From Peribacillus asahii (GTDB lineage Bacteria; Bacillota; Bacilli; Bacillales; DSM-1321), in assembly GCF_004006295.1 (NCBI RefSeq), contig NZ_CP026095.1, positions 2,714,001-2,778,000 of the forward strand: 64,000 nucleotides of DNA, read 5' to 3'. The notes under the pieces were generated by a model, which saw only the letters and a list, made by a program, of their open reading frames with translations, had not been told where the DNA came from and ran no database searches. How positions within the stretch are numbered: position 1 is the stretch's first letter; each line of letters begins with the position of its first letter. Below are positions 1 through 64,000 of the stretch, piece by piece. Position numbers and translations under genes: made by a program.

Positions 1-727
1 CAGCAAATAAACCCACCTTTGGCATAGCAAAGAAAGGTAAATTAGACAAAAATAAAGAAAGGCAGAACAAGCCACCTTTCTTTACATTACATATTTCCCC
101 ACAAACAACCAGGCAATGAGAACCCACTAGGAAAGTTAGTCAAATGGGCAACAAATCGCTTATATAAGTGAATGATATATGAAATGAAGATTATTAAAAA
201 AGGACAGACTAATCCCGTTTACTCTGCATACATAAACAGAGCCTTTGAACATATTCAATTACTTGTTCAAAGTTGGGAATCGTAGTCTCATAAAATGTGT
301 CATTTTTTAATAATCCTCCTTAATATTTAAAAATACAAGAATGATTATAGGGCCTCTATTAGAAAATATCCACTGAAAAAATGTATACGATACATTACGA
401 GAGAGTATAATTACTTGGTCAAGAACATATTTCAGTTGGGTACACTCATATGATACACGCACAAACCAGTGATTATATTTAATAGAACTATATCGTAGCA
501 ATAGAGATAACAGTTCTAAGGAAAAAATCTTTACTGGAACAAGGCTCTTATTCTTCAACAAAAGGGCGCAATTCTTGGAATGAATTGCGCCTTCTTTAGC
601 TATAGGGACATATTGTTTAACAACACTTAGGTATCTAGGTTAAAGTTTAGAAGAGAATAACACTTACAGGAAAAGGGGCAATGACGCTCTATTTTCTGTA
701 GATGAATGAATAATCTCTTAAGTTACT
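1..727. other. 727-bp stretch with no confident gene
   Basis: I see no well-supported gene here. An open frame on the minus strand at 307-561 has no Shine-Dalgarno site and unconvincing composition. A minus-strand sequence at about 209-312 follows a good AAGGAGG site at 314-320 and reads NDTFYETTIPNF and then EQVIEYVQRLC before a stop at 209, but the frame has no ATG, GTG or TTG start, so at most it is a broken remnant. A weak hairpin lies at 54-83 (AAAGAAAGG paired with CCTTTCTTT) with a T-rich run on its minus-strand side. Confidence 0.5.
565..597. terminator. Rho-independent terminator 3' of the sensor kinase
   Basis: A perfect 10-bp stem (GGCGCAATTC at 565-574 with GAATTGCGCC at 582-591) encloses a 7-nt loop. 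TTCTTT follows on the plus strand and an A-rich run precedes it, so it may work in both directions. It lies 137 bp beyond the 3' end of the minus-strand kinase gene. Confidence 0.7.
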
Positions 728-2452
728 TTATGAATGTTTTTTAAGGTCCGCATGAATTGGCAAACAAATTTCTACCTCTGTTCCCTGACCTAACTGACTG
801 GAATAGCGAATCGTTGCGTGGTGGTCCGCCAAAATTTTATAACTGACCGTTAATCCCAGTCCTGTTCCTTTTTCTTTCATCGAATAAAAAGGTTCTCCAA
901 GATGTTTGATTCTTTCTTCATCGATTCCACATCCGTCATCTTTTATCATAATTTTTACGAAATCATCTTTGGTTTTACTTAGTTTAATTTCGATCTTTTT
1001 AGCTTCAGCTTCAATAGAATTTTTAATCATATTAATGAATACCTGTTTTAAACTGTTGGGCTCACAATCTATTTCTGGAATAGGGTCCAACGCTTTGATG
1101 AACATATCTATACCATTCAGGTTGGATTGAGGTGTTAATAAAGTGATAACGGATTGCATGACTTCTTCAATATTCCCTTTGACTAACTGTGATTTTTTTG
1201 GTTTAGCCAGTACTAGAAGTTCGCCAACAATTTGATTGATTCGATCAATTTCCTCTAACATCACTTGATAATAAGTGGAATGGATCTGGTCGTCGGAATG
1301 TAATAATTGGATAAATCCTCGTATAGACGTTAATGGATTTCGAATTTCATGTGCAATACCAGCGGCCAACTCGCCTATAACCGATAGTTTTTCTGCCTTG
1401 AGTAACATTTTTTCCGTTTCTTTTATTTTAGTAACATCTCGACCATATATAAAAGTGCCCATAACCTTTCCATTGATGTTCATAGGAAATAATGTTGTAT
1501 GAACATCAAGGATGGTTCCATCCTTCTTTTTTATCTGAATATCATTCCTAGTCGTTAAACCTTTACGAGTTTGTTCAATTCCGTTATCAATTATTCTATG
1601 ATATTCCTCTAGTATTAGATTAGAAGGTTCTTTATTGATTAAATCAGATTTACTATACCCAGTAATGGTCTCAAATTGGGGATTTGATTCAATAAAATGA
1701 CCTTTCTCATCTAAAATATATAAATAGTCAGGAGTATTTTCAGCTAGAGATTTGTATTTCTGCTGGCTTTCCACATACTCTCTATCAATTACTCTTTGAA
1801 AAATGATGTAAGCTATGATAGAAGAAAGGAAAATAACTAGTAAGCTGACCAATGTGATCACTTGTTTTACTTTGAAGAGGATATTTTGTATATATTGTAA
1901 GGAAAAATCAACCCCTATAAATCCATAGACTTCACCTGTTTTGTTATCTTTTATTGGGGTGAAACCAGAAATAATGGGACCCCATATTTCATCAGAGATA
2001 ATTTCACTGTACATAGGAGCTTCATTATTGTATGTTTTTATTTTTAACTTGGACATTTTTTCTTTTACACCTAATACCTGACCTTTTCCGTCTAAAATAT
2101 AAACAATTTCATCATCAGATACTCGTTTTTCTGTATAAATATACTTAGCGCCTGTTTGTTTAATTAACTTATTAAAAAGCTTTTGCATTTTATCATAGTA
2201 AACCTTATTATAGGTCCCTTCTTTGTATTCCTTAGTATCATATAATTTTTTGTATGAATCTAAATCCTGTTCAATAAATTCTGCAATCGTCATCGAGGTA
2301 TTAGCCGCATTTTTTCCAATTTCATTGATAACTACATCTTTAATGTAGCCATAAAGTGAGAAAGCTGAGATGGTTACGGCAATGGTTATCACTACAACTA
2401 ATAGTATTATCAAAGTATACTTTTTTTTAACATGTGTGTTCAAACGAATCAC
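728..2452 (-). CDS. PAS-domain sensor histidine kinase, sporulation-kinase-like
   Basis: Membrane-bound histidine kinase of 574 residues. A GTG start at 2452 sits behind AAGAAGGTT. Transmembrane helix 1 spans about residues 12-35, an extracytoplasmic Cache-like sensing region about 36-190, and transmembrane helix 2 about 197-218. A PAS domain follows at about 230-345, then HisKA with the H-box AGIAHEIRNPLTSIRGF (phosphoacceptor His about 368). The ATPase domain has N-box (KNSIEA), G1 (DDGCGID) and G2 (GTGLGL). This H-box is the form typical of the Bacillus phosphorelay kinases (KinA/B/C/E family), so phosphorylation of Spo0F is a reasonable inference. There is no adjacent response regulator, which fits an orphan phosphorelay kinase. 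The signal sensed is unknown. Confidence 0.88.
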   Translation of the reverse strand: MIRLNTHVKKKYTLIILLVVVITIAVTISAFSLYGYIKDVVINEIGKNAANTSMTIAEFIEQDLDSYKKLYDTKEYKEGTYNKVYYDKMQKLFNKLIKQTGAKYIYTEKRVSDDEIVYILDGKGQVLGVKEKMSKLKIKTYNNEAPMYSEIISDEIWGPIISGFTPIKDNKTGEVYGFIGVDFSLQYIQNILFKVKQVITLVSLLVIFLSSIIAYIIFQRVIDREYVESQQKYKSLAENTPDYLYILDEKGHFIESNPQFETITGYSKSDLINKEPSNLILEEYHRIIDNGIEQTRKGLTTRNDIQIKKKDGTILDVHTTLFPMNINGKVMGTFIYGRDVTKIKETEKMLLKAEKLSVIGELAAGIAHEIRNPLTSIRGFIQLLHSDDQIHSTYYQVMLEEIDRINQIVGELLVLAKPKKSQLVKGNIEEVMQSVITLLTPQSNLNGIDMFIKALDPIPEIDCEPNSLKQVFINMIKNSIEAEAKKIEIKLSKTKDDFVKIMIKDDGCGIDEERIKHLGEPFYSMKEKGTGLGLTVSYKILADHHATIRYSSQLGQGTEVEICLPIHADLKKHS

Positions 2453-2777
2453 AACCTTCTTGTGGATATATCATTTTTGTTTAGTGAGAATTTCTAATTT
2501 TTGTCTTATTTTCATTGATTCAAAACCATAATTATTCGCCAATATTTATATAATAGTATAAAAGCACAATCGAACAATAGAGCTTTTATAAAAAAGGCTC
2601 TCAACTGTATAAAAGACGGTCCTTTTTTAGTGAGATTAACAAAAATACAATTTTGTAAAGTACCTTATGTCCATATACAAGTTCGTGAAAGAATGTACTT
2701 AAACTACGGATTTTAGTGGAACAAGAAGTAAGTGATAAAATAACAGAAAAGATACTTTATTAATTGGAAAAGGAATA

Positions 2778-3155
2778 ATGCTAATGAATAAAAAAGAATT
2801 GGAAGCAGTAATGAAACAACCACCAAATATTAGATATGAGTATTTCATAAAAAAGGTTGTAGATTTTGAAGAGGTTTGGAGTTTGTACAATGATGGTTGG
2901 GTGACAGGACAGGATGAGGAAGGTAATACAGTCATTCCGTTTTTCCCGAAAAAGGAGTTTGCAGAAATCTGTGCTAAAAATGAATGGTCAGAATGCGAAG
3001 CTAAACCGATTGACTTGGATGATTTTATTAATAAATGGCTTACTGGAATGAAAAACGATGGCATAAAACCATCTATTTTTCCAACTGATGATACAGCAGT
3101 GGTTAATATAGGTGTTATCCTAAAAGATTTAGAAACTGAACTTGAAAATTATTGA
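2778..3155 (+). CDS. DUF2750 domain protein
   Basis: Cytoplasmic protein of about 125 residues. The central block WSLYNDGWVTGQDEEGN, the following VIPFFPKKEFA and the acidic DLDDFINKWL region match my memory of the DUF2750 family, whose function is unknown. Two starts are possible, ATG 2778 and ATG 2784; the AAAAGGA site at 2766-2773 suits 2784 slightly better. It is a single-gene unit followed at once by a strong terminator. No membrane segment or catalytic motif is visible. Confidence 0.75.
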   Translation: MLMNKKELEAVMKQPPNIRYEYFIKKVVDFEEVWSLYNDGWVTGQDEEGNTVIPFFPKKEFAEICAKNEWSECEAKPIDLDDFINKWLTGMKNDGIKPSIFPTDDTAVVNIGVILKDLETELENY

Positions 3156-3165
3156 ATTAATGGGT

Positions 3166-3197
3166 GCGTTTCTACAATAAGTGGAGACGCTTTTTTT
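3166..3197 (+). terminator. Terminator of the DUF2750 gene
   Basis: A stem of 10 bp (GCGTTTCTAC with GTGGAGACGC, including G-T pairs) around a 5-nt loop is followed by seven T residues, just after the DUF2750 stop codon. Confidence 0.85.
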
Positions 3198-3758
3198 ACG
3201 AACGTGGCAGTCTTGAGGTTCCCTTAAGAAACTATTGCCTACTATGTTAGCTGGTGAACCTAGAAAGTAACTCATTTTTCAAACCGCCTCTCAAGTATAA
3301 TTTACTTCTATTATACTTGAATATTCCCCCATATATTCGACAAAATCAGTCATGATATCCTCTTAGCATATCCAATGACTATTATTACTAAAGTGATAGG
3401 CTTAACGCTATAATTTAACCCACCAAATAGCCATCTCAAATTAGATACTTACTCAATGGGTTACCTGTTTTTCACTATTTTCTTCCTTCACGGTCGTTTT
3501 ACTTTCAATTTATACGATAGTTTGTTTTCAAGATGACACTCACACAATTCTTATGCTATTTTATAGATAACTCGCTTTTACCTAAAGATACCGGTGGTCA
3601 GGATCAAGCCAACCCTAAAAAGAACAAGATTTCAAGCTTAAAACTTGCTAAATTATTCACCCCGTCAGTAACTCCAACTTTATTATTTTCTGGGACAACA
3701 ATCAATGTTTCTAACTGTAGGTAATCATCGTTGCAGGAGCAGAAAACCATCCCCTCAC
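3198..3758. other. 561-bp gap with no confident gene
   Basis: No frame here has a convincing start, ribosome site and protein-like composition. A minus-strand stretch at about 3600-3720 reads LETLIVVPENNKVGVTDG, then NNLASFKLEILFFLGLA before a stop. That looks protein-like and could be the tail of a decayed gene, but I cannot assign it. Confidence 0.4.
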
Positions 3759-4574
3759 TCAAGGAACCTGTATCACAAACGGTACGGTAAACACTTCACC
3801 GTCCTTTTGGAATTGGCCCCATATTTTATAGACTCCGCTTTCTGGAAAGGTAGTTTCGAATACCGCTTCGGGTCCGCTCCCCTGGTCCTCCACTGCGTGA
3901 ACATGTAAGTAGCGCTCTCCGTCTTTAGAAAAAACGACTACATGCCCAATGGAGCCTAAATAAGGTTCTAGGTCGGATATCGGTTGATTTGTGTTTTCAT
4001 CCGTTAAGGTAAACTTTAGAGTCAGTTCTTTTCCCGCTTCCAGTTGAGGATCTACAGATAACACTACCTTTTTACCATCAACGGACTTTTCCAGATGATT
4101 ATCTACAGCAACAGCTGCTGGCTGACTATTCTTCCTTTCCACATGTATCCACTCCATCTTACTCATCGAGCTGCCATCGGACGGTTTAAAGTCGGCCACC
4201 ATTCGATACGCTCCGCCAGCCGGGAATTCATTCTCGATTTCAAATACACCGTTTCCTTTATATTCAGGATGGACATGGTTAAAATAAGACAAGTCTTTGC
4301 TCACAATAATTAAATGAAGTAATTTTTCATGATTCACTTCAAAATCATGAATCGGCTCATCGTTATTTGTTATATGAAGCCGGATTTGCGTTCCCTTTCC
4401 GGAAGCCGGATTATTATCAAGCTCCCATTCTACCTCTACATTCTCCGTTATAATCCTGTCACTCATTTCAATTGTTTTCTCCTCTTTTTCCCACGCATTA
4501 TTCGACCCGCAGGCAATAAGGAACAAAGTCATGATTCCAGTCAATATTCCCGTTAAGATCATTTTCTTATTCAT
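3759..4574 (-). CDS. Secreted lipoprotein with two YtkA-like, His-rich domains
   Basis: 271 residues with a lipoprotein signal peptide; the lipobox ends at LIAC (Cys about 22), so the mature protein should be anchored on the outer face of the membrane. Two related beta-rich domains follow. The first carries LLHLIIVSKDLSYFNHVHPE and the second GHVVVFSKDGERYLHVHA, so each has an H-x(n)-H-V-H pattern, and both end in a GxYrmxxxF-type strand (GGAYRMVADF and SGVYKIWGQF). This duplication and the paired HVH motifs resemble YtkA/FixH-type lipoproteins. Binding of a metal (for example copper) is an inference from the histidines only. The gene stands alone; the start has only a weak ribosome site (GAGGCG). 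Confidence 0.7.
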   Translation of the reverse strand: MNKKMILTGILTGIMTLFLIACGSNNAWEKEEKTIEMSDRIITENVEVEWELDNNPASGKGTQIRLHITNNDEPIHDFEVNHEKLLHLIIVSKDLSYFNHVHPEYKGNGVFEIENEFPAGGAYRMVADFKPSDGSSMSKMEWIHVERKNSQPAAVAVDNHLEKSVDGKKVVLSVDPQLEAGKELTLKFTLTDENTNQPISDLEPYLGSIGHVVVFSKDGERYLHVHAVEDQGSGPEAVFETTFPESGVYKIWGQFQKDGEVFTVPFVIQVP

Positions 4575-4678
4575 ATCGCAACGCCTCGTTTAATGGGGTT
4601 TTGTTTTCAACTTTGGTCTATTCCCTCTGTCTAAAAAAGGTCGCAAAGGGACAGATAGAAGAGAAATTTCCAAAAAAA

Positions 4679-4705
4679 TATCCCGAACCATTATGGATCG
4701 GGATA
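4679..4705 (-). terminator. Terminator downstream of the HprK-like gene
   Basis: Perfect 8-bp stem TATCCCGA/TCGGGATA with an inner CCA/TGG extension. Seven T residues follow on the minus strand. It lies about 195 bp beyond the HprK-like stop codon. Confidence 0.7.
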
Positions 4706-4900
4706 AGTTAGTATCAAATAATCGGTGATTTTTCATCATTTCCATTGACTGCTGATGGCAGCCTTACCAAACCGGCCTGTATCTGTACCAAGTGCACCAA
4801 AGCAGGTACTTGATGGGGGTTATCTAATCTCAAACAGCCCCTCTTCGTCCTTCGTGAATCTTACTTGTACAACAAAAAACAAGATACTACAGTAACTGTT

Positions 4901-5821
4901 CTAAGAAAATTCAGGTGCCAGGCGACTATAAAAGTCCTCGGCGGCACTGTAGCCTTGTTGTCTGAGGTACCAGTTGTTGGCGGCGGCCTCGATTAGGCCG
5001 GCTATATCGCGACCGGGTTGCAGTTGAATTTCCATCGAAGGAATCTTAATATCCATATAATCTGTATAAGCCGGTTCTTGTTCCAAGTCATTGTACAACG
5101 CATCTTTTTCCCATTTCGTTAGGTTGATTTCTAGGGCAATACGGGTTTCATTTTGAAATGCCTTTTGTCCATAAGAGCGAACAACATTTAACAGTCCAAT
5201 GCTGCGCAGAGCCAAGAATTCCTTTGTTTTTTCGTCATGTGTTCCTAAAAGGGTTTGGGCACTAAGCTTTTTTAACACTACAATATCATCTGCGACTAAT
5301 CGATGTCCCCGGCCAATTAACGTGTGAGCTGTTTCACTTTTACCAACTCCTGAATCTCCACGAAGCAAAATGCCTATCCCAAATACATTGACACATACTC
5401 CATGTACGGCTGTTTCAGGTGCTAATTCTTTGACCATATATGCATCGAGTTGCGCTATAAAATCCGTCGTCGCGACAGGTTCTTTCGTCACAAGCAGTGG
5501 TATGTTCTCTTCGATACAATGTTGAGTCAAATAGGTTAGTCCATCCTCACCAGCCGTTACAATAAAACATGGTGGATGATATTGAACAATATTTCTAATC
5601 CGCATTTTTCGTTCTTTATGACTTAGCTTGTGTAAATAAGTAATTTCCTTTTTCCCTAGAACTTGAATTCGCTCGGTAGGGAAGAAGTCGAAATGACCAA
5701 CAAATTCCAAACCTGGTCGATGCGCCCCTGGCTGTTTAATTTCGCTCTGTAAATGATGCTCCCCCACTAATACACTTAAAGAAAATCTACGAACTACCTG
5801 ATCAATAGTTAATCGCTTCAC
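4901..5821 (-). CDS. Divergent HPr kinase/phosphorylase paralog
   Basis: 306 residues, GTG start behind GGGGATAAAAAA. The layout is that of HPr(Ser) kinase/phosphorylase: an N-terminal regulatory domain (1-125) and a C-terminal P-loop kinase domain. Conserved parts are the catalytic His in AVHG, the P-loop GDSGVGKSE, the RGHRLVADD motif and GRDIAGLIE. The HprK signature (usually LEIRGLGIIDV) reads LALRSIGLLNVV here, so the usual Glu and Gly are lost, and the rest of that loop is also unusual. The normal hprK neighbours (lgt, ppaX) are absent, so this is probably a second, specialised copy whose target may not be HPr-Ser46. Membership of the family is clear; activity and substrate are not. Confidence 0.82.
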   Translation of the reverse strand: MKRLTIDQVVRRFSLSVLVGEHHLQSEIKQPGAHRPGLEFVGHFDFFPTERIQVLGKKEITYLHKLSHKERKMRIRNIVQYHPPCFIVTAGEDGLTYLTQHCIEENIPLLVTKEPVATTDFIAQLDAYMVKELAPETAVHGVCVNVFGIGILLRGDSGVGKSETAHTLIGRGHRLVADDIVVLKKLSAQTLLGTHDEKTKEFLALRSIGLLNVVRSYGQKAFQNETRIALEINLTKWEKDALYNDLEQEPAYTDYMDIKIPSMEIQLQPGRDIAGLIEAAANNWYLRQQGYSAAEDFYSRLAPEFS

Positions 5822-6104
5822 TTTTTTATCCCCACATTTTCTCTTAATCTTCTAAATCTAGATTATACTAGAAAAAGTAAAAAATCTCATCTATCATATG
5901 GACTCCCCGAAGAAATTTGTTCCACTTCATACATTTGACTTAAAACTTTACATTATTTAGAGCTGGAATAAGTAAAATAAAAACCCTTTCTCACTATAGA
6001 AAAAGAGCTCAAAAAGAATTTTTATTTCATTACAGCATCGTTGCCTTTCTCTCAAGGAGGTTTCTTAGATGTGGTGTATTTTTTGAGTGAATGTTAAACA
6101 GATT

Positions 6105-6656
6105 CTATCCAGTTGGCAACTTCATTTTATTCATGACTGTTGAAAAGTAATTTCTAACCGTTCCAACTGTGTTACTTCGCTGATTAGAAAGTTCATTGGT
6201 GATTTGACCATCGTCCACCAGTTCTGACACTGGTATTTCCTGTTCGTTATCACTATCACTGGAATTATCATCTATTAATTCAGGAGAATAAATTTGCTTG
6301 CCGTCCATAATACTGCGAATCGAGCAGACTAACTCCTCGCTTGGACTGTCCTTCAATAAATAACCTCTTACACCCGCTTTTAGTACACGTTTAAAATAAC
6401 CAGTCCTTGCGAAGGTTGTAAAAATGATTACCTTGCATTCTGTTGACATTAAAACCTCTGCTGCCTCAAGTCCGCTCATTTCGGGCATCTCTATATCCAT
6501 AATACAAACATCGGGCTGCAATTGGTGCACAAGAGTAAGGGCTTCTTCTCCATTCCTTGCCTGACCAACCACTTCCATATCTTCCTCTAAATCGAGCAGG
6601 GAGCCTATTACCCCCAACAGCATTTCCTGATCCTCAGCAATGACAATTCGAATCAT
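6105..6656 (-). pseudogene. desR: Degenerate DesR-type response regulator
   Basis: NarL-family response regulator, DesR by similarity: the receiver (residues 1-120) is well kept, with phosphoacceptor Asp in CIMDIEMPEMSGLEAAE, Thr in FTTFAR and Lys in YLLKDSPSEEL. The LuxR-type DNA-binding half is eroded: the helix-turn-helix core reads TNELSNQRSNTVGTVRNY, with extra residues and no canonical first helix, and the protein stops at residue 183, about 16 residues short of DesR. Just after the stop the +1 frame reads QLDRI, matching the NRI of DesR, so a frameshift removed the tail. It follows des by 80 bp, where desK would normally lie. It is probably no longer a working regulator; a role as a receiver-only protein cannot be excluded. 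Confidence 0.7.
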
Positions 6657-6736
6657 TTAAGTTCCCTCCTACCTGGAAGCTACTATAAAACAGAGACTCC
6701 CCATAAATAAAGGGGAGTCAACTATAGATGGTGAAG

Positions 6737-7768
6737 TTACAGTTCAGTTTTTACTTGAACGGAAATTTTATTTTTAGCTAAAGCTTTGACGTCCTTAAAA
6801 CTCACGAAATTCTTATTTTCCTCATCCCATAGACGGAAACGGAGCGACTTCAAACTTGTAGCAAGAGAAATCGTCGGTACGTTTTGTAATGGAGGTGTAT
6901 TTTTATGTGCCTCTTCTAGTCTATAGTTAGGAACCCTTGGACTTAAATGATGAACATGGTGAAACCCAATATTTCCGGTTAAGAATTGGATAATTTTCGG
7001 GAGTTTATAGAAAGAACTTCCTTCCACAGCGGCTTTCACATATTCCCAATCTTTATCTTCTTCAAAATAAGAATCTTCAAAAGTATGCTGTACGTAAAAC
7101 AACCAAATACCTATTGAACCTGATAGTAAGAAAATAGAGCCTTGTACTAGAAGAAATGACTGCCATCCAATTGCCATACAGAGCACTCCGATTAAAGCAA
7201 CGATAAGAATATTCGTTAAATACGTGTTCATACGTTCTTTCTTTCTGGCACCTTTACGGTTACATCTATTTTTAAGAGCGAATACATAAATCGGTCCTAA
7301 TCCGAACATAACGAATGGATTGCGATAAAAACGATAGGCCAAACGAAGTTTAAGTGGTGCTGTTAAATATTCCTCTACTGTAAGCGTCCAAATATCTCCT
7401 GTACCTCGTTTATCTAAGTTACCACTTGTCGCGTGATGAACGGAATGCTCGTGTCCCCATTTATCAAAAGGGAATAACGTTAACACACCCATAGCTGTCC
7501 CAACTATTCGATTGGCACGGCGGTCTCTTAAAAAAGAATGATGCGTGCAATCATGAAATATAATAAAAATTCTTGTCAAAAATCCTGCAGCTATCACAAT
7601 AGGAACTAATGCTAACCAATAAGAAACGGACAGACTTATATAAGCAAGATACCATAATGTAATAAATGGCACGACTGTGTTAATAATCTGCCATACACTT
7701 TCTTTTGTCGTTGATTTTTCAAATGGAGCCACTTGTTTTCTCAAAGTTTTCGTATTTTGTAAGGTCAT
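6737..7768 (-). CDS. des: Membrane fatty acid desaturase (Des family)
   Basis: 343 residues. Acyl-lipid desaturase of the Bacillus Des type, which inserts a cis double bond (delta-5 in B. subtilis) into membrane phospholipid chains on cooling. All three iron-binding histidine boxes are present: HDCTHHS, HSVHH and HHVHH, arranged between four or so hydrophobic segments (about 30-75 and 180-225). No signal peptide. In B. subtilis des precedes desK-desR; here the sensor kinase desK is absent and desR is damaged, so the cold-shock circuit must be lost or replaced. Length and boxes suggest an active enzyme. Confidence 0.92.
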   Translation of the reverse strand: MTLQNTKTLRKQVAPFEKSTTKESVWQIINTVVPFITLWYLAYISLSVSYWLALVPIVIAAGFLTRIFIIFHDCTHHSFLRDRRANRIVGTAMGVLTLFPFDKWGHEHSVHHATSGNLDKRGTGDIWTLTVEEYLTAPLKLRLAYRFYRNPFVMFGLGPIYVFALKNRCNRKGARKKERMNTYLTNILIVALIGVLCMAIGWQSFLLVQGSIFLLSGSIGIWLFYVQHTFEDSYFEEDKDWEYVKAAVEGSSFYKLPKIIQFLTGNIGFHHVHHLSPRVPNYRLEEAHKNTPPLQNVPTISLATSLKSLRFRLWDEENKNFVSFKDVKALAKNKISVQVKTEL

Positions 7769-8034
7769 TTTATTTGAGTTTCCTTCCTTGTTTCCATCGT
7801 TATGTCTAATTATAAAGGAAGGGAATTGAAGTTATTAGTAGTAGGTGTCATGTACAGAGTATGATAAATGTCATATACGGGCTGATAATATGGAAAAACC
7901 TCTCCCAAATGGAAAGGCCTTGTTCTTACGGTTACATCTTTTTTAATAGTCCTAAAAATTTCTTCATTAAAAGGAGAAATTACCTGGCATTTGAACTTAT
8001 TTTTCAACCATCCTATTAAATGGAGGTGAAAACA

Positions 8035-8169
8035 ATGACAGATATAAACCCAATTAAGTATACAGGAAAAGTCCTGGATAAAAGAAATACCCTTACTGGT
8101 CCTGACGATGAAGGTAAGAGAACATATCCCGCTCCCCCAAAACATGTATCTATTCAACAGCCAAAATGA
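8035..8169 (+). CDS. Small hypothetical protein, 44 residues
   Basis: ATG at 8035 is preceded at ideal distance by a strong GGAGGTG site (8022-8028), which is the main reason to call it. The product begins MTDINPIKYTGKVLDKRN, is hydrophilic, rich in Lys and Pro, and ends in a PAPPKH-type tail. I do not recognise it. It diverges from des and converges on another small gene; a 9-bp stem-loop follows 7 nt after its stop codon. The opposite strand holds a longer open frame across it that lacks a ribosome site. Confidence 0.6.
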   Translation: MTDINPIKYTGKVLDKRNTLTGPDDEGKRTYPAPPKHVSIQQPK

Positions 8170-8176
8170 GAACAGT

Positions 8177-8205
8177 CTGTCGCCACCTTTATAAGCTGGC
8201 GACAG
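8177..8205. terminator. Hairpin between two convergent small genes
   Basis: Perfect 9-bp stem CTGTCGCCA/TGGCGACAG with an 11-nt loop. It sits just after the 44-residue gene (plus) and just beyond the convergent 52-residue gene (minus). The T-run is weak (GAATTTCCTC). Confidence 0.6.
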
Positions 8206-8233
8206 GAATTTCCTCTTCATATTTTAGCTTGCT

Positions 8234-8392
8234 TTATATCTTCCTTCCTGTAGTCCCCACCGACTTGTCTGAATTTCCTCGATTGTTATATTCTTCGTCA
8301 TTTATTCCTTGGGGCTGATTTCCTCCGCCCAAATATTGTCCTTCGTGTTTTTTCTGGGTTTTAATAAATTTATCAAAATCAAGGTTCACCAT
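8234..8392 (-). CDS. Small hypothetical protein, 52 residues
   Basis: The start at ATG 8392 is chosen because GTGGAGGG lies 8 nt upstream; a longer frame to 8443 has no ribosome site. The product begins MVNLDFDKFIKTQKKHEG and continues with a Gly/Asn-rich hydrophilic stretch. It contains no cysteine or membrane segment. I do not recognise the family; the composition recalls small spore or stress proteins, but that is only an impression. Confidence 0.55.
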   Translation of the reverse strand: MVNLDFDKFIKTQKKHEGQYLGGGNQPQGINDEEYNNRGNSDKSVGTTGRKI

Positions 8393-8515
8393 TGTAAGCC
8401 CTCCACTTAAGTTTTTATTCGCTTTCGTAATCTTAAGATACACCTTAGGAATTTTTTTATTCGATAAGGAAATATAAGTACATTAACTTCCTTCGTTAAA
8501 CACAAGTGCATAAAT

Positions 8516-8550
8516 AAAACCAGCTTCGCCAAGGAAGCTGGTTTTGTTTT
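8516..8550. terminator. Bidirectional terminator
   Basis: Perfect 12-bp stem AAAACCAGCTTC/GAAGCTGGTTTT around a 6-nt loop, with T-rich tails on both strands. It closes the aldolase-family gene on the minus strand. Confidence 0.85.
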
Positions 8551-8584
8551 CTTTCTAATATCAGTAGAGGTACCTTTAAATAAC

Positions 8585-9544
8585 CTATTTCGACGTTGGA
8601 GCCAGAGTAACTTCAGGTGATGTTACCTTGTCATAAAACTCTACGAATTTGTCACGATCGTCACTATCACGGTAAGCCATAGCCACACGTGGATGTTCAT
8701 TAAGTACACCAGAGATCATGTAAGGAATGATATAGCCCCACTCCCACTTTTGACGCATTTCTAGCATATGCTTTTCAATTACACCAAGAACTGGCTTAAG
8801 CTCATAGCTTGTCTTTTTTATGTAGCTAACAAGAAGCTCTGTATGGCAGTTACCAGCCGCACGACCCATACCATAAACAGACGAATCAAGGAAAGTAACC
8901 CCATTTTGCATCGCAGTTAATGTATTGGCGAATGCTAAGTGCATATTGTTATGCGTATGTATTCCAAGCTGCTTGTTAGGAATCATTGCTTGGAACTTCT
9001 TCACCTGATGCTCAATATCCGTAGGATCTAAGCTTCCAAAGGAGTCAACGATATATACAACATCTACACAACTTTCCTGTACCATTTTAAACGCTTCAAT
9101 AAGTTGATGTTCAGGCACACTAGATAAAGCCATAATGTTAAGCGAAGTCTCATATCCCAAATCGTGAAACATTTTTACAAGCTCCAAGCCTTTATCCACT
9201 TCTCGAATATAGCATGCTACTCGAATCATATCTAAAACACTTTGTTCACGTGGCAGAATATCATTTGGATCTACACGCCCAATGTCTACTAAAGCAGATA
9301 GCTTTGTGAACTTTTTCTCAGGGATAATTTCTTTCAAGAAGTTATCGTCAAGAAATCTCCATGGGTTGGGCTCAGTCGCGTTAAGAAGCTTAGGGGAGTT
9401 TTTGTAGCCAATCTCCATGTATTCAACACCAGCTGCACTTAAGCCATTATACAAGTCTTGAACAAATTCGACACTGAAATCCCAATTGTTAATCAAACCT
9501 CCATCACGAATGGTACAGTCCAAAATTTTCACATCATTTTTCAT
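8585..9544 (-). CDS. DRE-TIM metallolyase / aldolase-domain protein
   Basis: 319 residues forming a single TIM barrel of the HMGL-like (DRE-TIM) family. The N-terminal metal/substrate motif is ILDCTIRDGG, with a metal-binding HTHNN motif near residue 197, and the barrel closes near GMGRAAGNCHTE. The second half lacks the communication domain of 4-hydroxy-2-oxovalerate aldolases. The family cleaves or forms C-C bonds next to a 2-oxo acid, often releasing pyruvate; the true substrate cannot be read from sequence. It is a stand-alone gene with a good AGGAGGAGATT site. Downstream residues are ordinary; no partner dehydrogenase is near, so a role in the meta-cleavage pathway is unlikely. Confidence 0.8.
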   Translation of the reverse strand: MKNDVKILDCTIRDGGLINNWDFSVEFVQDLYNGLSAAGVEYMEIGYKNSPKLLNATEPNPWRFLDDNFLKEIIPEKKFTKLSALVDIGRVDPNDILPREQSVLDMIRVACYIREVDKGLELVKMFHDLGYETSLNIMALSSVPEHQLIEAFKMVQESCVDVVYIVDSFGSLDPTDIEHQVKKFQAMIPNKQLGIHTHNNMHLAFANTLTAMQNGVTFLDSSVYGMGRAAGNCHTELLVSYIKKTSYELKPVLGVIEKHMLEMRQKWEWGYIIPYMISGVLNEHPRVAMAYRDSDDRDKFVEFYDKVTSPEVTLAPTSK

Positions 9545-9793
9545 TATGTTAATCTCCTCCTATTTATCCCACTTTTCATTAATTTTAGCCCTTATACTTT
9601 CACACTTTTATGCTTTTATGTAATAAAGTACCTTAATTATGTTATATCACGATTCTTTCAAGGGTGTCAATCTAGTGTCAATCTATTTTGAAAAATTTGA
9701 TTTATCGAAAAATAAATGATATTCATCCAGTATAAGCTAAATCGGTTAAAGATTACATCTCTTTTATTAATCTTTTCTTAAATTCTATGCATT

Positions 9794-10375
9794 CTATATT
9801 TTTATTTTATGAATGATATTCTCCAGTTTTGCTCTAAATACGGGATATTCCTTATTATCAAGCACTACCTTTTCTCCTAAATAATCAAATCCAATTTTGG
9901 GCAAAATCTTTTCTCCTTCTGTACTAACTGCAAAGGCACCGATCTCTTTTATATCTATCCCTTTTTCCTTAAGACGTTTTAATTCTAAAGGAATATCTTT
10001 TATAAGCGTACTTGCGTATTCTTTCCTTTGATCATCGTGAATATCAACTATTATAGTAACCAAATAAAGATATACAGTTGTTGGATTAGTGTAGTTAAGA
10101 ACAAATTTTCCAACCTCATTCTCTTCCAGCTTCCCTTCTAATACAGCTGTATAATCTCCTTTATCCAAAGGAAATAGCCCATATATCCCCTTTACCCCGG
10201 CCGGAGTTTTAAGAACTTTATAAACCTCGGGATTCCTGAGCATAATTTCTTTAATATACTCTGGAGACACATGCCACTCCTTCGGATAAATTTTATCATT
10301 TAATAAGAGCATGCTTTCGATATCTTCTATTCCGGCTGTTGTAACTTCTTCGGGATGCTTGTGGTACTGTTTCAT
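9794..10375 (-). CDS. GNAT-like acetyltransferase family protein, substrate unknown
   Basis: About 193 residues from ATG 10375, chosen because GAGGGA lies 8 nt upstream; a longer frame to 10408 has no better site. The fold suggested is GNAT: a strand VYLYLVTIIVDIHDDQRKEYAS followed by helix LIKDIPLELKRLKEKG and a GAFAVSTEGEKILPKIGFDYLG segment, typical of the end of the acetyl-CoA site where an acetyltransferase has a G-F-x-x-xG turn. The glycine-rich acetyl-CoA loop is poor, so catalytic activity is uncertain. Monocistronic. Confidence 0.5.
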   Translation of the reverse strand: MKQYHKHPEEVTTAGIEDIESMLLLNDKIYPKEWHVSPEYIKEIMLRNPEVYKVLKTPAGVKGIYGLFPLDKGDYTAVLEGKLEENEVGKFVLNYTNPTTVYLYLVTIIVDIHDDQRKEYASTLIKDIPLELKRLKEKGIDIKEIGAFAVSTEGEKILPKIGFDYLGEKVVLDNKEYPVFRAKLENIIHKIKI

Positions 10376-10461
10376 TGTTCTATCCCTCATTCTCAATTTA
10401 ATTTTCACATATATAAAAGATTTTTATTAATCATCATTTCATTATCCAGACCTTGCCTAAA

Positions 10462-10487
10462 AGAGCCTTTCTAAACCAAAAGGCTCT
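10462..10487 (-). terminator. Terminator downstream of SelO
   Basis: Perfect 9-bp stem AGAGCCTTT/AAAGGCTCT, with TTTT following on the minus strand, 68 bp beyond the selO stop codon. Confidence 0.75.
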
Positions 10488-10555
10488 CTCTACCACTGTT
10501 ATATCTTATTTATCTCTCCTTACAAGCAATGAACAGCACTCAGCATGTACCATTA

Positions 10556-12022
10556 TTATGTACCGCAAAAAGTTCGATAAGGACGTGTTGATTCCGCAGG
10601 CAATGTAGCATACTCAGCCTGTTGAGGAGAATGCGCATAAGGATTTGAGAGAACCTGAAGAAGTCGCTCCATCACGCTATAATCTCCTTGTTTCACTGCG
10701 GCTTCTAGTGCGGCCTCTACCCGGTGGTTCCGAGGGATTATTGCAGGATTGCTATTCCGCATCAATTGATGTGAATCAGCTTTTGATTCTTGCTGCCTGC
10801 CTAGTCTCGCCTTCCACAACTCATGCCATTGAGTAAATTCTGGAGTCCCAAACAGAACCGTATCCTCTAATGTATCAAACGTTAACGCGCGGAAGGTATT
10901 CGTATAATCGGCACGATACTTTTGCATGATACTAAGGAGCTCTTCAATAAGAGATCTATCCTGTGCCTCTTCATTAAATAGGCCTAGTTTTGCTTTCATT
11001 CCTGCAAGCCAGTGACTTTCATACAGCTCACCAAAAGTTGACATTGCATTTTGAGCCAATTTAATTGCTTCCTCCTGATCGTCATGCAGCAGCGGCAATA
11101 AGCTTTCAGCAAATCGTGCAAGATTCCAACCGCCAATATACGGCTGATTGCCATAAGCGTAGCGGCCCTCTCTATCAATCGAACTAAATACCGTTGCCGG
11201 ATCATAAGTATCCATAAAGGCACAAGGACCATAATCAATCGTTTCTCCGCTAATGGTCATATTGTCAGTGTTCATGACCCCATGGATAAAACCAACCAAT
11301 TGCCATTTAGCAATCAGCATAGCTTGGCGCTTAATCAACGCTTGGAGCAGTGAAAGATATCGACTCTCATCCGCTTCAATATCCGGAAAATGGCGCTTAA
11401 TTGTATAATCAGCTAAAGCCCGGAGTTCCTCAATAGTGCCCCATGTTGCAACGTATTGAAACGTACCGACGCGTAAATGACTAGCAGCAACACGGGTCAA
11501 AATTGCACCAGGCAGCTCGGTTTCACGGATGATTGACTCGCCGGTGGTCACTACTGCTAGACTACGGGTAGTAGGAATACCGAGCGCATGCATCGCTTCG
11601 CTAATGATATATTCACGCAACATCGGCCCAAGTGCCGCTCTACCATCTCCCCCGCGAGAGTACGGCGTTCTACCTGAACCTTTAAGCTGAATATCCACCC
11701 GCTCACCTTGAGGAGTAATCTGCTCACCAAGCAGCACCGCCCGGCCGTCTCCTAACATCGTAAAATTCCCGAATTGATGCCCCGCATAAGCCTGAGCAAG
11801 CGGGAAAGCTCCTTCGGGACTATCATTGCCAGCAAGCACCGCTACACCATTTTCGCTTTGCAGTTCCTCTACGTTTAATCCTAACGATGTCGCCAACGAA
11901 TCATTGAGAATAACCAAATCCGGTGAGCGTACAGGGTTTAGATTAAGACTGGAAAACAATGATTTTGGCAAGCGAGCATAACTGTTGTCTAAGTTCCATC
12001 CTGTTTCTTGATCCTTTGTCAT
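10556..12022 (-). CDS. selO: Protein adenylyltransferase SelO (YdiU family)
   Basis: 488 residues, full family length, ATG behind AAGGGGGA. SelO is a pseudokinase-fold enzyme that transfers AMP from ATP to Ser, Thr or Tyr of proteins and has been linked to redox homeostasis. Diagnostic segments are [18 protein letters not shown], the nucleotide-loop region [43 protein letters not shown] with its metal/catalytic Asn-Asp pair, and the terminal YRTFCGT, in which Cys takes the place of the selenocysteine of animal homologs. The gene stands alone and its base composition is somewhat more GC-rich than flanking genes. Confidence 0.93.
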
Positions 12023-12730
12023 CTTATCCCCCTTTTCTTCTTTTGTCTTTTTCCACCCTAGTTAGACAAAAGACATTCTATAATGAGTTATTTTTAGTTA
12101 TCTACATTTCAGTACAAAGTTACCCTCTTTTTAATGTCTACTTCTGCCAATTTATTATACCATTCCAGGTAAAAATAACATCTTTTAACGCTCGCATTAG
12201 ACACAAAATAAACGACACATGTGAAAATCTTTTTTAGCACAATAAAAAGGCCCTGCATGAAGCTTAAGCAGTTCAGTTTTTGTAGAGAAGCATAGTTGGA
12301 TATTATCCCAATTGGCATAGTAATTCTAAACCTAAATTGCTTAATGATAAAAATTAATTTATATCATAACACTCGTTTTATTTCCGATTTACTCTTCGGT
12401 CTTATGTCGCTATGTTTTTCAAGTAACTCGAACCAAGCTAGAAAAACAATCTTTACACTCGTACTCGTATGTATCCTCGCTATCGGATGTGCCTACATGA
12501 ATTGGTCAATAATGCCGTTGATTTATTAGAATTTTGAAGCATAAAAATAGCCATGACCTCATCGGAACTGTATAACGAAGTTTATGGCATAAGCTGGCAC
12601 CGCTTAATCTTAAGGAATTTTAGTCTATTCCCTTCTATCAAATATTATCTGAGAATATTATTTACAAATATTTAAAAAACTATTAATCTTTTACATAGGC
12701 ATCCTATTATTATTTAAGGGGGAATGGCTT
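12023..12730 (+). other. 700-bp gap with one doubtful small membrane ORF
   Basis: The only candidate is a plus-strand frame ending at 12529. From ATG 12344 it would encode 61 residues finishing with a hydrophobic helix (IFTLVLVCILAIGCAYMNW). Neither that ATG nor the TTG at 12296 has a ribosome site, so it may be the remnant of a small multi-span membrane protein. I see nothing else apart from AT-rich DNA. Confidence 0.3.
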
Positions 12731-13275
12731 TTGAAGAAGTTTTTACTAATGGGGACTACAGCTTTACTAGCATTAGGACTAGCCGCTTGTGGAGGTCAAG
12801 AAACATCGTCAACAGCCGATAAGCCGAAACAAGAGGAAGTAAAAGATGAGAAAAAGAAGCCCCTAAAGAAGAGAAATCTTTTAAAATCGGGGATCCTGTA
12901 ACAGTTGGAGATATGGAATATACCATCAATGGTAAATCTAATCCGTCTACTTTGTCATCAAAAGCAAGTAGCACATACCTTATTCTTGACGTAACGCTTA
13001 AGAACAACGGAAATGAAGCTGTCACAGTAGATTCAAGTTTCTTCAGATTGAAGCGTAGCGAAAAAACATATGAAGCCGACAGTACAGCTAGCATGTCAGC
13101 GAACCAAAAAGAAGATGGAACAATCGACAACAGCTTTTCCTCACAAAAATTAAATCCTGACTCAGAAATTTCAGGTAAAGTCGTTTTCGATGTAGCTCCG
13201 GAAGTTGCTAAAGCATCTGATTTACAAGTTCAAGTACAAAAGGATGCTGAAACAGAGCTAATCGACTTGAATTAA
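12731..13275 (+). pseudogene. Frameshifted DUF4352 lipoprotein
   Basis: The TTG at 12731 lies 8 nt after AAGGGGG and opens a lipoprotein signal peptide ending in LAAC, then a charged linker (PKQEEVKDEKKK). That frame closes at 12901. The continuation is in the neighbouring frame: KEAPKEEKSFKIGDPVTVGD followed by MEYTING and a beta-sandwich ending at 13275, with STYLILDVTLKNNGNEAVTV typical of the DUF4352/TRF2-like extracellular fold. Adding one A to the run GAGAAAAAG near 12850 restores a single 182-residue frame. So either a one-base deletion has broken the gene, or the base is a sequencing error in a homopolymer. Confidence 0.8.
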
Positions 13276-13292
13276 TTTCAACTAAAAGAAAA

Positions 13293-13322
13293 GCACCTTG
13301 AATGGTATATTTCAAAGGCGCC
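13293..13322. terminator. Imperfect bidirectional terminator
   Basis: GCACCTTGAA pairs imperfectly with TTTCAAAGGCGC between the convergent DUF4352 gene and the amtB operon. On the minus strand a T-rich TTTTCTTTTAG follows, so it most probably ends the amtB operon. Confidence 0.55.
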
Positions 13323-13334
13323 TAACTATAACCT

Positions 13335-14066
13335 TTAGCTTATTTTTGCTAAATGAGCATATACATCTGACAAGTTAGAAAAACCTAGTTGTTGAGTTAA
13401 ACGAACACTCTCAGCCCATAGCTTGGCAGTTCCAATGGCATCATGTAATGCATGGTGTCTTTTTTCAATTGAAATACCAAAATGATTACAACAATCATCT
13501 AAAGTAATTAAATCTTTTCTAGGCTCCACGACCTTCGTTAAAAAAGATGTATCTATAATACGATGCTGAAAATTCAGCTTTAAAGCGGAAGATGTGGCAT
13601 GTTGCATAAAACTCTTTTCATGATTAGCATGATGAGCAACTAGAGGCCGACTTTCAATAAATTGATAGAACTCCTTCAGCACTTGCTCTAAGGGAGGAGC
13701 TTTGGCAAGTTCAGCTTCACAAATGCCTGTTAAATCTTTAACATGTTCTGAAAGCGGTTCGCTATAACTCACTAAGGAATAATACGTTTCATCTTCCATA
13801 ATTTGATAGCCAGTCATGTTAACAGCACCAATAGATAAAATTTTATCACCTTTTTGCGGATAAAAGCCTGTCGTTTCTAAATCAACTACCGTTACCTTTA
13901 ATTCCGAAAAAGGTACCTGCAAAACATCTTTAGCTTTTATATCCCTCTGAAGCTGTCTAAGAAACGCTATACTTGCTGCATCAGTTTGATGTGCCATAGA
14001 TGTGTACATACTCGTACTTAGCTTTCCAGATAATTGTTTAACAAAGCGAATCATCGGATTCATCAT
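13335..14066 (-). CDS. DEDDh 3'-5' exonuclease (DnaQ-like)
   Basis: 243 residues from ATG 14066, which overlaps the stop of the upstream gene (ATGA) and has AAAGGG 8 nt before it; the GTG at 14075 overlaps that site and is less likely. Exo I is VVDLETTGF (Asp and Glu metal ligands), Exo II HHANHEKSF with its Asn/His region, Exo III HHALHDAIGTA with the catalytic His and Asp. This is the DEDDh class that removes nucleotides from 3' ends. The first 45 residues are extra to the nuclease core. It ends an operon of ammonium transporter and GlnD-like nucleotidyltransferase, which argues against a role in replication proofreading and for processing of a nucleotide or nucleotidylated product; that is inference. 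Confidence 0.85.
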   Translation of the reverse strand: MMNPMIRFVKQLSGKLSTSMYTSMAHQTDAASIAFLRQLQRDIKAKDVLQVPFSELKVTVVDLETTGFYPQKGDKILSIGAVNMTGYQIMEDETYYSLVSYSEPLSEHVKDLTGICEAELAKAPPLEQVLKEFYQFIESRPLVAHHANHEKSFMQHATSSALKLNFQHRIIDTSFLTKVVEPRKDLITLDDCCNHFGISIEKRHHALHDAIGTAKLWAESVRLTQQLGFSNLSDVYAHLAKIS

Positions 14067-15073
14067 GATGAACACCCTTTATTAATAATATGTTTTGTTT
14101 CATTAAAAAGCCTATAGCCATGTTTCATAATTTGTTTAAGCTCTTGCTTTTCTGATTTTGCTAAATAATCCACATTTAAGAGATGAACATCCTCGTAACT
14201 TTTCGAATGCTTTTTAAAGTAAAGACGTAAATGTAATAGCTTTTCAAAATCAACTTGATATTTTTTGATAGTATTATAACGATTAGGCAGCTGTTGAAAA
14301 CGGGCTAAAGTAGACGGAGTAAAAATTCCCTCTTTCAATGAAAGCAATCGCAAGGAATTGATATATGGAAAAAAGATTACTTCCTTCATATTAATACACC
14401 TTGTTTCCTTACCAAAAGAATCCGGTAGAAACTGCCCAAGAATACCGAGTCCTTTCTTCATATGACGGATATTTTCAAATAAACGAATATATAAGTAAGG
14501 ATCTTTCCTCAAATGGTTAAATGCACGTTCTTTTAATCTTAATAGAAAACCATCCTCTCCTATTAAAACACGCGAATCAAAGAAGGTAGAAAAATACCGA
14601 AGAGATTCCCAGCTTGCCTCATTTAGCCAATTGCTAATTTGCTGTTCCCAAGAAGCGACTGAATTGCACCATTTAGGGTTTGATGACATAACCTTTCCAT
14701 CACACAATTCATAACCAACTACACTTAATCCATTGGAGATTTCTTCTCCCATCCTTAAAAAATAGGATTTAAATCCTTCATTGCCTGCAAAAATAATACC
14801 GTGGTCTTGATCACTCCAAATAGATTGTTCAGACCTTCCGCCACTACCCATTATAAAGAAAGCAAAGTGAGCCGGGGCTGGCCCAAGCTCACTTTCCACT
14901 TTCTCGATTGCTTTTTGAACAGTTGTCTTAATTAACATATCATGAAATTGATTAAGAGCTATTGGATTCTCCCAAACTTTATGAATATGTTTATCTCGCC
15001 ACTGTCTCATTTCAAGATAGCAGTTTATATACGCTTCAAACTCATCATTATCTGAATGGTTAACAATAACCAT
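14063..15073 (-). CDS. GlnD-like (DUF294) nucleotidyltransferase
   Basis: 336 residues from ATG 15073, placed 1 nt after the amtB stop codon (the longer frame into amtB is rejected). The nucleotidyltransferase motif reads GSGGRSEQSIWSDQDHGIIF: the G-S loop plus the D-x-D metal pair, as in GlnD uridylyltransferases and DUF294. The C-terminal half (about 190-336) is the all-helical DUF294_C part, with GEDGFLLRLKERAF and EVIFFPYINSLRLLSLKEG. No CBS or ACT domain is attached. In B. subtilis amtB is followed by glnK (PII); here this enzyme stands in that place, so it may modify a partner in nitrogen sensing. The target is unknown. Confidence 0.85.
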   Translation of the reverse strand: MVIVNHSDNDEFEAYINCYLEMRQWRDKHIHKVWENPIALNQFHDMLIKTTVQKAIEKVESELGPAPAHFAFFIMGSGGRSEQSIWSDQDHGIIFAGNEGFKSYFLRMGEEISNGLSVVGYELCDGKVMSSNPKWCNSVASWEQQISNWLNEASWESLRYFSTFFDSRVLIGEDGFLLRLKERAFNHLRKDPYLYIRLFENIRHMKKGLGILGQFLPDSFGKETRCINMKEVIFFPYINSLRLLSLKEGIFTPSTLARFQQLPNRYNTIKKYQVDFEKLLHLRLYFKKHSKSYEDVHLLNVDYLAKSEKQELKQIMKHGYRLFNETKHIINKGCSS

Positions 15074-15074
15074 T

Positions 15075-16346
15075 TTATACACCCGCTTTTTCTTTATGCT
15101 TAGGCATGCTTTCTGGATAACCATAACTTCCGTGTTCGCTTAAATCAAGTCCAATGATTTCTTCTTCTTCAGTAACACGGATACCTCCCATAACTGCATT
15201 CATCACTTTTAAGATAATGTATGAAACGACAAATGCGTATACACCTGATGCCGCTACACCCATTGCTTGAACACCTAATTGTGTAAAGCCGCCGCCGTAG
15301 AATAATCCCGCTTGGCCCCAGTCAATATCTGTTGAAAGTGCAGGTACTGCAAATAGTCCATTAGAAAGTGTCCCCCACACACCAACTGTACCGTGAACGG
15401 ATAATGCAAAAATCGGATCATCAATCTTCGCTTTATCAAACAATTTCATACTATAGAAAACCATAAGTCCACCAACTAAACCGATCACAACCGCTGCCCA
15501 AGGTTCAACGAATCCACAAGATGCAGTAATGGCAACAAGACCTGCTAATGCACCATTTAATGTTGTTGGAATATCGGCTTTACCCGTTACTACCCAAGCG
15601 ATAAACATCGCAGCAACTGCTCCAGCACCAGCAGCTAATTGTGTGTTTAATGCAACAAAACCAAAGAATGCATCTGCAACTCCGAATGTACTACCAGCGT
15701 TAAATCCAAACCAACCTACCCATAAAACCAGAACACCTAATGCAGTAAAAACTTGGTTATGACCAGCAATATTATTCGCTGAGCCGTCTTTATTGTATTT
15801 ACCAATACGCGGCTTTAAGATCATTGTAGCAGCTAAAGCAGCCATCGCACCTGTTAAATGAACAACTGTAGAACCAGCGAAGTCCTGCTTACCATGTTCA
15901 CCTAACCAACCACCGCCCCAAATCCAGTGAGCAACAACAGGATAAACAAATGCCGAGAATAAAATGGCGAAAATAACATAAGCAGATAATTTTGCACGTT
16001 CAGCGAAACCACCAAATGCAATTGTTAGAGAGACTAAAGCAAACATCATTTGGAACATAAAATCCACAGCGGGAGCTAACCCTTCCTCAACCGTTGAGGC
16101 ATCACCGTAAAAGAAATTTGATAATCCTATAAATGCATTACCTTCTCCATAAATAAAACCATATCCGACAGCCCAGAAAACTAAAGCTCCAATTCCTGCA
16201 GTGAAGATTGTCTTACCGGCAATGTGACCAGCATTCTTCATTCTAGTTGATCCAGCTTCAAGTAATATGAATCCACCTAACATAAAGAAAACTAAAATTG
16301 TACCAATGATTACCCACAGATTATCCATTAAAACTGTAGCATCCAA
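15075..16346 (-). CDS. amtB: Ammonium transporter AmtB
   Basis: 423 residues, TTG start with AGGAG upstream, eleven membrane segments by hydropathy. Family hallmarks are DFAGSTVVHLTGAMAALAAT, FNAGSTFG and ALSVHGTVGVWGTLSNGLFA, which supply pore His residues, and the amtB signature region near GGGWLG. It conducts ammonium across the membrane when external nitrogen is low. The terminal 25 residues are charged and cytosolic. First gene of a three-gene operon with the DUF294 nucleotidyltransferase and the exonuclease, joined without gaps. No glnK is next to it. Confidence 0.95.
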   Translation of the reverse strand: MDATVLMDNLWVIIGTILVFFMLGGFILLEAGSTRMKNAGHIAGKTIFTAGIGALVFWAVGYGFIYGEGNAFIGLSNFFYGDASTVEEGLAPAVDFMFQMMFALVSLTIAFGGFAERAKLSAYVIFAILFSAFVYPVVAHWIWGGGWLGEHGKQDFAGSTVVHLTGAMAALAATMILKPRIGKYNKDGSANNIAGHNQVFTALGVLVLWVGWFGFNAGSTFGVADAFFGFVALNTQLAAGAGAVAAMFIAWVVTGKADIPTTLNGALAGLVAITASCGFVEPWAAVVIGLVGGLMVFYSMKLFDKAKIDDPIFALSVHGTVGVWGTLSNGLFAVPALSTDIDWGQAGLFYGGGFTQLGVQAMGVAASGVYAFVVSYIILKVMNAVMGGIRVTEEEEIIGLDLSEHGSYGYPESMPKHKEKAGV

Positions 16347-16565
16347 TTCCGCTCATCTCCTTTTCTGTTAATCTTGTAATATATTTCAAAGTATAAATGT
16401 AAGGAAACGTAACATCAAGCGTTATGTAAGATTTTCTAACAAACAAATCACACAAAAGATATTCCCACTATAAACGAGCAACCTATTCACTCTCTCCCCT
16501 TTCCTTAATTACTTCTATGTAGTTTAGTTATGAATCTAAATAAATAAGTTTTATGACATAAAACA

Positions 16566-16593
16566 TTAGACGACGGCATTCACCGTCGTCTAA
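16566..16593. terminator. Terminator-like hairpin 3' of the GlsB-family gene
   Basis: Perfect 11-bp stem TTAGACGACGG/CCGTCGTCTAA with a 6-nt loop. The flanks contain ATGTTT on the minus strand but no long T-run. Confidence 0.6.
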
Positions 16594-16601
16594 TCTCCAT
16601 C

Positions 16602-16715
16602 CTATTTCACTTGTGGCAGCGGCCGATTCAGCCGCTCACTATAAAAAGCATCCATATCCGACTCAAAGTCTTTTAAAATCGGATACCAAGGCGTTACCGT
16701 TTCTTCTTTCAACAC
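16602..16715 (-). CDS. Possible 37-residue ORF or gene remnant
   Basis: A short minus-strand frame starts at GTG 16715, almost on the stop of the GlsB-family gene, and runs to a stop at 16602 just before the hairpin. The product reads VLKEETVTPWYPILKDFESD and then MDAFYSERLNRPLPQVK. The composition is protein-like (aromatic and acidic residues in a regular spacing), but no ribosome site is visible. It may be the tail of a lost gene or a translationally coupled small protein. Confidence 0.25.
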   Translation of the reverse strand: MLKEETVTPWYPILKDFESDMDAFYSERLNRPLPQVK

Positions 16716-16719
16716 AAAA

Positions 16720-16974
16720 CTAATCAAAGAGCTTAGCAATGATGCCTGCAACAATGACAACAATAATGGCACCGATCAGGGCAGGAACTAACGAAAAACC
16801 TGCTACCATCGGACCCCATGTCCCAAATAAAAGCGGACCAACCCAAGCTCCTATGAAACCAGCTACTATAGCTCCAGCCCAGCCTCCTGGCATATTAAAA
16901 GGTGATATCTTATCGGCAACCGTACCAATTATCATCGCAATAATAACAGAAAGAATAAAGGTAATAACACTCAT
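16720..16974 (-). CDS. GlsB/YeaQ/YmgE family stress membrane protein
   Basis: 84 residues made of three hydrophobic helices: about 2-22, 30-52 and 58-82, with the conserved GGWAGAIVAGFIGAWVG segment of the transglycosylase-associated (GlsB) family. These small proteins are induced by general stress and sit in the membrane; a biochemical activity is not established. Good AGGGGTG site upstream. Single gene. Confidence 0.85.
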   Translation of the reverse strand: MSVITFILSVIIAMIIGTVADKISPFNMPGGWAGAIVAGFIGAWVGPLLFGTWGPMVAGFSLVPALIGAIIVVIVAGIIAKLFD

Positions 16975-17100
16975 TCAAACACCCCTTTTTCCCATCGTAT
17001 GCAAGCCTTGTACTAAATGTTCGAGTGGAAAAAAGGGGTTACATAAACATATAAGTCCTATCCTTCTTCATACATAATATTATTCCTAATGCCACTACAA

Positions 17101-17138
17101 CGATAAAAAGCCCAGTCTTAAGACTGAGCTCTTTATCG
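17101..17138. terminator. Bidirectional terminator 3' of thrC
   Basis: The stem CCAGTC/GACTG with flanking AGC/GCT is extended by CGATAAAAA and TTTATCG, giving a nearly perfect 38-nt palindrome with A- and T-runs on its sides. The core AGTCTTAAGACT recurs in the terminator at 34323. Confidence 0.7.
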
Positions 17139-17282
17139 TTATATTTATTTAATTCATTCTTATGCAATCATTCAGATTATCACAACGGGGCTATACACTC
17201 TTCTCTTACGTCCATTTCATTCTAATCAGAGAAATCTAAACAAATCTCTTCCATTTGTTTTTATCGAATTTACGTTAAAATT

Positions 17283-18695
17283 TTATTTCACATTTGATTG
17301 GGCAGAACTAAAATGTTTCTCTAGTTTACCAACAATTTCATCATTGGCCGCCTCGACAACTTCCAGGTATTGTGGTTTATCAAACAGTTGACTAATTTGT
17401 TCAGGGAATGTCTGTGCAATATTACAAAGTTCAATGGATTCATTGAATTTTGCTGGATGCGCTGTTGCGAGTGTGACACATACTTCACTAGGATCATTAC
17501 AAGTTTCGTAAGCAGCAACTCCACAAGAAGTATGCGGATCAAGTAAATAATTGGTTTCAGCATAGTACTTACTGATAGTTTGCAGGCATTCTTTTCCCTC
17601 TACTCCATATGCCGCAAAATCTGCTTTTACCTGACGAAGCTGCTCCTCATTCACAACAATCTTTCCTTCTGATTTGAATTGATCCATTAAGGCAGTTACT
17701 GCGCCTGGATTTTCACCAAGCAGGTAGTACAGATAACGCTCAAAGTTGCTCGCTACTTGAATATCCATAGAAGGGCTATATGTACTACGGAATTCACCAG
17801 GCTGGTACACTCCATCCTTGATAAAACGTTCTAAAATATTATTCTCATTCGTTGCAACAATAAGCTTACCAACTGGAAGACCCATTCTCTTCGCCAAATA
17901 ACCGGCAAAAATGTCCCCAAAATTTCCTGTTGGCACACTGAAGTTGAGGCTCTCTATGTCTTTCTCTTTTGCGACTTGGAAGTACGCATAGAAATAATAA
18001 ACGGTTTGCGCTAAAATACGAGCAAAGTTAATGGAATTAATGGCACGCAGATGATATTTATTTTTGAATTCCAAATCTGCGAATAATTCCTTGATGATTC
18101 TTTGCCCATCATCAAACGTTCCTTTTATCGCTAAATTTAAAACACTTTCGTCGTGAACAGTCGTCATTTGCAGCTCTTGCACCTTACTTACTTTTCCATG
18201 GGGATGCAAAATACATATACGAATCCCTTCTTTTCCTCTTACACCCTCAATAGCTGATGCACCTGTATCCCCTGAAGTAGCACCAAGAATGTTGATGGTT
18301 ACACCCGTTTTCTTTGCTATATAAGAATACAAGTTTCCTAAAAATTGCAGAGCAACATCTTTAAAAGCAAAGGTTGGTCCATGGAACAGTTCTAGCACAT
18401 ACATGTTATCCTTTACCTTTTGAACAGGAGTTACGTCAAAATGGCGGAAAGTCCCATAGCTTTTCTCGATTAATTCCTTAAGTTCATTTTCTGGAATTTC
18501 TCCATCAACATAATAGGAAATGATCTCGTATGCTAATTCAGGATAAGTCATCCGGGACATTGCCTGCAGCTTTTCCACAGGAATTTGTGGAATTTTTTCT
18601 GGAACTAAAAGTCCTCCATCCGTTGCCAACCCCATTAAGACTGTATCAATAAAACCAATTTTACTTACATTACCACGTGTACTAATATATTTCAT
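17283..18695 (-). CDS. thrC: Threonine synthase (long form)
   Basis: 470 residues. PLP enzyme that turns O-phosphohomoserine into threonine and phosphate. The start is ATG 18695 because GGAGG lies 7 nt before it; a TTG farther up overlaps this ribosome site. The N-terminal signature MKYISTRGNVS and the PLP-lysine segment HGPTFAFKDVALQF are present, together with the ATSGDTGASAIEG loop and SVPTGNFGDIFAGY. The length and the N-terminal form are those of the E. coli/Pseudomonas-like long class, whereas B. subtilis uses a shorter one next to hom and thrB. It stands alone here, without hom/thrB and without a T-box that I can recognise, so it may be a second copy. Confidence 0.92.
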   Translation of the reverse strand: MKYISTRGNVSKIGFIDTVLMGLATDGGLLVPEKIPQIPVEKLQAMSRMTYPELAYEIISYYVDGEIPENELKELIEKSYGTFRHFDVTPVQKVKDNMYVLELFHGPTFAFKDVALQFLGNLYSYIAKKTGVTINILGATSGDTGASAIEGVRGKEGIRICILHPHGKVSKVQELQMTTVHDESVLNLAIKGTFDDGQRIIKELFADLEFKNKYHLRAINSINFARILAQTVYYFYAYFQVAKEKDIESLNFSVPTGNFGDIFAGYLAKRMGLPVGKLIVATNENNILERFIKDGVYQPGEFRSTYSPSMDIQVASNFERYLYYLLGENPGAVTALMDQFKSEGKIVVNEEQLRQVKADFAAYGVEGKECLQTISKYYAETNYLLDPHTSCGVAAYETCNDPSEVCVTLATAHPAKFNESIELCNIAQTFPEQISQLFDKPQYLEVVEAANDEIVGKLEKHFSSAQSNVK

Positions 18696-18793
18696 AATAT
18701 CCTCCAAGAAAAATATAATTTATTACTATCGTTACCTAGAATTCGCCGTGAGTCAATATATAATTGAAATATTAGCTGAAATATCAGACTTCT

Positions 18794-18886
18794 TTATTCT
18801 TCATATTGTTCTTTCAACAGTTCGATAATAACCCTATTACTTTCATTTTTTTCGTTTGAAACAAGAATGATTTCGTAACTAGTCAT
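18794..18886 (-). other. Doubtful 30-residue ORF
   Basis: ATG 18886 to a stop at 18794 gives MTSYEIILVSNEKNE followed by SNRVIIELLKEQYEE. Composition is protein-like but no ribosome site is present. It lies between thrC and a tnpB element, and could be a tail of a gene lost when the element arrived. Confidence 0.2.
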
Positions 18887-18971
18887 TTACATCGTTAGCT
18901 CGATGGGAATAGGTTAACAACAGCGATTTAGCAATATCAACACCTATGTTTTTATTTAATTCTCAAACACT

Positions 18972-19213
18972 CTTCTATGAACCTCCCCCTCCTATCGCGT
19001 TTGCGCTTGAGGAGGGGGTTTCTTGTTGTAAGGAATAACCTAGAAGAAACGAAGCAAATGCTTCTAGGTGCACACGACACCCTCCACCGTGGTCATCCTC
19101 TAACAAAGTGTATCGTTTGATAAACTTTAGTGGTGCTTGCGTTAGATGTTTCCCAACGCATAAGGGGCGGTTCTACCCATCTAACTACGTCCTTTTGGCG
19201 GAAAAGCTTCTTC
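18972..19213 (-). ncRNA. Putative omegaRNA and right end of the first tnpB element
   Basis: Downstream of tnpB on the same strand lies about 240 nt of non-coding DNA. It ends in a strong hairpin, AGGAGGGGG (19010-19018) with CCCCCTCCT (18985-18993), then GGTTCAT. In IS200/IS605 elements such a 3' region is transcribed as the guide (omega) RNA that loads onto TnpB, with the guide read from flanking host DNA just past the end. The end at about 18975 is inferred from the hairpin only. Confidence 0.55.
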
Positions 19214-20386
19214 TTACGCCAAAATAACAGGTCGTAGATATGTCGGATGATGAATCTGAAAATAATTCATTTCTCCATATAAAGTTTTTGTCAAAATATT
19301 TCTTGCACCATGAAGGTCACGATGTTCTTGATAACCGCATGTACATGTATAGTTTCTGGTGTTTGATTTTTTACGGTTTCCACAAACAGGACATGTTTGT
19401 GACGTGTACCTTTCGTTCACTTTTTCAATGGCTATTCCTTTTGCTTTTAGTTTATATTCTAAAAGAGAATACAGTTTTCCAAATGACCAATTCGATACCT
19501 TTTGATTGGTCTTTTTCTTTCTTTTCTTTCTATTATTCCGTTGGACACCTTCTACATCTCCCAGTACTACATGACTGACATCATGCTCTAAACACCAATC
19601 TACAAATTGTTTGGTCGTTTTATGTAAGGCATCTTGAAGTTGAGCTTCGCTTTTGGAAAGAGCAAATTTCTTTGCGCGGTTGTACTTTCTCCATTGCCTT
19701 GAGCCCTTTTTACAACGACTCATCCGTTCTTGAAGTTCTTTTACTTTTTTATTTCGTAAACGATGAACACTTCTCATATACCTACCCGTAATCACTATAC
19801 CATCCCCGTTTTCTGTCACACCGACAATCGTATGAATTTCACCAGGGTCGATACTTGCGGTCACTCCTTGTTTTTGGCTCTCTTCTTTCATTCCATCGTC
19901 ATAAGATAAACAAACGAACCATTTGCGGTCAAATACTACTTCTAATTCTTTTACTTTTCCAACAGGGACTTTAGGGAGTCTAAGCGTCAGTTTGGGTTGT
20001 CGTTTTCCGTTCCAATCTCCCATTGAAAGAATGAGTTTCTTTCCCTCTATTTTGAACGCTTGATCCACCCATTTTGGATGGAACACAAATTTATGTCTCC
20101 AAGGATACCGAGTAGGATAGCCTTTTTTACGTGCCTCTTTTGCGGCGTCTCTAGCTTGGAGAAACTTATGTGCGATTGCTTGGACCGTTTGACTATGCAG
20201 AGGATATAAACCTTTCAATTCTTTTTGAAGGTCACTTTTGGTGATCCATCCTCCACCTAAACGATAGTAATAACGGGCCAATTGGACGCAATCATTCCAA
20301 ATCGTCCCCCCTAAACGTCGAATATCAAAAAGGCTTTGGATAGTAGTTGAACTTGCTCGCAAAGGGATCTTCATGGTTCGATACAT
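19214..20386 (-). mobile_element. tnpB: IS200/IS605-type TnpB RNA-guided nuclease (tnpA absent)
   Basis: 390 residues, apparently intact. TnpB is an RNA-guided DNA endonuclease, ancestor of Cas12, that helps IS605 elements persist. The split RuvC centre is complete: Asp in SIDPGEIHTIVG, Glu in VVLGDVEGVQRNN and Asp in CGYQEHRDLHGARN. The zinc ribbon has CPVC and CTCG pairs. A lysine/arginine-rich patch (NNRKKRKKKTNQK) precedes it. No tnpA transposase is adjacent, so this is an IS1341-type single-gene element that would need TnpA supplied elsewhere to move. The start has TTTGGAGGTG before it. The 58-kb truncated copy is of the same subfamily. Confidence 0.9.
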
Positions 20387-20591
20387 GTTTTTTCACCTCC
20401 AAATCCATCTATATGTATATTTTACCAACCGAACACTAGTTTGTCTTTTGTTTTATTCTATTATTTTCTTTTTGTCATTTTTTGTTTTTACTTTATTTCA
20501 AAACATAAAAAACAGCCATTCATCTCCCACCTAAAACCCTATCGAATTTTTGAGGAAGGAGACTTCTGGCTAAGTTCGTTAAAGAAAAAAA

Positions 20592-20620
20592 CACTCGCAT
20601 TCATCATGCAAGTGCAAACC
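20592..20620 (-). terminator. Terminator of the CoA-transferase operon
   Basis: CACTCGCAT (20592-20600) pairs with ATGCAAGTG (20606-20614) with one mismatch, followed on the minus strand by seven T residues. It lies 34 bp beyond the last, broken gene of the operon. Confidence 0.7.
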
Positions 20621-20647
20621 AAAAATTATTACTCTTAATTTCTTTTT

Positions 20648-20882
20648 CTACTGCAAAGATTTTCCCAAAATTTCTACAATATCCATTGTTTTGACCTGGT
20701 CTTCTGCTTCCTTTACCTTGGTCCCATCGCTCAGCGTGGTCAAGCAGTAGGGACAATTACTTCCGAGCATTGTTGGACTAAGCCCAAGTGCTTGTTCGAC
20801 ACGTTCAACGTTTATCCGTTTTCCCTGTGTTGCCTCTATCCACATCCTGTCGCCGCTTGCCCCGCAGCACATAGCATTTTCT
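20648..20882 (-). pseudogene. C-terminal stub of an Fe-S (CCG-domain) oxidoreductase
   Basis: About 78 residues survive, directly after the CoA-transferase B stop codon. They read NAMCCGASGDRMWIEATQGK, INVERVEQALGL and SNCPYCLTTLSDGTK, which is the last cysteine-rich CCG domain of GlpC/HdrB-like iron-sulfur proteins. The N-terminal ferredoxin part and first CCG domain are missing. The frame runs open back into the CoA-transferase gene but there is no native start. A deletion that fused the two genes is the simplest explanation. In other bacteria such proteins receive electrons from acyl-CoA dehydrogenases via ETF, which fits the operon. Confidence 0.75.
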
Positions 20883-21713
20883 TTATTTCTTCGGAAGAAA
20901 GATTCCTTCAGGGTCGACGACTCCATAAAGAATATCCAATTCTTCATGTGTTGGAGGCAATGTTTCACCGCGACAGCGTGAGAAATCAAGAGTAAAACCA
21001 GTGTTTTCCTGGAGAATCTCTTCAGTAATTCCCGGGTGCAAAGTGTCTACATACATCTTCCCAGTTTCCTCATCAAAGCGGTACACTGCCATGTTCGAAA
21101 TTACAGCGGATGGACCGCCTAGAAATTTTTTTCCGTAGGCCTGACGGCGGTGCATCCACTCACCGGAAGGCCATTGGCGGACACGCCAGCCCGGAGAGGT
21201 GAGATAGTCAACTTCTTCTTTAAAACGGCGTTTTTCCTGAACCATGATAAAAACGGTACGTTTTGCCAGCGAATTAATATCATTATTTCCTCCGCTGCCC
21301 GGGAAGCGCATGTCGGGATTTAAGTAATCACCGACAACGGTCGTATTCACATTTCCATACTGATCAATTTCTGCTCCGCCCAAAAAAGCGAGATCCACTC
21401 TCCCTCTTTGCAACTGGTCAAAAACATCCAGTAAACCGGAGGCAATCGAACAACCTTCCACGCAGCGGGGGTCCCCAACAGACGAAGGCAGAGAAGTACT
21501 TCTGGATCCAATCGTCCCCGCTTCGTAAATAACCTTACAGTCAGGTGCGGTGGTTTGAGCAGCCAGCATGACCGCCAGCACCGGAAGCCCGGTACCGGCA
21601 AAAACAACTTCATCGTTATTTACTTCCCTGGCTGCAGCTACGGCAAGCAAATCGGCAGCAGTATACTCACCAGGGGCTGCATACATTTTATTCTGTACTA
21701 GTACCTTTTCCAT
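20883..21713 (-). CDS. CoA-transferase subunit B (glutaconate/IpdB type)
   Basis: 276 residues. Beta-like subunit of a family I CoA-transferase, sharing the operon with subunit A through a TAATG stop-start overlap. The N-terminal EYTAADLLAVAAAREVNNDEV and the central AFLGGAEIDQYGNVNTTVVG are typical of GctB/IpdB proteins, where the catalytic Glu of classic enzymes may be changed. GGSGGNNDIN near residue 130 is a substrate loop. The last residues are followed with almost no gap by the Fe-S protein stub. The acid transferred is unknown; ring-degradation intermediates and medium-chain acids are possible. Confidence 0.85.
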   Translation of the reverse strand: MEKVLVQNKMYAAPGEYTAADLLAVAAAREVNNDEVVFAGTGLPVLAVMLAAQTTAPDCKVIYEAGTIGSRSTSLPSSVGDPRCVEGCSIASGLLDVFDQLQRGRVDLAFLGGAEIDQYGNVNTTVVGDYLNPDMRFPGSGGNNDINSLAKRTVFIMVQEKRRFKEEVDYLTSPGWRVRQWPSGEWMHRRQAYGKKFLGGPSAVISNMAVYRFDEETGKMYVDTLHPGITEEILQENTGFTLDFSRCRGETLPPTHEELDILYGVVDPEGIFLPKK

Positions 21714-22687
21714 TAATTACTCCCCCTTTTTGCACGAGTGCTATATTTGTAAAAACTGTTCGTCCTCAGGTTCATCAGGCGGGAAACATTCAGTTTATCC
21801 AGATATTCCTCATGGCTTCCGACCCCGTAAACCCATTCGTCAAGCCAGTCTTGCGTTCCGGACTCTGTTTTGGAGGCGGTTGCAAAATCATTGATAAACG
21901 CACCGTCCACATCATAGCAGCCGTACATACCGGTTGGGTGCGCCCCCCATGGAACTTCAACAATCGCATCAACCATGTAACTTGGGAGGAGATTGCGATC
22001 AGGATCCTCTCTTAGATAGGACTCCGGAACAATTTCCTCGGCAATGACAATGACTTTATCCGCTGCTTTAGCGGCCTGTTCATCGGAGAAGGTTTGTCCC
22101 ATCACACGTACCGTACCCTCTTCCCCCACCTGCTGGGCATGAATGATACATACATCCGGCCTTGCCGCCGGTACAAGAATAATTTCGCCTTCATCGTAGA
22201 ACGGATCGGGTGCATACCCAAACTTTTGAAAAGGAATGTGCGGGTTCTTTCCGTCCCTTAAGCCTGCTTTGCCGAGCATATCATATTCCGGATTCAAAAT
22301 GTCCGTACCCCTTGAGGCCCATGTTGGGAGGTATGGAACTCCAGCTGCTCCTGCCTGCATTCGGTACAGAATATGCTGGTGGCTGTAATCTTCAACGATT
22401 ATTTCGCCTGATTTCATTTTTCGGTCCATACAATAAGGCACTTTCCCGTAAAGTTCATGGCCGTTCCAGCAAGATTCCCAAATGGAGACAGCACCCGCCC
22501 CAATCAGCATTTCGGTATGCGTTCCCGAATTAACCTCGATTAAATGAAGATTTCTTTTCCCCTGGCGCAGCATTTCATAGATTGCGGCCATTGGACGCCG
22601 CCAAATGGTAAATCCGCTAAAGGTAATCATGCTGCCATCTTGGATCATTTGCACAGCTTCTTTTAAAGAACATCTCTTGTCCTGCAT
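21713..22687 (-). CDS. CoA-transferase subunit A (glutaconate/IpdA type)
   Basis: 324 residues. Typical start for the alpha subunit: EAVQMIQDGSMITFSGFTIWRRPMA, with the SGF loop of the CoA-transferase fold, then HLIEVNSGTHTEMLIGAG. Later PAARPDVCIIHAQQVGEEG and DKVIVIAEEIVPE match GctA/IpdA. It works as a heteromer with the next gene. The gene has a GGGGGAGAAAG site. The nucleotide composition (much GC in third positions) differs from the genes around the operon. Confidence 0.85.
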   Translation of the reverse strand: MQDKRCSLKEAVQMIQDGSMITFSGFTIWRRPMAAIYEMLRQGKRNLHLIEVNSGTHTEMLIGAGAVSIWESCWNGHELYGKVPYCMDRKMKSGEIIVEDYSHQHILYRMQAGAAGVPYLPTWASRGTDILNPEYDMLGKAGLRDGKNPHIPFQKFGYAPDPFYDEGEIILVPAARPDVCIIHAQQVGEEGTVRVMGQTFSDEQAAKAADKVIVIAEEIVPESYLREDPDRNLLPSYMVDAIVEVPWGAHPTGMYGCYDVDGAFINDFATASKTESGTQDWLDEWVYGVGSHEEYLDKLNVSRLMNLRTNSFYKYSTRAKRGSN

Positions 22688-22729
22688 ACTTCTTTCTCCC
22701 CCTATCTTATCTATTGTCGTCTGTAAAAA

Positions 22730-23926
22730 TTACACTGAGACCGTTTGACCTGCGTTTTTTGATTGAGTGTTTTGTGCCTTTGGTTGATCTCCCAACAAAT
22801 ATTTTGAAATTACCAATCTCTGAATCTCATTGGTACCTTCATAAATTTGGGTAACTTTTGCGTCTCTGAATAATCTTTCCACCGGATAATCCTTCGTATA
22901 GCCATAACCACCATAAATTTGGATCGCTTCCATCGCATTCTTCATCGCTGTATCGGTTGCATAGCGTTTTGCCATCGAAGCTTCTTTCCCACATTTGATG
23001 CCCTGGCTGCGAAGCTTGGCTGCACGGTAAACAAACAGTTTGGCTGCTTCCACTTCTGTAGCCATATCGGCGATTTTGAAGGCAACTCCCTGGTTTGCTG
23101 CGAGTGGCTTGCCAAACTGAATCCGTTCCTTTGCATACTGGATCGAATATTCCAAAGCGGCTTCGGCAATACCCAGACCCTGGGCTGCAATACCAATCCG
23201 ACCTACATCAAGGTTGGCCATGGCAATTTTGAATCCTTCTCCCTCTTGGCCCAGCAGATTTTCTGCAGGAACTTCGGCATTTTCAAAAATTAATTCGGTT
23301 GTATTGGAACCATGGAGCCCCATTTTCCGCTCTTTTTTGCCAACAGTGAAGCCTGGGGTATTTTTCTCGACGATAAATGCGGAAATGCCTCTTGTACCTG
23401 CAGTTGGATCCGTTACGGCAAACGTAACATAAGTATCGGCAGCACCGCCGTTTGTAATAAAAATCTTGGAGCCGTTCAAAATGTATTTATCGCCTTTTTT
23501 CACCGCGGAAGTACGAATTCTCCCTGCATCGGATCCCGCATTTGGCTCCGTTAGTGCAAAGGCGCCAATGTACTCACCGGATGCCAACTTCGGAATATAT
23601 TTTTGCTTTTGTTCTTCCGTTCCGAAATACAGAATCGGATTGGTTCCCACAGATGTATGAACGGATAAAATGACTCCCAGGGTAGCACTTACTTTGGCAA
23701 TCTCATTAATAGTCAATATGTAGGAAGTGAAATCTGCCCCTGCTCCTCCATATTCCTGTGGAATCGGAATCCCCATCAGGCCGTATTCGCCCATTTTGCG
23801 GATAATGTGCAATGGATATTCGTCCGTTTCTTCCATCGTTTCAACAAAAGGAGCAATTTCATTTTGAGCAAAGTTGCGCACCATTTTTTGCATCATTTCT
23901 TGTTCTTCAGTAAATTCCAAACACAT
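22730..23926 (-). CDS. Acyl-CoA dehydrogenase, short/branched-chain type
   Basis: 398 residues. FAD flavoenzyme that oxidises an acyl-CoA to the trans-2-enoyl-CoA and passes electrons to ETF. Signatures are ALTEPNAGSDAGRIRT (FAD and substrate site), the GYGYTKDYPVERLFRDA segment and the catalytic Glu in IYEGTNEIQRLVISKYL at about 366. The full length and the three-domain order (helical, beta, helical) are normal. It follows the thiolase in the operon and precedes the CoA-transferase pair. Mid-chain or branched-chain substrates cannot be told apart by eye. ETF genes are not in this window. Confidence 0.93.
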   Translation of the reverse strand: MCLEFTEEQEMMQKMVRNFAQNEIAPFVETMEETDEYPLHIIRKMGEYGLMGIPIPQEYGGAGADFTSYILTINEIAKVSATLGVILSVHTSVGTNPILYFGTEEQKQKYIPKLASGEYIGAFALTEPNAGSDAGRIRTSAVKKGDKYILNGSKIFITNGGAADTYVTFAVTDPTAGTRGISAFIVEKNTPGFTVGKKERKMGLHGSNTTELIFENAEVPAENLLGQEGEGFKIAMANLDVGRIGIAAQGLGIAEAALEYSIQYAKERIQFGKPLAANQGVAFKIADMATEVEAAKLFVYRAAKLRSQGIKCGKEASMAKRYATDTAMKNAMEAIQIYGGYGYTKDYPVERLFRDAKVTQIYEGTNEIQRLVISKYLLGDQPKAQNTQSKNAGQTVSV

Positions 23927-24061
23927 ACTTTTTCCTCCTCTGTATTTTTCTTGTTTCTTTTATTAGTTATATTGATAAAACCCGCTTCCCATTTGACCTG
24001 CGCCAATAACCATAAACGTTTTAATTTCTATACTTCCTTTGCCCCTCTATTTCAAATTTCT

Positions 24062-25240
24062 TTATCGTACTTCAATGAGGATAGCGTCGCCCTGTGCAGC
24101 TCCGGAGCAGATTGCTGCAATACCGAGACCGCCGCCGCGCCGGCGCAGTTCATAAATCAGCGTCATTATAATCCGCGCTCCACTTGCACCAATCGGATGT
24201 CCGAAGGCAACCGCTCCACCGTTTACGTTTACCTTTTCCAGATTGTATCCGGCAATTTTCTCACTTGTGAGAGTTACAGCTGCAAATGCTTCATTTACCT
24301 CAAACAAATCAATTTGATCTATAGTATATCCTGTTTTTTCCAGCAACTTATTTATTGCAAGGCCAGGAGTTGTAGCGATGTAAGGAGCTTCCTGTCCCAC
24401 CGCGGCGTGTCCCAGGATGACGGCTAGCGGCGTTTTGCCCAGCTCGGCTGCTTTCTCCTCCGACATCAAAACCATGGCACCGGCACCGTCATTTATACCA
24501 GGTGCATTCCCTGCTGTAATGGATCCGTCTTTGGTGAAAACCGGAGGCAATTTTTTCAGTTGTTCGAATGTTGTCTCACGCGGTGCTTCATCTTTATTTA
24601 TCAAAATTGGTTCGCCCTTGCGCTGCGGCACAGCTACAGGCACGATCTCTTCGTTAAATTTGCCTGCCTCAATTGCTTCAATCGCACGCTGCTGGCTACG
24701 CAATGCCCAGTTATCCTGCACTTCACGTGAAATCTCATATTCAGCAGCAACATTACTTCCATGAACGGCCATATGCTGTCCATCGTAAGCATCGGTGAGT
24801 CCATCATTCAGCATCAAATCGACTACCTTGCCGTCCCCCATACGCATACCCCAACGTGCATCTTTCAATATGTAAGGTGCATTGCTCATGCTCTCCATTC
24901 CGCCTGCCACAATGACATCAGCGTCACCGGCACGAAGGATTTGGTCTGCTAATGTTACGCTGCGAAGGCCAGAAGCACACACTTTATTAATTGTTTCCGT
25001 TTGAACTTCCCAAGGTAATCCCGCAATCCTTGCTGCCTGCCTTGAGGGTATTTGCTTCGCGCCGCCCTGAAGAACCATCCCCATGATTACTTCATCCACC
25101 TGATCTCCTTCAACTCCAGCACGGATCAACGCTTCTTTTATTGCAACCCCGCCAAGGTCAACAGCTTGTAAATCCTTTAAAGCTCCTCCAAATTTTCCAA
25201 AAGGAGTTCTGGCCGCACTAACAATTACTGTTTTTCCCAT
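24062..25240 (-). CDS. Acetyl-CoA C-acetyltransferase (thiolase)
   Basis: 392 residues from ATG 25240 ([19 protein letters not shown]); a longer frame to 25285 has no ribosome site. Thiolase: the acyl-accepting Cys lies in [17 protein letters not shown], the general-base region is [19 protein letters not shown], and the second active-site Cys in [11 protein letters not shown]. This is the degradative/biosynthetic acetyl-CoA acetyltransferase class that cleaves 3-ketoacyl-CoA. First gene of the operon, with three palindromic operator-like boxes upstream (25288-25322). No enoyl-CoA hydratase or 3-hydroxyacyl-CoA dehydrogenase is in the operon, so it must borrow these from elsewhere. Confidence 0.93.
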
Positions 25241-25287
25241 TTCCCCACTTCCCCCTAAGACCGATTTTGAAAAACTAAATAGCAAAG

Positions 25288-25322
25288 ACTATAGTCTCGG
25301 ACTACAGTCCCGGACCGTAGTC
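25288..25322. promoter_or_regulatory. Triple palindromic operator for the TetR regulator
   Basis: Three 10-bp palindrome-like boxes stand in a row: GACTATAGTC (25288), GACTACAGTC (25300) and GACCGTAGTC (25313), 12 and 13 bp apart, about one helical turn. They lie 48 bp upstream of the thiolase ATG, between that gene and the divergent tetR gene. The regular phasing and shared GAC...GTC ends suggest cooperative binding of the TetR dimer. Binding by this regulator is inferred from position. Confidence 0.7.
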
Positions 25323-25575
25323 TGTATTTGAATTTTATTTTAAATGTTTTAAATTGTCAATATTTTTAAAAAATTACTTAATTACAAAAAATACGTAATT
25401 TTTTCACCCATCCTTAAAGACCTATGAAGATATGCCACTAACAATTTGGCCAACTTCAAAGAGCCCTTAAGCTCTAAAATTTTCTTTCTTAATTCCATAA
25501 ATTAATTTGTTTATGCTAAAATTATGAATTATACGACAACACACACATTCTTTGTTTGATTAAGGAGATTCATAG

Positions 25576-26169
25576 ATGTCAGATTTAACCCCCAGACAAA
25601 TAAAAGCCAGGAAAACAAGAAAAAAGATTCTAGAAACGGCTTTAGAGCTTTTTAGCAAAAAATCCTTCGATGATACAACCGTTGATGAAATAGTTAAACT
25701 GAGCGGTACATCAAAAGGGGCATTTTACACACACTTTAAATCTAAATACGAAATTTTCTTTGAAAAATTTAAAGAGATTGACGAGGTTTATTGGGAGTTT
25801 ACTCAGTCTTTGCCTGAAGAAACAGATGCCAGCGAAAAATTGCGGCAGCTTTCTGAATTGCAAATGGTTTATCTCAGAGATTATTGGGGAAAGGATCTGT
25901 TTCGAACCCTGTATACGAACGCTTCCCCAAATAACAATTACTTTTTGAATAAAAACAGAGCTATCTTTAAAATAGTCCATCAGTTTGTAAGCGAAGGTCA
26001 AAAAAAAGGAGAATTCAAAAAAGATCTTTCCCCCGAAGAAATCACCATAATCATTACACGATGCATGCGCGGAACACTTTTCGATTGGTGTATCGGCGAT
26101 GATAATTTTGACCTTTTACTAGAAACTCAAAAGATTATACACACGTTATTGGATGGTATAAAAGCATAA
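25576..26169 (+). CDS. TetR/AcrR-family transcriptional regulator
   Basis: 197 residues. The N-terminal helix-turn-helix is complete: KKILETALELFSKKSFDDTT, VDEIVKLSGTSKGAFYTHFK, with a strong match to the TetR signature. The C-terminal ligand domain is not recognisable as a specific subfamily, though regulators of fatty-acid and acyl-CoA genes (FadR-type) belong here. It is divergent from the thiolase operon, with AAGGAG upstream, and is the obvious candidate for its control by acyl-CoA derepression. Confidence 0.9.
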   Translation: MSDLTPRQIKARKTRKKILETALELFSKKSFDDTTVDEIVKLSGTSKGAFYTHFKSKYEIFFEKFKEIDEVYWEFTQSLPEETDASEKLRQLSELQMVYLRDYWGKDLFRTLYTNASPNNNYFLNKNRAIFKIVHQFVSEGQKKGEFKKDLSPEEITIIITRCMRGTLFDWCIGDDNFDLLLETQKIIHTLLDGIKA

Positions 26170-26205
26170 TTTAATAAAAAAACAGCACCATTCCGAAATA
26201 CAATG

Positions 26206-26247
26206 TACCCTATAGAGTAGACACTTAAAAAAGTCTACCTACAGGGT
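26206..26247. repeat. Inverted repeat resembling two fused IS ends
   Basis: TACCCTATAGAGTAGAC at 26206-26222 and GTCTACCTACAGGGT at 26233-26247 form an imperfect inverted repeat (GTAGAC core exact) around TTAAAAAA. Such TACCC...GTAGAC ends recall those of some IS3-like elements in Bacillaceae. No transposase remains. Confidence 0.35.
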
Positions 26248-26269
26248 CACAGCCATCAATTTTAGAAAA

Positions 26270-26306
26270 ACGAGTTCGATGCCAAAGTCATCGAACTTGT
26301 TTTTTT
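26270..26306 (+). terminator. Terminator of the tetR gene
   Basis: ACGAGTTCGATG (26270-26281) pairs with CATCGAACTTGT (26289-26300), one G-T pair, and is followed by a run of T. Confidence 0.85.
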
Positions 26307-26592
26307 ATAAAAGGAACTAGGATAAATATGTTTTGGACATACTCAAATAAAACTTTCTTCATTCTGTATTTTTATATATCTTGGTGAAGTCCCATCGTAT
26401 ATTCTTAAGTGATGCGAAGAATATCGAATGGTGTACGCTTATTATACCTTCGTGCTTTTCGCCCATTTTGAACAAGTTCCTAGAAAATCCTGGTTAGCAC
26501 TGATACAGGAGAATGAAAAAAACACTTTACTCTAAGAAATTAGAATAAAGTGTTTTCAACAGGTTTAAATACACAATCAATGTGCATTCTTG
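26307..26592. other. 286-bp gap; terminator for the small gene on its right
   Basis: The main feature is a long hairpin at 26519-26556 (stem AAAACACTTTA with TAAAGTGTTTT, plus TCTAA/TTAGA) whose minus side runs into seven T residues; it should terminate the 58-residue gene. No coding sequence is recognised in the rest. Confidence 0.6.
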
Positions 26593-26769
26593 CTAATCTT
26601 GATACTTAGATAATTGTTGCTGCGCAGAATTAAGTGAGTTAATGGCTTGTTCAATCTTTTCTTTGTTGTCTTGTTTTTCTACAGAACTAAGCGCTTGTTG
26701 CAATGTGTTAACCGTATCCTGTACAGACGACATACTTTGGTCAACGTATTGTTTAGCTTTTCCTGGCAT
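26593..26769 (-). CDS. Small hypothetical protein, 58 residues
   Basis: ATG 26769 is preceded by AGGGAGGG at a suitable distance. The product begins MPGKAKQYVDQSMSSVQDTV and is almost wholly polar and helical, rich in Gln and Ser with a heptad-like hydrophobic spacing (LQQALSSVEKQDN, AINSLNSAQQQLSKY). It resembles small Bacillus helical proteins of unknown function; I cannot name a family. It ends before a clear terminator. The frame on the opposite strand is only its shadow. Confidence 0.65.
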   Translation of the reverse strand: MPGKAKQYVDQSMSSVQDTVNTLQQALSSVEKQDNKEKIEQAINSLNSAQQQLSKYQD

Positions 26770-26895
26770 ATGTAACCCTCCCTATACTAATTTCAAAAAT
26801 AGTATCTGCACAAATGAAAATAAAATTCCTACAAATTATTAGTTCGAGGGAAAGGAAAAGATACTTCCATTTTCTCTTCTGTCATTTTATATCCT

Positions 26896-27213
26896 CTAGC
26901 GCATCAAGGGGATAGGACGCCCTACCTCTATCGTTCGATTTAATTTTTTTCCTTTAATTTGTTCGATATGAGTGACATACTTCCCTTTCATTTTTTTGAC
27001 TTCTAATGTTTTAAACTCCTCTGTTCCCAATAAATCTGTTTGCTCCTCTAAAGGTTTTTGGATGTCTAAACCTTCGCTCTTTACCACAAATAAATCGGTC
27101 ATGTCATTTAACGTCTTATCCAATGAATAATTAATGCCCACTATCCCAATAATCACTACAAATATCCCAATTATGCTACCTATGATTCTCTGTTTTCTTT
27201 TATTTTGTCGCAT
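26896..27213 (-). CDS. Hypothetical single-span membrane protein
   Basis: 105 residues from ATG 27213, chosen because GAGGAGAG precedes it; a longer frame lacks a site. A basic N-terminus (MRQNKRKQR) leads to one helix (IIGSIIGIFVVIIGIVGINY), so about 75 residues face outside under the positive-inside rule. This outer part has a charged segment with KGKYVTHIEQIKGKK and no cysteine. Function not recognised. Confidence 0.6.
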   Translation of the reverse strand: MRQNKRKQRIIGSIIGIFVVIIGIVGINYSLDKTLNDMTDLFVVKSEGLDIQKPLEEQTDLLGTEEFKTLEVKKMKGKYVTHIEQIKGKKLNRTIEVGRPIPLMR

Positions 27214-27376
27214 TTCAACTCTCCTCTTTATACTATATTTGTTTATTGAACCTTCCCCGCCAAACTGCATCTAGTTGACTGGTATACTAAAAAACAATAC
27301 AGCAAAAGAGAAGTGAACGTGATGAGAAGGAGGGATTGGGGAGAAAGTATAAAAGAAACAAAGAAAAAATTCACAA

Positions 27377-27733
27377 TTATTCCCTATTGTTAAATAATAA
27401 GCTGAGGCTCTTTAATGTGTGAAGTCTGGCAGTAAGAATGAATAAATCATCGTAGTTATTTTCTATGTATTCATCAATAATGCTTAGCCCTTTCCTAAAT
27501 CTATTAACTAATAAATACGTGTACTCTTCATTCCAAATAAATCGGTTTATTCTCAGAAGTTCGTCTGCTAATATTTGGAATTTAAACTCCTCAACAAGAA
27601 GTTTTACTTGATACAATTTATCTCGATTTAAAATCAAGCTGTTTTTTTTATTTTGATAATGTTTATGAACAAATTTTACAAAACCATCTATATTTTCAGC
27701 CAGCATTTTCGCTATTTGCATCTCGAAGTTCAT
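27377..27733 (-). CDS. Hypothetical cytoplasmic protein, 118 residues
   Basis: ATG 27733 has GAGGAGATG in front of it. The protein is predicted all-helical with alternate Leu/Ile and charged residues (LVEEFKFQILADELLRINRF). There is no membrane segment and no motif that I know. It is AT-rich like the genes on either side and lies in an accessory region, so it may be a mobile or strain-specific gene. Confidence 0.55.
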   Translation of the reverse strand: MNFEMQIAKMLAENIDGFVKFVHKHYQNKKNSLILNRDKLYQVKLLVEEFKFQILADELLRINRFIWNEEYTYLLVNRFRKGLSIIDEYIENNYDDLFILTARLHTLKSLSLLFNNRE

Positions 27734-27824
27734 TTCTTCATCTCCTCAATGTCTAATAATTACTATGAAGAGTTTATGTTTTGAGACAATATTTTAACAC
27801 CAACAATACAATCTACTACAAGAA

Positions 27825-27882
27825 GCCTGTTCCCCTCATTCGTTGATGCTTTAATGTCGTCGGGGACAGGCACTGATTTTTT
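27825..27882. repeat. REP-like GGGGACAGGC hairpin
   Basis: GCCTGTTCCCC (27825-27835) pairs with GGGGACAGGC (27862-27871), followed by T-rich DNA on the plus strand. The motif GTGCCTGTCCCC is familiar from dispersed repeats in Bacillaceae genomes. It could also act as a terminator for the HTH-J gene on its right. Confidence 0.5.
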
Positions 27883-27896
27883 TATACACGTAATCA

Positions 27897-28676
27897 TCAT
27901 TTATCTTTAGTACTATTTCTAAAATTATCGTAATCCGTCTTAATGTAATGAAATAACTTTGCGTTGCCGCCTTGGTCTGGATGAGTTATTTTTAATAACC
28001 CTTTATATTCTGCCAACACTTCTTTATTACTCGCCATTTTTGAAAGCCCTAATTTTTTACTATAATTATTTGATTGAGTGTTGGAGGTGAGAGTGTAATG
28101 GTCTCCTTTGCTTTCTTTTAATTTTTTTAATTCATTACGTAATTCAATATTTTGTTTCACTAAATTCTTTATTTCACTTTGTAATTTATTTTCCTTATTC
28201 TGTAAAATGATCACTTCTTTTTTCAGCTTATCTCTTTGCTCAATTAATCTGCGCTTTGCATTCTCGTGAAGTTCTTCCATTCCTTCTATATGCTTATCTT
28301 GTGCCTGTATTTTTAGTTTTAATCGGTGGATCATTTCATCCATATTTTGATTAGTATGATCATCGATAAACAGCTTTGAGGTTGTATCATCAACTATGTA
28401 ATCAGTTTTCTTGTTTCTGTTTCCTTCGTATTTAATTCTGCCTTCATGTAACCAACGTCTAACTATTTGATTACTAATACTTTCTGATACTCCTGCATCT
28501 TTTAACAGGTCAAACGCTTGATCTGTGTCATCAATTATGCAGTCAGTTTCTCTACTCCTTTTTCCTCCCTCATATTTAATCTTCCCTTCACGCAGCCAAC
28601 GTCTCACAGTTTGAATGCTAGTACTTTCTGATACTCCCGCATCCTGTAACAGCTCAAATACTTGATCTGTGTTCAC
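27897..28676 (-). CDS. Tandem HTH, coiled-coil, C-terminal J-domain protein
   Basis: 259 residues from GTG 28676 (GGAAGGCGG lies 6 nt before; ATGs farther up have no site). Two near-identical repeats come first: TDQVFELLQDAGVSESTSIQ with VRRWLREGKIKYEG, then TDQAFDLLKDAGVSES with VRRWLHEGRIKYEG, each about 48 residues and shaped like a winged HTH (MerR/excisionase-like recognition helix). A coiled coil of about 75 residues follows (starting near MIHRLKLKIQAQDK). The C-terminus is a J-domain-like helix pair with the HPD motif in LLKITHPDQGGNA. HPD normally stimulates Hsp70 (DnaK). A DNA-binding J-protein is unusual; plasmid and phage proteins of this kind exist, but I cannot name a function. 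Confidence 0.65.
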   Translation of the reverse strand: MNTDQVFELLQDAGVSESTSIQTVRRWLREGKIKYEGGKRSRETDCIIDDTDQAFDLLKDAGVSESISNQIVRRWLHEGRIKYEGNRNKKTDYIVDDTTSKLFIDDHTNQNMDEMIHRLKLKIQAQDKHIEGMEELHENAKRRLIEQRDKLKKEVIILQNKENKLQSEIKNLVKQNIELRNELKKLKESKGDHYTLTSNTQSNNYSKKLGLSKMASNKEVLAEYKGLLKITHPDQGGNAKLFHYIKTDYDNFRNSTKDK

Positions 28677-28866
28677 AATGTTCCGCCTTCCCCTCTTATT
28701 ACGCCACATCATGTTATATTGAGTGACATCAGCCTGAAAAATGAATCATTTTTGTACCTCGTCACAAAAATTTCAACAGCGTATTCAAATAAACATTCTT
28801 ATGTCGGTTTAACAAGTTGAAATCGAAGTAGAAGATATCTTCTACACGATCAATTATATGAATGAG

Positions 28867-29652
28867 TTAATCCAACACTTGCACTTTCACCTTTTTAACG
28901 CCCCAATTTAAAGCATCCTGCTCATTAGGAATAAAGACATCTACTCTATTTCCTTTTATAGCACTACCTGTATCCTCGGCTGTTGCGTAGCCATAGCCCT
29001 CCACATACACTTTTGATCCAAGCGGAATGACAGATGGGTCAACTGCTACGACTTTTGCATCCGGATTCGATTTTAAGTCGACACCTGTAGCTGTAGTCCC
29101 AATACACCCCTGACAATCAGCAGTATATGCCGTCGCTCTTACGGTAATCTCTTTTTCTATATCTGATTGATTCGTAGTTTCACTTTTTGATACTGTTTTT
29201 TCTTGTTCCGCTGTATTAGCTGGTACAGCTGTGTTAGTTGGTACAGCTTGCTCTGATTTCGTTCCAGATTCTACGTTCTCTGTCTCAACTTTATTTACCC
29301 CTGGTTTCATAACTAGGTTCTGTTCCGGATGAATTGTATCTGAATTTAAACCGTTCCAAGACTTAAGATCGTTTACTGATACATCATTGTTATGCGCGAT
29401 TTCCGATAGCGTGTCCCCCGACTCGACCATATAATCCACTTCTTGAAAAACCTGTAGTGTTTCTCCCGCATAAATTGTATCTGACGACAACTGGTTCCAA
29501 GACTTAATTTCTTCTATTGAAGCTTTATATGTTTGAGATAGCCCCCATAATGTGTCTCCATCTTTCAGTTCGACATCTTCTGCTTGTACCGGACTAGTAA
29601 ATGCACTAGATATTGCAGCCGCTGCCACTAGTGATAAGATTGATTTTTTCAT
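28867..29652 (-). CDS. yocH: YocH-like cell-wall protein: two LysM plus 3D domain
   Basis: 261 residues. Sec signal peptide ends near VQAED. Two LysM motifs (about 27-70 and 72-115; GDTLWGLSQTYKASIEEI and GDTLSEIAHNNDVSVNDL) bind peptidoglycan. A Thr/Ser-rich linker leads to a C-terminal 3D domain with the three conserved Asp residues (in AVDPSVIP, AEDTGSAI and RVDVF). YocH in B. subtilis is a WalR-controlled cell-wall hydrolase/resuscitation-like protein; the 3D domain has the fold of lytic transglycosylase MltA. Ribosome site AGGGAGGTAAC. I find no clear WalR box upstream. Confidence 0.88.
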   Translation of the reverse strand: MKKSILSLVAAAAISSAFTSPVQAEDVELKDGDTLWGLSQTYKASIEEIKSWNQLSSDTIYAGETLQVFQEVDYMVESGDTLSEIAHNNDVSVNDLKSWNGLNSDTIHPEQNLVMKPGVNKVETENVESGTKSEQAVPTNTAVPANTAEQEKTVSKSETTNQSDIEKEITVRATAYTADCQGCIGTTATGVDLKSNPDAKVVAVDPSVIPLGSKVYVEGYGYATAEDTGSAIKGNRVDVFIPNEQDALNWGVKKVKVQVLD

Positions 29653-29799
29653 ATGTTGTTACCTCCCTGTAAGCTAATATTTGCAATCATATCACAGTTA
29701 TTTCCTATACAAAGAACAAACAGATAAAGAATAGATGACAGATATCACAGAAGTATAACGGGAAGATATCAATTTTTAAAATAATACTAGAATAATTAA

Positions 29800-29934
29800 T
29801 CACATCTGACGTTGTATCCAACTTACAACATCAACGGCGGAGTTCGGTTATTAGATGCTCTAACTATACTGAATCATCCATTCAAAACAGGCCATCTCTC
29901 AGAAAATGAACAAGATATATTCAAAGAATTGTAG
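29800..29934 (+). pseudogene. C-terminal remnant of an unidentified protein
   Basis: A 44-codon open stretch with no start reads SHLTLYPTYNINGGVRLLDA, then LTILNHPFKTGHLSENEQDI, and ends FKEL before TAG. Composition is strongly protein-like, and it is not a shadow of another gene. The stop in frame at 29797 cuts it off, so the rest of its gene has been lost. I do not recognise the parent family. Confidence 0.35.
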
Positions 29935-30085
29935 TAGATTATGTCGTTATAAACAAGGACACAAGGTGTTTCGAAACATCCTTATATAATTGAGAATTAT
30001 ACATGGATATTACATAGTTAAACTTAAATTAATAAATTGACATTTTTTCACTTAAAATTAAAATAAAAAAAAGGAGGTGTTATCT

Positions 30086-30376
30086 GTGAAAAAGAAGTTG
30101 TTTTGGTTTCCTTTGTTAGCGGCATTGTTATCAATAGGAGTTTTATATACAATCGGAAACGTATTTGAAATCTCATTTTTGGGTTGGAATTTTTATGAAG
30201 AAAATCCATCTAAAGGGGTAATTTTTGAAGCAGGAGGTTCGGTTGTTCCTATTATAATTGGTTTTGTCGTTGGATTTATTACAGAACGAATACTCAAAAT
30301 AAGCATAAAAGCAACCATAACTTGGTATAATGCCGAGTTTTTTTATGCAATTCTAAACATCTCAACAGTTGCATAG
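30086..30376 (+). pseudogene. Small membrane protein truncated by an IS end
   Basis: GTG 30086 follows AAAGGAGGTG at good distance. Two hydrophobic helices are encoded (FPLLAALLSIGVLYTIG and SVVPIIIGFVVGFITERIL), separated by an extracytoplasmic loop. From about residue 75 the frame leaves recognisable protein sequence and enters the end of the IS1595-like remnant (near 30310-30340), so the natural C-terminus seems to be replaced. Function unknown. Confidence 0.5.
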
Positions 30377-30930
30377 TTTGATTTGTGGACAGCACTTAAT
30401 AAAAGTTGCCTCACTCGTTCTTTTTGAGCAACTTTCTTAGCTTGTTCAAGGTATCTGAACCAGTATAAATAGTTATACAAGTATTTCGTTTCCACACCTT
30501 GAAATCGTTCCGTAAATTGTTTTAAACGTTTACGGTACGCATTTACGTGCTGGATATGATAGATAGACTTTCTCACATAAATTCCTTTTCTCATATTCAC
30601 CATTTCGTGTTGCAACCCCTTATCTTTGGCGAATTTCTTATAATTCTTAGCCGTATCAGAACATAGCAAAGCAGAGGTATCGATAAACGAACCTAACACC
30701 TTATCAATGTCCGTTGATTTAATACGTCCTTTTCCCGCCATTTGAGAGATAACTTTGTCCATTACAGTCTTGTGCTACTAAAACACAGACTTGTTCCTTC
30801 GAAATACCCCTTTTGGTAGCTACCCCACCACGTTTACGAGATTTTCTATGTGTAATAAACAATCTATACGAAAATAGCCAAACGAAAAGACTCTTACTCA
30901 CTGCTGCATACCTTATTCATCTTTCCTTAA
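30343..30930 (-). mobile_element. Decayed IS1595-family transposase
   Basis: The C-terminal half (30343-30762) reads SALLCSDTAKNYKKFAKDKG, HIQHVNAYRKRLKQFTERFQ and YLYNYLYWFRYLEQ, the DDE-type end of ISXO2-like transposases. An upstream piece in another frame (30719-30901) carries RKRGGVATKRGISKEQVCVL, the matching N-terminal-central motif. The two frames overlap and the N-terminus with the zinc ribbon is missing. It is therefore broken by a frameshift and truncated. A sequence GCATTATACCAAGTTAT at about 30315 may be the element end. Confidence 0.75.
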
Positions 30931-31446
30931 GAGTAGTGAACAGCACTCCACATGACTTGACTATAGAAAAGCCCTTACGACTTAATTACTCTCCCCACGG
31001 GCTATCTGTTTTCCCTAGTTGCTCACTATAAAATAACGAGAATGAATAGAATCATATATATTTTTCACTAATAGTTCAAAATATTCCGCAACCGTTTTCT
31101 AGGCAGTTAGACGACAGACGTTTACTGCTATTCCCTTACATTTTTCACTATATAGTTGTACCCTACCTAGATTTGTTCAAGTAAGCATAGCTGAAACATC
31201 ATTTTCATCATTCGTTTACCTATTCTTATAGGTGTTTATACATTATTATTTGATAAAATACAATTTTCAGGTGTACAATAAGCAGCATTCTTCTACTTAG
31301 ATACTTCCCTCCTTATGCAGCTACTCTGGCTCTTAGTTTAATAAGAACTATTAATTAATACTTCGCAAACCTGATAATGATTATAAAATTGATATATTAA
31401 CTGCTATGTTAAAATAGAGTTAGTTTAAAAGAAGAGGTGTTACTAC
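30931..31446. other. 516-bp gap with no recognised gene
   Basis: AT-rich sequence between the IS1595 remnant and the SLAP gene. I find no coding frame with a start and ribosome site. An AGCCC/GGGCT hairpin near 30974-31002 may be a terminator. The promoter of the SLAP gene should lie at the right edge. Confidence 0.4.
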
Positions 31447-31827
31447 ATGCAAAAGCTTCAGTTTGAACCATCATGGGATAAAACCTTATCCCCTAAAGAT
31501 CGTAAAAGAATTGAGGAAATTTATTTCGAAACGAGCTTATCCAATCCTGCTAATGTGCAACTAACCCCTTTATGGCAAGCCACCAATCATAAGGAAGAAC
31601 TATTAGTTACCGTACTTGTCCATAATTTTAGCCAACAAGTACTTTTATTCCATAATAAAAAACTACGTTATATTGAAAATAAAGAAATCATCGCGGAGTA
31701 TATCTTTAACCTTCCATCACTAGTCATTCAACGAGAAACTAGTATGCCATGGACATTTATTTTTCCTGTTGAAAGTTTGAAGAACCGAGCAACATTAGAA
31801 AAAGGCTATTTAGAATTTGTTGATTAG
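31447..31827 (+). CDS. SLAP-domain protein
   Basis: 126 residues, ATG with GAAGAGGTG upstream. The sequence begins MQKLQFEPSWDKTLSPKDRK and contains QLTPLWQATNHKEELLVTVL, followed by a strand LEKGYLEFVD at the end; this arrangement matches the SLAP domain found in Bacillus S-layer assembly proteins. There is no signal peptide or membrane helix, so it is a cytosolic single-domain version. Its role is unknown, perhaps in surface-layer assembly. A tnpB element has inserted just behind its stop codon. Confidence 0.7.
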   Translation: MQKLQFEPSWDKTLSPKDRKRIEEIYFETSLSNPANVQLTPLWQATNHKEELLVTVLVHNFSQQVLLFHNKKLRYIENKEIIAEYIFNLPSLVIQRETSMPWTFIFPVESLKNRATLEKGYLEFVD

Positions 31828-31835
31828 TTAAATCC

Positions 31836-31995
31836 TTGAACTACCCCCACCTACTCCACTACGTTTCGTTGAGGAGGGGGATTCCTACGTACAAGATTCT
31901 ATCGAACCTTAATGGAGTAGGCGATCCCTGTCGCACCGACAGTTAGCAGTACAAACGACTAACCTAGCAAGTCTCCTGCAAAAAAAAGAATCTAG
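31836..31995 (-). ncRNA. Putative omegaRNA and right end of the second tnpB element
   Basis: About 160 nt of non-coding DNA after tnpB on the minus strand. It ends in a long imperfect hairpin between GAGGAGGGGG (31871-31880) and CCCCCACCTACTC (31844-31856) and then TTCAA at 31840-31836. A second hairpin TGTCGGTGCGACA sits inside. The layout equals the first element and IS605 right ends; the first bases past the end are 9 bp after the SLAP stop codon, so a guide from here would match the SLAP locus flank. Confidence 0.6.
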
Positions 31996-33168
31996 TTAGA
32001 CAGCTAACGCTAATTCTTTTATATTTTTAGATGCGTTCACATCTGCGTTGTCTGTGTGACCGCATTTTTGACACACAAATTCAGCTTGCGATGGACGATT
32101 GGCTTTTTCTGTATGGCCGCAAGCATGACAACGCTGTGAGGTACGCGTAGGATGGACAGCGATGACGGTTTTCCCATACCATTCCGCTTTATATTTGAGC
32201 ATGGTACGGAATTGTGACCAAGATGCTTCACTGATCGCTTTTGCCAGATTGTGATTCTTCCTCATATTCGCTACCTTTAAATCTTCTATTCCGATCACAT
32301 CGTGGTTTTTGATGATTTCGGTAGATATTTTTTGAAGGTAGTCTATTCGTGCGTTCACGATTTTTTCGTGAATACGCGCCACTTTTTTTCGTTGTTTTTG
32401 ATAATTTTTTGCTTCATTTAGTGGCTTCTTTTGTTGAATCGCTCTTTCTTGTCTTCTCGATAAGATCCGTTGTGCTTTCACCAATTTTTCCTCCAGAGAA
32501 CGGAAAAACTTTGGGTTTGAATAGATGGTTCCATCTGACAGAATCGCAAAATCTTTTAGGCCGACATCGATGCCAACAGCCGAATTTGTTTTTGGTAATT
32601 CTGTTCCTTCTACTTTGGTCGTTAGAGAAACAAAATATTTTCCCGATGGATTCCGTCTAATCGTCGCACTCAAAATACGACCGTGTACTTCACGACTTTT
32701 GGCAAAACGAACAAGACCTAGCTTTGGCAACTTGATCTGGTCGTCTATAACAGCGATATTTCCATTCGTATGCTTCGTAACGTAAGACTGGACAGGATTC
32801 TTTTTTGATTTAAAACGTGGTAGCTTATTCTGTTTTTTGTAATATCGACTATAAGCATCCGCTAAGTTTTCCACCGATTTTTGCAAAGCGATACTATCCA
32901 CTTCTTTCAAAAAAGAATACTGTTTCTTTAATTCTGGAAGTTCTTTGATGGTTTCATATTTATTCAAATAGTCCCCTTTCCAATTATTTGAGGAAAGTTG
33001 ACCATTCTGCTTCATTTCTTCTGTGATAAACCAGTAAGCGTCTTTTTCTTTCTGTTTACCAAGAAAGAGATTAAAGACAAATCTTGAACAACCGATTGTC
33101 TTATGGATGAGTTCCCTTTGTTTCTGATTAGGGTATAAGCGAAACTTAAAAGCTTTGTGGATGAACAT
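31996..33168 (-). mobile_element. tnpB: IS200/IS605-type TnpB RNA-guided nuclease (tnpA absent)
   Basis: 390 residues, intact. Start MFIHKAFKFRLYPNQKQRELI is classic for TnpB. RuvC residues are present in GIDVGLKDFA (Asp), IGIEDLKVANM (Glu) and CGHTDNADVNASKNI (Asp); the zinc ribbon has CHACGHT and CQKCGHT pairs. It belongs to a different subfamily from the tnpB at 19.2 kb. No tnpA neighbour. Its promoter (33198-33227) and GGAGGTG ribosome site look functional, and both ends can be recognised, so this is a probably active RNA-guided nuclease. Confidence 0.93.
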
Positions 33169-33197
33169 GGTTGAGCACCTCCTTCACCATTTACCTT

Positions 33198-33227
33198 ATT
33201 ATACCATATGTAAACCCAAGGATACAA
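33198..33227 (-). promoter_or_regulatory. SigA-type promoter of the second tnpB
   Basis: On the minus strand TTGTAT at 33227-33222 is separated by 18 bp from a perfect TATAAT at 33203-33198, 25 bp or so upstream of the GGAGGTG site of tnpB. The same TTGTAT-18-TATAAT pattern stands before the truncated tnpB at 58.1 kb. Confidence 0.6.
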
Positions 33228-33344
33228 ACATATATTCCCTTTTTTAAAAAAATAGTCACTAATCAAAAGGACAAAAGGGATGGTCCTCCTATCATCGTCA
33301 TTTTCTTATGATTCAACCAACAGTCGGACAATCGAGATGGCAAG

Positions 33345-33437
33345 TAAGCCATCCCAATCAGAAGGCGATTCATCCCCTCCCTACTCATCGGGCTATCACC
33401 CTTCACATTCCTTGAGGAAGGGGTATTCTCGCCTATT
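33345..33437 (-). mobile_element. Orphan IS605-type end of another tnpB family
   Basis: Minus-strand sequence GGCGAGAATACCCCTTCC, then AAGGGTGATAGCCCGATGAG and TAGGGAGGGGATGAATCGCC forms a set of stems (GGCGA/TCGCC and CCCCTTCC/GGGAGGGG) and has the GAGAA...GGGGATGA pattern of IS605-like right ends. No tnpB of the matching type lies on its 5' side; an unrelated gene follows. It could be a solo omegaRNA-like remnant. Confidence 0.4.
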
Positions 33438-33539
33438 TTTTTGATAAAAGAAAAATAAAACTTCTAGATTATTACAAGCTAGAACGTGAAATAATAATAA
33501 CAGTGAATACATTGAGTTTTAAGGAGATGCTTTTTACAG

Positions 33540-33731
33540 ATGGGTGCTATAGAACGGAATGGGTATAGATTTGAACCCGAGTATAGTGTAATCGGGCAAA
33601 ATGGGGCAATTCACGTATATAATGAAGGGGCGTTTGTTGAAGAAGTAAAATTTTCCTTTTCCGGGAAATATCCCGAACTTAATCAAATTGAACAGCTAAT
33701 TAATGAATATTGCGAACAGCATGGAATCTAA
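33540..33731 (+). CDS. YbxH-like small protein (DUF5370)
   Basis: 63 residues, ATG after AAGGAGATG. MGAIERNGYRFEPEYSVIGQ, then GAIHVYNEGAFVEEVKFSF are close to what I remember of B. subtilis YbxH, a small protein of unknown function of the same length. Beta-rich, no cysteine, no membrane helix. An omegaRNA-like element has entered directly after its stop. Family name from memory. Confidence 0.65.
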   Translation: MGAIERNGYRFEPEYSVIGQNGAIHVYNEGAFVEEVKFSFSGKYPELNQIEQLINEYCEQHGI

Positions 33732-33750
33732 TTTCTACATGTCCCTCCCC

Positions 33751-33831
33751 CTGCCTCTTCCTACGAAGGAATGGTAAGTAATATGGTTGCGAGAAAGAAT
33801 CCCATGGCTTTTTAGCCATGGGATTGGTTAG
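33751..33831 (+). mobile_element. Solo omegaRNA-like element, divergent copy (C)
   Basis: An 81-nt segment from CTGCCTCTTC to GGTTAG is a diverged copy of the two 78-nt elements at 36215 and 58583: it keeps GAGAAAGAA and a strong CCATGGC/GCCATGG hairpin at its end. It sits without any tnpB between the YbxH-like gene and ypbS; its last bases contain the ypbS stop codon (TAA on the minus strand), so the insertion touches the 3' end of ypbS. Confidence 0.65.
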
Positions 33832-34085
33832 TTCAATGACTCGACATAAACACGAACCATTTCGGTCGTAACGAGTTTACGAGTAGGGATAAATCTTTCA
33901 TTTGCAAGCACATTAATTTGCAAAGTGACTTCATTAATTTTGTCTGTTGTAAAGTCCTTTCCTGCTTTACATAAATCTATAGCCTCTTGAATATATTCTT
34001 CCCGTTGTTGGTCTAAACGAGTAAATTTAGTGAAATCTTGATTTTGTTTTTGGGCATGTAACGTGATAGCCTTGTGTACACTCAT
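33828..34085 (-). CDS. ypbS: YpbS, DUF2533 family
   Basis: 85 residues, AGGAGTG upstream of the ATG. MSVHKAITLHAQKQNQDFTK and EEAIDLC-like helix (EYIQEAIDLCKAGKDFT) plus LVTTEMVRVYVESLN match the Bacillus YpbS family (DUF2533), a small helical protein of unknown function. The last codon lies at the boundary of an inserted omegaRNA-like element, yet the family's terminal VTxEMVxxYVE helix is intact, so the protein is probably complete. Confidence 0.8.
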   Translation of the reverse strand: MSVHKAITLHAQKQNQDFTKFTRLDQQREEYIQEAIDLCKAGKDFTTDKINEVTLQINVLANERFIPTRKLVTTEMVRVYVESLN

Positions 34086-34322
34086 GATTGTTCACTCCTA
34101 TGATTGGTATAATAGTTAACTTCTATATTAACAAGTTTATATAAAAAACTAAAGAATGAGAATTCCTAATTTTTAATCATTTTTAGCGGGAATTAATTCC
34201 ACGTTCCTGTCCCTCCTAAATATCGGTAATTCAGATAGAAAGAATCCTAGAAATATAAGATGATTTTATTTGTATATACTAGCCATTATCTTTACCTTGA
34301 AACAGCTATTTCATAATACAAA

Positions 34323-34360
34323 GAGAGCTCAGTCTTTAAAGACTGAGCTCTCCTTCCTAT
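34323..34360 (-). terminator. Terminator of the amino acid permease gene
   Basis: A 30-nt perfect palindrome, with arms GAGAGCTCAGTCTTT and AAAGACTGAGCTCTC, lies about 165 bp downstream of the permease stop codon. TTGTATTATG follows on the minus strand. The core resembles the terminator at 17101. Confidence 0.65.
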
Positions 34361-34521
34361 TTACTTCTATTTTAACAAGCATTACGTTTGCAACCTCGCT
34401 TGAATGATGATTGCAACTATTATGTTTCCTTGAATTAGATGACAGGGCTTTAATCCCTTATAACAGAATCACATGTACGTACTACGGACTCCTTTATCGA
34501 AATGCCGTCAGCTTGTTATTA

Positions 34522-35910
34522 TTATTTAGAAATATCATCATCCGTCTTAACGTCTAACGGTACTCGTTTATCCATTTTTAACACGTAGTAGCTTGCTACG
34601 ACAAGAGCTAGGAAAACGATTCCAACAACAAGAGATAGACGCGTGCTAGGGTTAAACCACATCCCAACTAGCACGATTAGTAAAAATGCAATTGTCGCAT
34701 AGTTACTATAAGGGGCAAAAGGCATTCTAAACGGATGGTTACCCATCTCAGCAGCTTTTACCTTTCTGAATCTAAGCTGACTAATCAGTATCACAAACCA
34801 TGGAATCATTCCGGGCAGAACGCTGGCACTATAAACATAGACAAAGATTTCTGGCGGAGCAAGATAATTCAAGACAACACCAATAGCTAAACCTATAAGG
34901 ACAGCAATCGTACAATAGGCTGGGATGCCATTTTTAGATACTTTCGCAAAGATTTTAGGAGCTTGACCATTCATGGCTAGCGTATAAAGCATACGCCCTG
35001 CACTGAAAATCCCACTGTTGCATCCTGACATTGCTGCTGTGATAACGACAAAGTTAATGATACCTGCAGCTGCAGTAATTCCGACTTTAGCAAACGTTGA
35101 AACAAAGGGACTTCCGAGTTCATCCAATTGATCCCAAGGATAGACTGTTACAATCACAAAAATGGCACCAATATAAAAGACTAAAATACGCCATATAATG
35201 GTTTGAATTGCTTTTGTTATGGTCTTCTGTGGATTTTTCGCTTCACCTGCAGTAATCCCAATCAGTTCAACCCCTTGATAGGCTGCTATAACAAGAGAAA
35301 GTGCAAAAAAGAAGCCTGTCCATCCTCCTGTAAAGAAACCGCCATTTTCCCAAAGATTTGATAATCCAATCGCCTGGCCGTCATTTCCTAATCCGAAGAA
35401 GATTAAGCCCAAGCCAGCAACAATCAGAAGTACAATTGTTACAATTTTAATAAGTGCAAACCAAAATTCAAATTCTCCGAAGGATTTTACAGAAATGAGG
35501 TTTGCAGCTCCTAGAATACCCATGGCAATCACGCCTGGTATCCATGCAGGTAAGTCAGGGAACCAATACTTCATATACATCCCAACAGCAATAATCTCAG
35601 ACATTCCGACAATTACCCATTGGAACCAATTACTCCACGCAGTCATATACCCTGCTAAAGGATGAATATAATCGCTCGCAAAGGTTGCAAATGAACCTGT
35701 AGTAGGCTCTAAATAAAGCATTTCCCCCATTGAACGCATAATGAAAAATATAAAAAGACCAGCGACAGCATAAGCTAGCATGACAGATGGCCCGGTCCAT
35801 TTAATTGTACTAGCTGAGCCCATAAATAAGCCCACACCAATGGTACCGCCCAAAGCAATCATCTGAATATGACGTGCCTCTAATCCTCTCTTTAATTCTT
35901 TGTTTGACAT
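34522..35910 (-). CDS. Amino acid permease (APC family)
   Basis: 462 residues from ATG 35910 with GAAGGAG in front (a longer frame to 35931 has no site). Twelve hydrophobic helices. The N-terminus [20 protein letters not shown] and [13 protein letters not shown] are the amino acid/polyamine/organocation transporter signature; [21 protein letters not shown] and [20 protein letters not shown] are typical of the GABA permease-like AAT subfamily (YbxG/AapA group). The substrate (for example serine, threonine, alanine or proline) cannot be chosen by eye. Monocistronic. Charged acidic tail. Confidence 0.9.
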
Positions 35911-36127
35911 GATTGACTCCTTCGAATACAAATTAACGGCTATACTTCTCTATACTAGCTTCTTAATTAATTCTTGATTTATTAGCAAGATTATATATAC
36001 AACCGGTTTCCTATCTTATAATAATAAACAACTCATAAAAATACAAATGTATTTTTCAAAAAAACAAATTCTATTAAAAAACAAGGAGATTCCTTCTCTT
36101 AAGGACAAGCCCTAACAGGAAAAAGTA

Positions 36128-36292
36128 TCGCCGGTCGAACGGCGTAGTTGGCACAGACCTTGCCCACTTGAAAGACTGTTTTTCTCTCAAGTGTTGCTCA
36201 CTCAAGTCTTGCCTCTGCCTCTTCTTATGGAAGGTGGTAAGTGGGGTGTTTGTGAGAAAGAACCCCGTGGCTTTAGCCATGGGAGTGGTCAG
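36128..36292 (+). mobile_element. Solo omegaRNA-like element (copy A)
   Basis: The last 78 nt (36215-36292, CTGCCTCTTC to GGTCAG) differ at one position from the segment behind the truncated tnpB at 58583-58660. Upstream, 36128-36142 forms a small hairpin (CGCCG/CGGCG), and a 3' region of tnpB-like DNA may follow. No tnpB reading frame is left. The sequence ends with a CCCCGTGGC-loop-GCCATGGG hairpin and then diverges from the other copies, as expected at the element boundary, so downstream bases could act as a guide. Confidence 0.65.
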
Positions 36293-36435
36293 AAAAACAT
36301 ATAAAAGGTAGTTATCATCATGAAAATTGGTAAAAAATCAAAAGCTAGATCCATTAATACGGACCTAGCTTTACATAAAAATACTTAATTACCAATAAAA
36401 AACATAAGAGCTATCCTTATTTACGCTAGCCATCA

Positions 36436-37101
36436 TTATTTAAACGGATTTTTCCATTCCATCAACACGCCATAATTTTGTGATTCATCATCTTCCAAAT
36501 AGTTTTCAACAACAGCGATGGGCGTTCGGCCACATTTTAATAAAAAGCTAATGACCGGATCATTTATCTCACCAGACAAAACTTTTTCTACATATTCTTT
36601 CGCTGTCATCCTGCCGGAAACCCGCTTAAATCCAGGTATTCGGCCACCACCTAATAAGCGATCAAGCTTCTTCTCAATAACAAGCTGGTACATCGCCAGC
36701 ATCATCCATTTTCCAAGTCCAAACTTTCGATACTTTGGTCGAATACTAATATCGACAACATACAGTGTATTTCCGTTTCCTTGATGGTTACGAATATACC
36801 CATCATCCGTTATCTCAGACCAGGAATGTGTAGGATGAGCTGGATCAAAATCCACGCAAAGAGTCGTAAGTGAACCAGCTAATTGTCCGTTTACTTCCAC
36901 ACAGATAGCTCCTTCTGGAAAGAGTGTAATATGATTGTTTAACTGCTCACGATTCCACCATAGTTCCTCTGGAAAAGGGGGCGGAAAGCACTCCGATTGA
37001 ACTTTGATTAATTCATCAAAATCCGCTTCTGTATAATTCCGTAAAACGGCACGCCGTGGCTTCTGTTGATCGAACACAAAAAACCCGCTATAGTATGCCA
37101 T
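36436..37101 (-). CDS. GNAT-family acetyltransferase next to a nitrilase
   Basis: 221 residues from ATG 37101, which lies 2 nt after the nitrilase stop codon. Acetyl-CoA binding region: VVDISIRPKYRKFGLGKWMM, the R/Q-x-x-G-x-G/A pattern of GNAT motif A. N-terminal MAYYSGFFVFDQQ leads into RNYTEADFDELIKVQSECFP. B. subtilis YhcX is one protein with an acetyltransferase part fused to a nitrilase part; here the same two modules are encoded by adjacent genes with the order reversed. The acyl acceptor is unknown. Confidence 0.8.
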   Translation of the reverse strand: MAYYSGFFVFDQQKPRRAVLRNYTEADFDELIKVQSECFPPPFPEELWWNREQLNNHITLFPEGAICVEVNGQLAGSLTTLCVDFDPAHPTHSWSEITDDGYIRNHQGNGNTLYVVDISIRPKYRKFGLGKWMMLAMYQLVIEKKLDRLLGGGRIPGFKRVSGRMTAKEYVEKVLSGEINDPVISFLLKCGRTPIAVVENYLEDDESQNYGVLMEWKNPFK

Positions 37102-37103
37102 TA

Positions 37104-37970
37104 TTAATCGGATGTCTCCCAATCAGGATATAAATCCGTGCGGCGATCTCGCCATGTTGTCACAGAACCTTTCTCACGAACTTGATATAGTAAGTCTAAA
37201 TCAAGGTCAGCCGTAATAATCATATCATGGTTCAGCTCACCTTCACATAAAATGCCTTTTGGCGGGAATGGAATATCATTAGGTGTAATGACCGCTGCCT
37301 GACCGATATTGGCACGCATAAAGTCAACCGTCGGAAGCGAACCGACTGTTCCAGTCGTGACAACATACACTTGATTTTCAATTGTACGAGCATGCGCTGT
37401 ATAACGAACACGATGGAAGCCATGACGATCATCTGTACAAGACGGGCAGAAAATAACATCGGCTCCTTTCACTTTCGCCATTCTTACAATTTCTGGGAAT
37501 TCGATATCATAGCATGTTAAAATCGCAATCCGTCCTTTATCCGTATCAAACACATTCAACTTATCACCTTTATGCATATTCCATTCATGCACTTCAGTCG
37601 GTGTACTATGAAGCTTCGCTTGCCCCGCAATCCGACCATCTGGATAAAATAAATGGGCTACATTATACAAACACCCTTCTCGTTCAATAACGTGAGTGCC
37701 TCCAATAATATGCATCCCTGTTTCTTGCGCAAGCTTACTAAACAGTGCGTGATATTTCTCCGTGAAACTTGGTAAATCTTGAATCGTTAAGCTTTGTCCT
37801 TGTTCATCACCAATTGATAATAGTTGAGTCGTAAAAAACTCCGGAAATAAAACAAATTCTGCTTCAAACTCTTGAGCTGTCTTTACATAATGTTCACATT
37901 GCTTAGCAAATTCCTCAAATGAGCTAATCGTATGTAAATGATACTGTACTGCAGAAACACGAAGTTTCAT
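37104..37970 (-). CDS. Carbon-nitrogen hydrolase (nitrilase superfamily)
   Basis: 288 residues. Catalytic triad of the nitrilase fold: Glu in LFPEFFTTQ, Lys in GQAKLHSTPTE, Cys in ADVIFCPSCTDDRHG (one of its two Cys). These enzymes hydrolyse amides, carbamides or nitriles to the acid and ammonia. Pairing with a GNAT acetyltransferase, as in the YhcX fusion, suggests a joint pathway, perhaps deacylation and acylation of an amide. Good site before the ATG. The substrate is unknown. Confidence 0.87.
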   Translation of the reverse strand: MKLRVSAVQYHLHTISSFEEFAKQCEHYVKTAQEFEAEFVLFPEFFTTQLLSIGDEQGQSLTIQDLPSFTEKYHALFSKLAQETGMHIIGGTHVIEREGCLYNVAHLFYPDGRIAGQAKLHSTPTEVHEWNMHKGDKLNVFDTDKGRIAILTCYDIEFPEIVRMAKVKGADVIFCPSCTDDRHGFHRVRYTAHARTIENQVYVVTTGTVGSLPTVDFMRANIGQAAVITPNDIPFPPKGILCEGELNHDMIITADLDLDLLYQVREKGSVTTWRDRRTDLYPDWETSD

Positions 37971-37996
37971 TGCCCTATTCCCCCTTAAACTCCCAA

Positions 37997-38710
37997 TTAG
38001 GATGTTGTTGTTTTTTTCAGCTTTGATGGATTATTTATTTTATAACGAATCGCTTTGTCAAACTTTTTATCAACAATTTTACCATCGAATTCAAGGCTGT
38101 CCCCTTCTGCTAATTCCAGTTTTTTTAACGTTTTGCTATAGCTGCACCAAGCATCTCCAATTTCTAGCTCCTGTTCACCTTCTATTTTGACATGTTCAAG
38201 AAGAATGACTTCATCTTCTTCTCCGGTAAAATGATTCATTTTCGATGTGAATTCTTTAACCGTTGCAGTGAAATGAACCTTATCTTCAGGTAACACAAGT
38301 TTCGGTTGTGCCGGCTCTTTTTTAGCCTTAGATTTAGGCTTCTTATCGGACTTTACCTCTGTTTGTTCCGCATGGGAATCTGTTGCCGCTGTCGCCTCTT
38401 CTATAAATGAGTCTTTTCCAAAACTAGCGCTTTGCATTTCTTTTAAATAGGCAGGATGAATACAGCCAAGGCTGCCATCTTCAAACTCCACCACGATAGT
38501 TTGTGTACTGCCGCCATACTCTTCATACCCGACTAACTTGACCTTTGCTTGATAACTGTTTGATTTATACACAAGTTCTTTCTTAACTGAACGTTCTGTG
38601 AACAATTTCCACTCAATACCTTTTGCAATATAAGTTTCCTCGTTCTCGAAAGTAATAAAATCACCCTTAGGCGGTATATAGCATATACCATTCGATAACC
38701 TGTGATTCAC
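37997..38710 (-). CDS. Hypothetical protein with a lysine-rich linker
   Basis: 237 residues. The N-terminal 95 form a beta-rich module (KVKLVGYEEYGGSTQTIVVEF), then a low-complexity basic linker (KKPKSKAKKEPAQPK), then a C-terminal 95-residue beta-rich module with HFTATVKEFTSK and LEFDGKIVDKKFDKAIRYKI that may be an OB-like domain. No signal peptide, metal motif or catalytic residue is visible. It is upstream of the nitrilase and GNAT genes, 26 bp away, so it may be in the same operon. Function unknown. Confidence 0.6.
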   Translation of the reverse strand: MNHRLSNGICYIPPKGDFITFENEETYIAKGIEWKLFTERSVKKELVYKSNSYQAKVKLVGYEEYGGSTQTIVVEFEDGSLGCIHPAYLKEMQSASFGKDSFIEEATAATDSHAEQTEVKSDKKPKSKAKKEPAQPKLVLPEDKVHFTATVKEFTSKMNHFTGEEDEVILLEHVKIEGEQELEIGDAWCSYSKTLKKLELAEGDSLEFDGKIVDKKFDKAIRYKINNPSKLKKTTTS

Positions 38711-38899
38711 AAGACAACACTCCTAAAATATTTAGCTGTCCTTATTCTAGCAAAAGTTTACCTCGTTGCAAATTGCATTGAATTATGTGTTTATTCAGAA
38801 ACCAATGTACTCAAACTTCCCCTCACTATCAGTATTACAACGAGCTGAACTTGAATAAGTTCTTATATAACCATTCTATACGATTTTGAGGTGAAAAGA

Positions 38900-39613
38900 A
38901 TGACCTATTCCATTTATCCGCTCGGCGATCAAGCAGTCACAATTGAATTAGAATCTGAGCTAAACGTTGCACAATGGCAAAAACTACGTCAACTCGCGCA
39001 AACATTAGAGCACATCAAACCCGATTGGCTGATAGAATATATCCCAGCCATGACAACGCTCACCGTCCTATATAACCCGCTAATTTTACAAAAACAATAC
39101 GGAGCAAAGCATTCTCCTTATGAAATCGTTTGTGAGGAAATAAACATCCTTTTCAAACAAACGCCTCCTCACACAACGAAGAAAGTTAAACAAATCGATA
39201 TCCCTGTTTGTTATGGGGGGCAGCTAGGACCGGATTTACTTGATGTGGCGCAGTACACAAAGCTGACGCCAAAAGAAGTCATCCAACTTCATTCTGAGCG
39301 TACATACACCGTCTATATGATTGGCTTCGCTCCTGGTTTCCCTTATTTAGGTGAATTAAATCAAAAACTTCATATCCCGCAACGTACGAGCCCGCGTCTG
39401 TTTGTTCCAGCAGGCTCTGTGGGAATCGGCGGTGAGCAAACAGGCGTATATCCGCTCGATTCACCTGGGAACTGGCAGATAATCGGTCAGACACCGCTTG
39501 CACTATTTCTTGAAAATGCCGACCCACCGTCTTTACTGAAAAGCGGCGATCAAATACGTTTTGTACCAATTTCAGAAGCAGAATACACCACTTTACGAAA
39601 CAAAAAGGGGTAG
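38900..39613 (+). CDS. pxpB: 5-oxoprolinase subunit B (KipI family)
   Basis: 237 residues from ATG 38900 with GAGGTG 6 nt upstream. N-terminal SIYPLGDQAVTIELE, then the family's IPAMTTLTVLYNP, and C-terminal AHCT1 domain with VYMIGFAPGFPYLGEL, GSVGIGGEQTGVYPLDSPGN. Together with PxpA and PxpC it opens 5-oxoproline to glutamate using ATP; the B. subtilis homolog KipI also inhibits kinase KinA. Downstream neighbour is pxpC, 29 bp away. Confidence 0.9.
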   Translation: MTYSIYPLGDQAVTIELESELNVAQWQKLRQLAQTLEHIKPDWLIEYIPAMTTLTVLYNPLILQKQYGAKHSPYEIVCEEINILFKQTPPHTTKKVKQIDIPVCYGGQLGPDLLDVAQYTKLTPKEVIQLHSERTYTVYMIGFAPGFPYLGELNQKLHIPQRTSPRLFVPAGSVGIGGEQTGVYPLDSPGNWQIIGQTPLALFLENADPPSLLKSGDQIRFVPISEAEYTTLRNKKG

Positions 39614-39642
39614 ATAATGAGGATAAGGAGCTGTATAACACG

Positions 39643-40656
39643 ATGTTTACCATTATCAGGTCTGGCATGTTAACGACAATACAAGATTTAGGACGTCACG
39701 GCTATCAGCAATACGGGGTCAGCGTTTCTGGAGCGATGGATACATTTGCCCATCGAATCGCCAATCTCCTAGTTGGAAACGATGAACAGCAAGCAACACT
39801 AGAAATGACCCTTATTGGGCCTGCCATCCTTTTCGAAGACGATACATTCATCTCTATTTGCGGAGCGGATTTGTCTCCAACCATCGATAATGAACCATTG
39901 CCGTTATGGCGACCGATTTTTGTTCGCAAAGGCAGCAAGCTTTCATTTGGTTTTTGTAAAAATGGCTGTCGCGCCTATTTAGCCATTGCAGGAGGGATTC
40001 GTGTTGCAAACGTAATGGGCAGTCGCTCTACTTTTTTAAAAGCACGGATAGGAGGTGTACAAGGACGCGCCGTTCAAAGCGGCGACCAATTATCAAGTTA
40101 TTCTCCCTCTCCTTACATAACCAAACTTATCGAACGATTTACTTGCATGACAACGAAAAACCACCTTCCAGTAAAATGGCATATTTCTTATGAATGTATC
40201 CCGCATTTCAATAAGAAACATACCGTTTTTATTATGAAAGGAAAACATTTTTCACAGTTTACACGAGATAGCCAAGAACATTTTTTCACCAAACCTTTTA
40301 CCATTTCCATGAACTCAGATCGTATGGGCTATCGTTTAAAAGGAACTCCTCTATCATTAGTAGGGCCAAAAGAATATTTGTCTGAACCCGTTACATTCGG
40401 TTCGATTCAAGTTCCTACTAATGGCCGCCCAATTCTTTTAATGGCTGATCATCCAACAACAGGCGGCTATCCACGAATCGGTGAAGTCGCATCAGTCGAC
40501 CTACCGCTCATCGCGCAATTAAAACCAGGTGATGTCTTATCCTTTCAAGAAATCTCTGTTCAGCAAGCACAACGACTCTTACTTGAACGAGAAGCGATGA
40601 TAGGTGTCCTTAAACAAGGAATTAAATTAGCACTTAAAGGAGCAGGAAATACATGA
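39643..40656 (+). CDS. pxpC: 5-oxoprolinase subunit C (KipA family)
   Basis: 337 residues. N-terminal TIIRSGMLTTIQDLGRHGYQ and GVSVSGAMDTFAHRIANLLV are diagnostic of the AHCT2/biotin-dependent carboxylase-like PxpC. Mid-protein FITRDSQEHFFTK-type region and AHP-like ADHPTTGGYPRIGEVA complete the domain. Its ATG at 39643 has AGGAG upstream. The stop codon overlaps the ATG of a 20-codon stub that looks like the beginning of pxpA. Confidence 0.9.
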   Translation: MFTIIRSGMLTTIQDLGRHGYQQYGVSVSGAMDTFAHRIANLLVGNDEQQATLEMTLIGPAILFEDDTFISICGADLSPTIDNEPLPLWRPIFVRKGSKLSFGFCKNGCRAYLAIAGGIRVANVMGSRSTFLKARIGGVQGRAVQSGDQLSSYSPSPYITKLIERFTCMTTKNHLPVKWHISYECIPHFNKKHTVFIMKGKHFSQFTRDSQEHFFTKPFTISMNSDRMGYRLKGTPLSLVGPKEYLSEPVTFGSIQVPTNGRPILLMADHPTTGGYPRIGEVASVDLPLIAQLKPGDVLSFQEISVQQAQRLLLEREAMIGVLKQGIKLALKGAGNT

Positions 40657-40715
40657 TTGATTTAAGGTGGGGCACTCAAAGCTTTGCAAATGAGAAATAT
40701 AGCTTTTTCAAATAG
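40653..40715 (+). pseudogene. pxpA start stub
   Basis: The ATG overlaps the pxpC stop (ATGA), as in a coupled operon. The reading MIDLRWGTQSFANEKY runs to a stop at 40715, only 20 codons. PxpA (LamB) starts with MxxIDLNCDxGESFG, so the first four residues and the following Ser-Phe are consistent with the head of a decayed pxpA. The rest of pxpA is not found before the next gene. Assignment is tentative because only a few positions match. Confidence 0.4.
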
Positions 40716-40889
40716 TGATTAACCGCCACCTTCTTACACATTAATAAAGTATGATACTCATTCTGTCTAAATATAATGAATTGATATTGTATTGTTTTGT
40801 TTAATAAAGATTACTCCATAGAAGCAACATTCAAAAAAATGCTATTTTGGCAGACTATTTTTTGAAACTAGATAAAGGGTGATCATACA

Positions 40890-42677
40890 ATGGATGAAAT
40901 AAGTCTAGACCCTTATGTACATGTTCGTACCGTAAAAAATCTGGAATACGAACCGAACGAAAAAAAGATAAGCTTTATTTCTGATTATACGGAATTACCA
41001 CAGATATGGGAGTATGATCAAGAAAATGGATGGATTGCTCAATCCTCTTTCACAAAGGAAGGAATCACCTTCTTAAAATATGTTACTGGTAAATCAGATC
41101 TGATTATCGGGATGGATGTTTCGGGTGATGAAAGAGAACAATTATACTTATTAAAGATGGATGGAGAGTTGATCGCCCTAACAAACTCCCCAGAACATGT
41201 TCACTTATATGGTGGAAGCTCTCCAGATGGAAAATGGATTGCATGGTCTAGCAATCGACGAAATCAAGCATTTTTTGATATTTATATTCAGAATCTTGAG
41301 ACCCTTGAAATTCGCCTCGTTTTTGCCAAAGATGGGAAGTTTTCTGTGGTGAAATGGTTTCCTGATGGGAATTCATTATTGATTAGAAAAACTAACTCTC
41401 CTCTTGATAATGATTTAGGTGTATTTTCTCTTTTAACTGGATGCATGGACTGGATAACAGAACATTCGGGAGAAGCGAGTTTTAAGAATGTCCATTTTAA
41501 TAAGGATGGAGATCATATTTATCTATTATCAAATAAAGACCGTGAATTCTTTGGGCTGGCATGTATACATTTATCTACTAAACAATTCACTTGGCTGGAG
41601 CAGGGAAAATGCGATTTTGAAGGCCTAGCCATGAATGAGAAGAAAAACCAATTAGCGTTTACTATCAATGAAGGGGGAATATCCAAAGGGTATTTACTAG
41701 ACTTAAATATAAGTACTCTTTATACATGGGAAACGCCAATGGGCGTAATCACAAACCTCAAATTTTCACCAAAAAATCAAAGGCTCATCTATATATTAAA
41801 TGGACCTGCGCACCCATCTGATATATGGGAGCTTGACCTTGAAACCCTCAAGACAAAACGCCTTACATATGTTTCCCGAATTCCTATTCTCGAGGGGAAA
41901 TTAATTGAGCCTAAGCAAATATTCTTTCGTTCTTTCGATAATCTTCAGATACCCGCCTTTTACTATAAGCCGAAATGCGCGGCTGAGAAATTCCCTGTTG
42001 TCATATATATTCATGGTGGCCCGGAAAGTCAAAGTCGTGCTGTTTATAACCCTCTTTTGCAATATTTTTTAAGTCTTGGTTATGCAGTGGTAACTCCTAA
42101 TGTTCGCGGCAGTACAGGTTACGGAAAAACGTATACCCATTTAGATGATGTTCGTAAACGTATGGACGCTGTGAAAGACCTTATTTCTTTAGTGAAATGG
42201 CTTAAGGAAAATACGAATGTTGATGTTGGTAGGATAGCGGTTATGGGGGGCAGCTATGGTGGATTTATGGTTCTTTCCGCAATTAGTCATTATCCTAATT
42301 TGTGGGCAGCTGCCGTTGATATCGTAGGAATATCAAGCCTACGAACGTTCCTAGAAACAACAAGTCCTTGGCGGAAGAAGTTTAGAGAGGATGAATATGG
42401 AACGGTTGAAAAAGATGGAGAATTTTTCGATCAAATTGATCCTCTGAATCATGCGGATAAAATCACCTCTCCCCTTATGGTAATCCATGGAGTTAATGAC
42501 CCGCGAGTCCCGATTGAAGAATCAGAGCAGATTGTGAATAAACTTAAGAAACGAGATCATCCTGTTACATATATTCGTATAAAAGATGAGGGGCATAGGT
42601 TAGTAAAATTTAAAAATAAAATATATGCCTATTCTAAGTTGGCTGATTTTCTTGAAACATACATTGGAAAGAATTAA
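40890..42677 (+). CDS. S9 family (prolyl oligopeptidase-type) peptidase
   Basis: 595 residues. The N-terminal half (1-330) is a beta-propeller with repeats such as SPDGKWIAWSSNRRNQAFFD; the C-terminal half is an alpha/beta-hydrolase. Catalytic Ser is in MGGSYGGFM, Asp in HGVNDPRVP, His in DEGHRLVK. The oxyanion HGGPE motif precedes. It is in the acylaminoacyl-peptidase group (YuxL-like). No signal peptide, so it acts on cytosolic peptides. Good ATG with AAAGGGTGATC upstream, monocistronic, followed by a terminator. Confidence 0.92.
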   Translation: MDEISLDPYVHVRTVKNLEYEPNEKKISFISDYTELPQIWEYDQENGWIAQSSFTKEGITFLKYVTGKSDLIIGMDVSGDEREQLYLLKMDGELIALTNSPEHVHLYGGSSPDGKWIAWSSNRRNQAFFDIYIQNLETLEIRLVFAKDGKFSVVKWFPDGNSLLIRKTNSPLDNDLGVFSLLTGCMDWITEHSGEASFKNVHFNKDGDHIYLLSNKDREFFGLACIHLSTKQFTWLEQGKCDFEGLAMNEKKNQLAFTINEGGISKGYLLDLNISTLYTWETPMGVITNLKFSPKNQRLIYILNGPAHPSDIWELDLETLKTKRLTYVSRIPILEGKLIEPKQIFFRSFDNLQIPAFYYKPKCAAEKFPVVIYIHGGPESQSRAVYNPLLQYFLSLGYAVVTPNVRGSTGYGKTYTHLDDVRKRMDAVKDLISLVKWLKENTNVDVGRIAVMGGSYGGFMVLSAISHYPNLWAAAVDIVGISSLRTFLETTSPWRKKFREDEYGTVEKDGEFFDQIDPLNHADKITSPLMVIHGVNDPRVPIEESEQIVNKLKKRDHPVTYIRIKDEGHRLVKFKNKIYAYSKLADFLETYIGKN

Positions 42678-42723
42678 TTTCCTTAATACGGAAGTATATA
42701 AGATGGTTTAAAACATCAGTATT

Positions 42724-42757
42724 GCTATTCCATTGTTAATAATGGAATAGCCTTTTT
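42724..42757 (+). terminator. Terminator of the S9 peptidase gene
   Basis: Perfect 11-bp stem GCTATTCCATT/AATGGAATAGC, then CTTTTTT. Confidence 0.85.
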
Positions 42758-43086
42758 TAGTGTACTCCAGATTTTGATGTATTCATAAATACAACTCCTA
42801 AAATGATACAAGAAATCCCTAAAACAACTCCTAAGCTAAATGGTTCGGCAAATATTAAAATCCCTAAAATTGTTGTTAACGCTGTTCCTACTCCAGACCA
42901 AATGGCATAAGCTAAGCTAAGTGGTAGAAAGGCTAATGCTTTACTTAGCATAAAAAATGCTAATCCGTATCCAATAACTACAACAATTGAAGGTGCTAAA
43001 ACGGTAAACCCCTCTGAAAGTTTCAAACAAATCGTTGCGACAATTTCAGCTACAATTGCAATACTTAATAATCCGTATCCTTTCAT
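42757..43086 (-). CDS. ebrB: SMR efflux pump subunit (EbrB-like)
   Basis: 109 residues, four membrane helices. The essential Glu is residue 14 in AIVAEIVATICLK. The GYGLAFFMLSKALAFLPLSLAYAIW segment is the SMR signature. It works as a heterodimer with the next gene to exchange protons for lipophilic cations such as ethidium. The pair order and 9-bp gap equal EbrA-EbrB in B. subtilis. The family also includes guanidinium exporters; no guanidine riboswitch is upstream. Confidence 0.85.
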   Translation of the reverse strand: MKGYGLLSIAIVAEIVATICLKLSEGFTVLAPSIVVVIGYGLAFFMLSKALAFLPLSLAYAIWSGVGTALTTILGILIFAEPFSLGVVLGISCIILGVVFMNTSKSGVH

Positions 43087-43095
43087 AACAGCCTC

Positions 43096-43410
43096 CTATA
43101 TTCCACTTTTCAGTAGCACAACGCCACCAATTACCAATAAAATACCGAGTGATTTTTTCATATCCAACCCTTCTTTATAAACCACAACACCTACAAGAGC
43201 AGTTAAAGCCGTTCCAGCTCCAGCCCAAATAGCATAGGCAACACCTAATGGTAAGTAGCTTAATGAAAGTGATAATGCATAAAATGCAATCCCATAGCCA
43301 ATAATAACGCCTATTGTTGGGACTAACTTTTTAAATCCTCCTGTTAATTTCAACATTGAACTACCAAATACCTCAGCTATAATAGCAATTGCTAACCATA
43401 AGTAACCCAT
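43096..43410 (-). CDS. ebrA: SMR efflux pump subunit (EbrA-like)
   Basis: 104 residues, four helices. Glu 13 in AIIAEVFGSSMLKLTGGF is the proton/substrate site. GIAFYALSLSLSYLPLGVAYAIW matches the family. First gene of the two-gene operon, ending before the partner's start by 9 bp. TTAATTAACCTCC upstream supplies the ribosome site (minus strand GGAGG). Confidence 0.85.
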   Translation of the reverse strand: MGYLWLAIAIIAEVFGSSMLKLTGGFKKLVPTIGVIIGYGIAFYALSLSLSYLPLGVAYAIWAGAGTALTALVGVVVYKEGLDMKKSLGILLVIGGVVLLKSGI

Positions 43411-43428
43411 TAATTAACCTCCGAAAAG

Positions 43429-43459
43429 AAAAAAGCCGTTAATAAATAACAGCTTTTTT
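43429..43459. terminator. Bidirectional terminator between SMR pair and metallophosphoesterase
   Basis: AAAAAAGC(C)GTT pairs with AACAGCTTTTTT, with T-runs on both sides. It ends the metallophosphoesterase gene on the minus strand, directly before the SMR operon. Confidence 0.7.
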
Positions 43460-43462
43460 TCC

Positions 43463-44314
43463 TTATATTACTTTTACTGCTTCTCTATTAGCAATTTCCA
43501 ATGTTAGTTCATGAAGAGTCATTTCAGGTCGGCTTCCTACACGGATATTAACACCTGTTTGACCAAGTCCTTCACTGATATAGAATGGCTTTCCATCCTG
43601 CGTATGAAATCCTTTAATAATATTCATTCGTGCCAACTTCCCCATTTTTACAAGGTGATACGCTTTTGGATAGCAAATTTGTCCACCGTGAAAATGGCCG
43701 GCAAGCAAATAATCAAAATGATATTTCTTCATATTCAAAACAATATTGGGATCATGAGTTAATACTAAGTTTGTTCCAAATGTAATTCCTTCATAAGCGG
43801 CTTCAATGTTGCTTCGTTTTGTACTAAAATCATCAATGCCAATGATATTGACTCGTGTACCTTGGACCGAAATGATGTCCGTTTCGTTTTGTAAAACCTT
43901 ACAGTTATATTTTTCAAGTGTTTCAATTAATACCTTTAAATTTTTGGGGCGTAGTACATAATCATGGTTGCCTAAGACAGCGTAGATGCCATACTTTGGC
44001 TGTAATTGGTTTAGTGTTTTTAAATACGGAATAAGCTTGGGGATTGTACGTTTACGATCGAGAAAATCTCCAGTGAGTGCAATTAAATCAATGGGTTCAT
44101 CTTTTAACTTCTCATACAGTTCATTAGGGGAAATTGATATATTTTCAAGATGCAAATCAGAAAGCTGCAGAATATTTAATTTTGGATGGTGTTGATTCGA
44201 TAATTGTGCATTGATTTTCAATTTATTTATCACGATATCTTTCGTGTTTTTATATGCTTTTTTAATGAAACAATAAAGAATAATCATTAAAACAAAAATC
44301 AATAATATTTTCAA
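43463..44314 (-). CDS. Membrane-anchored metallophosphoesterase
   Basis: 283 residues with one N-terminal helix (MKILLIFVLMIILYCFI) and then a calcineurin-like phosphoesterase domain. Metal motifs are LQLSDLHLE (D-x-H), TGDFLDRK (GD), LGNHDY (GNHD), LTHDPN and LAGHFHGGQI (GHxHGG). This resembles YkuE-type proteins that act on membrane or cell-wall phosphodiesters. The real substrate is unknown. Single gene; terminator after it. Confidence 0.88.
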   Translation of the reverse strand: MKILLIFVLMIILYCFIKKAYKNTKDIVINKLKINAQLSNQHHPKLNILQLSDLHLENISISPNELYEKLKDEPIDLIALTGDFLDRKRTIPKLIPYLKTLNQLQPKYGIYAVLGNHDYVLRPKNLKVLIETLEKYNCKVLQNETDIISVQGTRVNIIGIDDFSTKRSNIEAAYEGITFGTNLVLTHDPNIVLNMKKYHFDYLLAGHFHGGQICYPKAYHLVKMGKLARMNIIKGFHTQDGKPFYISEGLGQTGVNIRVGSRPEMTLHELTLEIANREAVKVI

Positions 44315-44531
44315 TAATCACGCCTCCTTCCTAACAGATTATACAGGAAAAAGGCTGTTATTTTTACAAGAAATAGATGGGATAAATGTTATTTCCATAT
44401 GTCTTTCTTTTATTTTGGACAGAAACTATATAAATCCAAATTGATTTTCTGACATTATCCCATCTAGTCGGCAGAACGATTCCTGGCTCCTGCTTGCTCT
44501 AGCTCCCTGAACTGATGAGGTAGTAAACCTT

Positions 44532-44735
44532 TCACTTTACCTCTTCTTCCCAAAATAAATCATTTAACGTACGAGATAATGCTTTGCAAATATTAACGCA
44601 CAAACTTAATGAGGGATTGTACTTTCCAGATTCAATCAATCCAATTGTTTGTCTAGAAACACCGACAATCTTGGCTAACTCTTCTTGCGACAAGTCCTTC
44701 TCTACTCTTGCAAGCTTCAATTTCATATTTTTCAA
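44532..44735 (-). CDS. XRE-family HTH regulator
   Basis: 67 residues, TTG start with AGGTG 7 nt upstream. Almost wholly a Cro/CI helix-turn-helix: DLSQEELAKIVGVSRQTIGL, IESGKYNPSLSLCVNICKAL. This compact type usually sits with a small membrane protein gene and controls it. It follows that partner by 10 bp. The palindrome at 45314 may be its operator. Confidence 0.88.
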   Translation of the reverse strand: MKNMKLKLARVEKDLSQEELAKIVGVSRQTIGLIESGKYNPSLSLCVNICKALSRTLNDLFWEEEVK

Positions 44736-44745
44736 AAGACTTCAC

Positions 44746-45255
44746 CTACAACTTCTTATCATCATCTTGATATTTCATACTAACTTTCTTTGCTAGCAAG
44801 TATATACCACCAAACAAGAGCAGTAAAATAGGCAAATAGATCATAACTGAAACAAATGATACTAATGTAAAATACCATAAACCTTGAGAACTGCTATCTG
44901 CATAGGATACAGCACTATTTATGCCCATCACTACAGCTATAATAAAAGCTAAACCAACACTACTAAAAATAGTCTTCATACTCATAGATGTTTTGCTAGT
45001 ACGATCATGCATTTCGACTTCATCCCAGAATACCCCTAAGAAAATAGAACGAGCTAAAAAGTATACTCCTCCTCCAATCAAAATCACTAATTCTAGAACT
45101 ACCTCTTCAATGCCTGCACCATACTTATACATTTTCACGACAAAACTGACTAAGCAAATCGCCATAATAACATGATACATTTCTTTATAAATTTTATTTC
45201 TAACATGTTCAATTCGTTCATCCGTCGTTTTTTTCGTTCGTTTAAATAGATTCAT
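44746..45255 (-). CDS. DUF6773-like membrane protein
   Basis: 169 residues from ATG 45255, which has GGGAGGTTG upstream; a longer frame has no site. Four hydrophobic helices: about 30-50, 54-74, 95-117 and 132-155. N-terminal MNLFKRTKKTTDERIEHVRN is basic. The same XRE/membrane protein pair is common in Firmicutes; function is unknown. Operon with the downstream XRE gene, with a perfect 15-bp inverted repeat in the promoter region. Confidence 0.7.
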   Translation of the reverse strand: MNLFKRTKKTTDERIEHVRNKIYKEMYHVIMAICLVSFVVKMYKYGAGIEEVVLELVILIGGGVYFLARSIFLGVFWDEVEMHDRTSKTSMSMKTIFSSVGLAFIIAVVMGINSAVSYADSSSQGLWYFTLVSFVSVMIYLPILLLLFGGIYLLAKKVSMKYQDDDKKL

Positions 45256-45313
45256 TTTAATCAACCTCCCGTTTTTTTGAACCCTTACACTTATTATATG
45301 CTTCACTTAACAT

Positions 45314-45356
45314 TTTGCAATATATATATTACATTTTTAATTATATATATTGCAAA
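45314..45356. promoter_or_regulatory. 15-bp perfect inverted repeat upstream of the XRE operon
   Basis: TTTGCAATATATATA (45314-45328) and its exact reverse complement (45342-45356) flank a 13-bp spacer. It lies 59 bp upstream of the membrane protein ATG. The symmetry and the adjoining XRE gene suggest an autoregulatory operator. Confidence 0.65.
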
Positions 45357-45534
45357 GTTCATGAATAAAAGAATGATTAAACTTTATTTAAAAGCAACAA
45401 ATTGAACAAATTTTATAAAAGTATTTGGAGAAGAGAAAGAAAAAGAAAAAGTCGAACACCTTAAAGTGGCAAACGAAGAAAATTTATGTTATATTTTGGT
45501 TTCCATATAGTATCTAAAAAAGAGGTGTATCAAA

Positions 45535-45807
45535 ATGAATAAAACCGAATTAGTACAAGCTGTATCTGCGCAAGCTGAAATGACACAGAAAGATGCTGCA
45601 AAAGTAGTTGATGCGTTATTTGAAACGATTTCTAACACACTTGCTAAAGATGAAAAAATCCAATTAATTGGATTCGGTACATTTGAAGTACGTGAACGTT
45701 CAGCTCGAAAAGGTCGCAATCCACAAACAGGTGAAGAAATAGACATTGCTGCGTCTAAAGTTCCAGCTTTTAAACCAGGTAAGGAATTAAAAGAAGCCGT
45801 TAAATAA
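45535..45807 (+). CDS. hup: HU family DNA-binding protein
   Basis: 90 residues. Starts [20 protein letters not shown] and has the arm motif [40 protein letters not shown]; all typical HU. It forms a dimer that bends DNA non-specifically. ATG with AGAGGTG upstream; a perfect terminator follows. Confidence 0.95.
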
Positions 45808-45828
45808 AATTACTATACATTTAATGTA

Positions 45829-45866
45829 AAAGACTCTGGAGATGGGACAACCTCCAGAGTCTTTTC
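45829..45866 (+). terminator. Terminator of the HU gene
   Basis: AAAGACTCTGGAG pairs with CTCCAGAGTCTTT, and TTCTTCTTT follows. Confidence 0.9.
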
Positions 45867-46259
45867 TTCTTTAGTTAACTTCTTCGTCAAAGCATTCTCC
45901 CTTATTCAAAGAAAGAACTTCCGGACTAATCAAATTCGTGCACAGTGGCACTTACTTTGAAATCCTGCAAGTTTAAATAAAAAACCCTTCTCGATTAAGA
46001 CAGCTCATTTAATCCCTTTTGCAAGGTACGGACAGCTTCACCGCGGCTGCCTTCTTTCAATACGACTTTTGCAAAACCATATGAATTGATTTTCAAGGAA
46101 GAAAAAATAATCCTCATATAATCATTCGTTCATAAAAAAGAAAAGACACTATAAAAAAAGATGCTCAAATTTTGAACACCTTTCAGTACTATCGATATAT
46201 TTTTATTTTTTATTTACACTGCTTAGATGCAATCTTTTTCTTTCACCTTATTAAAGGTA
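45867..46259 (-). pseudogene. 393-bp gap holding a peptidoglycan-binding domain remnant
   Basis: On the minus strand from about 46095 to a stop at 45995 the frame reads SYGFAKVVLKEGSRGEAV and RTLQKGLNEL. This is a good match to the start and middle of the PG_binding_1 fold (LxxGSxGxxVxxLQxxLN). It has no start and is cut off on both sides, so it is a leftover of a cell-wall protein, probably an amidase or transpeptidase. The rest of the gap shows no gene. Confidence 0.45.
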
Positions 46260-47060
46260 TTAAATGATTCGACTCCGAATACTTGCACATAATCTGTCCA
46301 TAATGACTACTGTAACTAGTATTAGGATAATGATTGTTGCCGTTTCTTCATATTTAAACAATCTCTGAGTAGATAATAAATCAAAACCAATCCCTCCAGC
46401 ACCTACAAGTCCTAAAACGGTTGCTGCACGTACATTAATTTCCCATCGATATAAACTTACCCCAATAAACTCAGGTAAAATCTGCGGCCATACAGCAAAT
46501 CGTAAAATTTGAATCTTATTCGCACCAGCTGCTTGTAATGCTTCAATTTCTCCCTTACTAATATTTTCAATAGCCTCTGCGTAAAATTTCCCTAGCATTC
46601 CTGCCGAGTGTATTGCCATTGCCATTACCCCTGCAAAAGGACCTAATCCAACGGCCGCCACAAATACAAGTGCCACAATTAATTCTGGTATGGATCGAAT
46701 CACATTTAAAATAAATCTGCAAGCTCGATAAATGGATGAATGCGGACTCATATTTTGTGCCGCTCCTATTCCTAACGGTATCGAAAGAATAATCGCAATT
46801 AAAGTTCCTGTAATAGACATTTGAATCGTAATCAGCATTGAAGAAACATATTGCCCGAAATTGGCCAAACTTGGTGGAAACATGGAAGAAATTATGTTCC
46901 ACATATTTGGAAGTCCTTCCATTAGTTCAACTACATTCAACTTTACACCTATTGCACTCCAATAAATAACGGCCATAAATAGCAAAGTATAAATTAGAAC
47001 TTTACTATTGCTTTTGAGTATTTTTTGGATAGTCGTTCTTTTCTTATCAATAGCTTGCAA
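46260..47060 (-). CDS. phnE: Phosphonate ABC transporter permease
   Basis: 266 residues. Six membrane helices with the ABC permease EAA-type segment EALQAAGANKIQILRFAVWPQILPEFIG. Sequence stays close to PhnE of phosphonate importers (SIPELIVALVFVAAVGLGPFAG). The first 14 nt overlap phnC. Last gene of the operon. Confidence 0.9.
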   Translation of the reverse strand: MQAIDKKRTTIQKILKSNSKVLIYTLLFMAVIYWSAIGVKLNVVELMEGLPNMWNIISSMFPPSLANFGQYVSSMLITIQMSITGTLIAIILSIPLGIGAAQNMSPHSSIYRACRFILNVIRSIPELIVALVFVAAVGLGPFAGVMAMAIHSAGMLGKFYAEAIENISKGEIEALQAAGANKIQILRFAVWPQILPEFIGVSLYRWEINVRAATVLGLVGAGGIGFDLLSTQRLFKYEETATIIILILVTVVIMDRLCASIRSRII

Positions 47061-47829
47061 TTAATTCACCTACTTTCATTTCTTGTTCGCTGTTATTTTC
47101 ATGTTGCTCATATAATTTGTACAACTGCTCTACCGAAATCAGCTGAGATAAAGCGTCAATTTTGATTACACCGTGATTTAAGCCAATGATTCGCTGGGCA
47201 TATTCTTTTGCCAGCTCTACATGATGCAAGGTCATAATAAGAGTAAGATTTTCCTCCTCTTTTAAACGTTGCAGTAAATTCATAATCGAGTGAGCTGTTT
47301 TAGGGTCTAAACTTGCTACAGGTTCGTCAGCGAGAAGAATAGTTGGTTGTTGAATAAGTGATCTCGCAATGGCTACCCTCTGTCTTTGTCCGCCACTTAA
47401 TTGGTCCACTCTTTTATGCCGATACTCATAAATACCAACTTTATTTAGATAATATTCGGCTAATTCACGATCTTCTTTACTGAATATTTTGAAAAATGAT
47501 TTTACTGTCGAGGTATACGCAAGTCTGCCACAAAGGGCATTATCAAGAACCGTCATTCGATTTACTAGATTAAAATTTTGAAAGATAAAACCAATATTTT
47601 TCCGGAAGGCTTGTAATGATTTGGGTTGTGTTGGAATAGGTTGCCCATTAATCGTCAATACTCCTGACGTTGGTCGCTCAAAACCATTTAAACATCTTAA
47701 CAAAGTAGATTTCCCAGCTCCACTAGGACCTAATAAAGCTATTATTTCACCATTAGAAATAGTTAGATTGATATCTTTCAGTACGGTTTCATTGTTAAAA
47801 TTCTTTTTTAAGGTTTGAATGTTAATCAT
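47047..47829 (-). CDS. phnC: Phosphonate ABC transporter ATP-binding protein
   Basis: 260 residues. Walker A GPSGAGKSTLLRCLNG, signature LSGGQRQRVAIARSL, Walker B TILLADEPVASLD and H-loop in MTLHHVEL all present. The regional GFERPTSG is the usual PhnC one. Drives import of alkylphosphonate bound by PhnD. It overlaps phnE by 14 nt. Confidence 0.92.
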   Translation of the reverse strand: MINIQTLKKNFNNETVLKDINLTISNGEIIALLGPSGAGKSTLLRCLNGFERPTSGVLTINGQPIPTQPKSLQAFRKNIGFIFQNFNLVNRMTVLDNALCGRLAYTSTVKSFFKIFSKEDRELAEYYLNKVGIYEYRHKRVDQLSGGQRQRVAIARSLIQQPTILLADEPVASLDPKTAHSIMNLLQRLKEEENLTLIMTLHHVELAKEYAQRIIGLNHGVIKIDALSQLISVEQLYKLYEQHENNSEQEMKVGELIASY

Positions 47830-47855
47830 TCATATATTCCTCCAAAATTGATCTG

Positions 47856-48743
47856 TTATTCCATCTTGCTTAAATCAAGGTTTAATAACTTAGCTAATTC
47901 ACGTAGCCCATCATACTCATTATCTTCTACACTAGTAAATCCTTGAGCTTCCTTAAAGGAGTCTAGAATTTCTGGAGCATTTTTATCCATCTCGATAAAT
48001 GCTGTTCTTATTTTTTCAATCGTTTCTGCATCTAAAGCGCTGCGTGCTACAATAGGCTGAGTTGGAATTTTTTCAGATTCACCTAAAATAACTGTATTCT
48101 TTATCATCTCTTTTTGTTTCATATCTTCATATATGTTAACAGCCACAAAAGCTGCATCTACTTTGTTATTTTCTACAGCAAGCACAGATGCATCGTGTCC
48201 GCCACTATAAATAACTTCTTTTAAATCTTTATCTGGATCAATTCCATTGTCCAATAACCATTTTCTTGGAACTAAATTCCCAGAAGAAGACGCAGGGTCG
48301 ACAAAAGCTACTGTTTTTCCCTTTAAATCTTTAATAGATTTAATGCTAGAATCATTTTGAGTAATAAGTAAGCTTGTATAGAACTTATCTCCCGTTTTTT
48401 TACTGATTTCAGCTACTAATGGTTCTACTTTCGTTTGGTCTGCTGCTAAAATATAAGAGAAAGCACCTAAGCGCGCAATATCAATTTTATCGTTTTTCAT
48501 CGCTTCAATAACTGCTGTATAATCATTAGCTAAAAATAATTCAACGTTCATACCTGTTTCTTTTTCTAAATACTCTGCTACAGGTTCATACATTGCAGAA
48601 ACATCTGCATTGTCATCTGTCGGAATAACTCCCATTTTGATAGTTTCTTGCTTTTCTGTATTAGCTTCATTAGTTTGACTACAAGCAGCAACACTTAATA
48701 AACAGATTACGGCTAAGATTGCAGTTACTATTTTTTTCATCAT
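47856..48743 (-). CDS. phnD: Phosphonate ABC transporter substrate-binding lipoprotein
   Basis: 295 residues with a lipoprotein signal (lipobox LLSVAAC, Cys about 21). Family PhnD/SsuA/TauA: KMGVIPTDDNADVSAMYEPV and GKTVAFVDPASSSGNLVPR, the phosphonate-binding loop in the second. It has the DDxxxxxxMYEPVAEYLE region. It overlaps the alcohol dehydrogenase gene by 4 nt. Confidence 0.9.
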   Translation of the reverse strand: MMKKIVTAILAVICLLSVAACSQTNEANTEKQETIKMGVIPTDDNADVSAMYEPVAEYLEKETGMNVELFLANDYTAVIEAMKNDKIDIARLGAFSYILAADQTKVEPLVAEISKKTGDKFYTSLLITQNDSSIKSIKDLKGKTVAFVDPASSSGNLVPRKWLLDNGIDPDKDLKEVIYSGGHDASVLAVENNKVDAAFVAVNIYEDMKQKEMIKNTVILGESEKIPTQPIVARSALDAETIEKIRTAFIEMDKNAPEILDSFKEAQGFTSVEDNEYDGLRELAKLLNLDLSKME

Positions 48744-49897
48744 TTTACCTTCTCTCCTTGATCATTAAATATCGACATAAGAACGGTTATAACATCTTCC
48801 TTTGTTAACGCGATAGGATTATTATCTATCCGCCCTTTAGTAAAAGCATTTTCAGCTATAGATTCAATAATTTTCGGACTAGCATTGTAATCTTTAAGAT
48901 TACTTGAGAAGCCAACACATTCATAAATATGCTCAATAAACTGTTGAACTTCTTTACAATGATTTACACCGAATGCTTCAAATAATTGATCTTTCTCAAT
49001 AATTTTCTCAAGATTTAATTCCATTATTTTAGCTAGGGTTAAGCTTGCCGCTACACCGTGATCTATTCCAAGATTCAAAGTAAGAGGATAAGAAATGGAA
49101 TGGCATGCCGTCGTCCTTGTATTGCTAAAAGCTAATCCAGCATATAAACTTCCTAAAGCAATTTCATTTCTTAATTGAATATCATTAGGTCGATTTAATA
49201 CTTTTTCCAAGCTGCCTACAATACGTTTTATTGCTTCTAGAGAATATACCCTTGATATTTCATTAGAGTTCTTGGACCAGTAAGCCTCTGTAGCATGACA
49301 TAAAGCGTCAAGTGCTGTTGAAGCTGTTAATTTTTTCGGTAATGTTGTTGTAAGAGCAGAATCGATAATAGCGGTATGTGCATACAACTTTTCACAATCT
49401 ATTGATAATTTCACTCCTCTAGCTCGATCCCAAATAGTAGCCCAGCAAGTAACTTCTGAACCTGTGCCTGATGTAGTCGGTACTCCAATCCATGGCACGA
49501 TGTTTTCGTTTTCTACATAGCTTTTTTGCTCAATCACTGCTCGAAGTGTAGTAGTAGAATCAATCTCCATATGAGTTAATGCGGACAAAGATTTCGAAAG
49601 ATCTAAAATACTCCCTCCGCCAACACCGATGATGCATTGGAAGTCAAAGTTTTTAGTTTCTAAATAATAATGAAATAAATCTTCGATATCAGGATTAGAA
49701 ATTTCTATTCCGATATGTTTAACGTTAAATCTTTCAAGACACTTAACTAAGGTATAAGCAGGTAGAGAATCTGAGAAATCTCCACCTCGGGTAAGAAGCA
49801 CAATATTCTTCACTTGATCACTAATATTTTCCAACATATTTCCAATTACATCGATACTATCTATTACTACCTTTACTGGATTATAGAAGTTTCCCAT
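48740..49897 (-). CDS. Iron-type alcohol dehydrogenase in the phosphonate operon
   Basis: 385 residues of the group III metal-dependent alcohol dehydrogenase family. NAD-binding GVGGGSILDLSK, and VPTTSGTGSEVTCWATIWD (the GTGSE segment) are clear; metal residues include Asp in IDSALTTTLP, His in LDALCHATEAY and His in NLGIDHGVAASLT. It resembles phosphonoacetaldehyde reductases. In this operon it could oxidise 2-hydroxyethylphosphonate to phosphonoacetaldehyde, the substrate of PhnX, which it overlaps. That direction is inferred from context. Confidence 0.8.
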   Translation of the reverse strand: MGNFYNPVKVVIDSIDVIGNMLENISDQVKNIVLLTRGGDFSDSLPAYTLVKCLERFNVKHIGIEISNPDIEDLFHYYLETKNFDFQCIIGVGGGSILDLSKSLSALTHMEIDSTTTLRAVIEQKSYVENENIVPWIGVPTTSGTGSEVTCWATIWDRARGVKLSIDCEKLYAHTAIIDSALTTTLPKKLTASTALDALCHATEAYWSKNSNEISRVYSLEAIKRIVGSLEKVLNRPNDIQLRNEIALGSLYAGLAFSNTRTTACHSISYPLTLNLGIDHGVAASLTLAKIMELNLEKIIEKDQLFEAFGVNHCKEVQQFIEHIYECVGFSSNLKDYNASPKIIESIAENAFTKGRIDNNPIALTKEDVITVLMSIFNDQGEKVK

Positions 49898-50733
49898 TGT
49901 CCCATTTCCCTTCTTTTTGTATATTCGTGAGGATAAACCCCTTGTTGCAATAAATCATTTAGTCTTTCAATGGATTCAGGTAACTCCTTAATTGAATTAA
50001 TGACGAAATGAGCACCAGCTTGATAGAATTTCGTTCTAGCTGCTTCCATACTCATGAAAAGATCAGTTTGATTCATGTAATTTATTTCTCTCTCACTAAA
50101 CCCATGCAAGCTGCTTCCTAAAATGACTCCAACACTCCACATCCCTGCCTGTATGCCTTCTTGAATATCAGATACTGTATCGCCTACTTTAATCATTTTT
50201 TGCATCCCATTAATGTCTAACTGGATCGCATTTTCATAACACATGTAAGGAAATGGGCGCCCTTTGCCGACTGTCTCTGACGTAATCCTAATATCCGGTT
50301 TATACCCGTGTTCGGCTGCCTCTTCAGCTACAATATCCAACATTTCTTTCGTATAGCCACTCGTCGATCCTATTTTAATCCCTTGTTTACGTAGCTTATC
50401 TACTACATCAATTATTCCTTCGATTGGTTTTGCAAATGATCTAAGGTTAGAGAGTAAAATAGGTTCGAATCTCAAATACAGCTCATCTATATCCTCTTTC
50501 CCTGGATATTTGTCGTATTTTGCTCTCCATTGCGTTTTTACGCTATGTAATTGGCATAGTTCATAAATATGATCCCACTTATTCATCCCCATCGGCCCTC
50601 TAACCTCTTCAGAAGTGACGACAATTTCCCTTTCTTTAAAGATTTCTACAAATACATTCATTGGAGCTAAACAACCATAATCTACCGTTGTTCCTGCCCA
50701 ATCAAAAATAACTGCTTCAATTTTTTCACTCAA
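49873..50733 (-). CDS. phnX: Phosphonoacetaldehyde hydrolase (phosphonatase)
   Basis: 286 residues if started at TTG 50733 (LSEKIEAVIFDWAGTTVDYG); GGGTG lies 7 nt upstream, and homologs begin at that point. A frame to ATG 50769 has no site. HAD hydrolase of the phosphonatase branch: Asp nucleophile in FDWAGT, Schiff-base Lys in GPMGMNKWDHI, and KVGDTVSDIQEG for magnesium. It splits phosphonoacetaldehyde into acetaldehyde and phosphate. First gene of the operon. No PhnW (2-aminoethylphosphonate transaminase) is near, which is unusual. Confidence 0.93.
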   Translation of the reverse strand: MSEKIEAVIFDWAGTTVDYGCLAPMNVFVEIFKEREIVVTSEEVRGPMGMNKWDHIYELCQLHSVKTQWRAKYDKYPGKEDIDELYLRFEPILLSNLRSFAKPIEGIIDVVDKLRKQGIKIGSTSGYTKEMLDIVAEEAAEHGYKPDIRITSETVGKGRPFPYMCYENAIQLDINGMQKMIKVGDTVSDIQEGIQAGMWSVGVILGSSLHGFSEREINYMNQTDLFMSMEAARTKFYQAGAHFVINSIKELPESIERLNDLLQQGVYPHEYTKRREMGQWETSIIQ

Positions 50734-50883
50734 TAGCTTCACCCACTTTGTTATTGTTTTATGCTTCATAATGCAAGGTTAATCCGTTTTTTGCAGTTTT
50801 ACAATGGTATTTACGCTTTATTCATATAACATTAACGTTTTTTACATAGAAAACATGGACTTTTCACTTTACAAACTGCTCTT

Positions 50884-50903
50884 TTTTGCTTTATTTTGCT
50901 TTT
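50884..50903. promoter_or_regulatory. Tandem 10-bp direct repeat in the phn-deoR intergenic region
   Basis: TTTTGCTTTA and TTTTGCTTTT follow head to tail in the 210-bp AT-rich space between phnX and the regulator. DeoR-family proteins often use direct or inverted repeats; this is the best candidate for the operator. An ACATTAAC/ATGTTAAT inverted pair also lies near 50829 and 50914. Confidence 0.4.
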
Positions 50904-50979
50904 TTATAATAAATGTTAATATTTAAGAAAGGAATAATAACTATTTTTATCAAATGAATATAAATCGGAGGAAAGAAAT

Positions 50980-51753
50980 TTGTTACAAGAACATCGGCAT
51001 CAAAAAATTGAGTCTTTTTTAAAACAACACAAAGCTGTAAAAGCTGCTGAACTTGCATCATTATTAAATGTCTCTATAGATACTGTTCGCAGGGATTTAG
51101 AAACACTTGAGAAAAAAGGAACAGTAAAAAGAGTTCATGGAGGCGCTATTTTAAAACAAAATAATAATAATGTTTTAAATAAACTTTTTAATGAAAGAGA
51201 AGTCAAAAATTTAGAAAACAAACAAGAAGTTGCTGCATTAGCAGTTGAATTGATTGAAGAAGGACAAGCAATTGCTCTCAACGGCGGGACAACTACAATT
51301 GAGATAGCAAAAGTATTAGTAGAAAAATTTCAGAGATTAACGATTATTACAAATGATATTCGTATTTTAAGTATTCTTGGAGCTAATAAACATTTCAACG
51401 TTATCCTTTCTGGTGGTTTTTTTAATCCAGAAGAGTACACCCTATACGGAAAACAATGTGAAGAAATTCTTGCCAATTTTAATATTGATATCGCTTTTAT
51501 TACTGTAAATGGATTATCACTTGAAAACGGTTTAACAGATTTTAGAATTCACGAAGTAGGCGTTATCCAAACGATTCTCTCACGAACAAAATATAAAGTT
51601 GTAGTAGCAGATTCATCAAAATTTGAAACATCCTCTTATATTAATGTTTGTCCATTAAAGGAAATTGATCTTATCGTTACGGATCGTTCAATCCCTTCAA
51701 ATATAGTAGAAGATTATAACAAGGCTAATATTCGAATCCTTTCCCCGCACTAA
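50980..51753 (+). CDS. DeoR-family regulator of the phosphonate operon
   Basis: 257 residues, TTG start after GGAGGAAAG. N-terminal HTH RHQKIESFLKQHKAVKAAEL, then SIDTVRRDLETLEKKGTVKR with the VHGGA turn. The C-terminal domain is the DeoR sugar-phosphate-binding fold with GTTTIEIAKVL and VVADSSKF. DeoR regulators usually sense a phosphorylated metabolite. It is transcribed divergently from phnX, so it probably represses that operon. Confidence 0.9.
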   Translation: MLQEHRHQKIESFLKQHKAVKAAELASLLNVSIDTVRRDLETLEKKGTVKRVHGGAILKQNNNNVLNKLFNEREVKNLENKQEVAALAVELIEEGQAIALNGGTTTIEIAKVLVEKFQRLTIITNDIRILSILGANKHFNVILSGGFFNPEEYTLYGKQCEEILANFNIDIAFITVNGLSLENGLTDFRIHEVGVIQTILSRTKYKVVVADSSKFETSSYINVCPLKEIDLIVTDRSIPSNIVEDYNKANIRILSPH

Positions 51754-51782
51754 ATTACGTAGCACCTATGTCAGGCGCATGA

Positions 51783-51817
51783 AAAAAGCAGCCAGATGTT
51801 TAACCTGACTGCTTTTT
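51783..51817. terminator. Bidirectional terminator between deoR and cls
   Basis: AAAAAGCAGCCAG pairs with CTGACTGCTTTTT (one mismatch), serving two convergent genes. Confidence 0.8.
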
Positions 51818-51822
51818 GATAC

Positions 51823-53271
51823 TTATAATATTGGCGATAATAATCTCGATAACGATTCCTTCATACGGATTTTTTTAGAACGTTTTTCATACAATTCCCT
51901 CGTTAACTCTGTGGACACTTCGATATCTTTATAAAAAACGTCGGTCAGCGTCTGGGCAATACTTTCATCATAAATGAAGGCATTGACTTCAAAATTCAAT
52001 TTAAAGCTTCTTACATCAATATTGGCTGTGCCAACCGATGAAACTTCTTCATCTACTACAATCATTTTGGCATGAATAAAACCGTTATCGTAAATATATA
52101 CTTGTGCTCCAGTCTTTAATAATTCCCCTGCATAATATGTCGTCGCCCAATATACAAACACATGATCTGGCTTATTCGGAATCATAAGCTTCACGCTAAT
52201 TCCTGAAAGGCTCGCAATTCTTAGTGCATCTAACAAGCTGGAATCTGGAATAAAGTATGGCGTTTGAATCAAAATCGACTTTTTCGCCGATGTAATTAAT
52301 TTAATATAACCGTTTTTAATTTGTTCCCATTCTGAGTCTGGGCCGCTTGTGACAATTTGTAAACCGATAGAGCCATTTGGTTCAAGCACAGGAAAATAAT
52401 TTGGTTGATACACAATATCATGATGTTTAGACGCTTGATTCCAATCGAGAATAAACCGAGTTTGAATCGCATATACCGCTGAACCCTCTATCCGTAAATG
52501 GGTATCACGCCAGTAGCCGAATTTTTGAACTAATCCTAAATACTCATCCCCTACATTAAAGCCTCCCACATAGCCAATTTTCCCATCAATAATGACTAAT
52601 TTCCGGTGATTACGAAAATTAAGACGCGGATTAAAAAACTTTACTTTAGACGGAAAGAACACTTCCACTCGTCCACCGGCTTCGCGGAACTCTTTAAAAA
52701 ACTTCTTCTTCAACGTTCGTGATCCCAAATCATCATATAATACACGAACTTTAACCCCTTCTTTAACCTTAGCTGTTAACGCTTCAATAAACCGCTTCCC
52801 TAAGCAATCATTTTGAATAATATAATACTGAATATGTATATGATTTTTCGCTTGCGCAATATCTTTAAACAATTGCTCGAACTTTTGCTTACCATCCGTA
52901 AAAATTGAAACTTCATTATCTTCCGTTAACACGGCATCATTTGTCCATAAATGCATATAAATTAAATCGCGATAGTCTCTAGTTGAATCATTCCTAAATA
53001 AAAACTGATTATTTGTCAAGCCCGTTAACTGTTGATCTAAAATCTTTTCAATTCCAATTTTCTTCTTATCCTCCCAATAAAATAAATGGGAACGGCGTAA
53101 TGTGCGTCCAAATAAAAGGTAAAGAACAAAGCCAGCAACAGGTAAAAAATATAACACTAATAACCAAGCCCATGTTGTACTCGGCTCTCTTCTTTCAATA
53201 AAAATAACAATCGTCGCAAACAAAAGATTTAAAATGAGAATTAAAATAAGGAAAATCGATGTAATTGACAT
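51823..53271 (-). CDS. cls: Cardiolipin synthase
   Basis: 482 residues from ATG 53271 with GTGAGGAT before it. Two N-terminal membrane helices (about 3-24 and 34-54), then two phospholipase D domains with HKD motifs HRKLVIIDGKIGYVGGFN and HAKMIVVDEEVSSVGTAN. It joins two phosphatidylglycerols to give cardiolipin plus glycerol. The acidic N-terminal REPSTTWAWLLVLYFLPVAG is the typical start of Bacillus Cls. Single gene. Confidence 0.95.
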   Translation of the reverse strand: MSITSIFLILILILNLLFATIVIFIERREPSTTWAWLLVLYFLPVAGFVLYLLFGRTLRRSHLFYWEDKKKIGIEKILDQQLTGLTNNQFLFRNDSTRDYRDLIYMHLWTNDAVLTEDNEVSIFTDGKQKFEQLFKDIAQAKNHIHIQYYIIQNDCLGKRFIEALTAKVKEGVKVRVLYDDLGSRTLKKKFFKEFREAGGRVEVFFPSKVKFFNPRLNFRNHRKLVIIDGKIGYVGGFNVGDEYLGLVQKFGYWRDTHLRIEGSAVYAIQTRFILDWNQASKHHDIVYQPNYFPVLEPNGSIGLQIVTSGPDSEWEQIKNGYIKLITSAKKSILIQTPYFIPDSSLLDALRIASLSGISVKLMIPNKPDHVFVYWATTYYAGELLKTGAQVYIYDNGFIHAKMIVVDEEVSSVGTANIDVRSFKLNFEVNAFIYDESIAQTLTDVFYKDIEVSTELTRELYEKRSKKIRMKESLSRLLSPIL

Positions 53272-53382
53272 AGTAAAATCCTCACAAACAAGTTTTATCT
53301 TCTCTGTTAAGGATAACATTCATTCTTTATTAAAAAAAGGAATAAACGTCGTTTCATAAGGACCATTTCACTAAAAGAAAAT

Positions 53383-53417
53383 AAGAGGCCCTCCAAAAAC
53401 ATGAAAAGCCTCTTTTT
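53383..53417 (-). terminator. Terminator downstream of tauE
   Basis: AAGAGGC/GCCTCTT stem with an 18-nt loop just beyond the TauE-like gene, followed by T-rich DNA on the minus strand. Confidence 0.55.
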
Positions 53418-53451
53418 ATAACAGCAAAAAATCAGGTGACTCCATTATTGC

Positions 53452-54228
53452 TCACACAATATCGAGCCATATTTTTATTGCTGTCGCGGAAATTAAGAGC
53501 GCAAGGAGCACTTGCAAAACCTTTGTATTCATTTTTTTACCTGCTTTTGCACCAAGCGGAGAGGCAAGTAAGCTTGCAATAATCATAATAACAGCTGGAT
53601 ATAAATCCACTTGTCCGGTAGATACTTTACCAACTGTTGAGCCAATAGATGAAATAAACGTAATCGCTAAGGAAGAAGCAATCGTCATCCTTGTCGGAAT
53701 TTTTAACACGGTCAACATAATCGGCACAAGTAAGAAAGAACCTGCGGCACCGACAATTCCTGAACCAATTCCAACAATAAACGCCAATCCTGTTGCTAGC
53801 CATTTATTAAATGTAACTTGATCAAATGATTGGTCGTCTATATTCTTCTTCGGTATAAACATCATGACAGCAGCAATCAAGGCAAGAATGCCATAAATGA
53901 CGTTAATCCCCGATTCGGACATCCAGCGTGATCCATAGCTTCCAATGAAGCTTCCTAATAAAATACTAATTCCCATATAGCCGATGAGTGTTTTATTTAA
54001 ATAGCCGCCTTTTCGATAAACCCAAACACCGCCAATCGTGGCAAACAATACTTGTACGGCACTAATACCGGATACTTCATGGGCGCTAAATGCTGCAATG
54101 CCAAATAGAGGAGGAATATAGAGCAGCATCGGATACTTAATGATGGACCCGCCGATTCCAACCATCCCTGAAAGATAGGAGCCGATAAATCCAATTAGAA
54201 AAATAACAATCATAAATCCTATATCCAT
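53452..54228 (-). CDS. tauE: TauE/SafE sulfite exporter (TSUP family)
   Basis: 258 residues, seven or eight membrane helices. TSUP signature [18 protein letters not shown] in the first half and [17 protein letters not shown] in the second, the two internal repeats of the family. In CstR-controlled loci it exports sulfite or thiosulfate produced by sulfane-sulfur oxidation. It lies directly after the persulfide gene cluster, though 54337-54466 hairpins lie between it and the next gene; it may have its own message. Confidence 0.88.
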
Positions 54229-54336
54229 TTTAAACTCTCCCTTTAAGAAAAGGGACCAAATAAGGGCCCCTTTTCAAATTGATTCTGTAACCGACAATAA
54301 GGTTTACAGAGTAAAGGTTGTTTTTTATCCCACACT

Positions 54337-54409
54337 TAACGGGCAGTAAGACCCCCACCTCAAGCTTATGAGGAACCAAAGAAGAGAGGTGGGGGACAAC
54401 TGCCCGTAA
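54337..54409. repeat. Large composite hairpin 1
   Basis: TTAACGGGCAGT (54336-54347) pairs with ACTGCCCGTAA (54399-54409), and inside it ACCCCCACCTC (54351-54361) with GAGGTGGGGG (54386-54395), giving a hairpin of two stacked stems over a 24-nt loop. It is too elaborate for a simple terminator and has no T-run. Possible MITE-like or structured RNA element. Confidence 0.5.
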
Positions 54410-54430
54410 AGGTCCGATTCGTTCAACTAA

Positions 54431-54466
54431 CCATCAGTGGGGGATGAAGGAACCCCCCACTGATGG
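54431..54466. repeat. Hairpin 2 before the rhodanese-MBL stop codon
   Basis: Perfect 13-bp stem CCATCAGTGGGGG (54431-54443) and CCCCCACTGATGG (54454-54466), 10-nt loop, 11 bp from the stop codon of the rhodanese-MBL gene. It may act as a terminator or RNA stabiliser. Confidence 0.55.
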
Positions 54467-54476
54467 AAGTTTCACT

Positions 54477-55604
54477 TTATCTTACAGCACAGCGATTAGG
54501 GCCAATCTCCATTTCTCTTTGCTCTTCTTCATCCGGTGTAATTTTCCCCATATTGACTTCACGAATTTGTTGATACGCATTTGGTTGTGGTGGAAGATTC
54601 TCCGATACAACGCTTCGGAATATTGCTTCATCTTCAATATTTAATCCATGATTTTCAGCAAATAGTTTGCCTAACTTCTCAGAAACCGTACCATCTTCAT
54701 TAAGCTCGCTCACAATCATGAAATGAGCTGGTAGAACAAGTAACTCATCCGATAGTGCACGGTAACGTTTATATAATGTTTCACGTAAATCCCCCACCCA
54801 ATCGTCTGCTAAGCCTGCTAAATCAGGACGACCAATCGAATCAATGAAAAGGATATCTCCTGATAATAAATATGTGTTATCGACTACAAAGGAAGTAGAA
54901 CCAATTGTATGCCCTGGAGAGTATAGTGCTTCAATTGAAATAGCTGTACTTCCAATCATTACTTCATGGCCGCCTTCAAGCTTGTTATAGTCAAACGTTA
55001 CCTCAGCCGCATCTTTTGGAGGTAACCAATAATTCGCACCTGTTTCTTTCGCAATGACTCGGCCGCCAGAAATATGGTCTGCATGTAAATGTGTGTCAAA
55101 TACATGCTTAATAGTTGCTTGTTTTTCTTTAGCAAAATGAAGGAACACATCCGTCATTCTTGTCGCATCAATCACAGCAGCTTCACCATCTGAAATGACC
55201 ATATAAGAAAGACAGCCTTTTCCAATACGAACGAATTGATAAATCTCGCCACCGTCTTTTAAATCCCCAACCCGCACCGGTTCTAAATGTTCACTCCACG
55301 CTTTCATACCACCCTGTAAATAGCTAACATCTCGCCCAGCTTCAGAAAGCATGTCAGCTACCATAACCGAAGATCCTTCTTTGGCACAAACAACTAGAAT
55401 GTCTTGATCAGTCGGAAGCTTCGGCAGTAATTCTTCTACTCCGTCTAATAAGTCAAAGTAAGGAATATTTAAATGTGCGAAATTAGCTCCTTCCACTTTC
55501 CAATCTTCAAAATCACTTGCATTTCGTACATCTAAAATAAAAAGTGGCTCTTTATTAAAAATCTTTTTCGTTACTTCCTTAGCTGTCATTGGTTGATAAG
55601 TCAT
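54477..55604 (-). CDS. cstB: Rhodanese-metallo-beta-lactamase fusion (CstB-like persulfide dioxygenase)
   Basis: 375 residues. N-terminal rhodanese (1-110) with active-site Cys in [10 protein letters not shown]-terminal MBL-fold (115-375) with metal motif [16 protein letters not shown] and LSGDILF. Such proteins oxidise low-molecular-weight persulfides to sulfite and pass sulfur by the rhodanese. In CstB of S. aureus the order of domains is different (MBL first); here the rhodanese comes first. Upstream site at 55610 is a CstR-type operator, so this is the last unit of the cluster. Confidence 0.88.
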
Positions 55605-55609
55605 CTAAT

Positions 55610-55625
55610 ATACCCCCTATAGTAT
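55610..55625. promoter_or_regulatory. CstR-type operator 1
   Basis: ATACCCCCTATAGTAT, a 16-bp near-palindrome related to the perfect site at 57497, just 6 bp upstream of the rhodanese-MBL ATG. Confidence 0.6.
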
Positions 55626-55728
55626 TTAAAAATGCATTTTTTTACTACTCCCATTAACTAGGAGTAGTCATTTATCTCAGGTTAACAGCAAGTCAATCTC
55701 CTCAATGAGTAAAGCTTTCCTTTATGCT

Positions 55729-56292
55729 TTATAACGATTCCGTTGCCCCCGTCCATTGACTCATTCCAGGCACGACATTTATAACATTGTGAAAGCCTTG
55801 TTTCGCTAATTGTTGAGCCGCCAAATCACTTCGGTTTCCGGTACGACATACCACATAAATTTCAGCCTCTTTATTTAAAGAAGATGCTTCTTTTTCTAAA
55901 TCTCCTAGCGGAATAGATACAGCACCAGGTATATGAGTAAATGCATACTCTGCTGCTTCACGAACATCTACAATAATGACGGAAGAATCATGTAACTTCT
56001 CAGCCAACCCTTCATTTGAAATTACATAAGGATGTTTTTTCTCTGTTTCTTCTTCTCCGTTAGACTTACGTAAATAATGCTTTAATACTGAACCTTCTTC
56101 AATGATTCCAATATATTGATGCCCGCTGCTAGCAGCCCAAGCCTGTAAATCTGCTTTAGATCCTTTATCTGTCGCTAGCACTTCTAAAACTTGTCCTGGT
56201 TCCATCGCATTCATCGCTTTTTTCGTTTTCACGATGGGCATTGGACAAGCTAATCCGGTTGCATCAAGTGTTACATTTGTTTGAATAGCCAT
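55729..56292 (-). CDS. TusA-rhodanese fusion sulfurtransferase
   Basis: 187 residues. The TusA part (1-80) holds the catalytic Cys in TGLACPMPIVKTKKA, and the C-terminal rhodanese (95-187) has an active-site Cys in VVCRTGNRSDLA. TusA relays sulfane sulfur between partners and the rhodanese moves it to thiols. Function is like CstA of S. aureus, although that one also carries other domains. CstR-type site 16 bp upstream of the ATG. Confidence 0.9.
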   Translation of the reverse strand: MAIQTNVTLDATGLACPMPIVKTKKAMNAMEPGQVLEVLATDKGSKADLQAWAASSGHQYIGIIEEGSVLKHYLRKSNGEEETEKKHPYVISNEGLAEKLHDSSVIIVDVREAAEYAFTHIPGAVSIPLGDLEKEASSLNKEAEIYVVCRTGNRSDLAAQQLAKQGFHNVINVVPGMSQWTGATESL

Positions 56293-56307
56293 TTCAAGCC
56301 TCCTATT

Positions 56308-56323
56308 ATACCTATATGGGTAT
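56308..56323. promoter_or_regulatory. CstR-type operator 2
   Basis: ATACCTATATGGGTAT, near-palindromic, lies between the start of the TusA-rhodanese gene and the rhodanese gene. Confidence 0.65.
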
Positions 56324-56394
56324 ATTTTAAATTAAAATTTTTTATTTCATACTTCATAAGCAATCACCCATGCATGACCGATGGAAATTTCACT

Positions 56395-56691
56395 TTATTC
56401 TACATCTCCGTCCCAAGCAAGCATGCCGCCATCCATGTTTATCACCTTAAATCCTTGGTGTTCTAGAAATAATGCAGCTTGAGCACTGCGTCCACCCGAA
56501 CGACAAACCATAATATATTCTTTCACTTTATCTAAATCTTGAAGACGAAATTCTAATAAACCAAGGGGAATATGAAGAGCTGTAGGAATTTTTCCCTCTG
56601 CCACTTCCGTTGCTTCACGTACATCAATTAAATGTAGTTGTTCCCCTTTTTCTAAAAGAGACTTCACTTCTTCCGCTGAAATAGTTTTCAT
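56395..56691 (-). CDS. Single-domain rhodanese
   Basis: 98 residues from ATG 56691 with GGAGGAG upstream. Rhodanese fold: catalytic Cys in YIMVCRSGGRSAQAAL, and DVREATEVAEGKIPTALHIP. It forms persulfide on Cys to donate sulfane sulfur. The 3' end, GATGGAAATTTCACTTTATT, resembles the 3' end of the rhodanese-MBL gene region. Confidence 0.9.
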   Translation of the reverse strand: MKTISAEEVKSLLEKGEQLHLIDVREATEVAEGKIPTALHIPLGLLEFRLQDLDKVKEYIMVCRSGGRSAQAALFLEHQGFKVINMDGGMLAWDGDVE

Positions 56692-56706
56692 TATACTCCT
56701 CCTCAT

Positions 56707-57186
56707 TTAAATAAATAAATTGACATGTCCCTCTTCCGCATCGGCTAAATAGGCAGCTACTCCTGCATACTCAATGCCTTCTAACAATTCTTCTTGCTGT
56801 AAGCCAAGCAAATCCATCGTCATCGTACAAGCTACTAACTTGACGTCTTGCTCCTGAGCCATTTCAATTAATTGTGGTAAAGTCATCGTGTTATGCTTTG
56901 CCATTACATGTTTAATCATTTTTGGACCGAATCCTGCAAAATTCATTTTAGAGATGCCCATTTTATCTGCCCCACGCGGCATCATTTTTGCAAATATCTT
57001 TTCAATAAATCCTTTATTTACTTTCACTTCTTCCTCTTTACGAAGCGCGTTCAATCCCCAAAATGTATGAAAAATTGTCACTTCATGATCATAAGCCGCT
57101 GCTCCATTCGCAATAATATAAGCTGCCATCGCTTTGTCGTAATCTCCACTAAACAAGACAATCGTTGTTTTTTTCTTTTCAGTCAC
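56707..57186 (-). CDS. DsrE/DsrF-like sulfur-carrier protein
   Basis: 159 residues. DsrE2-type protein: VLFSGDYDKAMAAYIIANGA at the start, HTFWGLNALRKEEEV, and a conserved Cys in VKLVACTMTMDLLGLQ that carries sulfur. These proteins bind and transfer persulfide. It is separated by 15 bp from the following rhodanese gene, so the two probably share an mRNA. Site 3 at 57210 lies upstream. Confidence 0.88.
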   Translation of the reverse strand: MTEKKKTTIVLFSGDYDKAMAAYIIANGAAAYDHEVTIFHTFWGLNALRKEEEVKVNKGFIEKIFAKMMPRGADKMGISKMNFAGFGPKMIKHVMAKHNTMTLPQLIEMAQEQDVKLVACTMTMDLLGLQQEELLEGIEYAGVAAYLADAEEGHVNLFI

Positions 57187-57209
57187 TTGTTTACCCCCTT
57201 ATTATACAT

Positions 57210-57225
57210 ACACCCCTATCGGTAT
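57210..57225. promoter_or_regulatory. CstR-type operator 3
   Basis: ACACCCCTATCGGTAT, an imperfect match to the palindrome of site 4, 24 bp upstream of the DsrE-like start codon. Confidence 0.5.
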
Positions 57226-57243
57226 ATTAAAACGTAAAAAAAA

Positions 57244-57471
57244 TTAACGCTTTTTAATTAAAAATTGAATTACATCATTCTCTTCTGTTACTTCTATTAA
57301 TTCGTGACCCGTTGATTTAGTCCAAGCTGCAAAGTCATTTTTTGATCCTTTATCCGTTGTATGCACTTCAAGAATTTCTCCTTCTTCTAACTCTTGAATC
57401 GCTTTTTTTGCTCGAACAATTGGCATTGGACATGCTAAACTTTTTGCATCTAAAAATTTATCTACTTTCAT
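57244..57471 (-). CDS. tusA: TusA-family sulfurtransferase
   Basis: 75 residues. Catalytic Cys14 in KSLACPMPIVRAKKAIQEL, and HTTDKGSKNDFAAWTKSTGH near residue 50, both TusA hallmarks. It receives and passes on sulfur from a persulfide. It is 82 bp downstream of the cstR gene, with the best CstR-type palindrome (site 4) upstream. Confidence 0.92.
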   Translation of the reverse strand: MKVDKFLDAKSLACPMPIVRAKKAIQELEEGEILEVHTTDKGSKNDFAAWTKSTGHELIEVTEENDVIQFLIKKR

Positions 57472-57496
57472 GTTTCATTCCTCCAAACGTTATTTT

Positions 57497-57512
57497 ATAC
57501 CCTATAGGGTAT
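57497..57512. promoter_or_regulatory. CstR-type operator 4 (perfect palindrome)
   Basis: ATACCCTATAGGGTAT is fully symmetric and lies 26 bp upstream of the tusA start codon, between tusA and cstR. It defines the consensus for the four other sites and fits the GC-flanked palindromes recognised by CsoR-family proteins. Confidence 0.75.
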
Positions 57513-57553
57513 ATTATATATAAAATAAAAAAGGTTGCAAGCCTTTTTTTATT

Positions 57554-57817
57554 TTATCTACTTTTCACAAGTAGATTTACTGCCTCTTTGACAAGCTCTT
57601 CAGGATTTTTATCACCTGTTTCATTTGCCATACGAACACATTCCACAAGATTAGAACTAACAATTACACCAATTGTACGATCGATTGCAGAACGTGTGGC
57701 TGAAAGCTGTGTTACAACATCTTTACAGTCTTTATTCTCTTCCATCATTTTCAGAATACCGCGAAGCTGACCTTCAATTCGCTTGACTCGATTTTTCACT
57801 TGAGCATCATATTCCAT
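57554..57817 (-). CDS. cstR: Persulfide-sensing CsoR-family repressor (CstR)
   Basis: 87 residues, all-helical CsoR/RcnR fold. Cys31 (NKDCKDVV) and Cys60 (LVECVRM) match the two sensing cysteines of S. aureus CstR, and the copper-liganding His of CsoR, four residues before the second Cys, is replaced by Asn. It should release DNA when these Cys form a di- or trisulfide with persulfide. Site 5 lies upstream, so autoregulation is likely. Confidence 0.92.
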   Translation of the reverse strand: MEYDAQVKNRVKRIEGQLRGILKMMEENKDCKDVVTQLSATRSAIDRTIGVIVSSNLVECVRMANETGDKNPEELVKEAVNLLVKSR

Positions 57818-57900
57818 ACGTAACGGCCTCCTTTACTGCTTGTATGTAGGTTACCCTATTATACAGGCTCATTATGAAAGAAAACTACTACACTCAATAT

Positions 57901-57916
57901 ATACCCTTGTAGGTAT
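57901..57916. promoter_or_regulatory. CstR-type operator 5
   Basis: ATACCCTTGTAGGTAT, matching the perfect site except in the centre, lies 84 bp upstream of cstR on the plus coordinate side, facing the truncated tnpB. Confidence 0.6.
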
Positions 57917-57964
57917 GTTGTCAACGTTCAAAGTTTTAATTATGTTTTAGTTTTTACCGATTTT

Positions 57965-58020
57965 CCGAACGAGAAAGCCCATTACGGTGTGAGTCACACC
58001 CCCTTTAGGGATGGGATGAG
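57965..58020 (+). mobile_element. Orphan IS605-type end upstream of the truncated tnpB
   Basis: GAACGAGAAAGCCCATTACG, then a GGTGTGA/TCACACC stem, CCTTTAGG and GGGATGGGATGAGAG form nested stems (CCCAT/ATGGG) and the GAGAAAGCCC...GGGATGAGAG pattern seen at other IS605 right ends. Its sequence differs from the 78-nt omegaRNA-like elements of this window. It is probably the end of another tnpB element. Confidence 0.4.
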
Positions 58021-58086
58021 AGTGAGATCGAACCGGGCGTGTTTTATGACACGTCAGAGGTTCGATTTTTTTTATAGGATATACTC

Positions 58087-58116
58087 TTGTATTAAGAACA
58101 AACGTTCTGATATAAT
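58087..58116 (+). promoter_or_regulatory. Promoter of the truncated tnpB with a LexA-like box
   Basis: TTGTAT (58087-58092) and TATAAT (58111-58116) are 18 bp apart. Between them stands AGAACAAACGTTCT (58095-58108), which keeps the GAAC-N4-GTTC core of the Bacillus LexA (DinR) consensus, differing only at the outermost bases. A box in this place would block RNA polymerase. Confidence 0.55.
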
Positions 58117-58150
58117 GAGTGTAAGTAAAAGAGAAAGGAGGCAAAACGAT

Positions 58151-58582
58151 TTGTTTGTCACTCATTCCTTTCAAATTCCTTATGATCGAAACATATACAA
58201 AGAATTAAGAACGATGCAACGAGAAGCAGCCTCCGTTTGGAACGATATCGTGCGGGAAGCTACTTCCTATTATTTTGCTTGCAAAAAGTGGGTAAGTAAA
58301 ACAGAGATTCAAGCCATTCGAAAACAAACCTACAACCTTCATTCGCAAACGGTTCAAGCCATTGCAGATAAATATGCGGCAAACCGTGAAACGATTCGAC
58401 AGCTGAGAAAAACGGATAAAAAAGCCAAATATCCGTGGCGAAGAAAATATTATTATTGTATCCCCTTAAAAAAAGCTTCTATGGACATTTCAACAAACAC
58501 CATCACGATTAAAAAAGTAGACTATGGATTCTCCCTCTCTGACCTTTTAACGAAGAAGAAAAAGAAAAACTGGAACGAAAAT
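58151..58582 (+). pseudogene. tnpB: 5' part of a tnpB, internally deleted
   Basis: TTG 58151 with AAAGGAGGC upstream. Reads LFVTHSFQIPYDRNIYKE, SVWNDIVREATSYYFACKKW and NLHSQTVQAIADKYAANRE, followed by KYPWRRKYYY, closely parallel to the tnpB at 19.2 kb (for example NLHSQTVQAIA against PLHSQTVQAIA). After about 140 residues the coding sequence ends and the omegaRNA-like 78 nt start at once. RuvC residues and zinc ribbon are lost, so no nuclease can be made. An intact right end is kept. Confidence 0.85.
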
Positions 58583-58660
58583 CTGCCTCTTCTTATGGAA
58601 GGTGGTAAGTGGGGTGTTTGTGAGAAAGAACCCCGTGGCCTTAGCCATGGGAGTGGTCAG
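58583..58660 (+). mobile_element. OmegaRNA-like right end of the deleted tnpB (copy B)
   Basis: 78 nt from CTGCCTCTTC to GGTCAG, one mismatch from copy A at 36215-36292. It ends with a CCCCGTGGC/GCCATGGG hairpin. Beyond 58660 the three copies diverge, so this is the element boundary, and the first 20 bases downstream would be the guide if transcribed. Promoter and ribosome site of the deleted tnpB lie upstream on the same strand, so transcription is likely. Confidence 0.7.
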
Positions 58661-58719
58661 ACAGTAAAATATCTCCTAAATCAGCCGATTCGCTAATATT
58701 AGGAGATATCGTTAACCAC

Positions 58720-59337
58720 TCACAAAGAGGTTGGACGTTTTATTTCAAATGTTTGACCTAATTTACTGTAATAGTTTCCAGCTAGTCGGGCTACAGGCTT
58801 TAATGCTTCAGCGTTTATTCGGCCCGCTTGATAGAGCGATGGTTCGATATGATAACAGACAATTTTGCCAATTAATAAATCGCAACCTACTTCCCCACTT
58901 TGGCCTCCAAGCTGAATCGCTTCTTCCAGCTTACATTCAAAACGAATTTTTGCCTCTTTCACAGCAGGTACAGCAATTCGTTCGCTCTTCACTAACGTAA
59001 AATTAGTTCGTGATAACTCACTTTCATCTGCTGGCAATTCAGCCGCTGTTTCATTCACATCCGCAACAATGTCTTCATCAACAATATGAACGACAAACTC
59101 TTTTAACTTTAATGCATTTCTTGCGGTGTCTTTCATCGCTCCATTTTTTCGTTGAACCGATACCGAAATAAGCGGGGGATTGGCACTCACAATATTAAAA
59201 TAGCTAAACGGCGCGGCATTCACCACTCCTTCGTCCGATTGTGTCGTGACAAACGCAATTGGACGGGGAATAATACTCCCCGTTAAAAATTTATAATTCT
59301 CTCTTTGGCTCATACTTTCTGGAGTAATAGAAATCAT
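58720..59337 (-). CDS. Flavin reductase-like FMN-binding protein
   Basis: 205 residues of the FMN-binding split barrel, YwrF group. GSIIPRPIAFVTTQSDEGVV and NAAPFSYFNIVSANPPLISV are the FMN-binding loops. It supplies reduced flavin to oxygenases or is a flavoprotein of unknown function. Placed last in the mhq operon, 23 bp after mhqD. Good ribosome site. Confidence 0.85.
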   Translation of the reverse strand: MISITPESMSQRENYKFLTGSIIPRPIAFVTTQSDEGVVNAAPFSYFNIVSANPPLISVSVQRKNGAMKDTARNALKLKEFVVHIVDEDIVADVNETAAELPADESELSRTNFTLVKSERIAVPAVKEAKIRFECKLEEAIQLGGQSGEVGCDLLIGKIVCYHIEPSLYQAGRINAEALKPVARLAGNYYSKLGQTFEIKRPTSL

Positions 59338-59360
59338 CTGTAACCCCCTCTTTATTATGC

Positions 59361-59975
59361 TTAACTAAAATTTTTTTGAAACCAACTAGCGGCTGCCTCT
59401 ACTTCAGAACGAGTCAGCTGATGACCATAGTTTTCCCAAAATACATTTACATCCGCATGGGCTGATTGAAGCAGTTCCGCTAATTCCTCTGTTTCACGAG
59501 CTGGACAAATTAGATCATTTTTACCTGCAGCAATAAAGATCTGTACTTGAGAAAGTGACGGTAGCTCTAGCCCACGTCGAGGTACCATTGGATGATGAAG
59601 AATCGCTCCTTTTAAAGCGTTCTCATAATGAAATAATAAGCTAGCTGCAATATTGGCACCATTTGAATAGCCGATTGCTACAACATTACTACGATCAAAT
59701 CCATATTCTTTCGCTGCAGCATCTAGAAACTCTTGTAATTCTTTCGTACGGAACACTAAATCTTCTTCATCGAAAACTCCTTCTGCTAAACGACGGAAAA
59801 AGCGCGGCATGCCGTTTTCTAACACATTTCCTCGTACACTTAAAACAGAAGAGTCAGGAGATACCATTTCCGCTAATGGTAATAAATCCGTTTCCGTACC
59901 ACCTGTTCCATGTAAAAGTAGCAATACAGGTGCATTCGGATTGCTCCCTTGTTGATAAATATGTTTCATGGTCAT
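59361..59975 (-). CDS. mhqD: MhqD-type carboxylesterase
   Basis: 204 residues, alpha/beta-hydrolase. HGTGGTETDLLPLAE carries the oxyanion region, nucleophile Ser in AIGYSNGANIA, Asp in AGKNDLICPA, His in YGHQLT. It is a hydrolase of the MhqD/YodD group, induced by quinones and catechols in B. subtilis. ATG overlaps the mhqO stop (ATGA), so the two genes are coupled. The substrate is not known. Confidence 0.88.
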   Translation of the reverse strand: MTMKHIYQQGSNPNAPVLLLLHGTGGTETDLLPLAEMVSPDSSVLSVRGNVLENGMPRFFRRLAEGVFDEEDLVFRTKELQEFLDAAAKEYGFDRSNVVAIGYSNGANIAASLLFHYENALKGAILHHPMVPRRGLELPSLSQVQIFIAAGKNDLICPARETEELAELLQSAHADVNVFWENYGHQLTRSEVEAAASWFQKNFS

Positions 59976-60922
59976 ATTATATCCTCCTCAAGAACTCGCG
60001 GAATAGCTGGTAAAAGCGTGTTCTCTAAAAATTCTCGTTTTTCTTCTAACCACGGTGGCAGCATTAATTTGCTTCCCAATGTTTCCTTCGACTCATCGCG
60101 AGCAAATCCTGGTGGGTCTGTCGCAATTTCAAACAGAATACCGCCTGGTTCACGGAAGTATATGGCGTCAAAATATTGACGGTCCTTAAATGGTGTTACC
60201 CCAATACCGAAGCTGCTTACATGCTCACGCCATTCCTTATGATCATCAAAATCATTGGCACGCCAAGCAATATGATGGACCGTTCCGACCCCCATTTGTC
60301 CCATTGGTAAAGTCGATTTCTTCACATCAATGATATTCCCGATATCTCCTGTTGTTTGGAAGCGAACAAACTCTCCTTCTTCCCCAACCTTTTGAAGACC
60401 CATCACACCTTCTAACACTTGCATTGTTTTCTCAGGATTTGCCGTTAATAACACAGCTCCCCCAAATCCTTTAATCGCTTGCTCCGCCTGTACACCACCA
60501 AATGTCCATTCACTGTTCTCTCCAGATTGACGGGCAACTAGCTCTAAATGTAAGCCATGTGGATCATTAAATTCAAGAAATTCTTCGCCGAAACGTGTCA
60601 CTTTTTCAAAGGCAATCTTAAATTTCGCTAATCGTTTTTCCCAAAAATCTAAAGCCCCTTCTGGAACGACATACGTAGTAGTTTCAACCTGCCCTGAACC
60701 AATACGTCCCTTATAAGCATCTGGCCAAGGGAAGAAGGTAATAATCGTTCCGGGCGAGCCTGCTTCATTTCCAAAATACAGGTGATACGTACCTGGGTCA
60801 TCAAAGTTTACCGTTTTTTTCACAAGGCGCATTCCTAATACGCCTGCATAAAAGTCTACGTTTTCCTGCGGATTACCGACTATAGCGGTAATATGATGGA
60901 TGCCTGTTGTTTGCTTATTCAT
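59972..60922 (-). CDS. mhqO: Ring-cleaving dioxygenase MhqO
   Basis: 316 residues from ATG 60922 with GGAGAGGAG upstream. Two VOC (glyoxalase/bleomycin-resistance/extradiol dioxygenase) modules: GIHHITAIVGNPQENVDFYAG and VHHIAWRANDFDDHKEW, each giving a His iron ligand; Glu in GGILFEIATDPPGF completes the 2-His-1-Glu site. Opens the ring of catechol or hydroquinone-type compounds for detoxification. It follows a related dioxygenase gene by 26 bp. Confidence 0.9.
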   Translation of the reverse strand: MNKQTTGIHHITAIVGNPQENVDFYAGVLGMRLVKKTVNFDDPGTYHLYFGNEAGSPGTIITFFPWPDAYKGRIGSGQVETTTYVVPEGALDFWEKRLAKFKIAFEKVTRFGEEFLEFNDPHGLHLELVARQSGENSEWTFGGVQAEQAIKGFGGAVLLTANPEKTMQVLEGVMGLQKVGEEGEFVRFQTTGDIGNIIDVKKSTLPMGQMGVGTVHHIAWRANDFDDHKEWREHVSSFGIGVTPFKDRQYFDAIYFREPGGILFEIATDPPGFARDESKETLGSKLMLPPWLEEKREFLENTLLPAIPRVLEEDII

Positions 60923-60948
60923 GTACGTTCTCCTCTCCATATTCTATC

Positions 60949-61926
60949 TTATTCTTCAACAGTTGTGTTTAATGGCTTTAAGTGCGCTTCAATTTCCGCT
61001 CGTTTCGATTCTAAAAACGGTGGTAAAGAAAGAGATTCACCTAAGTGCTCCAGCTCTTCATCTGTTGCAAATCCAGGTCCATCCGTAGCTAGTTCAAATA
61101 AAATGCCATTTGGCTCTCTAAAATAAAGCGAACGGAAGAAGAAGCGATCAACAAATCCGGAATTTGCATATCTAGCATAATTCACTCGTTCAATCCATTG
61201 TTGCAATTCTTCTTCATTATCAACTCGGAATGCTACGTGATGCACGCCACCTCGTCCTAAATATTCTGGCGGTAGATCATTTCTTTTCTCAATATGAATT
61301 TCAGCACCTGTTCCGCCTTCTCCTGTTGCATACACTTCAATACTCCCTTGTCCTGCTACAAGCGCTGGATAGGAGCCAACTTTTCGAAAACCTAACACGT
61401 CTGTTAATACTTCTGCTGTCGGGTTAATAATCGGTACCGTTAATTTAATCGGCCCTAAACCAAGAATCGCAAACTCTTTTGGAATTGGACTTTTATCCCA
61501 CGGTACACCACCGGTAACCCCTTTGTTCGTTTCATCTGATACTAAAAGCAATCTTTGACCTTCTGGATCTTTAAACGAAAGAACTTTCCGATTAAAGCGC
61601 TCACCAATCTCTTCATGCTCTACTTCATACTCTTCAAAACGTTTTTTCCAAAATTGAAGTGCCGCATCGTTTGCTACACGTAAAGACGTTTCAGAAATAC
61701 TATTATTTCCTTCGTGCACGCGTGCTGCCTGTGGAATTTCAAAAAACGTTAATTCCGTTCCAGGTGAACCTACTTCATCGCCGTAAAATAAATGATAAAC
61801 ACGAATATCATCTTGATTGACAGTCTTTTTAATTAAGCGTAATCCTAATGTTTTTGTATAAAAGTCATAGTTTGCAGCAGCATCTGCCGTAATCGCTGAT
61901 AAATGATGAATTCCTTTGAGTTGCAT
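60949..61926 (-). CDS. mhqA: Ring-cleaving dioxygenase, MhqA/MhqO type
   Basis: 325 residues from ATG 61926 (GGAGGG upstream). Same two VOC modules as its neighbour: GIHHLSAITADAAANYDFYT and VHHVAFRVDNEEELQQWIER, then the Glu in NGILFELATDGPGF. About 40 percent alike by eye, so the two are paralogs made by duplication, as in the mhqO/mhqA pair of B. subtilis. First gene of the operon, with a probable MhqR operator upstream. The symbol between mhqA and mhqO is not certain. Confidence 0.82.
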   Translation of the reverse strand: MQLKGIHHLSAITADAAANYDFYTKTLGLRLIKKTVNQDDIRVYHLFYGDEVGSPGTELTFFEIPQAARVHEGNNSISETSLRVANDAALQFWKKRFEEYEVEHEEIGERFNRKVLSFKDPEGQRLLLVSDETNKGVTGGVPWDKSPIPKEFAILGLGPIKLTVPIINPTAEVLTDVLGFRKVGSYPALVAGQGSIEVYATGEGGTGAEIHIEKRNDLPPEYLGRGGVHHVAFRVDNEEELQQWIERVNYARYANSGFVDRFFFRSLYFREPNGILFELATDGPGFATDEELEHLGESLSLPPFLESKRAEIEAHLKPLNTTVEE

Positions 61927-61974
61927 GTATAATCCCTCCATATTCCATAACCACTTAAATAGTTCAAATTAAAA

Positions 61975-61992
61975 TATCTTGATTTAAAGATA
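61975..61992. promoter_or_regulatory. Probable MhqR operator
   Basis: TATCTTGATTTAAAGATA, an imperfect 18-bp palindrome, resembles the TATCTCGAATTCGAGATA box of B. subtilis MhqR. It is 48 bp upstream of the dioxygenase ATG. No mhqR gene is in the window. Confidence 0.55.
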
Positions 61993-62087
61993 ATTCTTTT
62001 TTATGAAAATGTCAACACTCTCTCTTTAATTAAGTAAAAGTTTCACTGTATAGTATATAATAAACAACAAACTAAAGGAGATTCATA

Positions 62088-62528
62088 ATGACTACACATC
62101 ATTTTCATTTACAAGCACACTGGCCTGATGGAAGAAATGGTTCAGGGACTATTTCTTCCGGCCAGTTACAAACAAGAGTAAGTATCCCGCCAGAGATGAA
62201 CGGACCTGGAATTGGTACAAATCCAGATGAAATGCTGCTAGGGGCTGCGGCAACCTGCTATATCATCACACTTGCTGCAATGTTAGAGCGAAGTAACATT
62301 GAAAAAACAGATTTACATATGAATTCAGAGGGTATTGTTGATGTAACAAACGGAGTATTTACTTATAAAAAAATTATCCATCGGCCGACTCTCACTCTTT
62401 CTTCAACGGCAACCGAGCGGGATAGAGAAAGGGCAAAAAAGCTAGCCATAAAAGCAGAATCTTCTTGCATGATTTCAAAAGCACTAAAAGGAAATGTAGA
62501 TATCGAATTAGAGCTCACACTATTGTAA
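62088..62528 (+). CDS. OsmC/Ohr-family peroxiredoxin-like protein
   Basis: 146 residues, ATG after AAAGGAG. The two active Cys of the OsmC fold are in AAATCYIITLAAML and AESSCMISKALKG. Reduces organic hydroperoxides in classical members; this short type (YhfA-like) may have another substrate. Diverges from the mhq operon, with 161 bp between start codons. Confidence 0.88.
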   Translation: MTTHHFHLQAHWPDGRNGSGTISSGQLQTRVSIPPEMNGPGIGTNPDEMLLGAAATCYIITLAAMLERSNIEKTDLHMNSEGIVDVTNGVFTYKKIIHRPTLTLSSTATERDRERAKKLAIKAESSCMISKALKGNVDIELELTLL

Positions 62529-62530
62529 TG

Positions 62531-62568
62531 AAACAAGCCAGGTCATCATTTACAACCTGGCTTGTTTT
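62531..62568. terminator. Bidirectional terminator between OsmC and ykuS
   Basis: ACAAGCCAGGT pairs with ACCTGGCTTGT, T-run on the plus side; it serves convergent genes. Confidence 0.85.
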
Positions 62569-62574
62569 TACACA

Positions 62575-62820
62575 TCAATGTCTTAGTTTTTGCTCTACTT
62601 GCTGACAAACTTCATCCGCAGTCAGACCATTCGCTTCAATGACTGACCCTTTAATAGATGTCGTTTGTTCGCCAAGCACATTACTGTCTAACCCCGTAAC
62701 AACACAACAATCTACATTTTGTGCATCTGATTCCTGTTTTAGTTCAACAATGTCGTAACCCTTTGCACGCAATGCGTCTTGCACATTCGTTAATGATTGC
62801 TCTACACCAATTTTTGACAT
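62575..62820 (-). CDS. ykuS: YkuS, UPF0180 family
   Basis: 81 residues from ATG 62820 with GGAGGTG upstream, same length as YkuS; a longer frame to 62856 is rejected. [20 protein letters not shown] and [18 protein letters not shown] are the family's typical segments. Function unknown; the Cys-Cys pair is conserved in the family as far as I recall. Confidence 0.85.
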
Positions 62821-62885
62821 AATAAGGTTACACCTCCTCTTTGTTAAATTGTCCATTTTTTCTTTTATCTATGTATCCAAATAAA

Positions 62886-62915
62886 AGGCCAACTCCAATT
62901 GAATGAAGTTGGCCT
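62886..62915 (-). terminator. Terminator of corA
   Basis: AGGCCAACT/AGTTGGCCT stem with 12-nt loop, directly beyond the corA stop codon, then TTTTATTT on the minus strand. Confidence 0.8.
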
Positions 62916-62921
62916 AAACGA

Positions 62922-63860
62922 TTAAAAATATTTCTTTTTCCAAAAAATAAAAGCGACTGTTCCCGCTAAACCTAAAGCAATCATCAAGGTGAACATGAAA
63001 GCATGCTGATTATGAGAGAATGGCAAATCAACATTCATACCGAAAAAGCTAGCGACCATTGTTGGCAACGTTAAAATAATTGTAACCGAGGTCAAAAACT
63101 TCATCGCATTGTTTACATTATTAGAAATAATAGAAGCAAAAGCTTCCATCATTCCATTCAAAATTGATGTATATACTTCGGTCATCTCAATTGCCTGGTT
63201 CGTTTCAATAATTACATCTTCTAATAATTCTTTATCTTCCTCATACATTTTTAAATAATTGAAGCGAAGAATTTTATCTAACACTACTTTATTAGATTTT
63301 AAGGAAGTCGTAAAATAGACTAAACTTTTTTCCAATGCTAAAAATGTGTATAACTCCTTATTTTTCATCGATTGATGAAGCTCTCGTTCTGATTCGGTTG
63401 TCATTTTATTAATTTGCTTTAAATAGCGTAAATAATATAATGAAATCTCAAATAATAATTGCAGTGCAAACCTTGTTTTTTTATTTGTATAAAATTGTTT
63501 AATTTTGTTATTTTTAAAGTTTGCTAAAATAGGAGTATCTTTAAGGGAAATCGTAACAAAGCAATCGGGAGTAAAAATCATCCCAATTGGAATCGTTTCG
63601 TAAATCCGCGAACCCGCTTCATCATGTGTCATATAAGGATAGTCAACGATAAGCAGTAAATGATCGTCTTCCCTTTCAATCCGTGGACGTTCCTCATCAT
63701 CAAGGGGATCCTTCATAAAATCCATCGGCAATTGTAGTTTCACACAAACTTCATTAATTTCAGCCTCTGTTGGGGCAATCATATTCACCCAAGAACCTTT
63801 AACAATTTCATCAACAGTTATTAATTCTCGGTTTTCCATTGTTTTGAAAATTTCTATCAT
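62922..63860 (-). CDS. corA: CorA-family magnesium/divalent cation transporter
   Basis: 312 residues. The GMN selectivity motif is in FFGMNVDLPF between two C-terminal helices (about 255-275 and 287-306); the long N-terminal domain is cytosolic with a coiled helix (residues 150-240). Typical for CorA pentamers that import magnesium or cobalt. GAGGAGGTCGAGCAG precedes the ATG. The 140 bp upstream to the window end show no clear M-box riboswitch. Confidence 0.9.
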   Translation of the reverse strand: MIEIFKTMENRELITVDEIVKGSWVNMIAPTEAEINEVCVKLQLPMDFMKDPLDDEERPRIEREDDHLLLIVDYPYMTHDEAGSRIYETIPIGMIFTPDCFVTISLKDTPILANFKNNKIKQFYTNKKTRFALQLLFEISLYYLRYLKQINKMTTESERELHQSMKNKELYTFLALEKSLVYFTTSLKSNKVVLDKILRFNYLKMYEEDKELLEDVIIETNQAIEMTEVYTSILNGMMEAFASIISNNVNNAMKFLTSVTIILTLPTMVASFFGMNVDLPFSHNQHAFMFTLMIALGLAGTVAFIFWKKKYF

Positions 63861-64000
63861 CTGCTCGACCTCCTCTTCTTTAAAGAGAAAGCCTATTTAT
63901 CTGTCTGTTCGAGAGGATACTCTGAGAAGAATATGCAAACTCGATTCTTTAGAATAAGATAAGCTTTCTCATACCTACTGGGTTCAGGATCGTAAGAACT

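Follow-up and report, generated by a model that had tools for sequence, protein, structure and literature searches.

Stand-alone IscB omegaRNAs are guide RNAs that lack a neighbouring nuclease, and the bcr1 repeat of the Bacillus cereus group is a mobile short repeat. For TnpB, an omegaRNA that is cut from the tnpB mRNA is described (PMC10278001), and a PATE-like element of Halanaerobium is reported to have a left end of 28 nt, the final 58 nt of tnpB and a right end of 160 nt (PMC7290912). BoxA-type antitermination is reported for rrn operons and CRISPR arrays (PMC12691694). Among the papers listed in searches of an open-licence collection, none dealt with TnpB together with boxA or with a leader of solo omegaRNA elements.

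The window analyzed here comprises 64,000 nt of the 4.89-Mb genome of Peribacillus asahii (C1:2714001-2778000) and holds three related copies, designated A, B and C (Table 1). A first-pass annotation had taken a 78-nt repeat in the window for the mobile end of a tnpB family, and this identification was borne out. The sequences at 36215-36292 and 58583-58660 differ at a single one of their 78 positions, lie on the plus strand and end in GGTCAG, while 33751-33831 is a diverged relative that ends in GGTTAG and shares 79% identity with the 77-nt query used for the genome search. The repeat is beyond chance: the next-best ungapped match to the 78-mer in the window, located in copy A, reaches 40/78, and the proposed whole-genome search returned 22 places with E-values from 2.7e-34 to 1.0e-10. 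The length of 78 nt is not itself a unit, since it is an internal deletion that ends copy B at that point and copy C runs 137 nt further left, which rules out a mobile unit of that size. All three copies derive from one IS608-like (IS200/IS605) tnpB family and contain its right end, with A old and decayed, B internally deleted and C 5'-deleted.

In a right-end lineup, the family comprises full or near-full tnpB elements (L002, L003 and L015 at ~1.66-1.68 kb; L021, a subgroup, at ~1.57 kb), elements with both ends and an internal deletion (L004, which is copy B; L018; L020), 5'-truncated copies (L001, which is copy C; L007, L012, L016, L017, L019; L022, which is copy A), of which L016 retains a scrap of left end, and eight elements of ~440 nt (~443 nt; L005, L006, L008-L011, L013, L014). 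Of 15 left ends, 13 have TTAC in front, the exceptions being L009 and L011, and right ends read TCAG in 20 of 22 cases, TCAA in L010 and TTAG in copy A, beyond which the flanks vary from copy to copy. Together with the sites of copy C and L010, the latter nearly clean, the TTAC at left ends indicates that the family inserts 3' of a fixed tetramer and does not duplicate its target. Subterminal hairpins are found at both ends (the right one in our model and folds, the left one by eye), and the genome contains two matches to Y1_Tnp. By eye, a GAAC ahead of the right-end hairpin mostly goes with a TCAG terminus and a GAAT, in relatives, with TCAA, apart from one TAAA (alignment A2, columns 142-145 and 172-175); this pairing resembles the IS608 rule for TnpA cleavage-site choice, and L010 is an exception that joins GAAC with TCAA.

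Table 1. Features of the window belonging to the two tnpB families, in window coordinates.
Feature	Position	Strand	Basis
Second-family tnpB element	31836..33443	-	TTTAT target and TTCAA end, by eye
Second-family omegaRNA	31836..31947	-	Model R2, E 1.2e-20
Second-family tnpB, 390 aa	31996..33168	-	OrfB_IS605, Cas12f1-like_TNB, HTH_OrfB_IS605
Copy A, old right-end remnant	33749..33831	+	~83 nt align to family 1; same place occupied in G002
Copy C, 5'-truncated remnant of family-1 (IS608-like) tnpB element	36078..36292	+	Homology to L002, L003, L015; edges from G002 site without copy C
Copy C, full 171-nt omegaRNA scaffold / right end	36122..36292	+	Alignment A2, 39/39 model pairs
Copy C, flank in guide position	36293..36312	+	TTTTTAC directly before this flank in G002
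TTAC target/TAM beside copy B	57954..57957	+	Read from sequence; same tetramer at 13/15 family left ends
Copy B, element with left end, tnpB 5' part and truncated right end	57958..58660	+	Homology; absent from G002 site
tnpB 5' part in copy B, joined directly to right end	58151..58582	+	Homology ends at -79 from right end; start by eye
Last 78 nt of scaffold in copy B	58583..58660	+	77/78 identical to copy C

Copy C, at ~215 nt, is 96-97% identical to the ends of the tnpB elements L002 and L003, and it is not wholly devoid of tnpB as first described: the end of the frame is retained, with a TAG at 36145-36147. The suggested comparison of empty sites, made in the relative G002, was informative for this copy. 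G002 matches its left flank up to 36077 and its right flank from 36293 and has 47 bases in between that end in TTTTTAC, such that copy C is absent beside a TTAC; copy B is missing as well, at a site that is not a clean empty site, and copy A is present. We read the history of copy C as a probable insertion beside TTAC and a later deletion of the left flank, the left end and most of tnpB. The guide length is taken as 20 nt. A promoter scan of both strands around copy C found 1 site against 1.8 expected, which is chance level.

The earlier view that copy B follows a deleted tnpB was right in that the 5' part of the gene is present, and incomplete in that the left end is kept too, for an internally deleted element of 57958-58660 in all. 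Copy A sits between two convergent small frames (one listed, one by eye) and may serve as a terminator. Its counterpart in G002 has an inverted hairpin loop and an 11-nt gap: the hairpin at 33798-33825 carries a TTTTT loop in the window and an inverted AAAAA loop in the relative (L190), as if the palindrome had flipped. A role of copy A as a guide RNA was considered and rejected, most of the scaffold being missing. Elsewhere in the window, a strong inverted repeat at 34321-34355 gave chance-level Rfam matches and is probably a terminator.

The annotation had further suggested that all three copies are kept as short elements and could provide guide RNAs for a TnpB encoded elsewhere, with mere scars as the alternative. 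Because most of the 171-nt scaffold is absent (~83 nt remain in A and 78 nt in B), A and B are scars for which a guide-RNA role is not supported, while copy C keeps the full scaffold; on sequence, it is the only one of the three that could encode a guide RNA. The idea of retention in a short form does not suit A, B or C, which look like products of decay or deletion, but it fits the eight ~440-nt elements elsewhere in the genome.

A partner gene elsewhere in the genome, which the annotation had called for, was found. Among 16 genomic matches to PF01385, 14 of them over the cut-off, a TnpB gene of the family with its domains is present at two loci: L015 holds one apparently intact open frame, at most 476 codons long, in which OrfB_IS605 and Cas12f1-like_TNB are both matched, and L021 holds an open frame, ~29 codons shorter inside (by eye), that matches the same two domains. 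L002 shows a short duplication near the start (by eye), and the frame of L003 is broken. The window also contains an element of a second tnpB family, whose ends, TTTAT and TTCAA, were read by eye. Model R2, built from 17 solo omegaRNAs that all came from other genomes, matched the omegaRNAs at four tnpB loci of this second family (L022, in the window, L024, L025 and L032; E 7.6e-24 to 1.2e-20) and also matched L064; weaker matches (E 0.00055-0.014) were obtained at L030, L023 and L031, and none at family-1 loci. Another tnpB, L029, lies on the minus strand of the window at 19547-19888 (PF01385, a frame of 392 codons), and an omegaRNA model matches weakly at 18977-19073 (E 0.1).

The ~440-nt elements join the left end and the last ~171 nt of the family to an unrelated interior of ~208 nt and have no tnpB. 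This interior holds a leader of ~71 nt that is composed of an rrn-boxA-like stretch and two nested stems. The one element tested against G002, L010, is absent there, with flanks that abut but for one base and a site that reads TTAG where TTAC would be expected. With both ends, no gene, eight copies that are 93-95% alike and presence or absence in a relative (L010), these elements behave as non-autonomous elements of the PATE/MITE type; we take it that L010 was probably moved by TnpA in trans. We regard the anatomy of the copies and elements set out above as close to certain. Approximately 590 nt from one ~440-nt element, an Rfam match to SpF59_sRNA lies above the cut-off (L006:365-417, minus strand, 74.4 bits).

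We then evaluated the scaffold at the right end as an RNA structure. A 39-pair model, drawn by hand from folds of the same sequences, was applied to an alignment of 22 of 33 right ends, a set that does not include copy A; near-identical copies (L009, L010, L011, L018) and truncated ones (L004, L012, L016, L019, L049, L050, L053) were left out. Paired cells amounted to 95.3% versus 93.5% in shuffles and 35-48% in slid controls, and changes on both sides of a pair numbered 24 versus 9.2 (sd 2.2) in shuffles. The number of pairs with such changes gave no clear excess (7 versus 5.1, with 53 of 500 shuffles as high), nor did further pair types (22 versus 25.8 in shuffles). A structured scaffold that ends at the guide is present in copy C, which forms 39/39 model pairs, and in the five ~440-nt copies in the alignment, which form 37-38/39; A and B lack most of it. 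Neither leader nor scaffold matched Rfam at the gathering cut-off or at E-value limits of 1, 0.5 and 0.1. A match to the Rfam family Bacillaceae-1, below the cut-off, lies ~900 nt past the leader of L192.

These observations bear on whether all solo copies, the ~440-nt elements included, are DNA parasites or scars whose ends are kept for TnpA and whose RNA is irrelevant. A, B and C are indeed remnants, the right end is a DNA hairpin as well as an RNA one, its scaffold could persist as DNA, and a single founder suffices for the ~440-nt copies because they are so alike. Against this, the whole 171-nt scaffold is retained, beyond the end hairpin, and the leader, which is not a TnpA end, carries many compensatory changes in many genera and occurs inside elements with unlike ends, as detailed below. 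We consider an account in terms of DNA alone less likely than the reading in which the ~440-nt elements are guide-RNA genes.

The ~71-nt leader recurs at further loci of this genome and genus, mostly in solo elements of the second family, recognized by eye from TTTAT and TTCAA. Of 25 extracted leader sequences, 19 were aligned (five near-identical copies and L041 were dropped); in this set 95.5% of cells are paired and both-side changes number 17 versus 4.7 (sd 1.8), and model R1 was built from it. Within the family, R1 located 30 places, spread over 7 of 43 genomes; in a sample of 397 genomes from the order, 31 had matches, representing 22 of 135 genera. The exact leader pattern was found in 75 instances on 74 stretches of named genomes from genera that include Peribacillus, Exiguobacterium, Priestia, Domibacillus, Lysinibacillus, Sporosarcina and Trichococcus; viral contigs held no match to the pattern, and BLAST with the leader found none in phages and hits in 2 of 72,556 plasmid records. 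We assembled a larger alignment from 68 selected loci, which contributed 69 matches. These loci are 32 pattern stretches out of the 74, 13 loci of this genome and its family, and 23 out of 27 from the order, where two were dropped as short and two as duplicates. In this alignment 95.7% of cells are paired versus 33-53% in slid controls. In these 69 matches, whose alignment was fitted to the model and leans towards it, both-side changes numbered 127 versus 28.9 (sd 5.3) in shuffles, 10 of 13 pairs showed them versus 6.8, and further pair types numbered 31 versus 20.4 (sd 2.0).

Downstream of the leader lie right ends of several dissimilar types (L127/L209, L203/L103/L106, L204/L208 and L211, by eye), and a right-end motif lies 136-225 nt after the pattern in 68 of 75 instances; of the others, four loci end too early and three have no motif. 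RNAalifold, run on 31 non-redundant of 66 extracted solo elements, recovered no structure beyond the leader stems and portions of the omegaRNA. Second-family solo elements such as L117, L119 and L126 have, after the leader, another domain flanked by stems, with GCGAAAACCAAGC as its conserved core; in L206, L213 and L214 this core is located within the leader hairpin (both by eye).

Within this genome, the likeness of the leader to rrn boxA shows in the 15-mer TCTTTGAAAACTGAA, which occurs 12 times, in the eight ~440-nt elements, in the second-family solo element L064 and in three rrn leaders, where it lies 96 nt before the start of the 16S rRNA; the reversed control occurs 0 times. The leader shares this boxA sequence with the host rrn leaders, and the genome holds no further occurrence of it. 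For the 12-mer boxA core, 23 sites were counted versus 7 for its reversed control, a background that makes the core uninformative. From this likeness we suggest, tentatively and at somewhat short of an even chance, that the leader is antitermination-like. It may instead be a domain for RNA processing, stability or protein binding that has no part in antitermination, its resemblance to rrn boxA being due to chance or shared processing: the likeness is short, and the covarying stems and a conserved inner loop (GGTT and GTAAAA, at 81-97% in the 36 rows outside the exact pattern) exceed boxA. This alternative is a real possibility that we would nonetheless not call probable, as every one of the 12 exact 15-mers falls in a leader of either kind and the boxA positions are themselves 72-94% conserved in those 36 rows. 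A -10-like hexamer (at least 5/6 matches to TATAAT) lies within 70 nt upstream of the leader in 62 of 74 instances versus 44.5% of control windows. A consensus promoter scan of one ~440-nt locus found 5 sites versus 1.7 (sd 1.2), none of the five listed being the -10-like box just before boxA.

Solo loci were also searched for a nearby nuclease by tblastn with 11 TnpB and TnpA proteins of this genome, a query set that could miss a distant TnpB. No match fell within 1 kb of the 75 pattern instances, as far as the loci reach, and 3 of the 75 loci had one anywhere, some loci ending close to the leader. None occurred in the 30 R1 loci of ~3 kb, and the 27 order loci yielded one, ~1.1 kb upstream (L196). 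The nearest PF01385 match to the nine leaders of this genome is 44-330 kb away.

The family has, in this genome, a non-autonomous form that carries a structured leader of ~71 nt in the place of tnpB, ahead of a full omegaRNA. A Y1 transposase would move the ~440-nt elements in trans, an internal promoter would drive an untranslated RNA, and the leader would act on it as an rrn/nut-like antitermination or stabilizing site. TnpB made elsewhere would bind the omegaRNA and cut emptied TTAC sites, and nuclease-less elements would therefore be kept too. To this explanation as a whole we assign a probability of roughly 50%; for the use of the guide RNA in trans, taken by itself, we see the odds as evenly balanced. 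The solo RNAs could also be directed at host genes or further targets instead of the empty sites of their own elements, as regulatory guides or plain small RNAs. Solo copies do outnumber the apparently intact tnpB genes of the family in this genome; the flanks nonetheless differ between copies, as expected of guides to insertion sites, and we consider such targets improbable.

Behind the three copies of the window is an element that is widespread, carries a putative guide RNA but no nuclease gene, and has a leader under structural constraint. More speculatively, and as a proposal that we hold possible rather than probable, IS605-type non-autonomous elements of Bacillales may have captured an rrn/nut-like leader in the place of tnpB as an exchangeable module, giving stand-alone guide-RNA genes that would recruit TnpB in trans, retain nuclease-less elements and parallel boxA at CRISPR arrays. 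If true, OMEGA guide RNA and nuclease live as separate mobile genes, a step towards CRISPR-like organization. The leader and omegaRNA together form a searchable RNA motif for finding and testing trans-acting guide RNAs, and the three reported copies are explained without mistaking deletion scars for functional elements.

The likeness to bcr1 and to stand-alone IscB omegaRNAs is one of description. IS200/IS605 elements of the IS608 type agree with this family in the left TTAC, the TCAG or TCAA right end, the hairpin ends, the TnpB domains (OrfB_IS605 and TNB) and an omegaRNA located at the right end. The family differs in that an intact tnpB is lacking from most of its 22 copies, and the ~440-nt form has the leader instead. 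As in boxA antitermination, a boxA-like stretch lies near the start of an untranslated RNA, here through a 15-mer common to three host rrn leaders, whereas the nested stems are absent from the host rrn leader as read here and the function in this setting is a putative one. The TnpB omegaRNA (PMC10278001) likewise places the scaffold at the 3' end of tnpB followed by a guide from the flank, but in the solo elements there is no tnpB from which such an RNA could be cut. PATE-like elements (PMC7290912) share both ends, a part of tnpB in the right end and the lack of a gene, and the ~440-nt elements differ from them by their conserved structured interior, their multiple copies and their relatives in many genera.
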